From assembly GCA_016841605.1 (NCBI GenBank), contig JAENYV010000009.1, positions 111,497 through 175,496 on the forward strand: 64,000 nt of DNA. Direction: 5' to 3'. How positions within the stretch are numbered: position 1 is the first letter of the stretch; every line of letters begins with the position of its first letter. The notes below the pieces were generated by a model. The model had not been told where the DNA came from, searched no databases, and saw only the letters and a list, made by a program, of their open reading frames with translations. This DNA comes from Dethiobacter alkaliphilus. Lineage in GTDB: Bacteria > Bacillota > Dethiobacteria > DTU022 > UBA8154. A program made the translations under genes and the position numbers. Of this stretch, positions 1 to 64,000 are shown in pieces.

Positions 1-58
<58 letters not shown>

Positions 59-402
59 AAAAAACGTGCCATTTATCGATTTATCTGCAATTTTATCAAC
101 AAATAATGTTATTTTTTTAAATGAATTCGCACAAGAAGCATGCAGATAATCAGCATATACCAAGACCATATCTCTCCTTAAATATTTCTATATGTAATAA
201 ATTGTCGAAATATGTATTTATTGCTGTTATTTAGTAATGCTATAAAGATCTTCAACACTAAAAAGATCTTTCCTGCCTTTTTTCTCAAAAATAAATCTTT
301 TATTTACTCTATTCTTACAAAAATTTTACAACATTTTTTCTCCAGGTAAATAGGCATATTTTCCCCCGATGCGGGAAAAGTAAAAAAAATTATATATTTA
401 AG

Positions 403-1452
403 GTGGGGAAAAGCCGGCGAATGTATATACCGCACAGAATTTTTTTTGAAAAAGATGCGCTAGAATATTCTTTGGGGAAAAAATTGATAGACCGGTTCCA
501 AAGGGAAGGGAAAGCGGTAAAATATACCTCTTCTCACAACAGGGTAACGCTTTTACCGGGGGATACTCCCCCCAAACGATTTTTGGAGGCTAAAAGAACA
601 CTGGTAGTCGGAGTTCGCCGGACCTTGACTTTTGCCGGATGCAAGCCGTCGGCGCATTATCAGCTCCCTCTGACTACCGGCTGTCCCGGTCTATGCCAAT
701 ATTGTTACCTGCATACCACTCTGGGCCCGCGACCCTACATGCGCCTTTATGTTAATGTAAATGAAATTTTAGAACAAGCGGCACAGTACATTCAAAGCAG
801 GCTCCCGGAAGAAACGTATTTTGAGGGAAGTGCGACTTCCGACCCTCTCGCCCTTGAACATTATAGCGGTTCCCTGGCCCGGACCATCAATTTTTTTTCC
901 GGTATGGAAAAAGGATTTTTCCGTTTTGCAACCAAGCAAACATATGTGAAAAACCTTTTAAAAGTTAAACACAATGGGAAAACCCAGGTTCGTTTTAGTA
1001 TTAATACTCCTAAAATTGTCCAAGATTACGAAGGTGGAGTTCCGCAAGTCAAGGAAAGGATTCGGGCAGCCCTGGCAATGAAAAAGGCAGGCTACCCGGT
1101 GGGTTTTCTCATCGCACCGGTTTTTATCTACGAAGGATGGGAGAAGGAATACCTGAATCTTTTGGAAGAAATTTCCTCTTTATGGAAGGCCAACTCTTCT
1201 CCCGGGGAAAATAATGATACTACCTTCGAAATAATTGCTCATCGTTTTACAGCCAGAGCGAAAAAAAATATTCTTTCCGTTTTTCCGCACTCCTCTCTTC
1301 CTCTAGAAGAGAAAGAAAGAAAATTTAAATACGGACAGTTCGGTTACGGAAAGTACCTCTATTCTCCCGATATTTACCAGCAGATGAAAGAACTCTTCCT
1401 TCCGACAGTTCCCAGGCTTTTCCCCGGGGGCGAAGTGAGCTACATCGTCTAA
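403..1452 (+). CDS. splB: Spore photoproduct lyase family radical SAM protein
   Basis: TTGCPGLCQYCYLHTTLG (CxxxCxxC radical SAM-type motif), SPL-like length and context; GTG start. Confidence 0.9.
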   Translation: MGKSRRMYIPHRIFFEKDALEYSLGKKLIDRFQREGKAVKYTSSHNRVTLLPGDTPPKRFLEAKRTLVVGVRRTLTFAGCKPSAHYQLPLTTGCPGLCQYCYLHTTLGPRPYMRLYVNVNEILEQAAQYIQSRLPEETYFEGSATSDPLALEHYSGSLARTINFFSGMEKGFFRFATKQTYVKNLLKVKHNGKTQVRFSINTPKIVQDYEGGVPQVKERIRAALAMKKAGYPVGFLIAPVFIYEGWEKEYLNLLEEISSLWKANSSPGENNDTTFEIIAHRFTARAKKNILSVFPHSSLPLEEKERKFKYGQFGYGKYLYSPDIYQQMKELFLPTVPRLFPGGEVSYIV

Positions 1453-1463
1453 TATTTATCTTT

Positions 1464-1934
1464 TTATTTAACAAGAACCTTTTCAAAATCCTGGACAAAA
1501 TATTTTTTACCTTTGTTAACAACACGGTGCCCTTCACTTTCTAAGAGGGCCCTGTGGTTCTCAATTCCCCCGGGATATTTTTCATTTAACTGACCCTTTG
1601 CTTTAAGTGTCCTCCAGTAGGGTGTAATTCCGGTTTTGCTTTCTAAAATTGCCTCCTCCGCTGCATGGGCAGCAATCCAGGTAAAAATCCCGGTTGTCAG
1701 GGGACAGGCAATAGTTGCTTCGTGTTTTGCAGCCAGCTTTGACCGTATTATCTCCGGAGTAATTATTTTACCCTCCGGAACCGTACGCATAATTTCATCA
1801 ACTTCAATGGGCGCAGGGATAACCATTGTACCATATCCCCATCTTTTACTCATTTTATCGTCTATTTCCTTCACTACCGGCAAATTTTTAGCGTCATAAA
1901 GTTTTTCTGTCCAGGAGGTTTTCTTCTTTGGCAC
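1464..1934 (-). CDS. MGMT/alkyltransferase-like DNA-binding-domain protein (ATL-like)
   Basis: IITPEIIRSKLAAKHEATIACPLTTGIFTWIAAHAAEEA resembles the MGMT C-terminal domain fold; no clear PCHR active site. Confidence 0.6.
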   Translation of the reverse strand: MPKKKTSWTEKLYDAKNLPVVKEIDDKMSKRWGYGTMVIPAPIEVDEIMRTVPEGKIITPEIIRSKLAAKHEATIACPLTTGIFTWIAAHAAEEAILESKTGITPYWRTLKAKGQLNEKYPGGIENHRALLESEGHRVVNKGKKYFVQDFEKVLVK

Positions 1935-2041
1935 AGCAAACTCCCCTTTTTAAAAATTATATTACCTTACAATATTATACACTATTTTTCTTTCTTCCTG
2001 CTTTTTGCAAAAAGTGAACAATATCAAATAATGGTTCCTTT

Positions 2042-2077
2042 AAAAAGGGGCAGCATGCTAACATGCTGCCCCTTCGA
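2042..2077 (-). terminator. Rho-independent terminator downstream of the DUF1659/DUF2922 genes
   Basis: ggggcagcatg-ctaa-catgctgcccc perfect 11-bp stem, followed by TTTTTAAA on the minus strand. Confidence 0.85.
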
Positions 2078-2147
2078 AAGAACTATTTCCCGGGAAATCC
2101 GAACAAATTTTTCACTTTACTAATCCGGAACGACAATTTTTACGCTA

Positions 2148-2372
2148 CTACTCTTCATAATTAACAATTTCCAGCATTTCGGTCGTCACTATCACAGCGC
2201 TAACTTTTTCCGTAATTGCCCCTGACGAAGTATCAAAAATATCGTTGTTTACTACCGCATCCATAGCGGCCTCAACATCAGCGGCCGCAGGATTTTCAAC
2301 AGGATTTTGCACGGTAATCGATGCTGCTCTTCCCGCTGCTGTTTTAAAATTCAACCTTAAAATTTTTGCCAA
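2148..2372 (-). CDS. DUF2922 family protein
   Basis: MAKILRLNFKTAAGRAASITVQNPVENPAAADVEAAMDAVV... with adjacent DUF1659 partner. Confidence 0.8.
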   Translation of the reverse strand: MAKILRLNFKTAAGRAASITVQNPVENPAAADVEAAMDAVVNNDIFDTSSGAITEKVSAVIVTTEMLEIVNYEE

Positions 2373-2421
2373 AGTGAGGTCCCTCCTTTTTTATGATTTT
2401 TTTGCTTCTTTAAGCAGAAAA

Positions 2422-2664
2422 CTATCCTTCATCATTCAGCAATGTTACGGATTTAATTCTGGAGATGCTCTCCAGTTCCTCCGCTCCCAATACACCCAGT
2501 TTGGCTGCAAATTCGTAGAGGTTTTCATCGCTCACTCCCGGCTTAACCCGGGACCACGAACGATTACGGTAAATTGGATTACCAGTCTGGGGATCTGTCC
2601 CTACCTGCACTCTCAGCTGCAGCCTGTCACCTGAAGGAATAGCTACAATGGCCATTTTGTTCAC
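2422..2664 (-). CDS. DUF1659 family protein
   Basis: GDRLQLRVQVGTDPQTGNPIYRNRSWSRVKPGVSDENLYEFA; next to DUF2922. Confidence 0.8.
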   Translation of the reverse strand: MNKMAIVAIPSGDRLQLRVQVGTDPQTGNPIYRNRSWSRVKPGVSDENLYEFAAKLGVLGAEELESISRIKSVTLLNDEG

Positions 2665-2761
2665 CTCCTTTCGAGATAACTGTTTCTTATAGTTTCAATT
2701 GTCCCAAAGAAAGAAGTTTGAACAATATTCCATTCATCGGTAGACGGGCTTTTGCTTCTTA

Positions 2762-3289
2762 TTATGATAGGAACAAAACGTTATACAGCCAATAAAGTAG
2801 CGTTCCCAGTCCAAAAAAAACACTCAGGGGAAGCTGTTCGGCAATCTCATGTCTTTTTTTTGCGTCAACATCTTTACATCTATAGATACAAATTACTACC
2901 GAAGCAAATAATTGACCCAATTTTTTGCGAATTAGCAAGTAGATAATCGTCGTAATGCCCAAAATAACAAGACCGTAAAGGGTTGAAAAGAAAAGCTGTG
3001 AAGGCCCCACAAAAGCACCAACTGTAAATAGAAACTTTACATCTCCCCCGCAGGCCCATTTTTTACGATAAGGAATGAGCAGTATCACAAATCCTGCCAA
3101 CATCCCTGATATGGCTGTGGAAAGTCCACTTAACCCACCGGTCCAAAATTGAACAACCAACGCAAAGGTAAAAAATAGTACATTTAGCCGGTTAAATATT
3201 GCCTTGTAGCGAATATCACAATAGCAGGCCGCTGCGATATAGGCAGCCAAGGGGAGAGTGATAAGGATAGATCCGTCCAAGCTTATCAC
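2762..3289 (-). CDS. A24-family prepilin peptidase (TadV/CpaA-like)
   Basis: YCDIRYKAIFNRLNVL and ACGGDVKFLFTVGAFVG (paired Asp motifs), hydrophobic. Confidence 0.85.
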   Translation of the reverse strand: MISLDGSILITLPLAAYIAAACYCDIRYKAIFNRLNVLFFTFALVVQFWTGGLSGLSTAISGMLAGFVILLIPYRKKWACGGDVKFLFTVGAFVGPSQLFFSTLYGLVILGITTIIYLLIRKKLGQLFASVVICIYRCKDVDAKKRHEIAEQLPLSVFFGLGTLLYWLYNVLFLS

Positions 3290-3381
3290 CTCATTTTTTA
3301 GGGACAGGACCTAAAAAGACAGGACCTGCCGGGTTAGAGTTTACGGAACACATTAGGCATAAGGTTGAGGTAGAGTCCCAG

Positions 3382-3510
3382 CTACCCCAGTAAGCTGAGA
3401 GCCCCTAAGATTATTGCAGCGACAAAAGCCATAACCAGACCGTATTCAACCATTCCCTGGCCTCTGTCATCCATCCAGAGTTCGTAGAGAAATCGCTTAA
3501 ACTGCAGCAC
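3382..3510 (-). CDS. Flp-type pilin (42 aa, GTG start; missed by the ORF track)
   Basis: Reverse-strand translation VLQFKRFLYELWMDDRGQGMVEYGLVMAFVAAIILGALSLLG*; G-x-MVEYGL is the Flp/TadE cleavage-site motif; sits directly upstream of the prepilin peptidase. Confidence 0.85.
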   Translation of the reverse strand: MLQFKRFLYELWMDDRGQGMVEYGLVMAFVAAIILGALSLLG

Positions 3511-3748
3511 CGGACATCCTCCTTCCCTGTATATCCTGCAGTATAATATTCATATATACTATTTTATGTTACCCAATAAATATGTAATAAGCTGAAGCCA
3601 TCAAATACATAAAAAAATCCGCCTTTCGCGGGTTCTTTAATACCAATATACTTTATATCCTTCTTATCTATCTTTTTTTATAAATTATGGTTATAATATG
3701 AAAGAAACTTGTAAGTTCTTTAAGCATATTTATAAGGAAGGGATATCT

Positions 3749-4579
3749 ATGAAAAGATCCGCGGGTCTTTTTCTTATTGCAGCGTTGCTTTTGTTCATAG
3801 GTTGCGAGGCTCCGAAAGGAGAACCTGTCCCCCCACCGGGTAAAGATGAGCCGGCCTTAATGGATATTGCTGTTTATTATATTAAAAGTACTAATACGGA
3901 TTTTTACCTGGTGCGGGAAGTGCACACAATAACGGAAACATCCCGTATTTTTGAAGCCGCAGTTGAAGAACTGGTTCAGGGAAATCCGCAAACTGATGGA
4001 GCTTTCCGTATCCTCCCGCCGGAAACCCAGGTGAAAGAAATCAGGGTAGCTGAAAACCTCGCTACCGTTAATTTCTCTGAAGAAGTTTTAAATGCCAACA
4101 CCGGATCAGCCGGAGAGGCACTGGGGATTCAGAGTATTGTTAACACTCTTACTGAATTTGAGGAAATTGACCGGGTAGCTTTTGAAGTAGAAGAAACTCC
4201 GGATGAACGGGTGAAGGACTGGTGGGGTCATGTTGGCCTTGAACAGCAGCCTTTTGCGAGGGACCTGTCCAGTGTCCGGGAACCGGCCATTTGGCTCTAC
4301 GAGCCGGCTCCTAACCAGGAAGTTTCCAGTCCTTTGACTGTACGGGGTAGTGCCCGGGTCTTTGAAGCTACGGTCAACCTCCGCTTACTTTCAGATAACG
4401 GGAATATTCTGGAGGAAACGTTTACTACGGCGACAGAAGGGGCACCGGGACGGGGAGAATTTGAGGCGGTCCTAAAAAACACACCTCCTGCAAGTACGAA
4501 AGGAACGCTTGAGGTATTTTGGAGCAACCCGAAAGACGGCAGCGAAACAGACAAAGTCCGGGTTTCCCTTCAATTTTAA
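3749..4579 (+). CDS. GerMN and Gmad2 domain lipoprotein
   Basis: MKRSAGLFLIAALLLFIGCEAP lipobox; GerMN core (ILPPETQVKEIRVAENLATVNFSEEVL...LGIQSIVNTLTEFEEIDRVAFEVE); C-terminal Ig-like Gmad2. Start re-called from 3698. Confidence 0.85.
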   Translation: MKRSAGLFLIAALLLFIGCEAPKGEPVPPPGKDEPALMDIAVYYIKSTNTDFYLVREVHTITETSRIFEAAVEELVQGNPQTDGAFRILPPETQVKEIRVAENLATVNFSEEVLNANTGSAGEALGIQSIVNTLTEFEEIDRVAFEVEETPDERVKDWWGHVGLEQQPFARDLSSVREPAIWLYEPAPNQEVSSPLTVRGSARVFEATVNLRLLSDNGNILEETFTTATEGAPGRGEFEAVLKNTPPASTKGTLEVFWSNPKDGSETDKVRVSLQF

Positions 4580-4620
4580 CAAAGCATAGGCAATTCTATC
4601 ATTTTCTCATTACATTACTT

Positions 4621-4672
4621 AAGAGCCGGGGGTATACAATATTAAAGGAACATCCCCCGGCTCTTCGTTTTC
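4621..4672 (+). terminator. Intergenic hairpin terminator
   Basis: aagagccggggg ... cccccggctctt then cgtttt. Confidence 0.7.
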
Positions 4673-4737
4673 CTGCGAAAACGTGTGTGTAGTCCCCCAG
4701 CTCCGCAATTTTAACGTAAAAAGCAAATTTTTCTCCC

Positions 4738-5397
4738 TCATGGTACGATTTTTCTGTCTCCTGTCACCAGGAAAATGACTTCTTCCCCGATGTTAACCGC
4801 ATGATCGGAGATACGCTCCAGATAACGACTTACAAATAGAAGATGGGAGGCCTGGGTAATAGTGCTGGGTTTCTCCATCATTATGATTAGAAGTTCCCTA
4901 AAAATCTGTCCATGAAGCTTATCTACTTCATCGTCCTCACCCATCATTTTCAGCGCGAGTTCTACATCCTCGTGAATATATGCATCCAGCGATTCTTTTA
5001 CCATTCTCTGGGTTATAAGAGCCATGCGCGGGATATCCACCAGGGGCTTAATTAGTGGGTCACGGCCGATACGACAGACTATTCGGGCAATGGCAACAGC
5101 ATAATCCGCCATCCTCTCCAGATCAAGAATTAATTTAAAGAGTGTCGCAACTGACCTTAAATCTCTGGCCATGGGCTGCTGTGTAGCAATAAGCTCCAAA
5201 CAACCTTCTTCTATTTCCATCTCTAACATATCGATACGATCATCATCCACGATAACGATAGACGCTAGTTCCGTATCCTGCTCTCTTAAAGATTCAACGG
5301 ATTTGGCTATAGCATCTTCCACCAGCCCTCCCATTTGTAAAAGTCTTTTATTTAATTCTTCTACCTTTTTTTTAAGAAGAATCTTTTTCTGTTCCAT
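4738..5397 (-). CDS. phoU: Phosphate signaling complex protein PhoU
   Basis: MEQKKILLKKKVEELNKRLLQMGGLVEDAI...; real start at 5397, not the extended ORF overlapping pstB. Confidence 0.9.
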   Translation of the reverse strand: MEQKKILLKKKVEELNKRLLQMGGLVEDAIAKSVESLREQDTELASIVIVDDDRIDMLEMEIEEGCLELIATQQPMARDLRSVATLFKLILDLERMADYAVAIARIVCRIGRDPLIKPLVDIPRMALITQRMVKESLDAYIHEDVELALKMMGEDDEVDKLHGQIFRELLIIMMEKPSTITQASHLLFVSRYLERISDHAVNIGEEVIFLVTGDRKIVP

Positions 5398-5446
5398 TGC
5401 ATCCTCCTCCTCTTTCCTCTTTTTCCTTTTATCTTTTCCTTTTTTC

Positions 5447-6340
5447 TTAACCGAATCGTCCGGTAATATATTCTTCAGTCTTACTGTCTCGCGGCCGGGT
5501 GAAAATCTGGGATGTTTTTCCCCATTCAACCAGTTCGCCCAGCAAAAAGAAGGCAGTTGTATCAGAGATACGAGCGGCTTGCTGCATATTGTGTGTAACT
5601 ATAATAATGGTATAATCACTGGCCAGAGTACGGATCAAATCTTCAATCCGCTGGGTAGCCACAGGATCGAGAGCCGAAGTCGGTTCGTCCATTAAAATAA
5701 TCTCCGGCCTGACAGCCAGAACCCGGGCGATACAAAGACGCTGCTGCTGCCCGCCTGAAAGTGAAAGACCAAATTCCTTCAGCCTATCCTTGACCTCATC
5801 CCACAGGGCAGCCTGGGTCAGGCTTTTTTCCACAATTTCATCGAGGATAGCCCGTTTTTTTATTCCGTGGATCCTCGGGCCATAAGCAACATTTTCATAA
5901 ATGCTTTTCGGAAAAGGGTTGGGCTGCTGAAAGACAAGGCCTACCCGGCGGCGAAGCTCTACAACATCCACAGAGGATTCATAAATATCCTTTCCGTCAA
6001 TAGACACTTTCCCTTCAACCCTGCTTCCCAGGATCAGATCATTCATCCGGTTAATTATGCGTAAAAAAGTGGTTTTACCACATCCGGAAGGACCGATTAG
6101 AGCTGTTACCTCGTTGGCAATAATATCAAAACTAATATCGGTTAATGCCCGCGTCGGCCCATAATAAAATGAAAGAGCCTCCGCCTTAACCTTTGTTTTC
6201 TGCTGAACAACATTGCTGCTTTTTGCCTTTTGTGACAATTTAGTAACAATTCTCGGTTGTTCTTTTACCTTAATTTCTTGAGGCAATTCACTGTTTTTTT
6301 GCGGTTTATCAGCAATTATCATTTCTTTTCCTCCATTCAT
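5447..6340 (-). CDS. pstB: Phosphate ABC transporter ATP-binding protein
   Basis: [12 protein letters not shown] Walker [24 protein letters not shown]; last gene before phoU. Confidence 0.95.
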
Positions 6341-6353
6341 ATACTACCTCTTA

Positions 6354-7229
6354 CTACCTCTGAAACCGTTTCCGGTACCTGTAACGAAGGATAATAGCCC
6401 CCAGGTTAAGAAGAAAAACCATGGCTAAAAGGACAAAAGCGGTACCGTAAGCAATGGGACGCACTGCCGAAATATTATGATGCTGTGTGGCCATAATAAA
6501 CAGATGGTATGGAAGAGCCATAAACTGGCTGAAGGGAGAATTTGGTAAGAAAGGTAAAAAGAAAGCCGCTCCGGTAAAAAGAATGGGGGCCGTTTCCCCC
6601 GCAGCTCTGGCCAATCCCAGGATGACCCCTGTCAGCATACCGGGGAAAGCCGGCGGCAAAACAAGTGTGCGAATCATCTGCCACTTGGTTGCCCCCAGGG
6701 CCAGACCTCCTTCCCTGAAAGACTTGGGTACCGTTTTCAGGGCTTCCTCGGCTGCAGTTACCGTAACCGGTAAAGTCAGCAGCCCCAGTGTTAAACCGGC
6801 AGCTAAAAGAGATGCTCGAAAACCCATTATCTGAACAAAGAGCGCCACTCCAAAAAGTCCGAAAACAATCGAGGGGACTCCTGCCAGGTTGCGAAGCGAT
6901 ATACGTATCAGTCGTGTAATTTTTCCCTGTGTTGCATACTCGTTTAAAAAGATTGCTGAAGCAACTCCCAGGGGAACAGCCAGCAGGGCAGCCAGTACAG
7001 TTACGTACAAAGTTCCTACAATGGCTGGGAAAATGCCCCCCTCGGTCATCCCCGTCTTGGGCATCTTTGTAATAAAGTCCCAGCTTAAAACACCTATTCC
7101 TTTAGCAGTAATATCATATAGAATAACTCCAAGAATGAACATTACTAAAAATAACGATAACCTCAGGGATAGAAAAGCAAATTTCTCGCTTACATTTCTG
7201 CGATGATGGTTCTCTTCTTTAGTCAACAT
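6354..7229 (-). CDS. pstA: Phosphate ABC transporter permease
   Basis: PstA-like permease, EEALKTVPKSFREGGLALGATKWQMIRTLVLP. Confidence 0.95.
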   Translation of the reverse strand: MLTKEENHHRRNVSEKFAFLSLRLSLFLVMFILGVILYDITAKGIGVLSWDFITKMPKTGMTEGGIFPAIVGTLYVTVLAALLAVPLGVASAIFLNEYATQGKITRLIRISLRNLAGVPSIVFGLFGVALFVQIMGFRASLLAAGLTLGLLTLPVTVTAAEEALKTVPKSFREGGLALGATKWQMIRTLVLPPAFPGMLTGVILGLARAAGETAPILFTGAAFFLPFLPNSPFSQFMALPYHLFIMATQHHNISAVRPIAYGTAFVLLAMVFLLNLGAIILRYRYRKRFQR

Positions 7230-7234
7230 AATTC

Positions 7235-8113
7235 TTATGCTCCTTCCCTGTAATGCTGGAAAATAAGGTCTGCAATTAAATTAATAACAAATGTAATCAG
7301 AAAGAGAACCAGTCCGACAAAAAAAAGGGAGTGAAAGTGGACGCTGCCCATGGGGACCTCGCCCATTTCAATAGCAATATTGGCACTAAGCGTCCGCACA
7401 GAATCCAGAAAAGAAGATGGGTTCGCCAGGGCGTTCCCGGTAGCCATCAGAACGGTCATCGTTTCACCGATGGCCCGCCCCATCCCCAACATGGAAGCAG
7501 CAATAATCCCCGACAGGGCCGCGGGAAGAATAACCTTCCTCAGGGTCTGCCAGCGGGTCGCTCCCAGGGCCAGGGAGGCATGTTTGTAATTCTGAGGAAC
7601 AGAAGAAATTGCGTCTTCCGCGATGGTGATTACCGTCGGAAGTGCCATAATCCCGACCAGAATAGAACCGTTCAGAGCATTAATGCCGGTGGGAATATTA
7701 AATAAACGTGAAAGCAAAGGAGCCACGACAACAAGGCCAAAAAAGCCCAGGACAACGGATGGGATACCTGCCAGAATTTCAATAATCGGTTTAAAAATTT
7801 CCCTTTCCCTGGTACTGGCGATCTCCGCCAGATAAGCTGCGCAGGCAACCCCAAGGGGGACGGCAATAATCAGAGAGCCCGCTCCTACCATAAACGTTCC
7901 CTTAATTAAGTTCCAAATGCTGTACTGGGGTCCGCTAAAAGCCGTAGGGTTCCAGTACCCTTCTGCAAAAAAAGCCTTGATCCCAACCTTACTGATGGCA
8001 GGAAAACTGCTGTTTAATAAAAGATAAAAAATACCGAAGAGGATAACTATGGAGAGTAAGCCACATACCATAAAGAAATATCTGACGCTTTTTTCTTTGA
8101 ATCTTTGCAACAA
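7235..8113 (-). CDS. pstC: Phosphate ABC transporter permease
   Basis: PstC-like permease, EDAISSVPQNYKHASLALGATRWQTLRKVILPAALSGI. Confidence 0.95.
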   Translation of the reverse strand: MLQRFKEKSVRYFFMVCGLLSIVILFGIFYLLLNSSFPAISKVGIKAFFAEGYWNPTAFSGPQYSIWNLIKGTFMVGAGSLIIAVPLGVACAAYLAEIASTREREIFKPIIEILAGIPSVVLGFFGLVVVAPLLSRLFNIPTGINALNGSILVGIMALPTVITIAEDAISSVPQNYKHASLALGATRWQTLRKVILPAALSGIIAASMLGMGRAIGETMTVLMATGNALANPSSFLDSVRTLSANIAIEMGEVPMGSVHFHSLFFVGLVLFLITFVINLIADLIFQHYREGA

Positions 8114-8315
8114 AACCCCTCCAACTTGCTTATTTCGAACGGAGATACCCGGCTTCCAAGAGTCAAAATATGCAGGCGGATGCCGGGTAAAGCAGGTAAA
8201 GCAGGGAGCTTTTGACCTTTATTCTTTTGAATTTATCCTATTTTTTTTAGTATCTTGATTTTCGTAAATCTTTCTCTTATTTTTGTTGAATTGATCCTTT
8301 ATAAACTTGTTCCGG

Positions 8316-9293
8316 TTATTGCAAACTGTTATTGTTTGCTTCAATATCTTCAGCTCGCAAAGGGTAAAAACCCTGTTCGAGGACAATTTGCTGACCACGC
8401 TCGCTTATTTCAAAGTCAATAAAGTCTTTAATTGCTCCTTCGGGTTGACCTTTAATAAACTGGTAAAGCGGTCTGGTAATCGGATAAGCACCGTTTAAAA
8501 TATTGTCCAATTCCAGGGGAGTTATGGCAGAAGTATTGCTGTCTTTCGCTACGTTCAACACTTTAATTCCCGGCCTCACCGAGCCTTCTTCCATAGTATA
8601 ACCTATAGCTACATAGCCGACTCCGGTTTCATCACTGCTTACCGCTTCGACGATATCAGCGTTCCCGCCCATATTTCTCATCTCGGGGGAGTAGTCTCCC
8701 TTAAGTACGGATTCCATGAAGAAGACATAAGTTCCGGAGTTGCTTTGGCGGCCGTAAAGATTAATCTTCTTATCTTCACCGCCTACCTCGCTCCAGTTGC
8801 CGACCTCGCCTCGATAAATAACACCCAACTCATCTACGGTCAGTTCATTCACGGGGTTATTTTCATTAACGATTACAGCAATTCCGTCCACGGAGAACCT
8901 GACCGGAACAGGATCAATTCCGTTGGCTTTTGCCTGTTCAATCTCCTCATCTTTCATAACACGGGAGGAATTGGCGATATCCACCGTTCCATCGATAATA
9001 GCCGAGATTCCCACACCGGACCCGCCACCGGTAACAGCAATCTGCACATTAGAATTTTCATTCATAAATTCTTCCGCCAATCTCTGGACCAGGTTAACCT
9101 CCGAGTCGGAACCGCGGATCTGGATCATAGCCGTTTGTTGAACCTGATCATTCGGTTGCTCTGCTTGTTCATTTCCTGAATCCGGTGCCTGTGTACCTCC
9201 TTCACCGTTCGGCTGCGAACATCCTGCAAAAACCAGGCTGACAACCAACAGCAAAACGGCACTGAGCAGGATTATACCCTTCTTCTTCAACAA
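8316..9293 (-). CDS. pstS: Phosphate-binding lipoprotein PstS
   Basis: Lipobox VFAGCSQ; IRGSDSEVNLVQRLAEEFMNE...TGGGSGVGISAIIDGTVDIANSSR. Confidence 0.93.
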   Translation of the reverse strand: MLKKKGIILLSAVLLLVVSLVFAGCSQPNGEGGTQAPDSGNEQAEQPNDQVQQTAMIQIRGSDSEVNLVQRLAEEFMNENSNVQIAVTGGGSGVGISAIIDGTVDIANSSRVMKDEEIEQAKANGIDPVPVRFSVDGIAVIVNENNPVNELTVDELGVIYRGEVGNWSEVGGEDKKINLYGRQSNSGTYVFFMESVLKGDYSPEMRNMGGNADIVEAVSSDETGVGYVAIGYTMEEGSVRPGIKVLNVAKDSNTSAITPLELDNILNGAYPITRPLYQFIKGQPEGAIKDFIDFEISERGQQIVLEQGFYPLRAEDIEANNNSLQ

Positions 9294-9402
9294 ACTATCC
9301 CCTCCTTAATGTTTGACAATATACTCCCCGCCTGTCAGCAAGAAAATTCTTTTCTTGCTTTGCTTATTGTACAGATACTATGTTAAATGAAAAGGAAAGC
9401 AT

Positions 9403-9441
9403 CTTTAAGAGAACGTAAAATTATTGTTAAGAACATGTTAA
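9403..9441 (-). promoter_or_regulatory. Four-repeat Pho box (PhoP binding site) upstream of pstS
   Basis: Minus strand: TTAACA-N5-TTAACA-N5-TTTACG-N5-TTAAAG, exact 11-nt periodicity; TACAAT -10-like element downstream. Confidence 0.85.
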
Positions 9442-9479
9442 AAAAAATACCTTACTGCCAAAATTTAATAGTTATAAGC

Positions 9480-9512
9480 AAAAAAAAACAGGGAAATTAT
9501 TCCCTGTTAAAA
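9480..9512 (-). terminator. Terminator of the phoPR operon
   Basis: aacaggga-aattat-tccctgtt hairpin followed by a T-run on the minus strand. Confidence 0.85.
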
Positions 9513-9619
9513 ATATTTGTAGGAGGTTAGGTTTTAACTAATTTACAATATTTAAATTATTCTATTGATGTTTAAAAATTCCTTCTTTTTTTGAAAAAAA
9601 AATAAAAATTATTTTAAAT

Positions 9620-11392
9620 TTAGTCAGTTGGGAAATAAAATAAAAATGTCGTCCCCACTCCCGGATAGCTTTTTACGTCGACACGGGCATTATGTGCCTC
9701 GACAATATGCTTGACAATAGCCAGACCTAGTCCGGTACCTCCCAAGCGTCTGGAACGTGCTTTATCAACCCGGTAAAAACGTTCGAAAATATACTGCAGT
9801 TTTTTAGCGGGTATGCCGATTCCCGTATCTCTGATCGAGACAACTACTTCCCGTAGCTTCCGCTCAAAAGAAATATCAATACGCCCTCCCTGTGGCGTGT
9901 ATTTAATGGCATTATCAAGCATATCGATAAATAATTGCAACAGCCAATCAGGATCACCCTGGATAGTTATCAGTTCCTTCTCCGGGGCAAAAATATTCAC
10001 TTCCTGCCTTTTCTCGGAAGCCTGGGACTGCAATAGCAAAACAGCTTCTTCCGCTACCTGGCGGATATCAACCTTTTGCTTCTTCATAATTCCTTTACTG
10101 CTTTCAATTTGCGAAAGATCGAGCAGATCTTTGAGCAGACGGGCCAGGCGTTCCGCTTCCCTGTCAATAATGGCAAGAATTTGCATCACTTCATCTACAT
10201 TTTTCCAGTTGTTTTTATCGAGCAAAGTCTCCGCATAACCTTTTATAGTCGTTAGAGGTGTACGCAATTCGTGAGAAACATTGGCGGCAAACTCACTGCG
10301 CATTCGTTCTAAGGAACGCAAACCGGTTATATCATGTAAGACTGCCAAAGCGCCCATGGTTTCGTCCCGGCCTTTGTAGATAGGAACCATATGCACCTGC
10401 AGCACACGGGCTTCCGGAAAAAAAAGGTTCAATTCAAAGAACCTGGGCTCACCTTTTTGCAGAACCTCCTGTAAGTTTTCATAAAGCAAATAATTTCTAA
10501 GAGAACCAAGCAGAGAAAAATCAAGCACGTCTTTCCTTTTAATTCCAAAAAGGTTTAGTGCCGAATCATTAATGAAATCAATTTTTCCCATGATATTGCA
10601 AAGGATCACACCGCTGGTCATCGCCGACATTACCGTTTCCAATTTATTTTTTTCATTGGAAATCTGCTCGACTTTACCCTTAAGAGTCTGCCCCATTTCA
10701 TTAATCGTAACAGCCAAAACACCCAATTCATCAACGCTCTGCCGGGAAACCTCGCGGTCAAAATCTCCCCGGGAAATGGACTGAGCCACTTCACCCATTT
10801 CCTCCAGGGGTTTTGTTACTTTTCGAGAAAACCGCAGACTCACTAATGTGGAAATACCTAAGGCAGTTAGAAGACCGAAGAAAAGGGTAAGCTTTAATCG
10901 GGCTATGCTCGTTTTTAAATGGGTAAGCGGTTCGGAAATGCGTAAAATACTTCCCTCAAATTCCCCAACCCTGAGAATGAGGGCAAAGTGAAATGTATCT
11001 TCATCCACTGTAAAGGCACAATCACCGAAATCTCGGACTGCTTTTTTCCTTGCGGCCAGGACTTCCGGCCTCTGCAAATGGTCATCCGCTGTCTCACCGG
11101 ATAAGCCTCCAAACATAGAACCGTCTCCGGTAATAAATACAGTGCGTACATTTGCATCTTTCCTCAGGGAATAGATAATGTGCTCCACCTTTTCCTTAAA
11201 ATTTGTTTCATCCTTACTAAGCTCAGTAATTGTACTGGTGATAACCCTGGCTTTTTGATAGGTTTGCTCCTCCAGGCTTTGCAGATAGAACTCTTTCATT
11301 TGCCAGAGGAAATATTCGCTCAAAGCTAAAAAACTGACGGAGATTATGAAAAGAAACATAAAGGTAAGACGAAAACGAATGCTTTGTCCCAT
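9620..11392 (-). CDS. phoR: Phosphate sensor histidine kinase (PhoR/PnpS)
   Basis: HAMP-PAS-HisKA (FAANVSHELRTPLTTIKGYAETL)-HATPase; adjacent to phoP and pst. Confidence 0.9.
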   Translation of the reverse strand: MGQSIRFRLTFMFLFIISVSFLALSEYFLWQMKEFYLQSLEEQTYQKARVITSTITELSKDETNFKEKVEHIIYSLRKDANVRTVFITGDGSMFGGLSGETADDHLQRPEVLAARKKAVRDFGDCAFTVDEDTFHFALILRVGEFEGSILRISEPLTHLKTSIARLKLTLFFGLLTALGISTLVSLRFSRKVTKPLEEMGEVAQSISRGDFDREVSRQSVDELGVLAVTINEMGQTLKGKVEQISNEKNKLETVMSAMTSGVILCNIMGKIDFINDSALNLFGIKRKDVLDFSLLGSLRNYLLYENLQEVLQKGEPRFFELNLFFPEARVLQVHMVPIYKGRDETMGALAVLHDITGLRSLERMRSEFAANVSHELRTPLTTIKGYAETLLDKNNWKNVDEVMQILAIIDREAERLARLLKDLLDLSQIESSKGIMKKQKVDIRQVAEEAVLLLQSQASEKRQEVNIFAPEKELITIQGDPDWLLQLFIDMLDNAIKYTPQGGRIDISFERKLREVVVSIRDTGIGIPAKKLQYIFERFYRVDKARSRRLGGTGLGLAIVKHIVEAHNARVDVKSYPGVGTTFLFYFPTD

Positions 11393-11403
11393 TCTTTTCC
11401 CCT

Positions 11404-12138
11404 TTATTTTTTTTGGTTTTCGTTTTCTTGATGACGAAAACAGTAACCCACTCCACGGATGGTTTCAATGAGCCGGGGGTGTGCTGCATCTTCTTCAATC
11501 TTCTGCCGTAAATAGCGGATATGCACATCCACTGTTCTTGTATCTACTTCAGTATCAAAACCCCAGATCCTTTCCAATAAAAAATCCCTCTTTAAAACCT
11601 TCCCTTTATTCGCCATTAGAATCTTGAGGAGCTCAAATTCTTTATTCGTAAGACTGATCAGCTCGTCCCGGGCAAATACTTTATATTCTTCCGGCTTTAA
11701 GGTAATTTCTCCGGCACTCAAAATTCCCGTCGACTCATCCTGTTCGATTTTTTCCGCCCGGGCTTTCCTCTCATTCCGGCGCAGATGCGCCTTGATACGG
11801 GAAAGAAGCTCCCTGACACTAAAAGGCTTGGTCACATAATCGTCTGCTCCCAATTCCAATCCAAGGACAATATCCAGTTCCTCACTCTTCGCAGTGAGCA
11901 TTATTACAGGAATATGCTCAAAACCTTCATAGGTACGCAAAGTACGACAGACCTCGTAACCGTCAATGCCTGGAAGCATTAGATCTAAAAGTATCAGATC
12001 CGGTTTGCTCTCCCGGGCAATTTTTAACGCTTGGTATCCTTCCTCGGCAGTAATAACTTTGTAACCCTGGTTTTTTAAATTAAATTTTAATAAACCTGTA
12101 ATATCCTCATCATCCTCGACAACTAATATAGTCGCCAA
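11404..12138 (-). CDS. phoP: Response regulator PhoP (OmpR family)
   Basis: Receiver domain (LILLDLMLPGIDG) plus winged helix (DTRTVDVHIRYLRQKIE). Confidence 0.9.
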   Translation of the reverse strand: MATILVVEDDEDITGLLKFNLKNQGYKVITAEEGYQALKIARESKPDLILLDLMLPGIDGYEVCRTLRTYEGFEHIPVIMLTAKSEELDIVLGLELGADDYVTKPFSVRELLSRIKAHLRRNERKARAEKIEQDESTGILSAGEITLKPEEYKVFARDELISLTNKEFELLKILMANKGKVLKRDFLLERIWGFDTEVDTRTVDVHIRYLRQKIEEDAAHPRLIETIRGVGYCFRHQENENQKK

Positions 12139-12189
12139 TTATTACCCCCCCTTTATTTTATTTAATTATTGTTTCCTATTATTCCCATA

Positions 12190-12654
12190 ATAAAAAACAA
12201 AATTTCGGGCAAGATAATGGTGTAAAGAGGTCCGCAATGGCCGTGCCAAGATTGCGGTAAGGTCAAAACGGCTTTACCGTAGTCAGCCAAAGGTTGTTAT
12301 CGGGTCAGATTTGGCTCGGTATCAGCCGGAGGGAAGATCATGTTATGTTCCTCATGGCTGCGGAATGGTCGGTAAAGATCATTCCGGGGTCAAAAAGGGA
12401 TATAGCATGGTCGAGCTAAGATCGGTATAAGTTCCTTTTCAAATAAATATTCTTCCTGTGTTAATACACAATTTGAGAATATAGAGGTCGAGGGCGGCCC
12501 AAAAAGCGGCCTTCGGCTTCCAAAGGGATTTATTCCGGTCGAGCAAAGGTTACGCCAGGTTCATAATGTGGTCTGTTGCAGTCAAAAAGATTGCAGCAGG
12601 CTACAAAAGGATCTGTCGTAGCCGGAGCATAAGGTCATTGTGGGCTTTTTTTGT
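12190..12654 (+). ncRNA. Candidate structured non-coding RNA, copy 1 (465 nt)
   Basis: Direct repeat of 12757-13221 at constant offset 567 with no indels; at least 8 local hairpins, e.g. 12361-12370/12377-12386, 12484-12494/12510-12520, 12573-12583/12589-12599; about 10 GGTC motifs; ends GGGCTTTTTTTG; no long ORF. Confidence 0.75.
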
Positions 12655-12756
12655 TTTATAGACTTTTTAATATACTTTTACTTTTTTCGTAAAAATCCTC
12701 TTTTTTAAAAATTACTCCTGACCTAAAGTTATTTAAAAAAATTGTCCTCACAATAA

Positions 12757-13221
12757 ATAAAAAACAAAATTTCGGGCAAGATAGTGGTGCAAAGGGGTCC
12801 GCAATGGCCGTGCCAAGATTGCAGTAAGGTCAAAACGGCTTTACCGCAGTCAGCCGAAGGTTGTTATCGGGTCAGATTTGGCTCGGTATCAGCCGGAGGG
12901 AAGATCATGTTATGTTCCTCATGGCTGCGGAATGGTCGGTAAAGATCATTCCGGGGTCAAAAAGGGATATAGCATGGTCGAGCTAAGATCGGTATAAGTT
13001 CCTTTTCAAATAAATATTCTTCCTGTGTTAATACACAATTTGAGAATATAGAGGTCGAGGGCGGCCCAAAAAGCGGCCTTCGGCTTCCAAAGGGATTTAT
13101 TCCGGTCGAGCAAAGGTTACGCCAGGTTCATAATGTGGTCTGTTGCAGTCAAAAAGATTGCAGCAGGCTACAAAAGGATCTGTCGTAGCCGGAGCATAAG
13201 GTCATTGTGGGCTTTTTTTGT
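12757..13221 (+). ncRNA. Candidate structured non-coding RNA, copy 2 (465 nt)
   Basis: Same as copy 1; six substitutions (all transitions), then 365 identical bases; ends GGGCTTTTTTTG. Confidence 0.75.
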
Positions 13222-13285
13222 CTTTTTTTTTATTCAATAATTTTTATACTTTTCCGGCAAAAAGGAACAAATTTTAAAAGAAGAC

Positions 13286-13345
13286 TTGACAATGCTACCC
13301 TAACTGTATATAATGTCTATAAACACTATATATTTTATATACACT
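13286..13345 (+). promoter_or_regulatory. Consensus sigma-A promoter (TTGACA-17-TATAAT) with AT-rich inverted repeat operator for the GntR operon
   Basis: TTGACA 13286-13291, TATAAT 13309-13314, followed by ctatatattttatatac palindrome-like operator. Confidence 0.8.
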
Positions 13346-13375
13346 TTCAATTAATAGCCCTGATCGAGGTGAAAC

Positions 13376-13753
13376 ATGAACATCGTCATCTCCAATGCAT
13401 CGCCGGATCCCCTTTATGAACAAATCGCCAAACAAATCAAGAACAACATTCTAAAAGGGGAACTGTCACCGGGAGACCTGCTGCCATCCATACGAGCCCT
13501 GGCCAAAGAACTGCAGATCAGCGTTATTACCACCAAGCGAGCCTATGAAGAACTGGAAAGGGAGGGTTTTGTCGAATCTGTTACAGGGAAAGGCTCATAT
13601 GTCGCCGGCCAGAGCAACGCCATTTTAAAGGAAAAACGGCTGAAGATCGTCGAGGAAAAACTGGCCCAGGCAGTGGCAGACAGCAGGGCGCTGGGTATCG
13701 GGCTGGAAGAACTACGGGAAATGTTGACACTGCTTTTCGAGGAGGGAGCATAA
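13376..13753 (+). CDS. GntR family regulator, YtrA subfamily
   Basis: Short GntR: PLYEQIAKQIKNNILKGELSPGDLLPSIRALAKELQISVITTKRAYEELEREGFV. Confidence 0.9.
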   Translation: MNIVISNASPDPLYEQIAKQIKNNILKGELSPGDLLPSIRALAKELQISVITTKRAYEELEREGFVESVTGKGSYVAGQSNAILKEKRLKIVEEKLAQAVADSRALGIGLEELREMLTLLFEEGA

Positions 13754-14617
13754 GTGGAACAAACACTTGAAGTGGTCAATCTGCAAAAAAAATACACGGA
13801 TTTTACCCTGGATAATATCTCCTTTTCACTGCCCAGAGGCTTTATCATGGGTTTTATCGGGCCAAACGGAGCCGGGAAAAGTACGACTATTAAACTGATT
13901 ATGAATCTGATCCGTAAAGACGCAGGGAAAATTAACGTTTTCGGCCTGGACAATACTTCCCATGAACAAAATATCAAGGAAAAGATCGGCTTTGTCTATG
14001 ATGAAAACCACTATTATGAAGAGCTGACACCCATTGAAATCCGGAGCATCATAGCGCCATTTTACTCACGTTGGGACGATAGCGCTTACGACGGTTTCCT
14101 GCGTTCTTTCGCTCTGCCGCAGAAAAAAAAGTTAAAAACTTTTTCCCGGGGGATGAAAACAAAACTTTCCCTGGCCGTTGCCCTCTCCCACGGAGCGGAA
14201 CTGGTCCTTATGGATGAGCCTACCTCCGGCTTAGATCCTGTTTTTCGCAGGGAGATTCTAGATATTTTACGGGACCTGCTCCAGGATGAACGGAAGAGCG
14301 TCCTTTTCTCCACGCACATTACCAGCGATTTGGATCGTATTGCCGATTATATAACTTTTATTAACAGGGGGAACATTATCTTTAGCGCGGAACGGGACGT
14401 TATCCTGGATAACTACGGACTGGTAAAGGGAAATAACGAACTCCTCGATGAGAGAACTCGGGAGCAGTTTGTGGGTATCCGGGAAACATCCCTTGGCTTT
14501 GAAGCGTTAACTAAGAATATACAAAAAGCAAGGAACCTGCTGAAAGAGCGTGCGGTTGTGGAACGGGCAACCCTCGAAGATATTATGCTCTATACAGTAA
14601 AGGGGGAAATAAAATGA
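13754..14617 (+). CDS. ABC transporter ATP-binding protein
   Basis: GPNGAGKSTTIK, FSRGMKTKLSLAVAL, LVLMDEPTSGLDP; GTG start. Confidence 0.92.
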   Translation: MEQTLEVVNLQKKYTDFTLDNISFSLPRGFIMGFIGPNGAGKSTTIKLIMNLIRKDAGKINVFGLDNTSHEQNIKEKIGFVYDENHYYEELTPIEIRSIIAPFYSRWDDSAYDGFLRSFALPQKKKLKTFSRGMKTKLSLAVALSHGAELVLMDEPTSGLDPVFRREILDILRDLLQDERKSVLFSTHITSDLDRIADYITFINRGNIIFSAERDVILDNYGLVKGNNELLDERTREQFVGIRETSLGFEALTKNIQKARNLLKERAVVERATLEDIMLYTVKGEIK

Positions 14618-15276
14618 TATTATTGATAAAAAAAGACCTGCTTATCCAGAAAAGAAGCTTCCTCTTCCTTTTCATCTATGGACTTTTCCTGTTTGTTCTC
14701 TTTAACAACCCCGTCTTTGAAGAAATGATTTATATCATGGGGATGATTATCGGAGTTTATTTTTTCCTGATCACCGCCAATATGGAAGATGAAAAGAACA
14801 AGAGTGAAATTCTCCTGAATAGTTTACCTGTCAGCAGAAGCTGCATTGTCCTGGCCAAGTATCTCTCCGTTTTCGTCTACATTTGCATTGGGGCTCTTTT
14901 TCTGGGTATGGCAGGACTGATTTTCCAACTGCCGGTGATCCCCGTTACACCAAGGCTGCTGAAGGCGACGGATCTGCTGGCGGTCATTTTTCTGATAAGC
15001 ATTGCCGTCTCCATCTATTTCCCTTTATATTTTCGCTTTGGGGCATCTGCGTTGCGTCTTTTTTCTGTGGTCTTTTTCCTCTTCTTTTTCTTCGTGCCTC
15101 GCTGGCTGTTCGAACTCTACCTTGCTTATGAAGAAACAGAAGCTCTCCTCTTTTTGAAAGACATTATCGCTCAATCCCCGCTCCTTCCGGCAGTTGTTGT
15201 TCTTTTGACTTCTTTCTTGCTGCTGACCTGCTCATTTCTCCTTTCCCAAAGAATTTACCTGCGGAAGGAGTTTTAA
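14614..15276 (+). CDS. ABC-2 type transporter permease
   Basis: Six-TM hydrophobic protein overlapping the ATPase gene stop. Confidence 0.8.
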   Translation: MILLIKKDLLIQKRSFLFLFIYGLFLFVLFNNPVFEEMIYIMGMIIGVYFFLITANMEDEKNKSEILLNSLPVSRSCIVLAKYLSVFVYICIGALFLGMAGLIFQLPVIPVTPRLLKATDLLAVIFLISIAVSIYFPLYFRFGASALRLFSVVFFLFFFFVPRWLFELYLAYEETEALLFLKDIIAQSPLLPAVVVLLTSFLLLTCSFLLSQRIYLRKEF

Positions 15277-15301
15277 CGACAATTTAAACATGCTTAAAAA
15301 G

Positions 15302-15337
15302 AGCCCCCACCTTGAACGTTGCTTCCTGGTGGGGGGA
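15302..15337. terminator. Terminator between convergent genes
   Basis: cccccacc ... ggtggggg inverted repeat in the 15276/15365 convergent gap. Confidence 0.6.
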
Positions 15338-15364
15338 GGCTTGCAAAATATGCTATATTTTTCT

Positions 15365-16603
15365 TTACTCTGTTTCCCCGATCAAATCATCCATGCGCTC
15401 CAGCGGTTTATCGAGGAGTATATTCCCAAGTGTTTCACCGGTTTTGCCCTCTACAAGTATCTGTACCCTGTCGATAGAATCAAAATCAGTAAGGGTATTA
15501 ACGATTGAAGCCAGAGTCATCATTTCACCCGCACTGCCGCCGTTATGATTATCAATAAACTCCTTTGAAAAATCAACAAAGCATATTCTGTCCTGCATGT
15601 AAATATTTAAAAGTACTGTGCCTTCAGGAATAGAAGGTGCCAGACCGCTTTCCTGGGGACCGTTTATCAGCCCCTGGATAGCAGTTCCGGCTAATCTCTC
15701 CTCAACAACGAGCATCTCCCTTTTCTCCCGGAACACTTCCTGCGCATTCTGGTCGGGAAAGTAGAGATTAAGCGGAATGATTTCAATATCACCGCCAACG
15801 TAGATAAAATAGCTCACAGGGAAACTGGAGTCATCCAGTTCAAGCAGCTTTTCAAAGGCAATGATTCCTGCTCCTTCTTTTATGACCCTCTCCTCGTAGT
15901 AACTGGAATTTGTATCATCGTATCTTACTGTATACTCTTTCTTGCCGTCAACGGCAACTTCTACCTTTTTGATCAGGGAATTGATCAACGTTTCTTTCCC
16001 ACTTTTATCGACTACCTTTTCCGACCAAAATGTTCCGGAAACAAGCGGCGTTTTTATCAGGGTAAGACTGTCATATTTTGAATCAAGCATTGCCTTCTCA
16101 ACCTTTTCCTGCCTCAGCCTATTGCCTTCCAGAATATATTCCAGGCTGATATTCCTGTCTACCGTGCTTTCTCCACCGGAAGGGTCAAAGACTTCACCGC
16201 TAACTGCATAGACCCTCTTTTGCGCTTCGTCGGTTATTTTATCAAGCTTCATCCGGTGTCCGTACTCCGCAAAACCATTGTATAGCCAGCTGTAACCCTC
16301 ATGCTCCGGCAGGAGCGCTGAGAGCTGTTCTTTTTCATATCTGAGGTCATTTATGCCTGCCACAGAGGTATATGCGTTCCAGTCTACATCCTTGCCGAAA
16401 AGCTCAGCAACGGCGCGAATCGGAACATACGTTGTTCCATTATATAAAAAATTGTCTATATCAACTCTGATGGAGTTGACCTCGAGTTTAACCTTATTTC
16501 TGTAAACTTTAATCAACTCACTGGCATCAGCCCCAAAAGAGAGGCTGGACGTAACTATAACCGCAAGGGCCAGTATTAAACAACAGACGGCAATCCTCTT
16601 CAT
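15365..16603 (-). CDS. Stalk-domain (copper amine oxidase N-term-like) plus GerMN domain secreted protein
   Basis: Signal peptide; FLYNGTTYVPIRAVAELFGKDVDW; C-terminal GerMN (VLLNIYMQDRICFVDFSKEFIDN...MMTLASIVNTLTDFDSIDRVQILVEG). Confidence 0.8.
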   Translation of the reverse strand: MKRIAVCCLILALAVIVTSSLSFGADASELIKVYRNKVKLEVNSIRVDIDNFLYNGTTYVPIRAVAELFGKDVDWNAYTSVAGINDLRYEKEQLSALLPEHEGYSWLYNGFAEYGHRMKLDKITDEAQKRVYAVSGEVFDPSGGESTVDRNISLEYILEGNRLRQEKVEKAMLDSKYDSLTLIKTPLVSGTFWSEKVVDKSGKETLINSLIKKVEVAVDGKKEYTVRYDDTNSSYYEERVIKEGAGIIAFEKLLELDDSSFPVSYFIYVGGDIEIIPLNLYFPDQNAQEVFREKREMLVVEERLAGTAIQGLINGPQESGLAPSIPEGTVLLNIYMQDRICFVDFSKEFIDNHNGGSAGEMMTLASIVNTLTDFDSIDRVQILVEGKTGETLGNILLDKPLERMDDLIGETE

Positions 16604-16712
16604 AAATAGCTCACTCTCCGATTTTTATAATTATTTACTTACTAACAGAGACGTTTAAGATAGTAAATCTGTTGCAGGAAGTTAATGTAATTTTCGGCAG
16701 ATTGTTTTTCCC

Positions 16713-16757
16713 TTGACCTCAGCATATTATTATAATATCATTAGGTTAGCTATCTAA
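16713..16757 (+). promoter_or_regulatory. Promoter with candidate MarR operator
   Basis: TTGACC-17-TATCAT followed by TTAG-CTAT-CTAA inverted repeat (16746-16757), upstream of marR. Confidence 0.55.
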
Positions 16758-16809
16758 TTTAATCTACCCACATCCCCAAAATTTTTTTCAAGAAAAGAGG
16801 TGAGACGTT

Positions 16810-17289
16810 TTGCCGGAGCTGACTCACAATGAGATTACTCGCAAGCTGATGAATATTTTTTTTCTCTACAGGCGGTTGCACCGGCAGCAGGAAAGTCCGT
16901 TTCTTGGGATAAAACACAGTGAATTGGTCGTTATGTTTTGCATCAAGGAACATGCTGCCGATAATGATAGTGGATTAACAATCTCCGCTCTCAGTCAAAG
17001 CCTGAAAGTTACATCACCCACAATAACACAATTAATTAACAATTTGGAAAAGAATGACCTGGTCAAACGTTCCATTGATCCCGATGACAGGCGCTCTGTA
17101 CGCGTAACACTGACTGAACATGGTGCAGCGGTTGTTAAGAAAGCATCCAAAGCTTTTTTATCTTTATACAGCGGCCTGGTTGAGTATCTCGGGAAAGAAA
17201 AGAGCCTCTTGCTGCTCGAACTCCTTTCCGAAAGTATTGACTACTTCAATGAAGTAACGAAGAAACGTCAAGCCCCAAAAGAGGACTGA
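16810..17289 (+). CDS. MarR family transcriptional regulator
   Basis: LTISALSQSLKVTSPTITQLINNLEKNDLVKRSIDPDDRRSVRVTLTEHG; TTG start. Confidence 0.9.
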   Translation: MPELTHNEITRKLMNIFFLYRRLHRQQESPFLGIKHSELVVMFCIKEHAADNDSGLTISALSQSLKVTSPTITQLINNLEKNDLVKRSIDPDDRRSVRVTLTEHGAAVVKKASKAFLSLYSGLVEYLGKEKSLLLLELLSESIDYFNEVTKKRQAPKED

Positions 17290-17294
17290 AATAC

Positions 17295-19037
17295 ATGTTT
17301 AGATTATTACGTGAACTAAAACCCTTTAAGCTTTCTATAGCAGTCGCCCTTCTTTTAATTCTGATTCGCTCACTGACCGAACTCTACCTCCCTACACTGT
17401 CGGCGGATATGGTCAACATCGGGATTGTCAACGGTGATATTCAATATATCCGGCAGGTGGGCAGCCGTATGCTCATTATTACTGCAACGGGCATCCTCGC
17501 TTTTATTCTGGCCGGCTATTTATCATCCAGAGCGGCTGCGGGATTTGCCAGAATCCTGCGCGAAAATGTGTTCACCCGCGTAGAAAGTTTTTCCTTGCAC
17601 GAATTTGATCGCTTCGGAACTGCTTCTCTTGTCAACAGGACCACAAATGACATTACACAGGTTCAGAATTTTGTGCTATTTGGGCTTCGGATGATGATTA
17701 TGGCACCCATGTTGAGCATAGGCTGTCTAACTTTGGCCTTTTCCCGGGATGCAACTCTTACGCTGGTTTTTGTCGTAGTAACCCCTATTATTTTTGCAGT
17801 TATTTCCTTAATCATACGCAAAGGGTTTCCTCTTTTCAGAGCAATGCAGGCCAAGCTGGACAGGTTAAACCTTATTGTCCGCGAAGGGCTAACCGGAATT
17901 AGGGTTATTCGCGCCTTTAACAGAGATGAGTATGAAAAAGAACGTTTTAAAGATGCAAACCTCGATTATGCCGCTACGGGTCTCCGGGTTAACCGGATCA
18001 TGGGGGTAATGACGCCGCTGATAACGCTTATTATGAACTTGGCTATCATTGGTATCGTCTGGTTTGGGGGTATACGCATTGACCTCGGCTTAACGAACGT
18101 GGGAGATCTGATGGCTCTTATTCAATATTCCATGCAAGTAATGTTTTCTTTTATCGCCATCTCCAGAATATTCCTGGTTATTCCCCGTGCGACCGCTTCC
18201 GCAGCCAGGATCAATGAAGTCCTGGATACATTTCCGGAAATTAACGATATATCGGCGGAAATACAACCGGAAAGAACAGAAATGGAGACGAAACGAGGTC
18301 ATGTGGAATTTAAGGATGTCACCTTCAGTTACCCCGAAGCGGAACGCCCCGTGCTCAGCAACATCTCTTTCCGTGCCGCCCCCGGAGAGATAACGGCAAT
18401 TATTGGCAGTACCGGTTCCGGAAAATCTACTCTGGTAAGTCTGATGCTGCGCCTTTATGATGTTGATAGCGGGAGCATACTTATAGACGGTGTAGATGTG
18501 CGGGAGATGACCCAGAAAAGCTTACGCCGGCTAATTGGTTTTGTGCCCCAAAAAACCATTCTCTTCTCCGGCACGATCCTGGACAATATTCGCTATGGCA
18601 AAGAAGATGCCGGCGAAGAAGAAGTTACCCGGGCGGCCGAAACCGCTCAGGCAACCGGGTTTATCTCCGAAATGAAAGACGGATTTGCCTCTGTAATTGC
18701 CCAGGGAGGTAAAAATATCTCCGGTGGTCAGAAGCAGCGTCTTTCCATCGCCAGGGCACTCCTCAGAAAAGCACGCATTTATATTTTTGACGATAGCTTC
18801 TCCGCCCTGGACTACACAACGGAGGCGAGGCTTCGAACTGCGCTTTCGCAGGAAATGGCAAGATCTACGGTATTTATTGTCTCGCAGAGGGTCAGTACGG
18901 TCAGGAATGCAGACCGGATCATTGTCCTGGAAGAAGGCAGGGTCGCCGGTATCGGCAGCCATGCCGAGCTGACGGCCACCTGCCATGTTTACCGCGAGAT
19001 TGTTGCCTCACAACTTTCGGAGGAGGAGATTGCGTGA
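17295..19037 (+). CDS. ABC transporter, fused permease/ATP-binding (half-transporter 1)
   Basis: TMD plus NBD: GSTGSGKSTLVSLMLRLYDV, ISGGQKQRLSIARALL. Confidence 0.93.
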   Translation: MFRLLRELKPFKLSIAVALLLILIRSLTELYLPTLSADMVNIGIVNGDIQYIRQVGSRMLIITATGILAFILAGYLSSRAAAGFARILRENVFTRVESFSLHEFDRFGTASLVNRTTNDITQVQNFVLFGLRMMIMAPMLSIGCLTLAFSRDATLTLVFVVVTPIIFAVISLIIRKGFPLFRAMQAKLDRLNLIVREGLTGIRVIRAFNRDEYEKERFKDANLDYAATGLRVNRIMGVMTPLITLIMNLAIIGIVWFGGIRIDLGLTNVGDLMALIQYSMQVMFSFIAISRIFLVIPRATASAARINEVLDTFPEINDISAEIQPERTEMETKRGHVEFKDVTFSYPEAERPVLSNISFRAAPGEITAIIGSTGSGKSTLVSLMLRLYDVDSGSILIDGVDVREMTQKSLRRLIGFVPQKTILFSGTILDNIRYGKEDAGEEEVTRAAETAQATGFISEMKDGFASVIAQGGKNISGGQKQRLSIARALLRKARIYIFDDSFSALDYTTEARLRTALSQEMARSTVFIVSQRVSTVRNADRIIVLEEGRVAGIGSHAELTATCHVYREIVASQLSEEEIA

Positions 19038-20923
19038 GTATAGAGCGTAAACAGAGTAATCCCCTTCCCCAGGCAATGCCCGGCCGGGTCGGCGGCGGGC
19101 GGATAATAATGTCCATGCCGGTAGAGAAAGCGAAAAATTTCAAGGGGACCTTCATCCGGATGCTGCGGTATCTCAGACCGCACTGCTTTCTGCTGCTCAT
19201 TGTTTTTGCTGTAGCTGTTTTCGGAACAATATTTAACATCCTGGGACCAAAGATTTTAGGACAGGCGACAACAATTCTCTTTGATGGAGTTATGGATCGC
19301 TTAAGGGGTATTCCAAGTGCCGGCATTAATTTTGGGCGAATCGGACAAATACTGCTAACTTTAATGGGGATCTATCTTTTAAGTGAGGTATTCACCTATC
19401 TTAGTCAATTTATCATGATCGGCATTGTCCAAAAAATAGTCTTTACGATGCGGGATGACGTCCACAAAAAGCTTTCACGTTTACCGCTAAAATTTTTTGA
19501 TTCCCACACCCACGGCGAGATTCTGAGCAGGGTTACGAATGATATGGACTTGATCGGCAGCACGTTGGATCAAAGTCTGACACATTTAATTGCCTCCATT
19601 GTCACCGTCAGCGGCGTTTTGGCCATGATGCTGACAATTAGCCCTGTGATGACGCTGATTGTTCTTGTCACTCTCCCCCTGTCTTATCTAATAACCGCAA
19701 AAATAGCCGGATATTCGCAAAAGACATTTGCAGACCGGCAGAGAGAATTGGGCAGGCTTAACGGCCACATAGAGGAGATCTACGGAGGTCATGTCATCGT
19801 CAAATCTTTCGGCAATGAAGAAAAATCTTTACGGCGTTTTAAACAGATAAATGAAAAATTGTATGACTCCGGCTGGCGGGCTGTCTTTATTTCCGGGATC
19901 ATTATGCCCCTGATCGGTTTTGTTAACAATATAGGCTACGTGCTGGTCTGTATCATGGGAGGTATCTATGTTATACAGGGCAGGATCCTTATTGGGGATA
20001 TGCAGGCCTTTATCCAGTACTCGAAAAACTTTAGAGAACCTATTGTTCAGTTCGCCAATATTGCCAATATTATTCAGTCCACCATCGCCGCGGCGGAACG
20101 CGTCTTTGAACTGCTGGACGAGGAGGAAGAGATTGCCGACGACGCGCTAGCCCACTCTCTCTTTACACCGCAGGGCGACGTTGCCTTTGAAAATGTCAGA
20201 TTCGGCTACAGTGCAGAGATGAGCCTGATCAAGGATATGAACATCAATGTAAAAGCCGGGCAAACGGTTGCTGTTGTAGGGCCCACAGGAGCGGGAAAAA
20301 CAACCATAGTCAACCTGCTGATGCGCTTTTATGAAATTAGCGGAGGGAAAATCACCATTGACGGCATTGATATCCGGGAAATAAAGCGCGGGACACTGCG
20401 AAGTGTTTTCGGCATGGTGTTGCAGGATACCTGGCTTTTTAAAGGGACAATCAGGGAAAATATCGCCTATGGTAAGGAAGGAGCCACGGATGAAGAAATT
20501 TTCCGTGCAGCCGGGGCAGCCCACGCGGACCACTTTATCCGCACTCTGCCCGGCGGATATAATACCGTTCTCAACGAAGAAGCATCAAATATTTCCCAGG
20601 GACAAAAACAGCTGCTCACTATTGCACGCGCTATTCTCGCAGACCCGGCTATCCTGATTCTGGACGAAGCCACCAGTAATGTGGATACCCGCACGGAGTT
20701 GCTTATTCAAAAGGCGATGGCCGAACTGACAAAGGGACGAACCAGTTTTGTCATCGCACACAGGCTCTCCACTATCCGGGACGCAGATTTGATCCTGGTT
20801 ATGAATGAGGGCGGAGTGGTGGAAAAAGGCACAAATACCGAACTGCTGGCCTTAAACGGATTTTATGCGGCCCTCTACAAAAGTCAGTTCAGGACAGGAG
20901 AACTTTACCATAAGACGGGGTAA
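19034..20923 (+). CDS. ABC transporter, fused permease/ATP-binding (half-transporter 2)
   Basis: GPTGAGKTTIVNLLMRFYEI, ISQGQKQLLTIARAIL; overlaps previous stop. Confidence 0.93.
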   Translation: MSIERKQSNPLPQAMPGRVGGGRIIMSMPVEKAKNFKGTFIRMLRYLRPHCFLLLIVFAVAVFGTIFNILGPKILGQATTILFDGVMDRLRGIPSAGINFGRIGQILLTLMGIYLLSEVFTYLSQFIMIGIVQKIVFTMRDDVHKKLSRLPLKFFDSHTHGEILSRVTNDMDLIGSTLDQSLTHLIASIVTVSGVLAMMLTISPVMTLIVLVTLPLSYLITAKIAGYSQKTFADRQRELGRLNGHIEEIYGGHVIVKSFGNEEKSLRRFKQINEKLYDSGWRAVFISGIIMPLIGFVNNIGYVLVCIMGGIYVIQGRILIGDMQAFIQYSKNFREPIVQFANIANIIQSTIAAAERVFELLDEEEEIADDALAHSLFTPQGDVAFENVRFGYSAEMSLIKDMNINVKAGQTVAVVGPTGAGKTTIVNLLMRFYEISGGKITIDGIDIREIKRGTLRSVFGMVLQDTWLFKGTIRENIAYGKEGATDEEIFRAAGAAHADHFIRTLPGGYNTVLNEEASNISQGQKQLLTIARAILADPAILILDEATSNVDTRTELLIQKAMAELTKGRTSFVIAHRLSTIRDADLILVMNEGGVVEKGTNTELLALNGFYAALYKSQFRTGELYHKTG

Positions 20924-20927
20924 AAAA

Positions 20928-21030
20928 GGCGGGACACGGGGACAGGTCCCTTGTTCCGCGAACCGCAACCGCACATTGTCCCAAAACGGGACGATGAACC
21001 TGTCCCTTTGTCCCATGTCCCTTTGTCCCA
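20928..21030. repeat. REP-like GGGACAGG/CCTGTCCC intergenic repeat cluster
   Basis: gggacacggggacaggtccc ... attgtcccaaaacgggac ... acctgtccctttgtcccatgtccctttgtccc. Confidence 0.7.
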
Positions 21031-21032
21031 CT

Positions 21033-22292
21033 TTAAGACCATTTGACCAGGAAGTAATTTTTTTTCCCTCGGCGAATAATGGTATATTTATCAAACAACC
21101 TGTCCCCTGAGGCAAGTATCCGCTGCATGTCGGTCAAGGATTCTCCGTTGAGGGATATGGCTCGGTTTTTAAGGTCTTCCCGGGCCTGCCGTTTTGAAGA
21201 GGAAGCGCCGGCTTGTACCAGTAAGTCCACAATGCCGATTTCTTTTTCCCTTTGAATGTTCACTGAAGGAACATCAGCCAACCCAGCTTCAATTTCGTCT
21301 TCCTCCAGTTCATTAATTTTTCCATAGAAAAGCGCATTGGATATTTTTTCTACTTTAGCCATAGCCTCCCTACCGTGGACCAGGGTCGTCACTTCTTTGG
21401 CTAAAACCCGTTGAGACTCCCTTCTCCCGGGATTATCTTTCACCTCTTCCTCCAGGTTAAGAATTTCGTCCCTGGTGAGGAAAGTAAAATATTTTAGAAA
21501 GCGAATGACATCTGAATCATCCGTATTAATCCAAAACTGGTAAAACTGGTAAGGCGTCGTTTTTTTAGCATCCAGCCAGATGGTTCCGGATTCCGTTTTG
21601 CCGAATTTTGTCCCGTCCGCCTTGGTGACCAGGGGAAAGGTCAGACCATATGCTTTGCCATTGTCAATTCTCCGTATCAGCTCAATCCCCGCTGTAATAT
21701 TGCCCCACTGATCGCTTCCGCCAGCCTGCATCTCACAGCCATAATCCTGGAACAGCCGTAAAAAATCATAAGACTGCAGAATCATGTAAGTAAATTCGGT
21801 AAAAGAAATACCCGCGGCCATCCTTGCTTTAACTGACTCTTTGGAAAGCATATAACTGACTGAAAAATACTTACCGATGTCACGCAAAAATTTGATTACT
21901 TCAAGATTGCCGAGCCACTGATAGTTGTTGGCCATCCTGGCCGGATTGACCGGAGCGTCAAAATCCAGAAAGCGTTCCAGCTGGAGGCGAATTTTCCCTG
22001 TCCACTCTTCAATCAAGTCTTCCGGATTCAGTCCCCTTTCGGAAGACTTGCCGCTGGGGTCACCGATCATTCCGGTGCCTCCCCCCACAAGGGCAATAGG
22101 GTTATGCCCGGCCAACTGAAATCGCCTCAGTCCGAGAATGGGCAGAAGACTTCCCACATGCAGGCTGTCCGCGGTAGGATCAAAACCGATATACAGGGTA
22201 ATTGGCGCCGTATTTAGTCTTGTCCTGAGTTCCTCCTCACCGGTCCCTTGGAAAATTAATTCCCGAAATTCCAGATCCTGAATAATATCCAT
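21033..22292 (-). CDS. tyrS: Tyrosyl-tRNA synthetase
   Basis: YIGFDPTADSLHVGSLLPI, GGSDQWGNI, KFGKTESG (KFGKS-type), C-terminal S4 domain. Confidence 0.96.
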   Translation of the reverse strand: MDIIQDLEFRELIFQGTGEEELRTRLNTAPITLYIGFDPTADSLHVGSLLPILGLRRFQLAGHNPIALVGGGTGMIGDPSGKSSERGLNPEDLIEEWTGKIRLQLERFLDFDAPVNPARMANNYQWLGNLEVIKFLRDIGKYFSVSYMLSKESVKARMAAGISFTEFTYMILQSYDFLRLFQDYGCEMQAGGSDQWGNITAGIELIRRIDNGKAYGLTFPLVTKADGTKFGKTESGTIWLDAKKTTPYQFYQFWINTDDSDVIRFLKYFTFLTRDEILNLEEEVKDNPGRRESQRVLAKEVTTLVHGREAMAKVEKISNALFYGKINELEEDEIEAGLADVPSVNIQREKEIGIVDLLVQAGASSSKRQAREDLKNRAISLNGESLTDMQRILASGDRLFDKYTIIRRGKKNYFLVKWS

Positions 22293-22297
22293 CTATT

Positions 22298-22513
22298 TCA
22301 ATCTCCTTTATTTTTCTCCAAACCTTTAAGTTTTAATTTTTTGGCGATAATTCCTCCGATTTTTCCCGTTTCTCTGGAACTTAAACTTCCCCAGCCCTTT
22401 TCATGGATATCATCCAGGAGTCCCAGTTCCGAAGCAACTTCTTCTTTTAGTTCTTGTCTCCCCGGTCTAGGGTCCACCTTTTTCTTCTTCTTTTTCTTGC
22501 TGCTATTGCTCAT
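22298..22513 (-). CDS. Alpha/beta-type small acid-soluble spore protein-like
   Basis: LKEEVASELGLLDDIHEKGWGSLSSRETGKIGGIIAKKL resembles the SASP motif. Confidence 0.7.
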   Translation of the reverse strand: MSNSSKKKKKKKVDPRPGRQELKEEVASELGLLDDIHEKGWGSLSSRETGKIGGIIAKKLKLKGLEKNKGD

Positions 22514-22651
22514 AAAAAACCTTCTTCCCCCGGAAAGATAACCCGGAATTTTCTCTAATATTGTTACCGGGGAAACAGGTCATTATGCAAAGAGCATAGT
22601 AAAAGGGCATCTTAACGGTTTTTAAAAATATCCGTTTTCCAATGGCGCAAG

Positions 22652-23704
22652 CTAGCCTGCCAGGGCTATTTTCCCCTTATTTTCCGAGGTTAGCTCTCCA
22701 ACCACCGCAAAGCAGGAGAGACCCTTTTCACGGAGCAGTTGCTGAGCTTCTGCTGTTTTCTCGCCCGGTACAGCCATTAGGAGGCCACCGGATGTCTGGG
22801 GATCACAGAAGATATCCAGCAACAGGGGATCGATTTTCTCCGGTAAAAGCAAATTCGGCAGCAAGTATTCCCGGTTTGTCATCGCCCCTCCCGGCACCAG
22901 ACCCTGTTCCGCCAGATCAACGGTACCCTCAATAATAGGAATGGACTCCGGGAAAAAGACAACCCCACATTCGCTTTCCCGGATCATTTCAAAGGTGTGC
23001 CCCAGCAGTCCGAAACCGGTTATATCCGTACAGGTTTTCACGCCAATCTCCCGGGCTGCTTCAGCGGCGTCTTTGTTTAAAGTTGTCATCCAGTGGATAG
23101 CCTCCTCCAGGACAGAAGCAGGAACCATTTCTCCCTTTAGAGCCGTGGTAATAATTCCTGTTCCCAGAGGTTTCGTCAGGATTAATTTATCACCGGGTTT
23201 TACGCCCCCTTTGGTCAAAATGTCAGCCGGGGAGATGATCCCCGTCACAGAAAGACCGTATTTCGGCTCATTGTCATTAATTGTATGCCCACCGACAAGG
23301 AGGGCACCCGCTTCAGCAACCTTGTCAGCCCCTCCCCGCAAAATTTCCACAAGCACCTCCGTTCCCAGGAGTTTGCAGGGAAAACAGACGATATTCATTG
23401 CTGTCAGAGGCTTACCGCCCATGGCATAGACATCGCTCAGGGCATTGGCAGCTGCAATCTGTCCGTAATAATAGGGGTCATCCACTACAGGCGGAAAAAA
23501 ATCAACAGTCTGTATCAACGCCAGTTCATTATTAAGACGATAAACAGCCGCATCATCAGGTATTTCCGTACCGACCAGCAGGTTTTCGTCTCTTTGAACC
23601 GGTAAAAGCGGTACAATTCTGGCCAGGTCCCCCGGCCCTAGTTTAGCCGCTCACCCCGCGCTGGAGGACATAAGTGTCAGCCGAACTCTTTTATCCACGT
23701 GCAT
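22652..23704 (-). CDS. selD: Selenide, water dikinase (selenoprotein; Sec at codon 18, TGA 23651-23653)
   Basis: Reverse-strand reading from ATG 23704: MHVDKRVRLTLMSSSAGUAAKLGPGDLARIVPLLPVQRDENLLVGTEIPDDAAVYRLNNELALIQTVDFFPP..., in frame with the 22652-23518 ORF. Confidence 0.92.
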
Positions 23705-24621
23705 CAATCTCCTTTCCCGGGTTGTTTGAACAAGGGAATAGTCTCACAACTACATGATAAAGTATCAATAAAAAACAGGCAATTGCGCAGGAGCGGTTCC
23801 TTTCCCAGGAGAAGTTTCAACGCCTCCTGGACCTGCCAGGCTGCTACAATGGCAGGTGTTGTGGCAGGATTTCCCCGTTCTCTCTCCATACCTTTATCTT
23901 TTCCTTTTTCATAAAAACCATAAATAGAATCAAGCCCGGGATCATCGGGAAAAATCGTGGAGATTTGTCCGTAAAACTGGGCAATGGCACCATGAATCAT
24001 GGGTATACCCAGACTACGGCAGAATTTTTGCAGTAAAAAACGGGCCTGCAGGTTGTCCAGACAGTCAAGGACAACATGACATCCTCGCAGAATAGGCTCG
24101 GCATTTTCCGGTCCGATAAACGCATCCACTGTCACCGTCTCCACTGCGCTGTTGACCTCTTTTAGATGCACGGCTGCCTGCAGCGCTTTTCGCTGACCCA
24201 GGTTTTTTTCCGTTGAAAAAATTTGCCGGTTTAAATTGCTATCACCAAAAGAATCGCCATCCACCAGGACCAGTGTGCCGATTCCCATCCGGGCCAGCAA
24301 CTCCGCGGCGAGCCCTCCCAACCCTCCGAGTCCGATTACTGCCACCCGAGAATTAAGAAGGGATATCTGTCCCCCGGTTCCGTCTGTCGATCCCAGACTG
24401 CGCTGGTAACGCTCGGGGATAATCTCATTTTCCAGGGCTAAAATTTCCACCTCTTTGAGGGAAACAGAAAATTGTCCGGCAATTTCCTCAGCCGCCCGCA
24501 AAGAAAGCTTTAAATACGGGATAGCTGCCGGGGAAAGTTCCTCCTCAGCCGATTTTCGGAGAGCTTCCGTTATCTCCGCAATATTATCCACTTCGTCAAC
24601 ACTCCTTTTTGCAAGCGACAA
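23704..24621 (-). CDS. HesA/MoeB/ThiF family adenylyltransferase
   Basis: RVAVIGLGGLGGLAAELLARMGIGTLVLVDGDSFGDSNLNRQ; stop overlaps the selD ATG (TGATG). Confidence 0.88.
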   Translation of the reverse strand: MSLAKRSVDEVDNIAEITEALRKSAEEELSPAAIPYLKLSLRAAEEIAGQFSVSLKEVEILALENEIIPERYQRSLGSTDGTGGQISLLNSRVAVIGLGGLGGLAAELLARMGIGTLVLVDGDSFGDSNLNRQIFSTEKNLGQRKALQAAVHLKEVNSAVETVTVDAFIGPENAEPILRGCHVVLDCLDNLQARFLLQKFCRSLGIPMIHGAIAQFYGQISTIFPDDPGLDSIYGFYEKGKDKGMERERGNPATTPAIVAAWQVQEALKLLLGKEPLLRNCLFFIDTLSCSCETIPLFKQPGKGD

Positions 24622-24747
24622 AGGCGGGCGCCTTTTAAGGGCTAAGAGACGGGCAATTGAAAAAGACCCGGCCCGGATAACTTTGTACAGTTATCTTAGC
24701 ACAGGTCCGGTTTGCAGACAAGAAAAGGGCTGGGAAAATTATTCTTT

Positions 24748-25515
24748 TTATCCCTCGTTGATTGCACTCAATTCGTCAACCAGCAAAGGAAGAATCTCTT
24801 CCGCTTTACCTTCTAAAAAAATATCCGTTACGGAATCGGTCAAGACAGTTTCCTCGGGATTAATCTCAATAATACAAGCTCCATTTTTCTGGGCTAGAAA
24901 GGGAAGACCGGCAGCCGGTTCCACCAGTCCTGAAGTTCCGATAACAAGCATTACTTCGCATTGCTGAGCATCAACGTGGGCCTGCAGCAGTGCTGCAGTG
25001 GGAATGGATTCACCAAAAAAAACAGCATCCGGTTTTAACAGGCCTCTGCAAACAGGGCAAAAAGGCGGTAACGAGTCGAGAGAAATTTCCACGGACGGGT
25101 AAAGGGCCTTGCATTCCAGGCAGATCATGCGGCGGGTATTGCCATGAAACTCTATTACCACCTTGTTTCCGGCTTCCTGGTGTAAACCGTCCACATTCTG
25201 CGTAATAATACTTGAGAGAAAACCCATGTCTTCCATTCTTGCCAGGGAAAAGTGAGCTACATTGGGAAGCGCTTTTTCTACCACTTCCTGGATCTCTTTC
25301 AGGACAGCCCACGATTTGGCGGGATGCTCCAAAAAATAGTTAATATCAGCTACTATTGGGTCATGCTTTTCCCAAAGTCCTCCTCTCCCCCGAAAAGGCA
25401 TAATACCACAGGCCACCGAAATACCTGCCCCCGTCAATGCCGTTATTTTTTTGGCGGAAGAGATCCTTTTAACTGCCTCTCTTCTCTTTTCTACCTGTTT
25501 ATTAATTCCCTCCAT
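24748..25515 (-). CDS. cobB: SIR2 family NAD-dependent protein deacylase
   Basis: ALTGAGISVACGIMPFRG, TQNVDGLH, zinc CLECKAL...CPVCRG. Confidence 0.92.
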   Translation of the reverse strand: MEGINKQVEKRREAVKRISSAKKITALTGAGISVACGIMPFRGRGGLWEKHDPIVADINYFLEHPAKSWAVLKEIQEVVEKALPNVAHFSLARMEDMGFLSSIITQNVDGLHQEAGNKVVIEFHGNTRRMICLECKALYPSVEISLDSLPPFCPVCRGLLKPDAVFFGESIPTAALLQAHVDAQQCEVMLVIGTSGLVEPAAGLPFLAQKNGACIIEINPEETVLTDSVTDIFLEGKAEEILPLLVDELSAINEG

Positions 25516-25584
25516 TTATTAAACGTCCCTCCATTTTAGGGCTTCTTTAAAAAAAGAACACAACCAGCTACAAACCCCGGTATA

Positions 25585-25962
25585 TCAACTCTGTGAATCG
25601 GAGAGCAATGTTAAGCAGTCGAGATCCACCCTTTCAGCTCCTCCCCAAAGGCGTTCCAGGTTATAAAAAGAGCGCTCTTCGGGAAGAAAAATATGAACAA
25701 TCAACTCTCCGAAATCCAGCAGAATCCAATTACCTTCCTGGTAACCTTCCAGGCGGAGCAGACGGTGTTCTTCATCCGGAAGCTTTTCCTTAAGGTAATC
25801 GCAAAGAGCCCGGGTCTGAATCCTGGATGAACCGGTGCAGATAAGAAAATAATCCGCAAGCAGAGTAACTTGCCCCATATCCAGGAGAACAATATCCCGG
25901 GCTTTTTTTTCATGTAACAGGCGGACTGCTGCAAAAGCAAAATCCTTTGTCGAAAAATCCAA
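25585..25962 (-). CDS. rsfS: Ribosome silencing factor
   Basis: KKARDIVLLDMGQVTLLADYFLICTGSSRIQTRALCDYL; DUF143. Confidence 0.93.
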   Translation of the reverse strand: MDFSTKDFAFAAVRLLHEKKARDIVLLDMGQVTLLADYFLICTGSSRIQTRALCDYLKEKLPDEEHRLLRLEGYQEGNWILLDFGELIVHIFLPEERSFYNLERLWGGAERVDLDCLTLLSDSQS

Positions 25963-25982
25963 ACATACCCCTCCCGTTTAAG

Positions 25983-27218
25983 TTAAAGAGAAAAATCCTT
26001 TCCAATGATAACGGTCACCATAACCGGATAGTCCAATATAGGCTCCTTAAGAAGTTCAACACCACTGATCACTTCCGCGACCTGCTTTGCCGCACCGACA
26101 TCATCCAGACGGGAAATAACCTGGGTGCGCTCGTAATCAAAGTGATCGGCATTACCCACATTTTCATCCTCAACTTTGAAACCCTCGTTGCGAAGCGTAT
26201 CGGCAATTATACTCGCGGCACCCTGCGTACCGCAACCATTCAAAACTTCAACAGTAATTAGGTCCCGGGGAAGAGCAAAATCTTCTCCCAGGTTTTCCAT
26301 CAGAAAGGCCACCTGACTTTCATCAGGCTCGAAAAAAGGCTCCCCGTTGATATCCCGTAAAACTCCGGGCAATTGAAGCACGAAAGTATCGGGATTAAAA
26401 AGCGGTTCTGCCAGCACGTAAAATTCCTGCAATTCCTTCCAGGAAAGGTCGGTATTCAGATAAGGAGACACTTTGTTTAACATGCCCGGAGTAGCCCAAA
26501 GTCCCTTTTTTTCGATAGCGAATTCAACCAGACTTTGTACGGAATTTGCTCTGCGCAGAGCACGGCTCAGAGGGTCCTCTCCGCTTTCACTCTGCAAAAA
26601 ATAGTCCAGATAATCGGCTCCTTTTAAAGTATAATTCTTATAAGAAATACCTCCCCGATCATCGATCAAGACAGGAATTCCTTCGTATTGAATCTCCAGA
26701 AAATGATGAATGGGAACACCTAAAAAAGAAGACAACTGATTGACGAGCATTTCTGCCCCCCCATCTTGATAAAAATTACCGGGGGTATAATAAGAAGCTA
26801 AATCTCTTTCTTCTAAAAACTCAGCTGCGGCAATATCTTCCTCTGTGTCTCTCTGATCATTTGTATCAGCCTGATCATTAAAACGGTGAAGAAGGGTGTT
26901 ACCGGGAATAAAAATAATTTGTGGCGATGTGGAGGAAGTACTGCTAAAGTTTAAAAAAAAGAGTTCATCAATATAAGTTTCTTCTTCTGCTTCAACAATA
27001 CCGTAAATAAGATAGTTCGTCCCGTTAACCTGCGGATTTTCCCGTAAAGACGCCGCCCAGGACTCCGTATTCTGCAAGGTCTGAAACGAGCGGAGAGAGC
27101 GCATCCCCAGAATCACGACAGCAAGAAAAAGCACCAGCATAATCAGGAAAATTAGCCGGTTCTTCTGCCGGAGTACTTTTCCGGGCTTCTTTCGTCTCCT
27201 TGCTTTAAAAAGTTTCAT
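25983..27218 (-). CDS. LCP (LytR-CpsA-Psr) family protein with LytR_C domain
   Basis: LCP core (LSSFLGVPIHHFLEIQYEGIPVLIDDRGGI) and LytR_C (VEVLNGCGTQGAASIIADTLRNEGF). Confidence 0.85.
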   Translation of the reverse strand: MKLFKARRRKKPGKVLRQKNRLIFLIMLVLFLAVVILGMRSLRSFQTLQNTESWAASLRENPQVNGTNYLIYGIVEAEEETYIDELFFLNFSSTSSTSPQIIFIPGNTLLHRFNDQADTNDQRDTEEDIAAAEFLEERDLASYYTPGNFYQDGGAEMLVNQLSSFLGVPIHHFLEIQYEGIPVLIDDRGGISYKNYTLKGADYLDYFLQSESGEDPLSRALRRANSVQSLVEFAIEKKGLWATPGMLNKVSPYLNTDLSWKELQEFYVLAEPLFNPDTFVLQLPGVLRDINGEPFFEPDESQVAFLMENLGEDFALPRDLITVEVLNGCGTQGAASIIADTLRNEGFKVEDENVGNADHFDYERTQVISRLDDVGAAKQVAEVISGVELLKEPILDYPVMVTVIIGKDFSL

Positions 27219-27805
27219 GACTCAGCAACTCCCGAGCTATTATTTCTTAAGAAAGAAAGCAGCCAATTACGAAATAAAACAGAATGTGGATGGAGAATGC
27301 TTTGCTTTTCCAGGACATATTTAATCGTCAGATCCACTGCACCAAGAAGAGCTTTATGCAGGTCTTGAAAGGCCAGTTCCCGTATTTCAGCAGCACCGGG
27401 ACAGGTTCTCCCCGGTTCAATATAGTCCGCCAAATAAATAATACAGGCCAGGAGGTTCATCCCGGCTGCTCCGGTAGTATGTGTTTTCACTGCATGCAGA
27501 ATTTCCCGGTCATTAATTCCCCATTCGTGTTCCAGGAGCCAGGCACCTACAGGTGCATGTAGTAAGGACGGTTCCAGCAGCAACAGCTCATCGGCAATAT
27601 TATTCTCAACGGCAATCTGCAACAATTCACTACTGGAATATGTTTTACCGTAATCGTGAAAAAGTGCGGTCAGAGCTGCCTTTTCCTCATTTGCACCATA
27701 AGCTGTTGCCAACCGGCGCGCCGTACTTTCAACACCCAGTGAATGAACAAGCAACTGACCGGTAAGCTTCTTTTTTATTTTTTCCCTAATTGCTTTAATG
27801 TCCAT
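27215..27805 (-). CDS. yqeK: Bis(5'-nucleosyl)-tetraphosphatase, YqeK HD family
   Basis: HSLGVESTARRLA...ALFHDYGK...LHAPVGAWL...AVKTHTTG...LADYIEPGR. Confidence 0.92.
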   Translation of the reverse strand: MDIKAIREKIKKKLTGQLLVHSLGVESTARRLATAYGANEEKAALTALFHDYGKTYSSSELLQIAVENNIADELLLLEPSLLHAPVGAWLLEHEWGINDREILHAVKTHTTGAAGMNLLACIIYLADYIEPGRTCPGAAEIRELAFQDLHKALLGAVDLTIKYVLEKQSILHPHSVLFRNWLLSFLRNNSSGVAES

Positions 27806-27852
27806 TTCCTATTTTAATTTGACAAAAAATAAAACATTCCTTCAAGTTTAAT

Positions 27853-27886
27853 TAAAAAAAGGCAACCTAAGTTGCCTTTTTTTAAT
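27853..27886 (-). terminator. Terminator of the RRM protein gene
   Basis: aaaaaaaggcaac-ctaa-gttgccttttttt. Confidence 0.85.
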
Positions 27887-27891
27887 ATTTA

Positions 27892-28140
27892 TTATTCTCT
27901 TGGCTTTGCCTCGTTTACTACCAAGCGACGCCCGTCGACCTCTGCTCCGTTCATCTTTTCGATCATTGCTTCAAAATCTTCCTCATTTACCTCCACAAAC
28001 CCGTACCCTCTGGAACGACCGGTCGCCCTCTCTGTAATAATACGGCAGCCGATTACTTCTCCGTATTGTGCAAACGTGTTCCGCAGTTCATCTTCCGTGG
28101 TTCCCCAGGAGATATTACCGACATAAAGAGTCTTAACCAA
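27892..28140 (-). CDS. RNA recognition motif (RRM) RNA-binding protein
   Basis: KTLYVGNISWGTTEDELRNTFAQYGEV (RNP2) and GRSRGYGFVEV (RNP1); likely TTG start at 28140 after GAGGTGA RBS. Confidence 0.9.
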   Translation of the reverse strand: MVKTLYVGNISWGTTEDELRNTFAQYGEVIGCRIITERATGRSRGYGFVEVNEEDFEAMIEKMNGAEVDGRRLVVNEAKPRE

Positions 28141-28430
28141 AATTGTCACCTCGCTTCCCGGCATTACGGATTCTTCTGCGCATATTATGTGGTGTAAAAA
28201 GATAGTTTATGCGAAATCTCACCCCCTGAAAATGCCGGCGGGTAACATGGAGAAGGGACTGCAAATCTTCATGAAGTACCACATCGGCCCTTAAAACACC
28301 CTTAAACATGAAATCCATGGATATCAATAATTACTTAGTCTTAAAAGAAAAACTCTTGAAATCCACTCTACCCTTTATTACCAAATTCATTTTCCTTATC
28401 ATATCATTAAGATTACGTGAAGTCAAGCAG

Positions 28431-29069
28431 TCACCGCACATAAAGCCTGTTTTTATAGATATACTGCTCAACACTTTCCGGAGTTAAATAGCGGATGGTC
28501 TTACCTTCGGCAACCCTTCTGCGTAAAAAAGTTGAAGATATGGCCATCGCCGGTATCTCCAGCAAGTGAACGCGTTTGATTACTTCCGGGAAAGCATCAC
28601 CCAGAATTACTTTTAATTTACTAAAAGAGTAACCCGGACGGGAGGCGGCGATAAAAGCACAAGACTTCAGCAACATTTTATAATCTTTCCAGGTTGTGAT
28701 ATCTAAAATGGCATCGGCCCCCGTAATAAAATACAGTGTTAATTTAGAATTATAAAGTTTTGTAAAATGCCGGACAGTGTCTACGGTATATGTAGTATCT
28801 TGACTGTCTATCTCCATACGGGATACAGTAAAGAAAGGATTGTCCACCACAGCCAGCAGGGTCATCAGATAACGATGTTCCGCGTCGGTAATTCGGGTCC
28901 GATCCTTATGAGGGGGATTCCCTGTCGGCATAAAAACAACGTGGTTCAGATTAAATTGCCGGCGAGCCTCCTCAGCTGTCACGAGGTGACCAATATGGAT
29001 AGGATCAAAAGTACCGCCCATAATGCCGATAGACAGTTCACCTTCGTCTTTGGGAAGTAAAAATCTCAT
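28431..29069 (-). CDS. nadD: Nicotinate-nucleotide adenylyltransferase
   Basis: GIMGGTFDPIHIGHLVTAEEAR; C-term ISSTFLRRRV. Confidence 0.95.
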   Translation of the reverse strand: MRFLLPKDEGELSIGIMGGTFDPIHIGHLVTAEEARRQFNLNHVVFMPTGNPPHKDRTRITDAEHRYLMTLLAVVDNPFFTVSRMEIDSQDTTYTVDTVRHFTKLYNSKLTLYFITGADAILDITTWKDYKMLLKSCAFIAASRPGYSFSKLKVILGDAFPEVIKRVHLLEIPAMAISSTFLRRRVAEGKTIRYLTPESVEQYIYKNRLYVR

Positions 29070-29126
29070 CGAAGTTTATCCTTGTTCAGTTTTCAAGAAA
29101 ACAATGTAAACTCTGCCTTGTTTCGA

Positions 29127-30446
<1,320 letters not shown>

Positions 30447-30447
<1 letters not shown>

Positions 30448-30728
30448 TAAGCCAATGGATAGACACTGACTTGTTTTTTCGTTTTTCCCATACGCTCAAA
30501 AGCAACAGTACCTGCAGTAAGAGCAAAGAGAGTATCGTCTTTCCCCCGGCCGACATTAAGCCCCGGGTGTACCTTGGTACCGCGCTGGCGGACAATAATA
30601 CTTCCGGAAGAAACAAGTTCTCCTCCGTACTTTTTAACACCCAGTTTTTTGGGGTTACTGTCCCGACCGTTTCTGGAACTTCCGACTCCTTTTTTATGAG
30701 CGAATAATTGCAAATCAAATTTACGCAT
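30447..30728 (-). CDS. rpmA: 50S ribosomal protein L27
   Basis: [37 protein letters not shown], including the N-terminal Prp cleavage-type leader. Confidence 0.97.
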
Positions 30729-30774
30729 TTTTGTTAGGCCTTTCCCGATAAGAAAAACAGGCCTGCACCTCCTT

Positions 30775-31149
30775 TCACATTATTTTATCATCTTGAGTAT
30801 CGTTTCCTGAACTGTTAAGTGCTTCTGCTTCCTGTAACGAAATATACTTGGGATAAGACCCGGCTATTTCCCTCAAACCCACCAGCATTGTCTCGAAAAG
30901 AAGAAAAAAACCTTCTTTCTTCGCCGGGTCAAGCTGCGCAGGCCGAGAAACGCGAAAAAAACCCTTTTTTATCTTTAGCGGAGGGTCAAGACCCAGTAAA
31001 TCCTCCATGGCATAAACGATTGTCTGCGCAAGGACTGAAACCGCCGCACAGACGATATCAGCCCCCCGTGGAGCAAAAAGCGCATGGCCCCGTATCTCCA
31101 CTGAAACAGGATTGTTATTCCCGTCCCGCTTAACCTTCACGCGAATCAT
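30775..31149 (-). CDS. prp: Ribosomal-processing cysteine protease Prp
   Basis: [23 protein letters not shown] (HxxxxxxxxDxxCAAxS); between rplU and rpmA. Confidence 0.94.
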
Positions 31150-31469
31150 TAGACTTTTTCGGGTTCGATTTTATCAATCTTGACAAGAGTATAAGGCTGC
31201 CGGTGCCCCTGCTTCCTGCGATAATTCTTTTTGGGCTTATATTTAAAAACAATAATTTTTTTCGCCTTACCGTGGGAGAGCACCCTAGCCGAAATCCTGG
31301 CCCCTTCCAGGTAGGGAGTACCTACACTTAAATCATCTTCGTTTTGAATAACCAGCACTTTTTCAAAGACTACTTCGGAACCCACGTCTTCAGGCAACTT
31401 TTCCACCATACAGTTGTCGCCTTCGGAAACCTTGAACTGTTTTCCCCCAGTTTCAAAAATAGCGTACAT
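31149..31469 (-). CDS. rplU: 50S ribosomal protein L21
   Basis: [18 protein letters not shown] start at 31469; C-term [25 protein letters not shown]. Confidence 0.96.
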
Positions 31470-31600
31470 CCTCTTCTTCGCCTCTTTTGCATAGACTCGC
31501 CGGACAAGGGCACCTTCACATTTTTTTAATAACATTTTAGCATTTAACACTCGAAGGATTTGCGAGACCCTGCCCATGCGGTTAAAGACACTTAAACATT
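31470..31600 (-). promoter_or_regulatory. Possible ribosomal protein L21 leader
   Basis: About 130-nt leader upstream of rplU with CTCGCAAATCCTTCGAG hairpin and GGTGCCCTTGTCCGGCGAG; position matches the Firmicute L21 leader class. Confidence 0.4.
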
Positions 31601-31674
31601 TTAGCACAGGAGAAAATCGTTGTCAACTAAAATGAACTTTCAATAATTTACAATTTACCATCGAACTATGATTA

Positions 31675-33354
31675 TTAAAACAATTTTTCGATACCTGAAC
31701 TATCAATATCAAATATAAGGTTGAAAGGGGGAAGTGGTTCAATCCGCATAAAATCGGGTAGAGCATCTTTTTCCATTATTCCTGTCGCTTTATTGAATTC
31801 TCTTTCCAGTTTAATAACTCTTATCCCTGTTAACTCGATATCTTGTACTGAGTAATTTGTCTTTTGGACTTGATTTATCATGTTTACCAGCAAATCCCAA
31901 TTATCCATTAAAGCCGCTTGCAGAAAAGTACATACTCCCCATGAATCCATGGTTGCGCGAATTATTTGAACCCGGCGCGAAACTTCAAGCTGGCCTTCCG
32001 GAGAATGATGATCTATCTTAACCGGGAGAGTATAACCCGCGGTATGGTCTGCACCCATTGGACTGCTGGCATATGTTACACCAAATCCCTTGATAGCTCT
32101 GGGATCATAGGCCGGTAAAGCCTGCCCTTTAGCTGCAGGCACTCTGCTCTGTCCGAATACTTTACCCGTGACAACAGCACCATTACCGATGATCCTTCCC
32201 AAAATACTTTTTTCCCCTATTTCCCTCAATATTTTTAAAACGCCCTTTGAATCGCCAAAATTAATAATTCCTTCTTCCATGGCCATACCTATGGTAACGC
32301 CGGTTTCTATTGTATCTAAACCCAACTCATTACATTCACTGTTAAAAGAAGCAATATCATCCAAAGAACTAATTCCTAAATTTGCGCCCATGATCGCAAT
32401 AGTTTCATATTCTAAAGGACTGACAAGAAAGTTACCGTTTTGATCCGGAAACACGTTTGAGCACCTGACAATACATCCCGCCATACAGCTATGCGTTGTT
32501 TTTCCCTTACCGCCTCGTTGAAGGATAAGATCACGTAAAGACTCCCCGGACAGCTTATCCGCATCCTTAAATCTCCCGTTTTTAAAATTATGTGTGGGCA
32601 AACCGCCTAGCTCTTGCACTATACTGACCGCAGATGCCGTTCCATATTCAGGAAAATTTTGTCCGGTAACAGGATTTTTCCGGACAATTTCATGAAAGTG
32701 TTTTCTTGTCTGCTTAAATAAATCCTCATTCGCAATACGAACCTTTCGATTGGAGGGGGGTTTTTGAATTACAATTGCTTTTAATCCTTTACTGCCCATC
32801 ACAGCCCCAAGTCCTCCACGTCCTGCAAACCGGCTTGGTCTTCCTTCTGCGTCGGTAACTGCAATACCTGCTGCAAGCATCCGATATTCTCCGACAGGAC
32901 CGATACAAATCACACTTACTTCTTTACCGTACCTTTCTTTACAGGTAGCGGCAACTTCACTGGTTTTTAAGCCCTGAAGTTCTTGGGACTGAATTAACCG
33001 AATACCTTCGCCAATTAATAATGTAGACAGAAAACTTGATTTTCCTTCAATAATAATACCGCTTATACCCCATTTTGCCAAATAACCCGCCGCCATTCCG
33101 CCGGCATTTGATTCTTTTATGCCTTCAGTTAAAGGACTCTTACCCCCGATCGATAATCGTCCGCAGCTGGAAACACCTGTTCCTGCCAACGGGCCGTTTG
33201 TAATGATTAACTTATTTTCCTTCTCTAAAGGATGGCATTGAGGATTTATTTCTTCAGTTAATACTTTAACAATAAGTTCTCTCCCCCAGCATTGAGGATA
33301 TGCATTATCTTTTTTAATCTCTCCGTTGGATAAATTAACGCGTATTATCGGCAT
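31675..33354 (-). CDS. Aldehyde:ferredoxin oxidoreductase (AOR) family tungstoenzyme
   Basis: FAGRGGLGAVMGSKGLKAIVI; THSCMAGCIVRCSN Fe-S motif; DSWGVC C-terminal Cys ligand. Confidence 0.88.
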   Translation of the reverse strand: MPIIRVNLSNGEIKKDNAYPQCWGRELIVKVLTEEINPQCHPLEKENKLIITNGPLAGTGVSSCGRLSIGGKSPLTEGIKESNAGGMAAGYLAKWGISGIIIEGKSSFLSTLLIGEGIRLIQSQELQGLKTSEVAATCKERYGKEVSVICIGPVGEYRMLAAGIAVTDAEGRPSRFAGRGGLGAVMGSKGLKAIVIQKPPSNRKVRIANEDLFKQTRKHFHEIVRKNPVTGQNFPEYGTASAVSIVQELGGLPTHNFKNGRFKDADKLSGESLRDLILQRGGKGKTTHSCMAGCIVRCSNVFPDQNGNFLVSPLEYETIAIMGANLGISSLDDIASFNSECNELGLDTIETGVTIGMAMEEGIINFGDSKGVLKILREIGEKSILGRIIGNGAVVTGKVFGQSRVPAAKGQALPAYDPRAIKGFGVTYASSPMGADHTAGYTLPVKIDHHSPEGQLEVSRRVQIIRATMDSWGVCTFLQAALMDNWDLLVNMINQVQKTNYSVQDIELTGIRVIKLEREFNKATGIMEKDALPDFMRIEPLPPFNLIFDIDSSGIEKLF

Positions 33355-33385
33355 TTTAGGATCATTCCTCCTCAGATCTTGACTA

Positions 33386-34687
33386 TTACCTCATCAAATT
33401 AGGAAGAAACGTGGCAATCTGCGGAAAGACCATAATAAGGATCGTGGAAATAATCAGGGTAATCCAGAAAGGGATAAGACCCTTGAAGACCGACTCGACA
33501 CGAACATTGGTCACGGAAGAAGTAACCAGGGCTCCAACGCCGACCGGCGGTGTCAAAAAACCGTTAAGAAGCATCAAGATAGTCATGATACCGTACCAGA
33601 TGCCATCATAACCCATTTTGATAATCAGGGGGTAGAATAAAGGTGTAAAAAGAATAAGAACGGCAAAACCTTCCATAAAAAAGCCGCAGATAAAATATAA
33701 CATAAATATTACCAATAAGAGTAAAAATGGAGGTAAATTAAAAGCAAGCAATGTATCCGTTATCTGAAAAGGAATCTTCGTAATGGAAAGAAACTGACCG
33801 AATATTTTTCCACCGATGATAAGAAACATAATCATAATCACGATAGAAGTAGCTTCACTAACGGAACCAATCACACCATTCCATTTCAATCGCTTTGTTA
33901 CGACAGAAAAAAAGAGAGCCAAAAAAGCCCCTACTGCTCCTCCTTCGCTTGGAGTAAAAACCCCAAGGTAAATTCCACCCATGGAGATAACAAAAATTAA
34001 AGGTACCGGCCAAATGTATTTCATTGACTCCATTTTTTCAAAAAAAGATGTCTTAGCCTGACTGGTAGGTGCCAGAGAAGGGTTATACTTAACCTGCAAC
34101 CACGCAGTTATTGCCAACATTATTGCTGTGAGAATACCGGGTATAATTCCCCCAATTAACAGTTTCCCAATTGATTCCTCGGTCAAAATACCATAAATCA
34201 CCAAAGTACCGCTTGGAGGAATCAGAATCCCCAACGTGCCTCCGGCTGCGGCGCACGCCGTTGAAAAACTATCTTTATACTTATGGGCAATCATTTCGGG
34301 TACTGCCACTTTCGCAATTGTCGCTGTTGTGGCGACTACGGAACCGGAAACCGCGGAAAAAGCTGCACATGTAATTACCGTGGCTATTCCCAACCCCCCC
34401 CGTAACGATCCAATCCAGGAATTAAAAGCCCTGAACAACTCCTTACCCAAGCCGCCGCTTCCCAAAAACATACCCATTAAAAGGAACATGGGAATGACGG
34501 CATTTGAATAAGAAGCAGTGGCAGTATAAAGATCAGCTCCTAACTTGGACAAAGCTGCGCCTGGACCGAGAATAATGCCGTAACCCACTATCCCTGTCAG
34601 AAGCATGGAGAAAGCTATGGGAAAACGTAAAAACATGAGAATGAAAAGGATAACAATAAAAAGTAGGCCGATTTGTTCTGAACTCAT
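33386..34687 (-). CDS. dctM: TRAP transporter large permease (DctM)
   Basis: Multi-TM; GTLGILIPPSGTLVIYGILTEESIGKLLIGGIIPGI. Confidence 0.93.
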   Translation of the reverse strand: MSSEQIGLLFIVILFILMFLRFPIAFSMLLTGIVGYGIILGPGAALSKLGADLYTATASYSNAVIPMFLLMGMFLGSGGLGKELFRAFNSWIGSLRGGLGIATVITCAAFSAVSGSVVATTATIAKVAVPEMIAHKYKDSFSTACAAAGGTLGILIPPSGTLVIYGILTEESIGKLLIGGIIPGILTAIMLAITAWLQVKYNPSLAPTSQAKTSFFEKMESMKYIWPVPLIFVISMGGIYLGVFTPSEGGAVGAFLALFFSVVTKRLKWNGVIGSVSEATSIVIMIMFLIIGGKIFGQFLSITKIPFQITDTLLAFNLPPFLLLLVIFMLYFICGFFMEGFAVLILFTPLFYPLIIKMGYDGIWYGIMTILMLLNGFLTPPVGVGALVTSSVTNVRVESVFKGLIPFWITLIISTILIMVFPQIATFLPNLMR

Positions 34688-35184
34688 AATTTGTATCCCT
34701 CTCTTGTCAATAATTTGGCTGCTGTTTTTATTAAATCCCCTAGTAATATAACGGTAAACAACAGAACACCAAAGGCAGATATGATAACCCAGGGATAAAT
34801 TGGTATTCTCAAAACACCTGTTTCCAAATTAACAGTATACATACGGTTGGCATAAATAAGCATCTGCCAAAATGCCACAGAGAACATGGAAAAACTTAAA
34901 AAATAACCAATGGTATCAAAAAAATTCTGCCACCATATTGGAAGCTTAACCATAAAAAAATCGATACCGATATGACTTTTTGTTATCTGGCTATTACCTA
35001 AAGCTGCAAAAACTACCAGAGCCAAAGAAATTTCTACTATTTCATAAACTCCCATAATCGGCCTGCCGAAAAAACGCCCCAAAACATCTGCCGTCGTGAG
35101 AAACATAGCAAAGAGAAGTGTAAATATGCTTATATAAACAAAAATACGGTTAATACTCTCAAATGTTTTCTTTATGAATAACAT
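34684..35184 (-). CDS. dctQ: TRAP transporter small permease (DctQ)
   Basis: Four-TM DctQ-like; overlaps dctM. Confidence 0.88.
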   Translation of the reverse strand: MLFIKKTFESINRIFVYISIFTLLFAMFLTTADVLGRFFGRPIMGVYEIVEISLALVVFAALGNSQITKSHIGIDFFMVKLPIWWQNFFDTIGYFLSFSMFSVAFWQMLIYANRMYTVNLETGVLRIPIYPWVIISAFGVLLFTVILLGDLIKTAAKLLTREGYKL

Positions 35185-35224
35185 TTTAAATTACCTCTCT
35201 ATTATAAAGAAGTTTGATAAAATA

Positions 35225-35294
35225 TTCCTCCCGGCACATAATTGCTTAACTTCTAAAAGGAGGTGATAGTATTAAATTTTTGCACCGGGAGGAA
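35225..35294 (-). promoter_or_regulatory. Intercistronic inverted repeat between dctP and dctQ
   Basis: ttcctcccgg (35225-35234) / ccgggaggaa (35285-35294), perfect 10-bp arms. Confidence 0.65.
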
Positions 35295-35362
35295 CATACC
35301 AATAGCAACGGCTTCTTTACTTATTTTTTATTTTACATGTTTTCGAGTGAAAACCTTTTAAA

Positions 35363-36451
35363 CTACCTATATTGTTCCGCAAGAGAAAGTGTTTTCTCAT
35401 AGATATCCCTTGCCGGATAACCTTTCCCTTCCATCTCCTCTATCCACTCTTCAACAAGTGGCTGCAGAATCTCCTTGGCTTCTTCCAATTGTTCCGGAGT
35501 AAAATGATTAATTTCAATACCTTCTTCTTCCGCTAATTCATATCCTCTGATTCCGGCATTATCATATGATTCGCCGTGGATTAAGCCGTAGTTACCGGCA
35601 ATCTCTTCAATTATGCTTTGATCTTCCGGTGATATTTTATTCCATGAATCTTTATTCATTGCTACAACTTGCGGGGCTGTATAAATATCAACCATGGTCA
35701 TATTTGTTACTACCTCGGATAAACGATAGGATTCCAGCGATGATGCAGTAGTGACTGCACCGTTGATTATCCCTCTATCCATCGAATCATAGACGTCTGT
35801 GATGGGCATGGAAACCGGAATTCCCCCTAAAGCTTCAATTACTTTATTTTGCATCGGACCGGGTGACCTCAATTTTAACCCTTTAATATCATCCAATGTT
35901 TTGATAGAAGTTGTTGTTAAAAATTGCCCTGGCTCAAGGCTTCCAAACCAGAGAATTTTGACATCATCAAATTGTTTTGCAAATTCAGGTTCAGTCTTAA
36001 AAAGTTCAGTTAACGCTTGAATAGCGTTCCTTGAAGAACTGAACATAAATGGAAGGTCGGCCACGTCAGCTAGAGGAAACCTGCCGGGAGTATAACCCAG
36101 AACGCAATGGGCAAGATCCACAACACCTGTCGCGGTTGCATCATAATTCTCGTTGGCAGGAGTTAAAGTTGCTCCGGGGTGAATATAAATCTTTACTCTT
36201 CCTTCCGTTTTTTCTTCTACTTCTTTAACAAAAGGATCATATACCTCGACATGTAAATGGTGTAAATTTGATGTAAAATGTGAGAAATGGAGTTCAACCG
36301 GTTCTACAGTATTGGAAGTCTCTCCCGTTTCCTCACCTGAAGCCGGCGCTGCCGTCTCAGGTGCTCCGCATCCTCCCGCTAATACCAGTAAAAGAAATAT
36401 GACAATTAACGTAGACAGAACACCGATTTTTTTTCTTATCCTCATCTTCAT
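35363..36451 (-). CDS. dctP: TRAP transporter substrate-binding lipoprotein (DctP)
   Basis: Lipobox LVLAGGCGAP; LKLRSPGPMQNKVIEALGGIPVSMPITDVYDSMDRGIINGAV. Confidence 0.93.
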   Translation of the reverse strand: MKMRIRKKIGVLSTLIVIFLLLVLAGGCGAPETAAPASGEETGETSNTVEPVELHFSHFTSNLHHLHVEVYDPFVKEVEEKTEGRVKIYIHPGATLTPANENYDATATGVVDLAHCVLGYTPGRFPLADVADLPFMFSSSRNAIQALTELFKTEPEFAKQFDDVKILWFGSLEPGQFLTTTSIKTLDDIKGLKLRSPGPMQNKVIEALGGIPVSMPITDVYDSMDRGIINGAVTTASSLESYRLSEVVTNMTMVDIYTAPQVVAMNKDSWNKISPEDQSIIEEIAGNYGLIHGESYDNAGIRGYELAEEEGIEINHFTPEQLEEAKEILQPLVEEWIEEMEGKGYPARDIYEKTLSLAEQYR

Positions 36452-36749
36452 TTCCTCCTATTGTTAATTTTTTTAATCTTTGTCAGTTACATACATAATA
36501 AATCATCTTACTAAAGACTTTTTAAATAGACGGCTTACCCCCTTTTTGAACTGTAAAATCAATACTAATTCCTACTAAAATTGTAATAACGATACACCCC
36601 TTCCTTTCTTTTAATTTTTATTTCATACTGCCATAATGCTCCATAAACGATTAAATACTTTCTTTTTAAAATTTTTATTGTTATACTAAATACAAGCTCT
36701 CCACCTGAAATGCTGATCTTAACTTTCCACCATTAAGGGAGACTTTTTA

Positions 36750-37397
36750 ATGGAAACTTTTAATTTTGAAAAATATGGAAGAAATGTTATATTTCCCAAA
36801 AAATCAATTATATTCATTCAAAAGGATTCTGCTCAACGGATCTTTTTTTTAAAAAAAGGACTTATAAAGTTATTATTTTTTAATAATTTCACCGAAGACG
36901 GAGAAAAAACTTGTTTTTTTATTCATCCGGGTATGTTTGTAGGAGAATCTGCCGTATTACTCGGTAAACCTTACGGTATCACAGCTTACGCGGTCACAGA
37001 GTGTGAAGTTATTATCTTTGATAACAATACCACATTTAAACTGATGGAAACTCATCCAAATTTTGGTTTAGAGCTAATCTCTTCTATGTCCAAAGTAATA
37101 TGGTATTATGGGTACCACTTAATCGGCGATTCTCTTCCCAGTAGCCTCTATAAAGTTGCTTACGCACTATTAAATTTGTCATATCAAATTAAACCTGGTC
37201 TGGTGAAAAATATCCGCCTGGAATTAAGCCATGAAGACCTGGCATCCTTTACATCTTTAACAAGAGTGACCGTAACAAAATGCCTTAACGAGCTGGGAAA
37301 AGAAAAACTGCTTAAAAAGGGAAGAAATTACATTATTATTAATAATAAAAATGATCTGAAAAATTGGCTTTCAAGCAAGAAAGAATCTTATTCTTAA
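36750..37397 (+). CDS. Crp/Fnr family transcriptional regulator
   Basis: cNMP-like domain plus LSHEDLASFTSLTRVTVTKCLNELGKEKLL HTH. Confidence 0.88.
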   Translation: METFNFEKYGRNVIFPKKSIIFIQKDSAQRIFFLKKGLIKLLFFNNFTEDGEKTCFFIHPGMFVGESAVLLGKPYGITAYAVTECEVIIFDNNTTFKLMETHPNFGLELISSMSKVIWYYGYHLIGDSLPSSLYKVAYALLNLSYQIKPGLVKNIRLELSHEDLASFTSLTRVTVTKCLNELGKEKLLKKGRNYIIINNKNDLKNWLSSKKESYS

Positions 37398-37427
37398 GGA
37401 ATATTTTAAAATTTATCTACGCTTGAT

Positions 37428-38618
37428 TCAGGCAAGAGCTAAGGTATCCAGCGCAATCATTAGCTCCTCATTTGTCGGAATTACCAGAACTTTAACTTTA
37501 GAAGAAGCTGCGCTGATGAACTGTTCCTTATCCAGAGCTTCATTGTTCATCTTCTCATCCAGCTCAATTCCCAGAAACTCTAATTTATTACAAATCATGG
37601 CCCGAATTAAGGGAGAATTCTCACCGATCCCCGCTGTGAAAACTAAGGTATTGAGGCCTCCCATTGCGGCGGCATAGGCACCGATATACTTTTTAACCTG
37701 ATACGTAAACATCTCCATAGCCAGTCTGCAGCGTTTATTTCCCCGTTCCGCATTATCAATAATCTGCCGCATGTCGTTACTGACTCCCGACACTCCAAGA
37801 AGACCGCCTTCCCGGTTCAGCATGCTATCAATATGCTCCGGACTAAGCCCAAGTTGTCTATTCAGATAAAATATTAACCCGGGATCTATATCGCCGGATC
37901 TTGTCCCCATCATTACACCAGGCAGAGGAGTGAATCCGGAACTTGCATCAACCGATTTTCCGCCGCTGACTGCAGATACTGTAATCCCACTACCTAAATG
38001 GCAGACAACCATTTTCAAGTTTTCAACAGGTAGTTTCATCAGCTCAACCGCTCTTTGGCTTACATATTTGCCCGAGGTCCCGTGAAAGCCATATCTCCTA
38101 ATCTTGTTGTTCTCATAATACTCATAAGGTAAAGCATAAAGGTAAGCCTTGGGCGGCATTGTTTGATGAAAGGCCGTATCAAAAACAGCTACATGTGTAA
38201 TATCGGGAAGAATTCTCATGGCTTCGCGAATTCCCATTAAATTCACAGGATTGTGCAGAGGCGCCAAGGGAGCATATTCTTCTATTTTTTGTATAACCTC
38301 TTCAGTAATAATTGTCGACTGGAAAAATTTTTCACCGCCATGGACTGCCCGATGACCAACCGCGGTTATTTCAGATAGGTCTTTCATCACACCATGCTTC
38401 TTATCAAGTAAAGATTGCAGGATAAGTTCAAACCCATCCCGGTAGGAGAGAATCGGCAACTCTCTCTGCAACGTTGCTTGACCGGTTTCTTGCCGAAGAG
38501 AGGAATCGTCCTGTCCGATCTTTTGCACAATTCCTTTGGCCATGACCTGCTTCATCTTCGCATCAAAAAGTTGGTATTTGATTGATGAACTGCCGCAATT
38601 AATTACCAGTATTTTCAT
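37428..38618 (-). CDS. ackA: Acetate kinase
   Basis: MKILVINCGSSSIKYQLF; AVFDTAFHQTMP; TRSGDIDPG. Confidence 0.95.
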   Translation of the reverse strand: MKILVINCGSSSIKYQLFDAKMKQVMAKGIVQKIGQDDSSLRQETGQATLQRELPILSYRDGFELILQSLLDKKHGVMKDLSEITAVGHRAVHGGEKFFQSTIITEEVIQKIEEYAPLAPLHNPVNLMGIREAMRILPDITHVAVFDTAFHQTMPPKAYLYALPYEYYENNKIRRYGFHGTSGKYVSQRAVELMKLPVENLKMVVCHLGSGITVSAVSGGKSVDASSGFTPLPGVMMGTRSGDIDPGLIFYLNRQLGLSPEHIDSMLNREGGLLGVSGVSNDMRQIIDNAERGNKRCRLAMEMFTYQVKKYIGAYAAAMGGLNTLVFTAGIGENSPLIRAMICNKLEFLGIELDEKMNNEALDKEQFISAASSKVKVLVIPTNEELMIALDTLALA

Positions 38619-39627
38619 TTATCTGCACCCCGGCAACTAGCAAAATAGTAGCTCCAACAATATCGTCAATCGTTGCTCCTCTGGAAAGATCACTTACATG
38701 CCCGGCAAAACCCTGCATGAAGGGACCGTAAGCTGCTGCTTTGGCCAGTCTTTGAACAAGCTTATAGCTGATATTCCCTGAATTTAAATCGGGGAAAATA
38801 AGGATATTGGCTCTTCCCGCCACGGAACTGGTACCTTTAATTTTTCTTTTCGCGACTTCCGGGACAATGGCTGCATCGGCCTGAATTTCCCCATCCACGC
38901 ACAAATCCGGTTCCCGTTCCTTCACGATGCGGACGGCCTCAATGACTTTGTCCGCATGACAGTGCACTGCGCTGCCCTTTGTGGAAAAGGAAAGCATGGC
39001 CACCTTCGGCTCCCAGCCAAACAGTTTCTTTGCACTTCTTGCACTCGCAACGGCAATATCAGCCAGTTGCTCTGCTGTTGGATTGGGATTTATGGCAGTA
39101 TCTGCGAAGATGAGAAAATTTCCCTCTTCTCCCGCGTAACCCGGTATCTCCATCAGCGAAAAACTTGAAGGCGTTGAAATTCCGTTTTGCATACCGATGA
39201 TAAGCTCACTTGCCAAAACCACTTCTTCAGTTTCAGTGGCAATTCCGGCAACCATGGCCTCAGCATCACCTGCCTTCACCATCATTGCTCCAAAATAAGG
39301 AGGCCTGCATATAATCAGGCGAGCGGCTCCCTGGGGGAAATCCCTTTCCCGGCAGTACTCATCAATATATAAGCCCAACTTTGCGGAGGAAGAGGGATCA
39401 ATGATCTCGATCCCGCTAAGATCCTGACTCATTTGCTGTGCCGAATTATTTATTGTCTTTTCTTTTCCAAGCAGAATGGGACGAGCTATTTCATCTTGAA
39501 CAATACGTACCGCTGCTTTGATGATCTGTTCATCTTCTCCCTCGGGAAAAACAACCCTGGTTGCAAAAGATTTTATTTTTCTTTTCAACTCAAGCATGAT
39601 ATCCATCTGAACTAAACTCCTTATCAT
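38599..39627 (-). CDS. pta: Phosphate acetyltransferase (PTA/PTB family)
   Basis: RVVFPEGEDEQIIKAAVRI; AMVAGIATETEEV; LIFPDLNSGNISYKLVQRLA. Confidence 0.9.
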   Translation of the reverse strand: MIRSLVQMDIMLELKRKIKSFATRVVFPEGEDEQIIKAAVRIVQDEIARPILLGKEKTINNSAQQMSQDLSGIEIIDPSSSAKLGLYIDEYCRERDFPQGAARLIICRPPYFGAMMVKAGDAEAMVAGIATETEEVVLASELIIGMQNGISTPSSFSLMEIPGYAGEEGNFLIFADTAINPNPTAEQLADIAVASARSAKKLFGWEPKVAMLSFSTKGSAVHCHADKVIEAVRIVKEREPDLCVDGEIQADAAIVPEVAKRKIKGTSSVAGRANILIFPDLNSGNISYKLVQRLAKAAAYGPFMQGFAGHVSDLSRGATIDDIVGATILLVAGVQINENTGN

Positions 39628-39647
39628 TCTTTCGATTTACTGTCGAT

Positions 39648-40028
39648 TTATTCCGCAGCCAAAATTGCTGTGCCTACAGCATAATCCGTCTCATAGGAAA
39701 GACTTAATAATACTTTATCTGCACCGCGTTTCCGTGCCAGTTCAGCAAATACACCCGTCAGAACAGGGGCAGGCTCTCCAAATTTCCCTTCTCTTATTTC
39801 TATTTCCGTCAACTTCACTCCGCTTTCCCAGCCAATACTAAAACACTTAAAAATAGCTTCCTTAGCGGCAAATAACATAGCATAATAGGCGATAGCATTC
39901 GGATGTGATTCCGCCCGTTTCTGCTCCCATACCGTATAAACCTCATCCATAAATACCTTGCCTGAATTCTCAAGCGAATTTTTTATTCTGTTAATACTGA
40001 TAATATCTACACCCATTCCCAATACCAT
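39648..40028 (-). CDS. acpS: Holo-ACP synthase (4'-phosphopantetheinyl transferase)
   Basis: GMGVDIISINRI; FAAKEAIFKCFSIG. Confidence 0.92.
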   Translation of the reverse strand: MVLGMGVDIISINRIKNSLENSGKVFMDEVYTVWEQKRAESHPNAIAYYAMLFAAKEAIFKCFSIGWESGVKLTEIEIREGKFGEPAPVLTGVFAELARKRGADKVLLSLSYETDYAVGTAILAAE

Positions 40029-40089
40029 GACTTTATCTGACTCCTCAAATTAAGTATCGTAACTTCTATTTATAAATTATTGCATCTTA

Positions 40090-41898
40090 TCATTTCCAAT
40101 AAAGCGCTTTCCAGGGTGCCAGTCCATCAAATTCCTTATACTCCTGCGGGAGGACGGGCACAGGGTGTGGAGGCATATTTTTGTATTTAGGCGGAATTAC
40201 AGGCACAAGAAGATGCGAATCGTACTTTCCGCCCGTGTGTATGATATGGTAGCCCCTGTTGCGCAGAGCCCAGGTAAAGGGTTCGGTCCAGCCTTCTTCC
40301 CGAATGTAATGGCCCGATATAACTACACGCAGCTGTTCTCCCGCGTGCCATAACATACTCATCGGCCAGATTTCAATATCCACCGGTACGATTTCGCCAG
40401 GCTTCAGCAACTGTCCGTTTCGGTGCGTATGGATAGGTTGATACTCAGTAGATTCTTCCTCATCCAATTCACGGTGCGAAACCCGTAATTTACCCGGAAA
40501 ACCCGGATGAGGTTCATCCATTAAAAGGGCTGGAATAAAGTTGCCTTCTTCATCCAACTTTTGCACTGTAATGAATAAATCCATATCCTCCGCACCTTCG
40601 GCTTCGACCCACAAACGCAGCTTCATGTACCCGGTCAGCTCGGTGTCTTCTTGAAAGGTAATGGTAAATGTTGATAGTCCCTCAACAGCTTCATAACGAA
40701 CCGAAGATTCCTGTTCAACCGGCTCAGAAGTCAGTTGACCGGCTTTCGCATCCAGAAAAAGCTTCTTGTACTGTGCCCGGGCCAGAGGAAATTCCCTCTC
40801 CGAACGCATAACCTCATGGTCTATATCACAGGCGTCCATCACATCGATGCGTACCCGGGGGGTCTCCTCCCAACCATTGTGGATACCTTTCAAATAACGA
40901 TCAAAGAAACGCTTCAGGTCTTCAAGCTTCTCCGGATTATGAAAGTCCGCCCACTGGCTGTCTCTTTCCATGCGGAGCCACTTTTTGGGAGAATCAATCC
41001 GCCGCCAGCCCTCTACGGTTCCTCTTAGATGAAAGTGCAACCAGCAAGCTGTGGCATACACCGGAATTTTTATATTCTCAAACTTAGGTATCTTGTCCTC
41101 CCAGTACCCATTTATGAGTGGATAATCACTGGTCATGGCCATATAATCTTCCACCAGACCGGTACCCGTAACCCTGCCGTGCAAAGTGTTACGGATCCAC
41201 CTGATAAGCATATTGCTGAATCCGACCTCCGGTATACCGCCCCAGCAAACGAACTCACGGTAGATATCGGATGTAGCTCCCCAGGGTGCGATGCAGGCGA
41301 GATGCGGCGGCTGCTCGGCAGCAACAAACCATTGCGTAATAGCTACCCAAGATACACCCGACATCCCCACTTTACCGTTGGACCATTCCTGTTTTGCCAA
41401 CCACTCAACCAGATCATAGCCGTCCTTACCATCCTGCGTTCCGAAACAAAGGACCTCGCCTCCCGAATTGCCTGAGCCGCGCACATCGGGATTAATGAGC
41501 GCATACCCCTGATGACACCAATAAGCAGGGTCGGGAGATTCAAATTTAGCCATAGTGGAAATTGTTCCCGGCGGAACACCAATGGGAAGCTGTAAACGTT
41601 CTCCATAGCTTTCAAACTTCCCATAGGGGCTCCAGGCCACGATGGAAGGTATATTAGTCGCACCATCCGGGCGATAAATATCAATATAGATGATTGTGCC
41701 GTCCCGCAGGACCACAGGTACATCTACTTCCTTACGAATTCCGTTTTCAACAGTAACACGATAGGCAGGCGGCGGATAAACAAACCGCGTAACAGGATCA
41801 TTTACCACCTCTTCTTGTGTCCGTGCTCTCCGGAACTTTACATTAATTTCCTCTTTGCCGAATCTGCGTTTCTTTATTACATATTTTTCTTCAGCCAT
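40090..41898 (-). CDS. CocE/NonD family alpha/beta hydrolase
   Basis: DVRGSGNSGG; GMSGVSW nucleophile elbow; C-terminal X-Pro dipeptidase-type beta domain. Confidence 0.9.
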   Translation of the reverse strand: MAEEKYVIKKRRFGKEEINVKFRRARTQEEVVNDPVTRFVYPPPAYRVTVENGIRKEVDVPVVLRDGTIIYIDIYRPDGATNIPSIVAWSPYGKFESYGERLQLPIGVPPGTISTMAKFESPDPAYWCHQGYALINPDVRGSGNSGGEVLCFGTQDGKDGYDLVEWLAKQEWSNGKVGMSGVSWVAITQWFVAAEQPPHLACIAPWGATSDIYREFVCWGGIPEVGFSNMLIRWIRNTLHGRVTGTGLVEDYMAMTSDYPLINGYWEDKIPKFENIKIPVYATACWLHFHLRGTVEGWRRIDSPKKWLRMERDSQWADFHNPEKLEDLKRFFDRYLKGIHNGWEETPRVRIDVMDACDIDHEVMRSEREFPLARAQYKKLFLDAKAGQLTSEPVEQESSVRYEAVEGLSTFTITFQEDTELTGYMKLRLWVEAEGAEDMDLFITVQKLDEEGNFIPALLMDEPHPGFPGKLRVSHRELDEEESTEYQPIHTHRNGQLLKPGEIVPVDIEIWPMSMLWHAGEQLRVVISGHYIREEGWTEPFTWALRNRGYHIIHTGGKYDSHLLVPVIPPKYKNMPPHPVPVLPQEYKEFDGLAPWKALYWK

Positions 41899-41949
41899 TG
41901 TTAACCTCCTCCATTATTGTGGCTTTGGCGATACGAACCCGGAGATATG

Positions 41950-42198
41950 CTATCTTTTTCGCAAACTTATCACAAAATCAATAGCTTCACCGATAGTTTT
42001 TTTCCTGCGAACTTTGGCCATGGGAATCTCAATTTCGAATTCGTTCTGCAAAACCGCGATTAATTCCACGATATTCACAGACTTGGCCTGCAAATCCTCG
42101 ACAAAGCGAGTCTCCCTGGTCAATTCGCTCACATCCTTTCTGAAAATTCTTGCAACAGCTTTCAGAAATTCATTTGCGATCCTTTCTTCCAATTTCAT
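41950..42198 (-). CDS. Stand-alone acyl carrier protein
   Basis: FVEDLQAKSVNIVELIAVLQNEFEIEIPMAKVRRKKTIGEAIDFV. Confidence 0.85.
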   Translation of the reverse strand: MKLEERIANEFLKAVARIFRKDVSELTRETRFVEDLQAKSVNIVELIAVLQNEFEIEIPMAKVRRKKTIGEAIDFVISLRKR

Positions 42199-42236
42199 TT
42201 TTTTTCTCCTATCTTTTAAATTCTATCTTTTAAATT

Positions 42237-42839
42237 CTAAATGTTCCAAAAATGTTTTACATCTGTCAGGCTGGTTAAATAACCAAAATATTTTTCAATA
42301 TTGTAAAGACCGCTTATATGTTCCTGTTCCGTTGATGCGGCGGCGCAATCGCTTACAACCGCCGCAAAATAGTCTAAAGAATTTGCATCCCTGACAGTTG
42401 ATTCAACGCAAACATTTGTTGTAAAACCGCATATCAGCAGTCTATTACGCCCGAGCGAACGTAAGATTAAATCAAGGTTAGTACCATAAAACCCACTGTA
42501 TCGGTTTTTAATAACCATATAATCAGCGTCTTTTCGGTCTAAAAGATAGCTCTCTGCTCCCCAGGAGCCGGTTAAACAAATTATTTGATTTTTATTGTAC
42601 ATCTGCCTGCTTGTCCATGCCGGCGAATCGGTAACGGGATCATGGTGTGTAACTACAAACAATACCGGAACAGAGACCATTTTAGCATAAGAAATAAGCG
42701 TTTCTATATTGGGAAGTATTGACCGGGTTTTTCCGACACTTTTGCCGAGTTTGGCCAAGGCACCATCCTCATGACAAAAATCATTTTGAACATCAACAAC
42801 TATTAATGCTGTACAATCAGGTTCAGGATTAAAGGCCAC
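42237..42839 (-). CDS. Isochorismatase-fold cysteine hydrolase
   Basis: ALIVVDVQNDFCHEDGAL; LLICGFTTNVCVESTVRDA catalytic Cys. Confidence 0.9.
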   Translation of the reverse strand: MAFNPEPDCTALIVVDVQNDFCHEDGALAKLGKSVGKTRSILPNIETLISYAKMVSVPVLFVVTHHDPVTDSPAWTSRQMYNKNQIICLTGSWGAESYLLDRKDADYMVIKNRYSGFYGTNLDLILRSLGRNRLLICGFTTNVCVESTVRDANSLDYFAAVVSDCAAASTEQEHISGLYNIEKYFGYLTSLTDVKHFWNI

Positions 42840-42862
42840 TTTTTTTCTCCCCTTTAATTAAA

Positions 42863-44554
42863 CTAGCCTAAAGTATAAACATTGGGTTGTTCAAATAATA
42901 TTCCCTCATTAAACTTGGATAAAATTTCTTTTTTCAACTTGCCCCTTTCCAGTTTTCCCAGGATATTTCGCGAAATTTCATCAACGACTATTACTACTTT
43001 AGGCCTTTTATATTTTGCCAGTTCAGTCATGCCGGCCAGAAATTCTTCTAATTCTTTAACACTAAATGTGCAAGGATCGGTAACTTTAACACAGGCAGCT
43101 ACTTTCTCTCCCCATTTTTGATCGGGCAAGCCAAAAACAACTGCAATTTCGATCTGGGGATACTTGACAAGCACTGTTTCTACTTCTTGAGGAAAAATGT
43201 TTTCCGCTCCGCTTAAAATCGATTCGTCTACACGGTCAATAATTTTTAAATAACCGTTATCATCAATTTCCACAACATCCCTGGTATATAGCCAGCCTTG
43301 ATCAAATCCAAGCTTGGCATCGGGATTCATGTAATAGCTGCTGATATTCTGCGGACCACGCACGATTAATTGGCCGGTTCCGGGAATGCTTACTTTCTCC
43401 TCAGGTTTAACAATTCTCTCCGTATCTAAAGTGATGGCTCTCGCTTCCCAAAAAAAACCGGCTTGTCCGATGGTGTGCCATTTTTCAGGCGGAGTATAGG
43501 CGGAATCCATATAAGTAACATTCGATAAACACTCCGTCATTCCAAATGTGTTTTGATAGTGGCATTTAAATAACTTGTGAATATCTTCGACCATTTCTTT
43601 CGTCGCGCTTGAACCGCCGCTCCTGATTAACTTCAGAATATTATCGGAAAGCTTAAATTGACCTTCCCGCAGAATTTCCAGCATATCAAATGTTTGGGTG
43701 GGAACGGCAAACAATTCTGAAACCCGATGCTTTTCCAGCGTTTCCAGAACACTTAATGCCTTGCGATCTTTTAAAACTACAAATTTTGCGCCAACGAATA
43801 AATACGCCATTAAAAAATTAAGAGCAGCTCCATGGATAAGAGGGGCAGCGGCAAGACCGATACTGTCCCGGGTAATGCCCATTTCAATCGCATATTGCAT
43901 GGCGGAAAATATGTGAGCTTCGTGACTGAAGGCAGCTCCTTTAGGCAGTCCTGTTGTTCCGGCCGTATAAATTACGCTGGCATAATCTTTTTCTAAGGAG
44001 ATATGAGAGGGGGGTTGGGGCGAGCTTTTTTGTAATACTTCATTAAATTCGTCCACTTGCGGAAACTTTTCACCAATGCATAAATATTTAGGGGGCTCTT
44101 CAATATCCTTCAACTGTTCAACCTTATCCCAAAATTCGCTCTCAAAAATTACAACTTTTGCCTTGACAAAATTAATTAACTTTCCAATATCTTGGGAAGA
44201 TAAACGAAAATTCCAAAAATTAACAACTGCTCCTGCTTTATGGGCAGCCACCATGGAAATCACCAGTTCTAATTTATTATTTAAAAGGACACCGATGTTA
44301 TCGTTTTTTTTCACACCGGATTCTGCTAACCAATTAGCCAGCTTGTTGGATAAGAGATCAAACTCCTTAAAGGTAACTGTGTTGTCTTCATCAATGATAA
44401 AAATTTCATCCGGCCTTTGGAGAACCCATCTGTTAAGTACATTGGTAGTTGTAAAATCATTATAAGTTTCCATGATGCAAGAACCCTCCCTTTCAATCTT
44501 TAAATTTACGATCTTCCCTTCTGCCCAAATTCTATCCCTCAACCTGAAATCCAT
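42863..44554 (-). CDS. AMP-forming acyl-CoA/acyl-ACP synthetase (ANL superfamily)
   Basis: VIYTAGTTGLPKGAAFSH; YTRDVVEIDDNGYLKIIDRVDESILSGAENIFPQEVE. Confidence 0.92.
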   Translation of the reverse strand: MDFRLRDRIWAEGKIVNLKIEREGSCIMETYNDFTTTNVLNRWVLQRPDEIFIIDEDNTVTFKEFDLLSNKLANWLAESGVKKNDNIGVLLNNKLELVISMVAAHKAGAVVNFWNFRLSSQDIGKLINFVKAKVVIFESEFWDKVEQLKDIEEPPKYLCIGEKFPQVDEFNEVLQKSSPQPPSHISLEKDYASVIYTAGTTGLPKGAAFSHEAHIFSAMQYAIEMGITRDSIGLAAAPLIHGAALNFLMAYLFVGAKFVVLKDRKALSVLETLEKHRVSELFAVPTQTFDMLEILREGQFKLSDNILKLIRSGGSSATKEMVEDIHKLFKCHYQNTFGMTECLSNVTYMDSAYTPPEKWHTIGQAGFFWEARAITLDTERIVKPEEKVSIPGTGQLIVRGPQNISSYYMNPDAKLGFDQGWLYTRDVVEIDDNGYLKIIDRVDESILSGAENIFPQEVETVLVKYPQIEIAVVFGLPDQKWGEKVAACVKVTDPCTFSVKELEEFLAGMTELAKYKRPKVVIVVDEISRNILGKLERGKLKKEILSKFNEGILFEQPNVYTLG

Positions 44555-44787
44555 ACACTAAAGTTAAATTGCTTTTTACTTTTAAATTGTATATTATCGA
44601 CAGTTTTCTTTCAGTATGTATAAGAACATTTTTTTGTAAATTTTTTTACTTATCACAAAATTAGATAACTGTTGTTCCTAGGACAAAGCGAAAGGAAAAA
44701 TAAAGTACCTGTCGAAATGTTAATTAAACATAAAGAATGTTACCTACCGCCAATATACCAATTCCATCAGAAAAGGAGCCATAAGTC

Positions 44788-45528
44788 ATGGGTATTGTAC
44801 AGAAAACTGCCATAATCACCGGAGCAGGTAATGGAATAGGAGCGGGAATTGCCGTCAAACTGGCTCAAAACGGAGCTAATGTTGTTGTGAATGACCGTAA
44901 CGAAGCAGATGCCCTTAAAGTGGCTTCAGATATTAATGCGGCCGGCGGCAAAGCGCTGGCAATAAAAGCCGACATAATGCGTTGGGACGAAGTCAAAGGA
45001 ATGGTGGATGAGACTCTCCGCTCCTTTGGAACTGTTGATCTTCTGGTCAACAATGCCGGAGCCCTAAGAGACAATTCTATTCTCAAAATGCCGGAAAAGG
45101 ATTTTGACCTTGTCGTCGGTACTTGTCTGAAAGGTTCATGGCTCTGCTGCAAGGCTGTCCTCGGTTATATGCGGGCACAGCAGTTTGGGAGGATTGTGAA
45201 CATAAGTTCGCGAGCCTGGCTGGGTAATCCCGGTCAGTCAAGCTACTCCGCGGCCAAAGCCGGTATAGTTGGTCTGACCTATGCTCTGGCCCTGGAATTT
45301 GCGCGCCACGGTGTAACAGTAAACATTGTCGCCCCTGGTTTTATTGAGGCGCCGATGGCCCGGCGCCTGCCGCCCGAGACCCAGGAAAAGGTGATCAACG
45401 CCCAGCCGATTAAAAGACCGGGACGGGTACAAGACATAGCCAACGCGGTGCTGTATTTTTGTGACGAGGAAACCAGCTACGTTACGGGACAGATCCTCTA
45501 TGTGGACGGCGGGCGGCATGTAGTCTAG
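44788..45528 (+). CDS. SDR family oxidoreductase (3-oxoacyl-ACP reductase-like)
   Basis: TGAGNGIGAGIA; YSAAKAGIVGLTYALALE; C-term YVTGQILYVDGGRHVV. Confidence 0.93.
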   Translation: MGIVQKTAIITGAGNGIGAGIAVKLAQNGANVVVNDRNEADALKVASDINAAGGKALAIKADIMRWDEVKGMVDETLRSFGTVDLLVNNAGALRDNSILKMPEKDFDLVVGTCLKGSWLCCKAVLGYMRAQQFGRIVNISSRAWLGNPGQSSYSAAKAGIVGLTYALALEFARHGVTVNIVAPGFIEAPMARRLPPETQEKVINAQPIKRPGRVQDIANAVLYFCDEETSYVTGQILYVDGGRHVV

Positions 45529-45790
45529 ACAGGCGGGAAAAAGGGAATAATTAATTCGCTTACTTCAAAAACCCATCCCAAAGAACATAGGTATACCAAT
45601 AATAGTGTAAATATTGCCAAAGTTATGTAAATTGTTACTCTGGTCTTCATCCCGCTTAATTCGATAATATTTCTCACTCTATATATCTCTTGCAATACAA
45701 ATACTACTACCTGTTAACAATAGCATCGGTGATAGAATATTATATATCGTAACTCTGTAGAGATATTTTACTAAGGAGGATTCAAATAAA

Positions 45791-46861
45791 ATGTATAGAA
45801 AAAATTTTAGACGGCGTACGGGTACGGTTTATGCCATAACCAATGCCGCTGTTAATAATGAAGTTATTGCTTTTCTTCGAGGCATTGACGGCAAACTCGC
45901 TTTTATAGCAGCCTACCCGACAAATGGCAGCGGCACAGGTGCAGCTGTAGTAGATCCGCTGCAGTCGCAAGGCTCCCTTATTCTGTCCCACCATGACCAT
46001 TTCCTTTTCGCCGTAAACGCCGGCAGTAACAGTATCAGCAGTTTCCTTGTCGACAAAGGGGGGAAACTTACCCTGGCGGACGTGGAACCCTCGGGTGGTG
46101 TTATGCCAAACAGCCTTAGCTTCTTCGGCAACCTGCTCTACGTTTCCAATGTAGGAGATGCGGCGAACAATATTCCTTCCAATGTCACCGGTTTCTTCGT
46201 AAAGAAAGATGGCCGTCTGATCCCGATTACCGGGTCAACAACCTTACTGAGTGCCCCTGATGCCCAACCGGCATCTGTTGTTTTCAGTCCTAACGGTAAG
46301 CAGCTTGTTGTCTCCGAACTGTCGACCAATCTTATCAGTGTTTTCCAGGTTAATAAGGACGGCACTCTTACCGGGCCGACCATCAACGAATCCAGCGGCG
46401 CAGGGCCATTCGGTTCAGCTTTCCTGTCCACGGGGCTCCTGCTGGTTGCGGAAGCAGGCGCTAATGCCTTATCATCTTATATTACAAAAAAGGATGGTAC
46501 GCTGAATGTCATTAGCGGTTCTGTTCCGAACGGTCAGGTAGCAGTATGCTGGGTTGTTCCCTCCCGGGGTGAACATTTTGCCTTTACCTCCAATACCGGT
46601 AGCGGCACCATCACCACCTACCGTATCAAAGAAAACGGTAAACTGACTCTGTTAAATATTGTATACAGCACATTGAAAGAAATTGCTGCTCCGATTGATA
46701 GCGGAGTAAGTGCTGACGGAGGCAATTTTTACGTTCTAAACGGCAACCAGGGCTCTATTAGTGTTTTTCGTATCAGCAGAAAAGGCCAACTCATACCAAT
46801 TCAGGTAGTTAAGGATACCGGACTGCCGACCCTGGGCGCGCAGGGTTTGGCTGTCCGGTAG
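45791..46861 (+). CDS. Lactonase-type seven-bladed beta-propeller protein
   Basis: Repeated blades: NAGSNSISSFLVDKGGKLTL, LYVSNVGD, NTGSGTITTYRIKENGKLTL, LNGNQGSISVFRISRKGQL. Confidence 0.75.
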   Translation: MYRKNFRRRTGTVYAITNAAVNNEVIAFLRGIDGKLAFIAAYPTNGSGTGAAVVDPLQSQGSLILSHHDHFLFAVNAGSNSISSFLVDKGGKLTLADVEPSGGVMPNSLSFFGNLLYVSNVGDAANNIPSNVTGFFVKKDGRLIPITGSTTLLSAPDAQPASVVFSPNGKQLVVSELSTNLISVFQVNKDGTLTGPTINESSGAGPFGSAFLSTGLLLVAEAGANALSSYITKKDGTLNVISGSVPNGQVAVCWVVPSRGEHFAFTSNTGSGTITTYRIKENGKLTLLNIVYSTLKEIAAPIDSGVSADGGNFYVLNGNQGSISVFRISRKGQLIPIQVVKDTGLPTLGAQGLAVR

Positions 46862-46950
46862 CTTGCTTTTACCTTTTGCTCAGCCTTGTTTTGGCGCATT
46901 TAAATATTTTTTGCTCCACATAATCTGTCATCAACGGGCAGAAGCAGAAA

Positions 46951-46987
46951 AGCAAACAGGGAAATCCACCCTCTGTTTGCTTTTCAT
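46951..46987. terminator. Bidirectional terminator
   Basis: aaaagcaaacaggg ... cctctgtttgctttt. Confidence 0.8.
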
Positions 46988-47041
46988 TTAGAATATACCC
47001 ACTCTAAAATTCTCGCCGGACTCCTTCATAAAGTGATAGTG

Positions 47042-47359
47042 CTAATTAAATAATTCACGAAGGTAATCCCGGCGACCATGTAATATGCGGTGTATGATCA
47101 CAGTGTTGCCCGTTATCCTGTAAAAAACGAGGTACGGGTGTATAACAATAAAGCGGTATCCACGCTTAATCAACGTATATTCCTCATCCGACAATACAGA
47201 TCCCATATTGGGGAAAATCGCTAGATTGGCTATTTTCTTATTTATCTTCTCCAGCATCATTTCTGCTGCGGCGATATTATCCTGGGATATGTATGAGAAA
47301 ATCTCATCCATATCATCAACTGCTACAGGAGTATATCTGATTTTATACTTTCTCGGCAT
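47042..47359 (-). CDS. RelE/ParE family toxin
   Basis: YKIRYTPVAVDDMDEIFSYISQDNIAAAEMMLEKI...YRFIVIHPYLVFYRI. Confidence 0.9.
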   Translation of the reverse strand: MPRKYKIRYTPVAVDDMDEIFSYISQDNIAAAEMMLEKINKKIANLAIFPNMGSVLSDEEYTLIKRGYRFIVIHPYLVFYRITGNTVIIHRILHGRRDYLRELFN

Positions 47360-47615
47360 TTAGCTTTCCCCGAATTCTGGTAATGACTTCATCATGTTCA
47401 AGCAATTCGGCACCTTCGGCAATCTGCTTTTCTGCCACCAGCAACTTGGATTGTAATTTGATACGGGCCTCCATACGTCGAAATGCTTCATAACTCATTA
47501 CAACCAGATCGGCTTCGCCATTACGGGTAAGTATTACCGGCTCGTCAAGCTCGTGGCATAATTTTGAAAAGCCGTTATAATCCTGCCTAATTGTTGTGGA
47601 AGGCTTGATATTCAT
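47343..47615 (-). CDS. Phd/YefM family antitoxin
   Basis: DEPVILTRNGEADLVVMSYEAFRRMEARIKL; overlaps toxin gene. Confidence 0.9.
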   Translation of the reverse strand: MNIKPSTTIRQDYNGFSKLCHELDEPVILTRNGEADLVVMSYEAFRRMEARIKLQSKLLVAEKQIAEGAELLEHDEVITRIRGKLNAEKV

Positions 47616-47699
47616 TTTCTCAATTCCTTTCCTATATCATTATTCTGACTATAATCTATCATATTTATGTTATACAGGCAAGTAAAACGTTGCATCAGA

Positions 47700-48791
47700 C
47701 TATTCGCTGTTTTGGTGCCATTTAAAAACAACAGGTAGAGCAGTGATATTATGTTCAGCTGCGTAAATCTGAAACACTTCGTAAATTTTATCCAAAACTT
47801 CCTGCTCTACTTCCCAATTTTTGCCAAATATGAACTCCAGGTATCCTTCATTGTTAGTGCCGAAGCCTGCCACAGGACCTCCCGGAGCGCGCATACCCTC
47901 CAATTTTTCCCATAGATTATCCCATACTTCTCTCTTACCAAATACGCTTATCAGTTGCTCATACCAATCCCTTTCCTGATAGAAATTGGCCCGGCTAATA
48001 AATGCTCCCCTGGTTTCTATAATTGCCTTATCGTCCCCCCTGTTTAGGGGAAAATCGGCTTTGCGCTCCATTTCCAGGGGATAATACCGGAAATAGGAGG
48101 CAATTTCCTCCGGCAGCAGGGTAATATTGCTGATTCGCAACGGTTTATCATTATCTTCACGAGACACCTCCACCAGGAGCATTTGTCCGTCTTTAAACTC
48201 AAAAAGAGCAGGTTGTTTAATTGCCAGAGGGAACTGCTGCAGGTAGGGTTCTAAATTTTGGAAGTCTTCCAGGGTAAAATCCCTTTGAGAGTCATCCAAA
48301 AGGAGAGCCTTAAAATCTTCATAAGCAGTCGCCTCACGCAACTCCGAATGGTAGAACTGGGCCGCCGTGGATGGTGTAGTCACGGTACCTTCGTAAATGC
48401 TTACTGCAAGAATAGCAGCCAGGGTTAAGATCAGCACCCCTTTTTCCAGTAGGGTTAAATCCAAAAGCTCCCAGAGGGTAAAAATTAATGACGATAGAAG
48501 GAAGAGGTGTATGATCCTGTCATCCAGCGAAAATCCGGTTAATTCCTTCACTGCCACATAATACACTGTTACGTTGATAAAGCATATACAGGGAAAGATT
48601 ACACGATGCTTAAGGGAACCCTGATCAGTTACATAGTAATACCTGACTAAAAAAGTTACGAACAGCAGCAAAGCCGATAAAACAGTAAAAATTGTCAACT
48701 CTCGCATGTCAGGGCCGGTACTGTAAAAAATGCCCACCAGTAACAAGAAAAGAATCACTGCCAACAAAACGCTCTCTTTCTTTTTCATCAT
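47700..48791 (-). CDS. Membrane protein of unknown function
   Basis: Four or more N-terminal TM segments, soluble C-terminal domain. Confidence 0.7.
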   Translation of the reverse strand: MMKKKESVLLAVILFLLLVGIFYSTGPDMRELTIFTVLSALLLFVTFLVRYYYVTDQGSLKHRVIFPCICFINVTVYYVAVKELTGFSLDDRIIHLFLLSSLIFTLWELLDLTLLEKGVLILTLAAILAVSIYEGTVTTPSTAAQFYHSELREATAYEDFKALLLDDSQRDFTLEDFQNLEPYLQQFPLAIKQPALFEFKDGQMLLVEVSREDNDKPLRISNITLLPEEIASYFRYYPLEMERKADFPLNRGDDKAIIETRGAFISRANFYQERDWYEQLISVFGKREVWDNLWEKLEGMRAPGGPVAGFGTNNEGYLEFIFGKNWEVEQEVLDKIYEVFQIYAAEHNITALPVVFKWHQNSE

Positions 48792-48838
48792 TCCCTCCCA
48801 CAGAATCTAAACAAGTACAAGCTCTTCGGCTACATAAA

Positions 48839-50524
48839 TTAGTAAGAGGCCTTCTTCAAATTAACCTGGTTCCGGGAAGCATCCCAGGAAAGTTCGTAGC
48901 CGAAGGCCAGGGCCGGCATGCGCAGGGGAACCATAGTGGAGCCGCTTTGTTCTTGCGTAAGATAGATACTCCAGAGTTTGTCTCCCAGCGTCACTTCAAC
49001 CAGAGCGGCTACCCGCTCCCCGGTGGGCGACAAACCGTAATTTTGCTCAGCCTCTGTTTCTCTGTATTGAGACAGCACGGGGTACCAGCCTAAATTGCCG
49101 CGGAGAGCCTCTACCAGAAGACGCAACGGAACCATGACACGGCCGCGATTAGCATCAAGGTACGCCTTCCCGACTCCCAAATCGATCTTCTTTCCTTCCA
49201 GGGTAACTGTTACAGGTAGGCCCGACGGAGCGGGCGCGTTGGAAAGGGCCGCTTCCCGCTGCAGCTCAGCAGGAATAATATCCAGGTTTCGCAAAAAAAG
49301 TACCGTTTCCGGACCCAGCCACTGCTCACGATAATCAAAGAAAAAACCCAGATGCTTCCAGGTAATTCTCCAAACATCACCCCATTTTTGGAAATTACCG
49401 CCCAGGGAAAGCATGGTTCCGTTTACCCGTGCGCACTCCTCGCCTCCCTGTAAAGTAAGACCGGGTTTGCTCTCGCCGACCTGAAAACGATTAGCCTCAA
49501 GCATGGTTAAAGGGATATCCAAATAGTGTAAGAAATTTAAGCTTAGATGCGTTCTGGGAGTACCCCACTCCTGCTCACTGAGCAGTAAGGGCTGGTGGGC
49601 AGGATCGATTAAGGTCTCTATCTGTATTCCCTCCGCGTCACTCCAGGTAAAAAGCTGCCCCTGGTGATAGAGAACCGCACGCGGCGGGGCTTCTTCAGGG
49701 GGTAGAATCATAACAGGCAGCGTGGTTTGTACGCTGCCGGAGTTTACTACCAGACCCCAAGCGCCGGGGCCGATGCGGCCGGGCGAACCGTCGAGAGCCT
49801 TTCCTATCTCCTCGGTCAGGGTAAAAGTGTAGGCAAAGCGATCGTTCTCCACCGGAATATTTACCAAAAGGATAGCTTCCGGGATAGGATAGGGGTAAGG
49901 GGCAGATGGAATGGTAACGGGGCCATAAATAGGCATCAGCAGGATAACAGCCTCGTCTCCCCGGGCGTAATCGGAACGCACCGTCATCTGCCCGCCCATA
50001 CGAGGCTCCCTGCTGTCCACAGTTACACCCTGAGCCGGCACAAAGAAGGCCCAAAACAGTTTCCGAAGTTTATCACCTAACTCCTGATCAACAACAGAGC
50101 GGAGGGAATAGGGAAGGGGGGAATCCATATAAATGCTGACGCCATTGTAAAGAAGTATCCTAACGCTTTCCCCGCCGGTCAGAGTGATAGATACATCCGG
50201 CACAAAAAACGGCATAACATCAGGATCATGTTCATACAGGGAAAACTCCGGCCCCAGATTTACTGCCGCCTGGTTGTAGAGCTCCACTAAGCGGGCAATT
50301 TTCTCCCGGTCTTCTTCAATACCCGGTAAAAGCGGCAGGTACCAGGTATCGGAACGGTGAAAATCCACCCTTGCGATATCATCAAGTTCCAGTTTCGGGA
50401 GAACCTCCGCGGCCCGGGAGGACCGCAAGCCCATCGGCCCCAAAAATAGGAGTAAAAAGGCAATTACCGTTATTAAGAAAACCAAGCAGCCTTTTACCTT
50501 GTTTCTGTGCATGCTGTTATCCAA
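48839..50524 (-). CDS. Stalk-domain (copper amine oxidase N-term-like) secreted protein
   Basis: YLDANRGRVMVPLRLLVEALRGNLGWYPV ... STMVPLRMPALAFGYELSWDASRNQVNLKK. Confidence 0.8.
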   Translation of the reverse strand: MDNSMHRNKVKGCLVFLITVIAFLLLFLGPMGLRSSRAAEVLPKLELDDIARVDFHRSDTWYLPLLPGIEEDREKIARLVELYNQAAVNLGPEFSLYEHDPDVMPFFVPDVSITLTGGESVRILLYNGVSIYMDSPLPYSLRSVVDQELGDKLRKLFWAFFVPAQGVTVDSREPRMGGQMTVRSDYARGDEAVILLMPIYGPVTIPSAPYPYPIPEAILLVNIPVENDRFAYTFTLTEEIGKALDGSPGRIGPGAWGLVVNSGSVQTTLPVMILPPEEAPPRAVLYHQGQLFTWSDAEGIQIETLIDPAHQPLLLSEQEWGTPRTHLSLNFLHYLDIPLTMLEANRFQVGESKPGLTLQGGEECARVNGTMLSLGGNFQKWGDVWRITWKHLGFFFDYREQWLGPETVLFLRNLDIIPAELQREAALSNAPAPSGLPVTVTLEGKKIDLGVGKAYLDANRGRVMVPLRLLVEALRGNLGWYPVLSQYRETEAEQNYGLSPTGERVAALVEVTLGDKLWSIYLTQEQSGSTMVPLRMPALAFGYELSWDASRNQVNLKKASY

Positions 50525-50589
50525 AATTTTCCTCTCCCTTTTCTAGTTTTAAATGTTTTCACCCTCCCAATTGGCTATAGGTTTTTCCG

Positions 50590-51411
50590 TCAGACAACTT
50601 TGCCGCAAAACAAGGAATATGTAAAAAATGCATAGTACCCGGGAATATTCAGGATGAAATCCGTTGAATCATCACGGCAAAGACGCAGATATTCCACCCG
50701 TTCTTCCTTCGACAACTCACCGTTATCTTCTCCCCAGCGCATTTTGAATAGATCTGCCAGGGCCTCCAGCATTTCAGAATTTAAGGGATGGTTAATATCC
50801 CTGACAAAAGTCCGGGCCATCGGTTCGCTTAGACCTGCCTGTTGAAACCATTCCAGGGCTCGCATGCTGTGCAACTCCGGTCTCTTTTTTGTATCATATG
50901 GAGCCAGACCGAAAGAAGTTGCATTTAAACGGGCCTCCAACAAGGGATATCCGGGAAGCAACATTTGAGAAGACCAAATCAGAATAAAGATCCTACCTCC
51001 CGGCTTCACAACCCTGGCAAGCTCTTTTAACAAAAAAACGGGATCTATTGGCACCAGGCCGACAAGATCAATGCTACAAGCCCAGTCAAAACAGTTATCT
51101 TCAAATGGAAGATCTTTTACGTCTCCCTTCTTAAAGGAAGCTCTCTCCATCAGATCCGCCTTTGCTGCCAGAGAGCGCCCCTTTGTCAGAAATTCTTCCA
51201 AGATATCAAGACCAATGACATGGCCGGAAGCCCCGACTGCCTTTGCCAACATTAAAGTATTGAAACCGGTTCCGCACCCTGCATCTAAACCCTTACTCCC
51301 CGGAGGAAGCTGCAATGAATCTACGCTACTCCTTAGAATAGGTTCCCGCAAAATATTAGATAATTCCAACCTTTTAAGATATGCTTTTACATCAGTCATT
51401 CTCTTCATCAC
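50590..51411 (-). CDS. Class I SAM-dependent methyltransferase
   Basis: GLDAGCGTGFNTLMLAKAVG; FDWACSIDLVGLV. Confidence 0.9.
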   Translation of the reverse strand: MMKRMTDVKAYLKRLELSNILREPILRSSVDSLQLPPGSKGLDAGCGTGFNTLMLAKAVGASGHVIGLDILEEFLTKGRSLAAKADLMERASFKKGDVKDLPFEDNCFDWACSIDLVGLVPIDPVFLLKELARVVKPGGRIFILIWSSQMLLPGYPLLEARLNATSFGLAPYDTKKRPELHSMRALEWFQQAGLSEPMARTFVRDINHPLNSEMLEALADLFKMRWGEDNGELSKEERVEYLRLCRDDSTDFILNIPGYYAFFTYSLFCGKVV

Positions 51412-51434
51412 CCCGATTTTTTTGACTCTGTTGA

Positions 51435-51920
51435 CTAATTTCGGGAACGGGCTTTTTCCAGATAAATTTTATAGACAGTCGCGGCCAAAATAGAAGCAAT
51501 CATAGGGGGAAAATCTTCGAGGATCAGGCTAACGTCAGCTCCGACAAAAGTCCCGCCCAAGCGCCCTGTCAGCTTTGACTTGTCCGGCGATACGTTAATA
51601 TTGCAGTCAAAGCCGATAGCAACTCCGCCCACTCTGCCTGTAATCTTTTCCGTGCCGTGCAAAGAGATATCGTCCCCGAAAGTATTCCCGCCTAACCGTC
51701 CATAAGCTTTATCCCCTTCCAAAGCAATCTCCAGATTCTTCCCGATAACATCACCACCAATCCGGCCCCAAAGACGATCTCCTTCCGGAGATGATTCCAG
51801 CCGCATATCATTGCCGAGAACCGCTCCGCCGAAACGTCCATTTATATAGTTGTTTTCCATGGCGCAGTCCAGTGAATATCCCCACAACATGCCGCCGATC
51901 CTGCCATTCGCTTTTCCCAT
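51435..51920 (-). CDS. Uncharacterised GR(I/L/V/F)GG tandem-repeat protein
   Basis: Six repeats of 21-25 aa beginning GRxGG and carrying xxxGxD/N. Confidence 0.8.
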   Translation of the reverse strand: MGKANGRIGGMLWGYSLDCAMENNYINGRFGGAVLGNDMRLESSPEGDRLWGRIGGDVIGKNLEIALEGDKAYGRLGGNTFGDDISLHGTEKITGRVGGVAIGFDCNINVSPDKSKLTGRLGGTFVGADVSLILEDFPPMIASILAATVYKIYLEKARSRN

Positions 51921-51952
51921 AAAATCCTCCCGATTAATCCATTCGATGAATA

Positions 51953-52027
51953 TTAAGTGTTATTTGCATTTGAAGGTACCGGATTCCCTTTTTCCGGTTC
52001 ACATTTCTCTTTCCCGGAAAGCGCACA
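51953..52027 (-). pseudogene. Truncated copy of the 5' end of the 58860-59297 gene
   Basis: MRFPGKRNVNRKKGIRYLQMQINT* versus MRFPGGRNLNWKKGMWYLLYAC at 59297; upstream DNA also matches. Confidence 0.75.
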
Positions 52028-52081
52028 GAAACATCGCTTCTAAAATAATGACTGCTAAAAATGTAAAAGGTTCTCAACTTA
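51976..52081. repeat. Dispersed ~106-bp direct repeat, copy A
   Basis: ggtaccggattccctttttcc...ggaaagcgcacagaaacatcgcttctaaaa...gactgctaaaaatgtaaaaggttctcaactt. Confidence 0.85.
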
Positions 52082-52290
52082 CCAAATTATACTTTCGAAC
52101 ATACTTTGAAATGTCTTTTAAATTATTACTGGCGAGTATCTATTTATAAGACGAAACAGACTAACAATACGTTTCATCTTTGAAATCACACTCTGTATTT
52201 CTAAAATAATTTCGATAAAAGCCCTTGACATTTCTATTCTACTCAAATAGAATGCATTTGTAGCCATTCTATTGAAATAGAACTATTGAA

Positions 52291-52668
52291 ATGAAAAAGG
52301 GAGCGAGTATGGAAATCAAACTGTTTGATTCGGAACTGAAAATCATGGACATTCTCTGGAAAGAGGGAGATACCACCGCGAAACGAATTGCGGAAATCTT
52401 AAAGGAGCAGGTGGACTGGAGCAAAACCACCACCTATACGGTTATCAAAAAGTGTATTAACAAAGGGGCTATTAAGCGGCATGAACCCAACTTTGTCTGC
52501 CATCCCCTTGTCACGATAGAACAGGCTCGGGAAGCGGAAACTACGGAGCTTATCAACAAAATGTATGGTGGCGCCGCCGATCAGCTTGTGGCTTCCATTT
52601 TGGGACGAAAAAACTTAACGCCGGCAGAGATCGAAAAACTAAAACAACTTGTCAGCAATCTGAAATGA
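52291..52668 (+). CDS. BlaI/MecI/CopY family repressor
   Basis: DSELKIMDILWKEGDTTAKRIAEILKEQVDWSKTTTYTVIKKCINKGAI. Confidence 0.93.
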   Translation: MKKGASMEIKLFDSELKIMDILWKEGDTTAKRIAEILKEQVDWSKTTTYTVIKKCINKGAIKRHEPNFVCHPLVTIEQAREAETTELINKMYGGAADQLVASILGRKNLTPAEIEKLKQLVSNLK

Positions 52669-52669
52669 G

Positions 52670-54410
52670 GTGGCGGTTATGACAGTATTGGAAATGAGTT
52701 TTTCGGCTACCGTTCTGATTTTGGCTATTGTTATTATCCGCACGCTCGCACTTCACAGGCTGCCTAAAAAGACATTCCTTGTCCTTTGGGGCGTAGCGTT
52801 GTGCCGGCTGCTCATCCCCTTTTCCATCCCGTCGCGGTTCAGCGTTTATTCGCTCGCCGATATGCTGAAAAACAATGCTTCGACGATAGATGCGCCTGAT
52901 ATTGTACCGGTTGTTTACAACATTACTGCAGCAGCCGGCGGGGCAAACAGCGTACAATTGACGGACACGGCCACGGCAGCCGCAACTATGTCGCCGGTCA
53001 TAGCGGTTTGGATGATTGGAGTGTTGGCCTGCACCCTGTTTTTCTTGGTTACGCATCTTCGCTGCCGTGAGATATATAAGACCGCCCTGCCGGTTGAAAA
53101 CAAGCTTGTAAAAAACTGGCAGCAGGGGGCATCCGACAAGGCGCAAGATGGAGATCCGGCAGTCGGATAAAATAGCCGTACCACTGACTTATGGGATATT
53201 GCGGCCCGTAATATTGCTCCCCAAAACGACGGACTGGACGGATGAAATGAGGCTTAGGTATATCCTTACCCATGAATTCACGCATATCCGGCGCTTTGAC
53301 ACGCTGACAAAGCTGGCTCTGGCCGCCGCCTTCTGTGTGCATTGGTTCAATCCCCTTGTATGGGCAATGTATATCCTGGCAAACCGCGACATTGAACTTT
53401 CCTGTGATGAAACAGTAATTCGGACATTGGGGGAAACAATAAAATCGGCTTATGCCCTGACCCTTATTGAGCTGGAAGAAAAGAAAAGCCGCCTTACCCC
53501 TCTTGTGAACAATTTCAGCAAAAACGCTACTGAAGAAAGGATCGTATCTATTATGAAAATTAGGAAGTTTTCCCTACCAATCATCGTCGTTGCGGTGCTG
53601 TTGGTAGCCGGTATTACCATTGGGTTTGCAACCTCAAACATAAAAGCCGGAGATGAACCCAACGCCGTAATCGACAGCGAACCGGCAGACGGAACATGGG
53701 TATCGGTAGTCAATGGCGTATCAGGGCCTATTGCTGTAGACAGCAAGCCGGGAAAGCTTGTTTCCGTGAAGCTTTCGGATGAAAGCAAGTATACTCCGGA
53801 ACAGTGGCAGGATATCTTGAAGCGCATTGGACGCGGAGAAATAACGGCAGAGATGGAAAGTTTTGTAATATCCGGAAGGGCAACAATCATCCCTTCTTCT
53901 GTGGACTTTGGAACGCATTTGGGCATAGAATTGATAAAGGGCGGCGTCCTTGCTGTTGGGCGGGAAACCTGGGAGAAAGGCGACGAAATCATATTTCATA
54001 TCAGTGCCGACGAAAATATGAAACTGTATGCAGGGATAATTCCGGCCGAAAATATGGACAACGGTTTCGGATATAACGACTACGGTTTCCCCATTGACAA
54101 AAAAGTTGATATAAGTGCACAAGAGCAAGAGGTGTCGTTCACTATACCGGAGACTGGAGAATATGGAATCTACGTTCGGCATATAAAAAATGAAGTAGAT
54201 GAAGTAAAAGTAACCCCCGGGCCGGCTCCTGAAGTCGCTGCTACAGATATCGGCGATGAAGACGACAATGCTGCACTTCTCCGCCGCCACACGGATAATG
54301 AAGAAAAAGTAAATTCTATATCGAAAACCGAAGCACATAATACTGTCACCTTTATTCTTGAGATTAACAAAAAGTTTTTAAGTCCACTTGTTGATACCAA
54401 TAATTTATAA
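52670..54410 (+). pseudogene. BlaR1/MecR1-type M56 metallopeptidase, interrupted by a +1 frameshift
   Basis: ORFs 52670-53170 and 53148-54410 join as ...KLVKNWQQGHPTRRKMEIRQSDKIAVPLTYGI... if one G is removed from the G5 run at 53125-53129; HEFTHIRR zinc motif lies in the second part. Confidence 0.85.
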
Positions 54411-54606
54411 TCAGAAGGTGCACAGGAACAAGGTGTCTGTGGTTAATTACAGCTTACAGGGCAGTATTGTCCCATCTGCCTGCCTCCTTGCGGCAGACGC
54501 GTGCTGTTATACAAGCCGGCGGTAATTACTGCCGGCTTAAAGCGCAAGAATTGCAGCGGTTGTCCGAAAAGGAACCGACAACGAGCGTGAATGGGTCAGA
54601 GGTGAC

Positions 54607-54882
54607 ATGCTGGAGGAACCCTCAATAAAAGCGTTCAGCCGGATTTTAGAAATGTCTTGGCAAACAACGGATGAGGGGCATTTTATCAAAAAGTCATTGA
54701 ATATCCCTGACTACAGCATTGAAATTTATACGCCGGCAGGAGGGATTGAGCTGAATCTCTACGGCAAAACTTCTGAAAGTGGATTTGCGGCGACAAGAAT
54801 AAATGACAAATGGCAAAGATATAGCGTTCCAGTCGCAGAATATGATGAGTTGATGAAGTTATTCAAATATGGACATTTATGA
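54607..54882 (+). CDS. Hypothetical protein
   Basis: 91-aa ORF downstream of the blaR1 remnant; no recognised motif. Confidence 0.4.
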   Translation: MLEEPSIKAFSRILEMSWQTTDEGHFIKKSLNIPDYSIEIYTPAGGIELNLYGKTSESGFAATRINDKWQRYSVPVAEYDELMKLFKYGHL

Positions 54883-55019
54883 AGCAAGAATGAACGGTAC
54901 ATGGCTGTATAGCGGGATTCCTTGGAACGGAGGCAGAACCGTTTGCTGGAAACCGGTATACAATGCTTCCGGAAAATTAACGGGCCCTACTATATTACTG
55001 TTGAAATGATTCTGCACAA

Positions 55020-56219
55020 TCAACGAATATTCGTTACATGAAACGTTCCGTCGGATTGATATTCTACCGTTGCTATTAACTCAGAAACCCCATCATATTG
55101 CAAAGAAGCCCAATCATTAATCTTCATACCAGGAGTAATACCCATAACGATCCCATGACTAAAGTTAAATCTGACTATATTATTGTAATAAACATTTTTA
55201 ACTTCTTCGTTTTCTTTTAACCATGATATATCCACACTTTGCAATTCGGTTTCTTCTTTAAAGAAGGAAATCGTTTTATTTTCTTCATTCACTCCATATG
55301 CAACAATATTTTCCACTTGAGCAATATAATCGTCGTGTTTAAATTGAATTGACTCAAAGACGCCGGGGTGAATTTCCTCCAACATAAATAATTGGTCTAT
55401 CGATACTCCTGTTCCGCCTCCAAGATATAGATGAACCGCCAATTCCTTTGTGCCGTCATTATCATAATCCCAATAATCCATTCCAGCATCAAACATCCCC
55501 GGACAATGGGACCAATTATAATAATTTATGTTATCACCCATTCTGATAACGACATTCTGAAACTGCTCATCTTCATTGTTCACCCCATACATTGTGATAT
55601 CTTCCTCCGGTAATTCCGCCAATATGAAAATCCCTGAATCCCAACTGCTTTCATCTATTCGTTTTGCTTTTTTAAAATCTTCTAATGTTAAATTATTATT
55701 ATCCGTAGCAGCAATAATTGTTGCACCAGATATGAGCCATCGGTCATCCCGCTTTGTTACCATTAGGGTAACCGGATATTTTGCTGCGGCTCTGCCGTTT
55801 TGCAGTTCGGCGCTTGTGACCTCGATAATCTCTCCGAAAACGGTATATTCTTCATCACCTACGGATTTAATGTCCGCGACCTCAATCCGGTCCGGCCAGG
55901 GACTTGATAGTTTCCGTCCGGGCGCGTTCTGCGGATTGGACTTCCATAGAGTTAAAAGCTCCTGCGTGACAAATTCAGAATAAAATTCTTCAATGTTTCC
56001 CGCCGCAATATCTTCGGGCGCAGTAAGCGCAACCATCTTCAGCATTTCACCGAAGTTTTCCACAAGCGCTAATACATCCTGTTTATCGGAAGCAGAAAGT
56101 TCTTTGTTCGTAACAGCCAACTTCACTCCTGTTCCGACTATAGCAACCAATATAACGCAAAGGATAACATATCCGGCTTTTTTTGTTGTGTCCATGATTG
56201 AAGAAAGGCAATTTTTCAT
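55020..56219 (-). CDS. Membrane-anchored hypothetical protein
   Basis: Single N-terminal TM followed by a long extracytoplasmic domain. Confidence 0.65.
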   Translation of the reverse strand: MKNCLSSIMDTTKKAGYVILCVILVAIVGTGVKLAVTNKELSASDKQDVLALVENFGEMLKMVALTAPEDIAAGNIEEFYSEFVTQELLTLWKSNPQNAPGRKLSSPWPDRIEVADIKSVGDEEYTVFGEIIEVTSAELQNGRAAAKYPVTLMVTKRDDRWLISGATIIAATDNNNLTLEDFKKAKRIDESSWDSGIFILAELPEEDITMYGVNNEDEQFQNVVIRMGDNINYYNWSHCPGMFDAGMDYWDYDNDGTKELAVHLYLGGGTGVSIDQLFMLEEIHPGVFESIQFKHDDYIAQVENIVAYGVNEENKTISFFKEETELQSVDISWLKENEEVKNVYYNNIVRFNFSHGIVMGITPGMKINDWASLQYDGVSELIATVEYQSDGTFHVTNIR

Positions 56220-56366
56220 ACCTTTTTTCCTCCATAAAAAATCGTTGACATTGCAGTTTGAAGCTTTGACCCGTTACGGACAATGCCAATAATGGTTCGG
56301 CTATACTTCTTACGATGTTGAAAATTCGCTCCCGCCTAAAATTATCTACATTTTACGCAGTTATTA

Positions 56367-57293
56367 TTAGTCTTTTCGCTTCTCTCCTTCAATAGCAAAA
56401 ATGATCGGATTCGCATCGAATACATCATTTAGGCTTCCTATTTCAATTCTTCCATTTTCATCAACTGTACCATATTTAAAAACTCCCGCCATCCATTGAT
56501 GCGAAAAGTAACTATATGAACCACTGTATGTCGGGCGCTTCCCCCATTCCTTGTTTACGGAAGAAACGAGGCCAGGAATAACATCCTTTTCCTTTTCCTT
56601 TTTACCGGTATTATTAATTATCTGCCCTTCCCAAACTTCCCAAGCTGCATGGTTTCTTACTTTATAATACCGGATACTTTCACCCGCAGAAATAAAGAAT
56701 TTCTGTGTTTGACCATATGGAAAGTAATAGGTTTCCACACGGGTATCCATGGTAGATGAAATGTGCTCGTGCAAAATGATTTTGGGTAGGGAAAGAACAG
56801 CCTTCCGGGCTGTTACGATATCCCGGCTTTCCGCTGCACTAATATCGCTTGCGCTTGGATTGTAAATAATCGCCGTTTTTGTTTCAGCATCCCAAGATAC
56901 AAAGGCATCTAAAGTTTCACCAATAAATCGTAAAGGAACATAAATCGAACCATTGATATTTCGCGGCGGTGTGCTAAACGTCAATTTTGTATTTCCGCTA
57001 AAAGCTTCATTTTTACCAAGGATAAATATGAGTGTTTCTTGTGTAGCTGTGTTGGTAACGGTAACAGCTTTTGCTTGATTATCCCAATCAACAGTAAAGT
57101 TAGAAAGAAGGGATACCGTGCGAATGGGAACCATCGTCGTTTGGTTTATGATAACTATATTTTGGTCTTCGTGCTTTACCCCGTTCACATTCAAGTTGAT
57201 CGTTGACCCATTTGCCCCTATTGCTACGCTGCCAAAGGGGAAAAAAATCACAATCAACAGAGAAATAGCCAGTAAGCACTTTCTTATCGTCAT
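56367..57293 (-). CDS. Stalk-domain (copper amine oxidase N-term-like) secreted protein
   Basis: TTMVPIRTVSLLSNFTVDWDNQAKAVTVTN; GSIYVPLRFIGETLDAFVSWDAETKTAIIYN. Confidence 0.85.
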   Translation of the reverse strand: MTIRKCLLAISLLIVIFFPFGSVAIGANGSTINLNVNGVKHEDQNIVIINQTTMVPIRTVSLLSNFTVDWDNQAKAVTVTNTATQETLIFILGKNEAFSGNTKLTFSTPPRNINGSIYVPLRFIGETLDAFVSWDAETKTAIIYNPSASDISAAESRDIVTARKAVLSLPKIILHEHISSTMDTRVETYYFPYGQTQKFFISAGESIRYYKVRNHAAWEVWEGQIINNTGKKEKEKDVIPGLVSSVNKEWGKRPTYSGSYSYFSHQWMAGVFKYGTVDENGRIEIGSLNDVFDANPIIFAIEGEKRKD

Positions 57294-57509
57294 TACAGCC
57301 TCCTTGTGATTAAATTAGGCAAAAATTTTCCAAATAGACAGTAAAGTTGACGTCTACGGTGACCTTCCCGGCTGAAAGGTAGCACATTCCCTTTTTCAGA
57401 GAGGTGAATAATAATGTTGAAATAGCTGTCCGGGTATGAAACCGGAAAAACGTGATAGTCCACCAGCAGTACAGCTTATTGTGATGAAGTCTATACGGTA
57501 ATTTGACTT

Positions 57510-57897
57510 CTTTAGTATTTAATTTTCACTTTTAAATTGGCTGTTTCCAAACCCAATCTTTCCTGTAACTCAGGTGTAACAGTTATTTCTATTTCAGTAC
57601 CTTTGGGTACATCTTTAAATTCATATATTATATTGTCAACAATCGTACCGGCTGCTCCTTAAGCTCATATGAATAAAATGAGGTTATCTTTAAGTGCTCC
57701 TTGATTAGGAAAATGCTCCCGGCCATCAAAGGGCTCTATCCCTATAAAAAGTGAGTATCTCCAGAGCGTCCGTGCGTACTCTTCCAAGTCTTTCCGGTCT
57801 ATTTTATCCAGTAAAGCATGAACAAAATCATTGTGGCATTCCAGTTCCCTTGGAATATCGAAATATTCATCTATTTCTGCTTCAAATATTTCTTAAA
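57510..57897 (-). pseudogene. Decayed coding fragments
   Basis: Minus-strand open stretches without starts: EIFEAEIDEYFDIPRELECHNDFVHALLDKIDRKDLEEYARTLWRYSLFIGIEPFDGREHFPNQGALKDNLILFI* and AGTIVDNIIYEFKDVPKGTEIEITVTPELQERLGLETANLKVKIKY*. Confidence 0.65.
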
Positions 57898-57914
57898 GCC
57901 GGCTGGTTTAATTG

Positions 57915-58628
57915 CTAATTACAGCTAGAAGAACCAGGAAAACTTGTAATATCGTATGGTATAAAATCACTTTGTCTGATATAGCCGTACTGTCCTCCAG
58001 CTCCATATACTAAATATGAATCATCCATTTCTTCTTCAATTATTACATATTTTAATACTTCTTCTTCCTTGTTTATAAAAACAGTGCCTCCTTTAACATA
58101 TCCTTCTATAGATGATTCAGGTAGATAATCGGTCAAATGTTCTTTTTTAACCCATGTAGGATCAAAATAAGGACAATCATAAGTTATAAAATCAATTAGG
58201 CACCAATTATTATATTCTGCTTTAACTTTAACTACTTTTCCTTGCCTTAAAAAATGATCATCACTATACAATGGGGTTTGAGCGTTTGGATATAGGTATA
58301 TTTTAGCAGGATTACTAATGTTCATTAGAATGGGTTCAATTCGTCTAACTTCGCCTGCCTCTTCCGTTAAATACCATAAAGGTATCCAACCAATTTGACT
58401 GCCATATCTTATTTGTGCAAAATCACCATCAATTTTGTTCACTTCATATTCTATTTTTAACTCTGTGGTAAAAACCGGAGGTTCTGCTCCTATTATATCA
58501 GACCTTTCTCCTACATTAAGTTCCAAACATATTGCGTATTTCTCTCCTATAATTATCTCTTTCTTTTGATTACGATATAATTCATTGTTTGGCAAGAAAA
58601 AACAAATATTGTTAATATAACAAAACAA
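57915..58628 (-). CDS. SH3-like domain hypothetical protein
   Basis: QIRYGSQIGWIPLWYL ... VYGAGGQYGYIRQSDFI SH3b-like segments. Confidence 0.55.
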   Translation of the reverse strand: MFCYINNICFFLPNNELYRNQKKEIIIGEKYAICLELNVGERSDIIGAEPPVFTTELKIEYEVNKIDGDFAQIRYGSQIGWIPLWYLTEEAGEVRRIEPILMNISNPAKIYLYPNAQTPLYSDDHFLRQGKVVKVKAEYNNWCLIDFITYDCPYFDPTWVKKEHLTDYLPESSIEGYVKGGTVFINKEEEVLKYVIIEEEMDDSYLVYGAGGQYGYIRQSDFIPYDITSFPGSSSCN

Positions 58629-58859
58629 TAAGCTATAGTTTTGTTAAACCTCTTTGTCATATCATTAAACACCTCAAGGGCATAATAATAAGTCCCCCCC
58701 CAATACCCTTCTTAGGGATTATGGCACCCGGCTTGTCCAAGTTAGTAATCGTTGTTACGTCCCGGAATTTGTAAGTTTGTCAAATCAAGCGTTATAGTGC
58801 TTGATGTCACTGTATGCCTGCATTTGTGAGAATATATTCGTGTGATCAGATATATACCC

Positions 58860-59297
58860 CTATTTTTGCTGCTCTTCTTTGTAAAATGATGTCAAAATAA
58901 AGTAGCCCAAAAAAACAGCAGCTAAAGAACCCACCCCCAAAATGTTAAAAAGAAAAACTGGTATTTTTATTGTGAAGATATTTGTTATTTGCATTAAGAA
59001 AGTAAAAAATGCCATGGGTAGTGCAAGAAACAATAATTTCCAAATATTAATCACCCACCTGCCTTCCTTTCGCCACTCCTGAACAAAATGCTCCAACCCC
59101 AGAACCAAACCTGGTAAAATAAGGAACAATCGAGTCAAATTGATATACGGTAGAAGATGAAATGTCATTCGCATTTGAGTGTTTAAGTAGGCATTCGCTT
59201 CTTGAACTAAGTATAGTATTAAAAAAAAGATACAGGCATATAAAAGGTACCACATCCCCTTTTTCCAATTCAAATTTCTCCCTCCCGGAAAGCGCAC
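58860..59297 (-). CDS. Small integral membrane protein
   Basis: Four predicted TM segments; GTG start. Confidence 0.65.
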   Translation of the reverse strand: MRFPGGRNLNWKKGMWYLLYACIFFLILYLVQEANAYLNTQMRMTFHLLPYINLTRLFLILPGLVLGLEHFVQEWRKEGRWVINIWKLLFLALPMAFFTFLMQITNIFTIKIPVFLFNILGVGSLAAVFLGYFILTSFYKEEQQK

Positions 59298-59352
59298 AGA
59301 AATATCGCTTCTAAAAGTATTGACTGCTAAAAATGTAAAAGGTTCTCAACTT
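59246..59352. repeat. Dispersed ~106-bp direct repeat, copy B
   Basis: Matches 51976-52081; spans the 5' end of the 58860-59297 gene and its upstream region. Confidence 0.85.
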
Positions 59353-59362
59353 CCTACAGTCT

Positions 59363-60655
59363 TTAGAGACTTTTTGCGGAAAATATTGCTAGATTTTTTC
59401 CTTTTCTTTTGTATACGCTCAATATTAATCCTATCATCATCATATTGATTATTAACTGGGTATTCCCATAGCTTATAAAAGGTAGCGAAACCCCTCCTAA
59501 CGGAGCTAAACCCAGAGTCATAAGTATATTCCAGATAAATTGAACAGAAAAAATAACGGCCATACTGATTACCAAAAGCCTCCCGTAACTATCTTTAATT
59601 GTTATTGCGAGGCTGATTAAACGTGCTATAAAGCCGGCAATTAATCCTATTAATACGATACCTGCCAGCCAGCCGAAAGTGTATACAATATAACCGAAAA
59701 TGAAATCCGTATGTACCTCAGGAATCATACCTGAAAAGGTAAACCCCTGTCCGAAAAAGCCGGCAGATTGAAGCAAGTTATCCAGTTGAATGTGAATATA
59801 TCCGCTGCCAAGCGGGTCACTATGAGGATTAAGAAAAGCTAAAAGACGCTGCATCCGATAATCAACAGTAACCATGGCAAATAAAAATAGCGACGCCCCG
59901 GAACCGGCCAGAGGTAAAAGATATTTAAGCTTTACTCTGGTAAGTATTAATAACATTATTGCTGCTGTTAAATAAATTACTGCTGCGGAAAATAATGGAT
60001 AAGCCAGCATCAGAATGACAGGAAGTGCCAGCATTCCCAGACATAGATAGAACATTTTATGTATATGCCAATTCCATTCATCTAAAATACCGGCCAGAGC
60101 GATAACAAGGATGATCGGAGTTAGCTGGACAAAACTATGTTGCACGCTGCCGTTAACTAATCCACCTGTCTGAATTATTAGAAATAAAATAAAGATTGTT
60201 CCTGAATAAATATATTTAGAATAAGGCTTTAATTTTCTGTAATCGAAAAAAAACAATCCCCCCGCCACAGCTAACCCCAATACAGTAAAAATCAAGCTTC
60301 TGCCAAACATGAAAGAGGGAGTATTAAGGGAAAAGTCCCCGTTTACTTCAATAAAATAGAGGCTAAACAAGCCGGAAGCGGCAAAAAGCAGCGTTAAAAT
60401 TAAGATACTCCATTCCGGTCCGGACTTATAGATTTTGTTTAATTGTTCGCCCACTAGGGCTGAGTCACCCATCCGGCTAATCGCTTTTTTAAGAGCATCG
60501 TCCTCTGAAATACCCGCGGTTAAATATTCTTCTGCCAGTTCTTCAACATGATTTTCAAGTTCTAATTTAATTTCTTCATGTTTTTCCCGGCACTTTATAT
60601 GTGAACAGACACGATCTATATACTCTTGAACTTTACGATTCTGTTTTAAGTCCAT
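59363..60655 (-). CDS. FtsW/RodA/SpoVE family protein with N-terminal HAAS/permease-prefix domain
   Basis: N-term CSHIKCREKHEEIKLELENHVEELAEEYLTAGISEDDALKKAISRMGD; C-term SEDS-like LGLAPLGGVSLPFISYGNTQLIINMMMIGL. Confidence 0.85.
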   Translation of the reverse strand: MDLKQNRKVQEYIDRVCSHIKCREKHEEIKLELENHVEELAEEYLTAGISEDDALKKAISRMGDSALVGEQLNKIYKSGPEWSILILTLLFAASGLFSLYFIEVNGDFSLNTPSFMFGRSLIFTVLGLAVAGGLFFFDYRKLKPYSKYIYSGTIFILFLIIQTGGLVNGSVQHSFVQLTPIILVIALAGILDEWNWHIHKMFYLCLGMLALPVILMLAYPLFSAAVIYLTAAIMLLILTRVKLKYLLPLAGSGASLFLFAMVTVDYRMQRLLAFLNPHSDPLGSGYIHIQLDNLLQSAGFFGQGFTFSGMIPEVHTDFIFGYIVYTFGWLAGIVLIGLIAGFIARLISLAITIKDSYGRLLVISMAVIFSVQFIWNILMTLGLAPLGGVSLPFISYGNTQLIINMMMIGLILSVYKRKGKNLAIFSAKSL

Positions 60656-61028
60656 ACAAACTTCCCCCCAAAACTCGGTCTACTGTTGTTCGAAAGGTAA
60701 GCCACTCTTCTTTCTTTGCTTGGGCATAATGTTTGCCTTTATCGGTAATTGTGTAATACTTTCTTCTTCGGCTTCCTTCAATTTGCAACCAGGAAGATTC
60801 AACCATGCCCTCTGCTTCAAGTGAGTGCAAAATAGGATACAAAGTCCCTTCTTTAAAAGCAAAAATACCGGTTGATTTATTTTCAATTTCTTTGATCATT
60901 TCATAGCCATACATAGATTTATTTTCCAGCAAAGATAAAATGAGAATTACTGTGCTCCCCTTTAGTAATTCTTTGCTAATCTTCAATAATGCCATCTCCT
61001 TCAGCTTTATTATCGTTATACTATGCAT
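60633..61028 (-). CDS. PadR family transcriptional regulator
   Basis: LSLLENKSMYGYEMIKEIE...FKEGTLYPILHSLEAEGMVESSW. Confidence 0.92.
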   Translation of the reverse strand: MHSITIIKLKEMALLKISKELLKGSTVILILSLLENKSMYGYEMIKEIENKSTGIFAFKEGTLYPILHSLEAEGMVESSWLQIEGSRRRKYYTITDKGKHYAQAKKEEWLTFRTTVDRVLGGSLYGLKTES

Positions 61029-61112
61029 AGCAAATCTATGTATTAGAATATACTATTCGCCAGAAAAGTCAATAACCAAAGCTCTTGTATAAATAAAAAA
61101 ATTTCATTGACC

Positions 61113-63038
61113 CTAGCCAATGGAATTTTTACGGACAAGTAAAAAAACAACTCCACCTATCAATACTAGGACAATCGTAATAATCAAAATGAACCGGTTG
61201 TCATTGTCCTTTATATCCAGGCCTTCAGAATCATTCTGTGCCAGGTTTGTTCCGAATTGCTTTTTCGTTACCTGCTGCAGAATATCCTGTACCATCTTTT
61301 CCGTATCATTGTAATCCAATTCAACGAGGACCTCACCCCAGTCCCATTCTTCATCCGGCATTTCTCTTTTCCATGCTGTCCTGTAATTATGACGCTTGGC
61401 TTTATATGCTGTTCCTTTCAAATATTTGGTGATATTTTGCGGACTACCTTTCTGCAATGCAGCCAGGTGGGACTTCTCGTACAGGTTGATAATATAACCG
61501 CCTTCCGGAACCGGAACTGTTATCTCCCCTTTCTTTGTTAGAGTATCGAGCCGGTCTGAAAGTGTTTCTCTAAACCGGGCTTCCATTGAATCAAAGCCGT
61601 TATCGTACCAGCAGAGGGTGAAAAGGCTGCCTTTCTTTATGTTCCACAACTCAAAAGTTTTACCGGTATAAAAATAGCAGCTCTCCCCGGGTCGACCGCT
61701 TGTATCCATGGATATCCCGAAAGCAGCATCTCCTTTATAATCGTTTACCTCCATACGACAGATCAAATCGCTGAATGCATTCGGCAGCTTACCCCTTACC
61801 CTGTAAATATAGTCTTTATAACCGAACAGGATGCTTTGGCCGCTCTCCGGCAGCAAACTATCCAGGGTCAGTGCATCTGCGTACACTGCCGCGGAAAAGA
61901 ACGTCATATCTCCGGCTTCGTCATACAGGTCGGCAGATAATTCATAGTGGTCTTTATCAAACTTTCTGATGTTCTGGTTTGCAATAACCGGCTTGTGATC
62001 ATCCGGATAGGCAATCCCCTCTTCCTTCAACCTCTCCGGATACAGGGACTCAGCCCATTCCGGAATATTGGGGCTGTTCAAACACTGGATCTGCTCCTTT
62101 AAAAGAGTTGTAAATGTATCAACATCGTTTTGCTTGTGATAATAATTTAGCAGGTGAAAATACAACTCTTCGGCGAAAAGACCCTGCTCCAGTAAAAGAT
62201 CGGCTTGTTTTACTCCTTCTGCTTCATTTCCGTCCATGAAAAGCATCCTTGTCTGCTCCAACTGCTTCCGGATGATTTCTTTTTGTTCCACGTTTTCCCG
62301 TTCCAGAAGGAGATCGCTAATAGGGATGTACCCGGATAATGTCAGGTTAATATCCTCTGTTGGTTCGAAATCATACAGTTCCCAGATTACCCTGTTTTGC
62401 TCCACCCGGTAACCATGAGGTCGCGTCCTCTCCCGGTCGATCCTGTAAGGTGCAATATCCATTAGTTCGAAGCTAATATTTGCTTTACCGATAGGCCCTT
62501 TCCAAGATGCGCCTGTTTTTAAAATATATCCCGCACCCCGCTCCCACTGCGCATTATAATTTTGGGTCTTATAGGTGTTTACGATACGCCGTTCCTCTTC
62601 TCCTTGGAAACGGACATCCCAGGTATACCATTCCGCAACTTCGCCTATCTTTCCGCTATCAGTCCCGGCCTCCTCCAATTTTGCCTCCCGTTCCATACCA
62701 TTATCAAATATTCTGAAATCCCTCAACCGGGTTGTTTCGTCAATCTCGAATCCTATCCCGACCAGGGAAGCAGGGAAACCCATCGGCACATCCCGCGCCT
62801 CCCGGGACTCATTCCGGAAAATAAACTCGCAGCAGACCACCGACCATCCGCCATACACCTGTATATAGACTTTTTCTTCAACCATACGCACACTGTTGTT
62901 TTGCACCGGCTCAACTGTCCCGGCAGACCGGTAAAGGGAGCTGCTGTTTGCATGCACCGTTCTGGCTGAGGACAGTAGAAGCAATGCAAATAGCAAAAAA
63001 AGAAAAAAAGTTTTAGTTTTCACGTTCAATTCCACCAC
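61113..63038 (-). CDS. Secreted/membrane-anchored protein of unknown function (DUF4424-like N-terminal region)
   Basis: Signal peptide, large ectodomain, C-terminal TM (FILIITIVLVLIGGVVFLLVRK). Confidence 0.65.
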   Translation of the reverse strand: MVELNVKTKTFFLFLLFALLLLSSARTVHANSSSLYRSAGTVEPVQNNSVRMVEEKVYIQVYGGWSVVCCEFIFRNESREARDVPMGFPASLVGIGFEIDETTRLRDFRIFDNGMEREAKLEEAGTDSGKIGEVAEWYTWDVRFQGEEERRIVNTYKTQNYNAQWERGAGYILKTGASWKGPIGKANISFELMDIAPYRIDRERTRPHGYRVEQNRVIWELYDFEPTEDINLTLSGYIPISDLLLERENVEQKEIIRKQLEQTRMLFMDGNEAEGVKQADLLLEQGLFAEELYFHLLNYYHKQNDVDTFTTLLKEQIQCLNSPNIPEWAESLYPERLKEEGIAYPDDHKPVIANQNIRKFDKDHYELSADLYDEAGDMTFFSAAVYADALTLDSLLPESGQSILFGYKDYIYRVRGKLPNAFSDLICRMEVNDYKGDAAFGISMDTSGRPGESCYFYTGKTFELWNIKKGSLFTLCWYDNGFDSMEARFRETLSDRLDTLTKKGEITVPVPEGGYIINLYEKSHLAALQKGSPQNITKYLKGTAYKAKRHNYRTAWKREMPDEEWDWGEVLVELDYNDTEKMVQDILQQVTKKQFGTNLAQNDSEGLDIKDNDNRFILIITIVLVLIGGVVFLLVRKNSIG

Positions 63039-63148
63039 ATCCCAAACTTAGATCATTGAAAGAGGTCACTGGCTCGACCGCTGTAATCGGAAGATGCAAA
63101 ACAAGGCTTCGCGTCTTACTAGTAAAAATTCGACCGTACCTATAACCT

Positions 63149-64000
63149 TCACATTATCTCACTTGGAAGAATAACGAAGTCCTTGTTGTTTGTATCAAAT
63201 GCTAAAATTGAATCATCGCTACTATATTTTAGGATATAAATGTATTCTCCCACGGCCCGATAGTATTGTTCTGCTACCTCCTCAAAGTTGTGTCCCATAA
63301 AAAGGTTCCAGTCTTTTGACGGATTATCTTCCTCACTGGTGTAAATTTCTCCGCTTCTAACATCCTGAACCTTCCATAAAGAATCAACATCCCGGTAAAC
63401 GGCATAATTATCAACTATTTTCATTGTAAAAGTAATGCCCATCGGAATAAAGGGTTCAGGAAATATATCCCATGCCAGGTCGTAAAGTATCTGTTCATTG
63501 TTTTCCAGTAAGTCTACTGATGATGGGTTATATTCACTTGCGTATGATTGCAATATGTTTACCAGCTGAGAATTATCCTGATCTATTATTAATATATCGG
63601 TATATATTTTTTTCTCATTGGGCTCCTCCCGAGATCTTCCACACAACAAATACTTTTCTGTTGATTTGCCATAAAAAAGAGTGGCATAAAATAAATATCC
63701 CAACAATTCTTCCGGCAAATGAAAATCAACTACGTTTTCTATTTCATACTCCGGACCTTCATAACCAATTCCATAATTCTTACTAATTACTATTTTCTTA
63801 CATAACAAATCCTTTTTTGTTTCAATCATAAAATTATATAATAAAATTTCCTCTTTTAGTTGAATCAAATCCGGAGTTTCTATTGAATATGCTGATATAG
63901 TTGTACCCTGATCATACTCAGTTCCGTAACTGAGCATTAACTCTCTTTCTTGCTTAGAGAGATAAAATGGGGGAGTCCATCCGTAATCTAACTCACTATA
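63149..64000 (-). CDS. Hypothetical protein, 5'-truncated by the window edge
   Basis: Frame remains open upstream of 63937 to base 64000 (YSELDYGWTPPFYLSKQEREL-MLSYG...), so the M at 63937 is probably not the start. Confidence 0.6.
   Translation of the reverse strand, partial: YSELDYGWTPPFYLSKQERELMLSYGTEYDQGTTISAYSIETPDLIQLKEEILLYNFMIETKKDLLCKKIVISKNYGIGYEGPEYEIENVVDFHLPEELLGYLFYATLFYGKSTEKYLLCGRSREEPNEKKIYTDILIIDQDNSQLVNILQSYASEYNPSSVDLLENNEQILYDLAWDIFPEPFIPMGITFTMKIVDNYAVYRDVDSLWKVQDVRSGEIYTSEEDNPSKDWNLFMGHNFEEVAEQYYRAVGEYIYILKYSSDDSILAFDTNNKDFVILPSEIM

Follow-up and report, generated by a model that had tools for sequence, protein, structure and literature searches.

Results

Two tandem RNA genes between phoP and a GntR/ABC operon

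In the window analysed here, a stretch of 64,000 nucleotides, two direct copies of one sequence (12190-12654 and 12757-13221) sit between phoP and a GntR/ABC operon (Table 1). The two copies are offset by 567 nt and show 6 substitutions in 465 nt and no indels. An earlier note, made from the letters of the DNA alone, had reported these copies, and its coordinates, offset and lack of indels held exactly. Its claim that there is no substantial ORF held as well, since none longer than 52 aa exists in the gap holding both copies. What had to be corrected is the 465-nt unit: the 5' end of the duplicated block is the predicted promoter (12188-12216), and the RNA itself, which is about 430 nt long and begins about 34 nt into the block, spans approximately 12223-12652. 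The 5' end of copy 1 was inferred from the -10 box and is accurate to within a few nucleotides.

Two features outside the RNA deserve mention. Directly downstream of copy 2 lies a perfect sigma-A promoter (TTGACA-N17-TATAAT, 13286-13314, + strand) overlapped by an imperfect inverted repeat (13302-13346), and this region (13286-13346) is possibly an autoregulated promoter of the GntR/ABC operon. Farther away, the selD frame (22652-23518, - strand) seems short at its N terminus, as though an in-frame UGA (selenocysteine) codon were located upstream.

Table 1. Features of the RNA locus, with positions in the window. Arms and closing stem (P1) are given for copy 1.
Feature	Position	Strand	Description
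phoP-type response regulator	11404-12138	-	divergent neighbour (context only)
Predicted -35 box, copy 1	12188-12192	+	TAATA (consensus GNATA); fixed spacing of 14 nt to -10
Predicted -10 box, copy 1	12207-12216	+	GGGCAAGATA (consensus GGNNANANTA, forespore sigma-F/sigma-G type)
Structured RNA, copy 1	12223-12652	+	ends in T7 run; closing stem and U run conserved in homologues
P1, 5' strand	12224-12242	+	pairs with 12633-12651; covarying pairs
Arm 1	12250-12284	+	one 15-bp module, 12250-12264 / 12270-12284
Arm 2	12287-12332	+	15-bp module 12292-12306 / 12313-12327; 2-bp extension CC/GG 12287-12288 / 12331-12332
Arm 3	12336-12412	+	outer module 12336-12351 / 12397-12412; internal loop
Arm 3, inner module	12355-12370 / 12377-12392	+	opposite orientation
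Arm 4	12415-12544	+	2-bp extension GC/GC 12415-12416 / 12543-12544; outer module 12420-12437 / 12523-12540
Arm 4, interior		+	variable hairpin ~12447-12481; inner 13-bp module 12484-12496 / 12507-12520
Arm 5	12548-12623	+	outer module 12548-12562 / 12609-12623; internal loop; inner module 12568-12583 / 12589-12604
P1, 3' strand	12633-12652	+	runs into T7; closing stem is the intrinsic terminator
Predicted promoter, copy 2	12755-12783	+	AAATA 12755-12759; GGGCAAGATA 12774-12783
Structured RNA, copy 2	12790-13219	+	same fold as copy 1
SASP-like gene	22298-22513	-	71 aa; PF00269, E 5e-9; between tyrS and selD

An RNA class without a match in Rfam

Scanning the whole window against Rfam 15 (cmscan, 4227 families) gave nothing at gathering score, and around the element even a threshold of E<=10 returned only chance-level matches (E about 5-8, two of them snoRNAs). 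Similarly, 17 homologous loci from other genomes and genera showed no match over the RNA; the only Rfam matches in these loci were a c-di-GMP riboswitch and tRNA-Sec, both away from it. OLE, ROOL, GOLLD, HEARO, raiA, 6S, tmRNA, SRP, RNase P and T-box were all rejected for falling below Rfam gathering cut-offs. Several hundred nucleotides in length, with a complex covarying fold, no ORF and a stand-alone gene, the element meets the criteria for the large ornate kind of bacterial RNA. No earlier description was found in the literature searched, from which subscription journals were mostly absent, and we consider it unlikely that the class has been described elsewhere. These RNAs form a previously undescribed and widespread class, large and structured, whose members have promoter boxes and a terminator of their own.

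A conserved six-way junction

The fold of copy 1 is far more stable than chance would allow, with a minimum free energy (MFE) of -230.5 kcal/mol versus -124.4 +/- 5.8 in 100 dinucleotide shuffles (z = -18.3). For the minus strand z is only -5.1, an asymmetry that arises because there are many G.U pairs and that points to RNA rather than DNA. In 14 members of the window's family, RNAalifold found 147 pairs, including 53 with compensatory double changes, and in 113 of 130 homologues across the phylum the unconstrained single-sequence MFE fold has a closing stem around five arms, neither more nor fewer. Covariation was measured in 72 non-redundant homologues with a G statistic, under an average-product correction that places shared ancestry in the background, against 77,902 non-structure pairs; the top covarying column pairs lie within the fold in 25/25, 49/50 and 73/75 cases. 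In these 72 sequences, double changes occur in 113 of 139 pairs, and 97% of cells are canonical (25% G.U). The conserved fold is a six-way junction, in which a closing stem holds five arms. The closing stem directly abuts the U run and therefore doubles as terminator.

The earlier note's reading of an ornate non-coding RNA held: there is no Rfam match, no coding sequence and strong covariation. The note would have been refuted by an Rfam match, a protein-coding homologue or the lack of both a transcript and covariation, and those conditions that were checked did not refute it. The stems it had read by eye held only in part, some differing from the conserved ones. CCGCAAT/ATTGCGG failed, as CCGCAATGGCC pairs instead with the 3' end (GGTCATTGTGGG); AGCCAAA/TTTGGCT is unused in the conserved fold; and GGTC-GAGCTAA-GATC, proposed as a hairpin, joins arms 3 and 4 as a junction linker. 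New relative to that note are the architecture, the forespore-type promoter, the spread across the phylum and the link to sporulation.

The view that the locus is a DNA-level element—a mobile inverted repeat or a cruciform—and not an RNA gene could draw on the tandem duplication in the window and on the several copies present in a few genomes. However, G.U pairs make up a quarter of the total and exist on one strand only, the opposite strand folds poorly, covariation runs through G.U, and searches of phages, plasmids and viral contigs gave no hit, which leaves this view all but excluded.

The junction linkers (GAGCCAAG, GGCCAAAG, GGNGGGNAG, GAGCUAAG, GAGCAAAG and NGNAGCGNAG) are strongly conserved, mostly alike, and form the most conserved unpaired part of the RNA. 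GNRA loops close arm 4 in 57/71 sequences and arm 5 in 49/71. A search for tertiary contacts in 72 sequences found no covarying pairs outside helices above phylogenetic background, and no kissing-loop pairs were found. The folds, and weak second matches ~200 nt downstream of a covariance model of arms 2-3 (R1), had suggested that the junction has a strict threefold symmetry, with 2-bp extensions on P1 and arms 2 and 4 but not on arms 1, 3 and 5. This idea was not kept: the second R1 matches map to arm 5 and to the inner hairpin of arm 4, and only the claim of a repeated module was therefore retained.

One wobble-marked helix module, repeated nine times

The nine helical segments, of 13-16 bp each, are one module of ~15 bp. 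This is apparent from 24 pairs that wobble in >60% of sequences and occupy the same positions across all nine segments: counted away from the junction, U.G is favoured at pair 3, G.U at pair 12 and U.G at pair 14. Three segments, P1 and the inner ones of arms 3 and 5, show this pattern when read from the other strand, and arm 1 has a weaker first wobble position. A U.G with a G.U nine pairs further on was counted 437 times, versus 63 +/- 37 when pair order was permuted within helices (maximum 187 in 300 permutations), and a G.U with a U.G two pairs further on 481 times, versus 145 +/- 50. Avoidance of DNA palindromes alone was rejected as the source of the wobbles, for it would not yield so fixed an arrangement. 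We infer that the fixed wobbles are a recognition or packing mark. One homologue from the same class (L074) is without the inner segment of arm 3; modules may be lost singly.

A widespread gene without a fixed neighbourhood

By blastn, the RNA is found in 14 of the 23 genomes of the window's family, one of the 14 being a partial copy, and relatives with a full copy are 72-83% identical. R1 extends this to 27/71 genomes in the order, 38/98 in the class and 116/399 in the phylum, for which 399 genomes were evenly drawn, with E-values down to 1e-26 outside the class; search filters lose weak matches. A degenerate pattern over two junction linkers matched 109 stretches in named genomes, including Moorella, Carboxydocella, Pelotomaculum, Sporotomaculum, Desulfofundulus, Desulforamulus, Tepidanaerobacter, Fervidicola, Mahella, Caloramator and Clostridium, together with many uncultured Clostridia. 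A few genomes are multicopy (loci L101, L134, L145, L119, L172, L122, L130 and L170), with two copies in UBA2598, two in tandem ~507 nt apart in Sporotomaculum syntrophicum, at least four in Pelotomaculum PtaB.Bin104 and three in Clostridia SKW182. In a 96% complete sister species in the window's genus (G003), sigG is present and no RNA is detectable, which could reflect a recent loss or an assembly gap.

In the window's family the location is stable, with phoP or other genes on one side and a selD-sirtuin-rsfS-lytR-yqeK-nadD-obgE cluster (names taken from the window's own translations) on the other. Across the phylum no neighbour is conserved and orientations are mixed: no neighbour cluster is common to more than 8 of 83 loci, and these loci share no recurrent flanking gene and no mobility gene. 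Since it has no fixed neighbour, a mixed orientation and its own terminator, the RNA acts in trans. Cis-regulation of phoP or the GntR operon was rejected, the location relative to genes not being conserved beyond the window's family, and so was a cis-regulatory riboswitch or leader, there being no in-line conserved downstream gene and the RNA having its own terminator. A mobile or viral element was likewise rejected: the RNA was not found on plasmids, phages or viral contigs and has no shared mobility neighbour.

Promoter boxes of the forespore type

Upstream of the homologues (72 aligned regions) lies a two-box element, GNATA-N14/15-GGNNANANTA, that ends ~11-17 nt before the closing stem. 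With at least 9/10 consensus positions and a spacing of 14, GNATA-N14-GGNNANANTA is present in 46/72 upstream regions versus 1.15 expected from dinucleotide shuffles. The window's copies match 8/10 positions, and its family has a weaker -35 box (TAATA, without the G). A vegetative sigma-A promoter for the RNA was rejected; sigma-A boxes occur in 29 of the same regions versus 18 expected, and the perfect TTGACA-TATAAT in the window precedes the GntR operon.

The forespore reading was prompted by consensus strings of B. subtilis, and its actual test was an internal control, the classical forespore genes encoding SASP. In the same class, GTATA-N14-NGNNATAATA precedes the start codon of these genes by a fairly constant distance, and forespore boxes at 14-15 nt spacing were found for 24/29 SASP genes, 54/72 RNAs and 6/149 other ORFs. 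In C. difficile, the boxes of sigma-F and sigma-G are reported to be very similar, with a conserved G before the -10 in sigma-F promoters and an A after it in sigma-G promoters (PMC3789822). The RNA promoters mostly carry both marks, and therefore both factors may act.

Co-occurrence with sigG and SASP genes

In the class, sigG is present in 36/38 RNA-positive versus 24/60 RNA-negative genomes (p = 1.3e-8), and in the phylum in 114/116 versus 223/283 (p = 7e-8). These statistics count genomes and not independent losses, and shared descent is ignored. The two RNA-positive genomes without sigG in the class are assemblies 69% and 82% complete; none of the remaining 36 sigG-less genomes of the class has the RNA. 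Genomes without both the RNA and sigG occur in several separate genera. Conversely, 24 genomes of the class have sigG without a detectable copy, the search filters being prone to lose weak matches. With many spore formers in this situation, the RNA is outside the universal sporulation core.

In most of the window's family the RNA has a SASP-like gene nearby; this gene, mostly convergent, lies within ~2 kb of it in nine loci of the family and adjoins it in two other lineages. The one in the window is farther away than in relatives and has the promoter GCATA-N15-GGTAACAATA, a 10/10 match. Promoter and distribution tie the RNA to the forespore, and transcription there is strongly predicted from these two lines of evidence, without transcript data. 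A vegetative housekeeping RNA whose promoter merely resembles the forespore type would fit the stable location, close to a cluster of housekeeping genes, seen in the window's family. This reading is nonetheless very unlikely, given the excess of forespore boxes (46/72 versus 1.15 expected) and the near absence of the RNA from genomes without sigG.

Discussion

Sporulation has been mapped for decades as a protein programme, and no dedicated large forespore RNA was found in the literature searched. The RNA described here is probably a part of bacterial spores that has so far gone unrecognised. The RNA, its fold and its promoter boxes are established by sequence; its expression is predicted and its role inferred. 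On balance, and by a modest margin, we favour a forespore-specific, trans-acting structural RNA that is probably a scaffold. In this reading, a stand-alone gene of ~430 nt would be transcribed in the forespore of sporulating Clostridia and give a rigid architectural RNA, in which nine near-identical helices of ~15 bp, each with a U.G wobble and a G.U nine pairs on, would present the same marked faces about one turn apart. The marks may let the helices pack together, in a compact or multimeric RNA particle, or may serve as docking sites for several copies of a single dsRNA-binding protein. Assembly of the particle would accompany spore formation, and the dormant spore would either retain it or depend on it to form. 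Against this reading are the lack of transcript data, the weaker -35 box in the window's family with only 8/10 positions in the window, and the many spore formers without a detectable copy (24 of the 60 sigG genomes in the class). In addition, the conserved unpaired linkers would also suit a binding or active site.

Two versions of the scaffold can be envisaged. By analogy with other RNAs, it is possible that the particle is RNA only, the wobbles being helix-packing sites for a tight bundle or for self-assembly. This version is supported by one wobble pattern in all nine helices, ~one helical turn apart, which resembles the along-groove packing motif of ribosomal helices, by the manner in which GOLLD, ROOL and OLE assemble, and by the GNRA loops of arms 4 and 5, which could dock. 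However, it lacks support from covarying contacts outside helices, none being above phylogenetic background, or from kissing-loop pairs. In the second version, which is also conceivable and for which there are no binding data, each ~15-bp module would bind one forespore dsRNA-binding protein, up to nine copies in all. Nine sites of one design, some of them reversed, and the missing inner segment of arm 3 in L074 are as expected for an array of sites, but no partner gene is known or linked, and the neighbouring SASP-like protein is from a DNA-binding family, for which RNA binding would be conjecture.

A different role in the forespore, as regulator or catalyst, would require either that the linkers GAGCCAAG, GGCCAAAG, GAGCUAAG and GAGCAAAG build a site for a ligand or for catalysis, or that the RNA bind ribosomes or RNA polymerase to impose dormancy. 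The nearly invariant linkers, more conserved than any other unpaired part, and the forespore promoter evidence are compatible with it. However, several near-identical linkers look architectural, little single-stranded RNA is available for antisense pairing, and nine long helices exceed the needs of a small active site. We regard both variants together as unlikely.

The scaffold reading has a bolder form, in which the endospores of many Clostridia contain an architectural RNA particle with six arms, whose nine wobble-coded helices are interchangeable. Transcribed under sigma-F/sigma-G, this RNA would pack into the spore core or organise it, either by itself or together with many copies of a single protein. 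We hold this form to be more likely wrong than right, if not by much. If it is correct, endospore formation would have its first known dedicated structural RNA. The repeated wobble-marked helix would represent a new design principle for RNA assembly or dsRNA recognition, and a part played by the RNA in sporulation would allow a direct, simple functional test.

The closest parallels are GOLLD, ROOL and OLE, which form RNA-only multimers (PMC12286853) and are alike in size (several hundred nt), dense long helices, strong covariation and absence of an ORF. OLE, moreover, was likewise found in anaerobic and extremophilic Bacillota. The main differences are that the new RNA matches none of their Rfam models, has a six-way junction of repeated modules and a forespore-type promoter, and is not found on phages or plasmids; none of the three is known to have a repeated wobble-marked module or forespore control. 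The raiA-motif RNA (ModT) of Clostridioides and other Bacillota is also a conserved structured RNA of Clostridia (PMC11706538) but differs in size and fold, the new RNA being without Rfam match. Sporulation sRNAs of Bacillus such as Bvs196, a 294-nt regulator of Bacillus velezensis expressed in sporulation (PMC9147052), have such expression in common with the new RNA, for which it is predicted, but no homology is shown and, to our knowledge, none has a comparable structure. Finally, the SASP genes (ssp) have the same forespore boxes and spacing and are neighbours of the RNA in the window's family, but they are protein-coding and share only promoter and location with it. Beside the RNA in related genera, members of one divergent SASP branch are found repeatedly.
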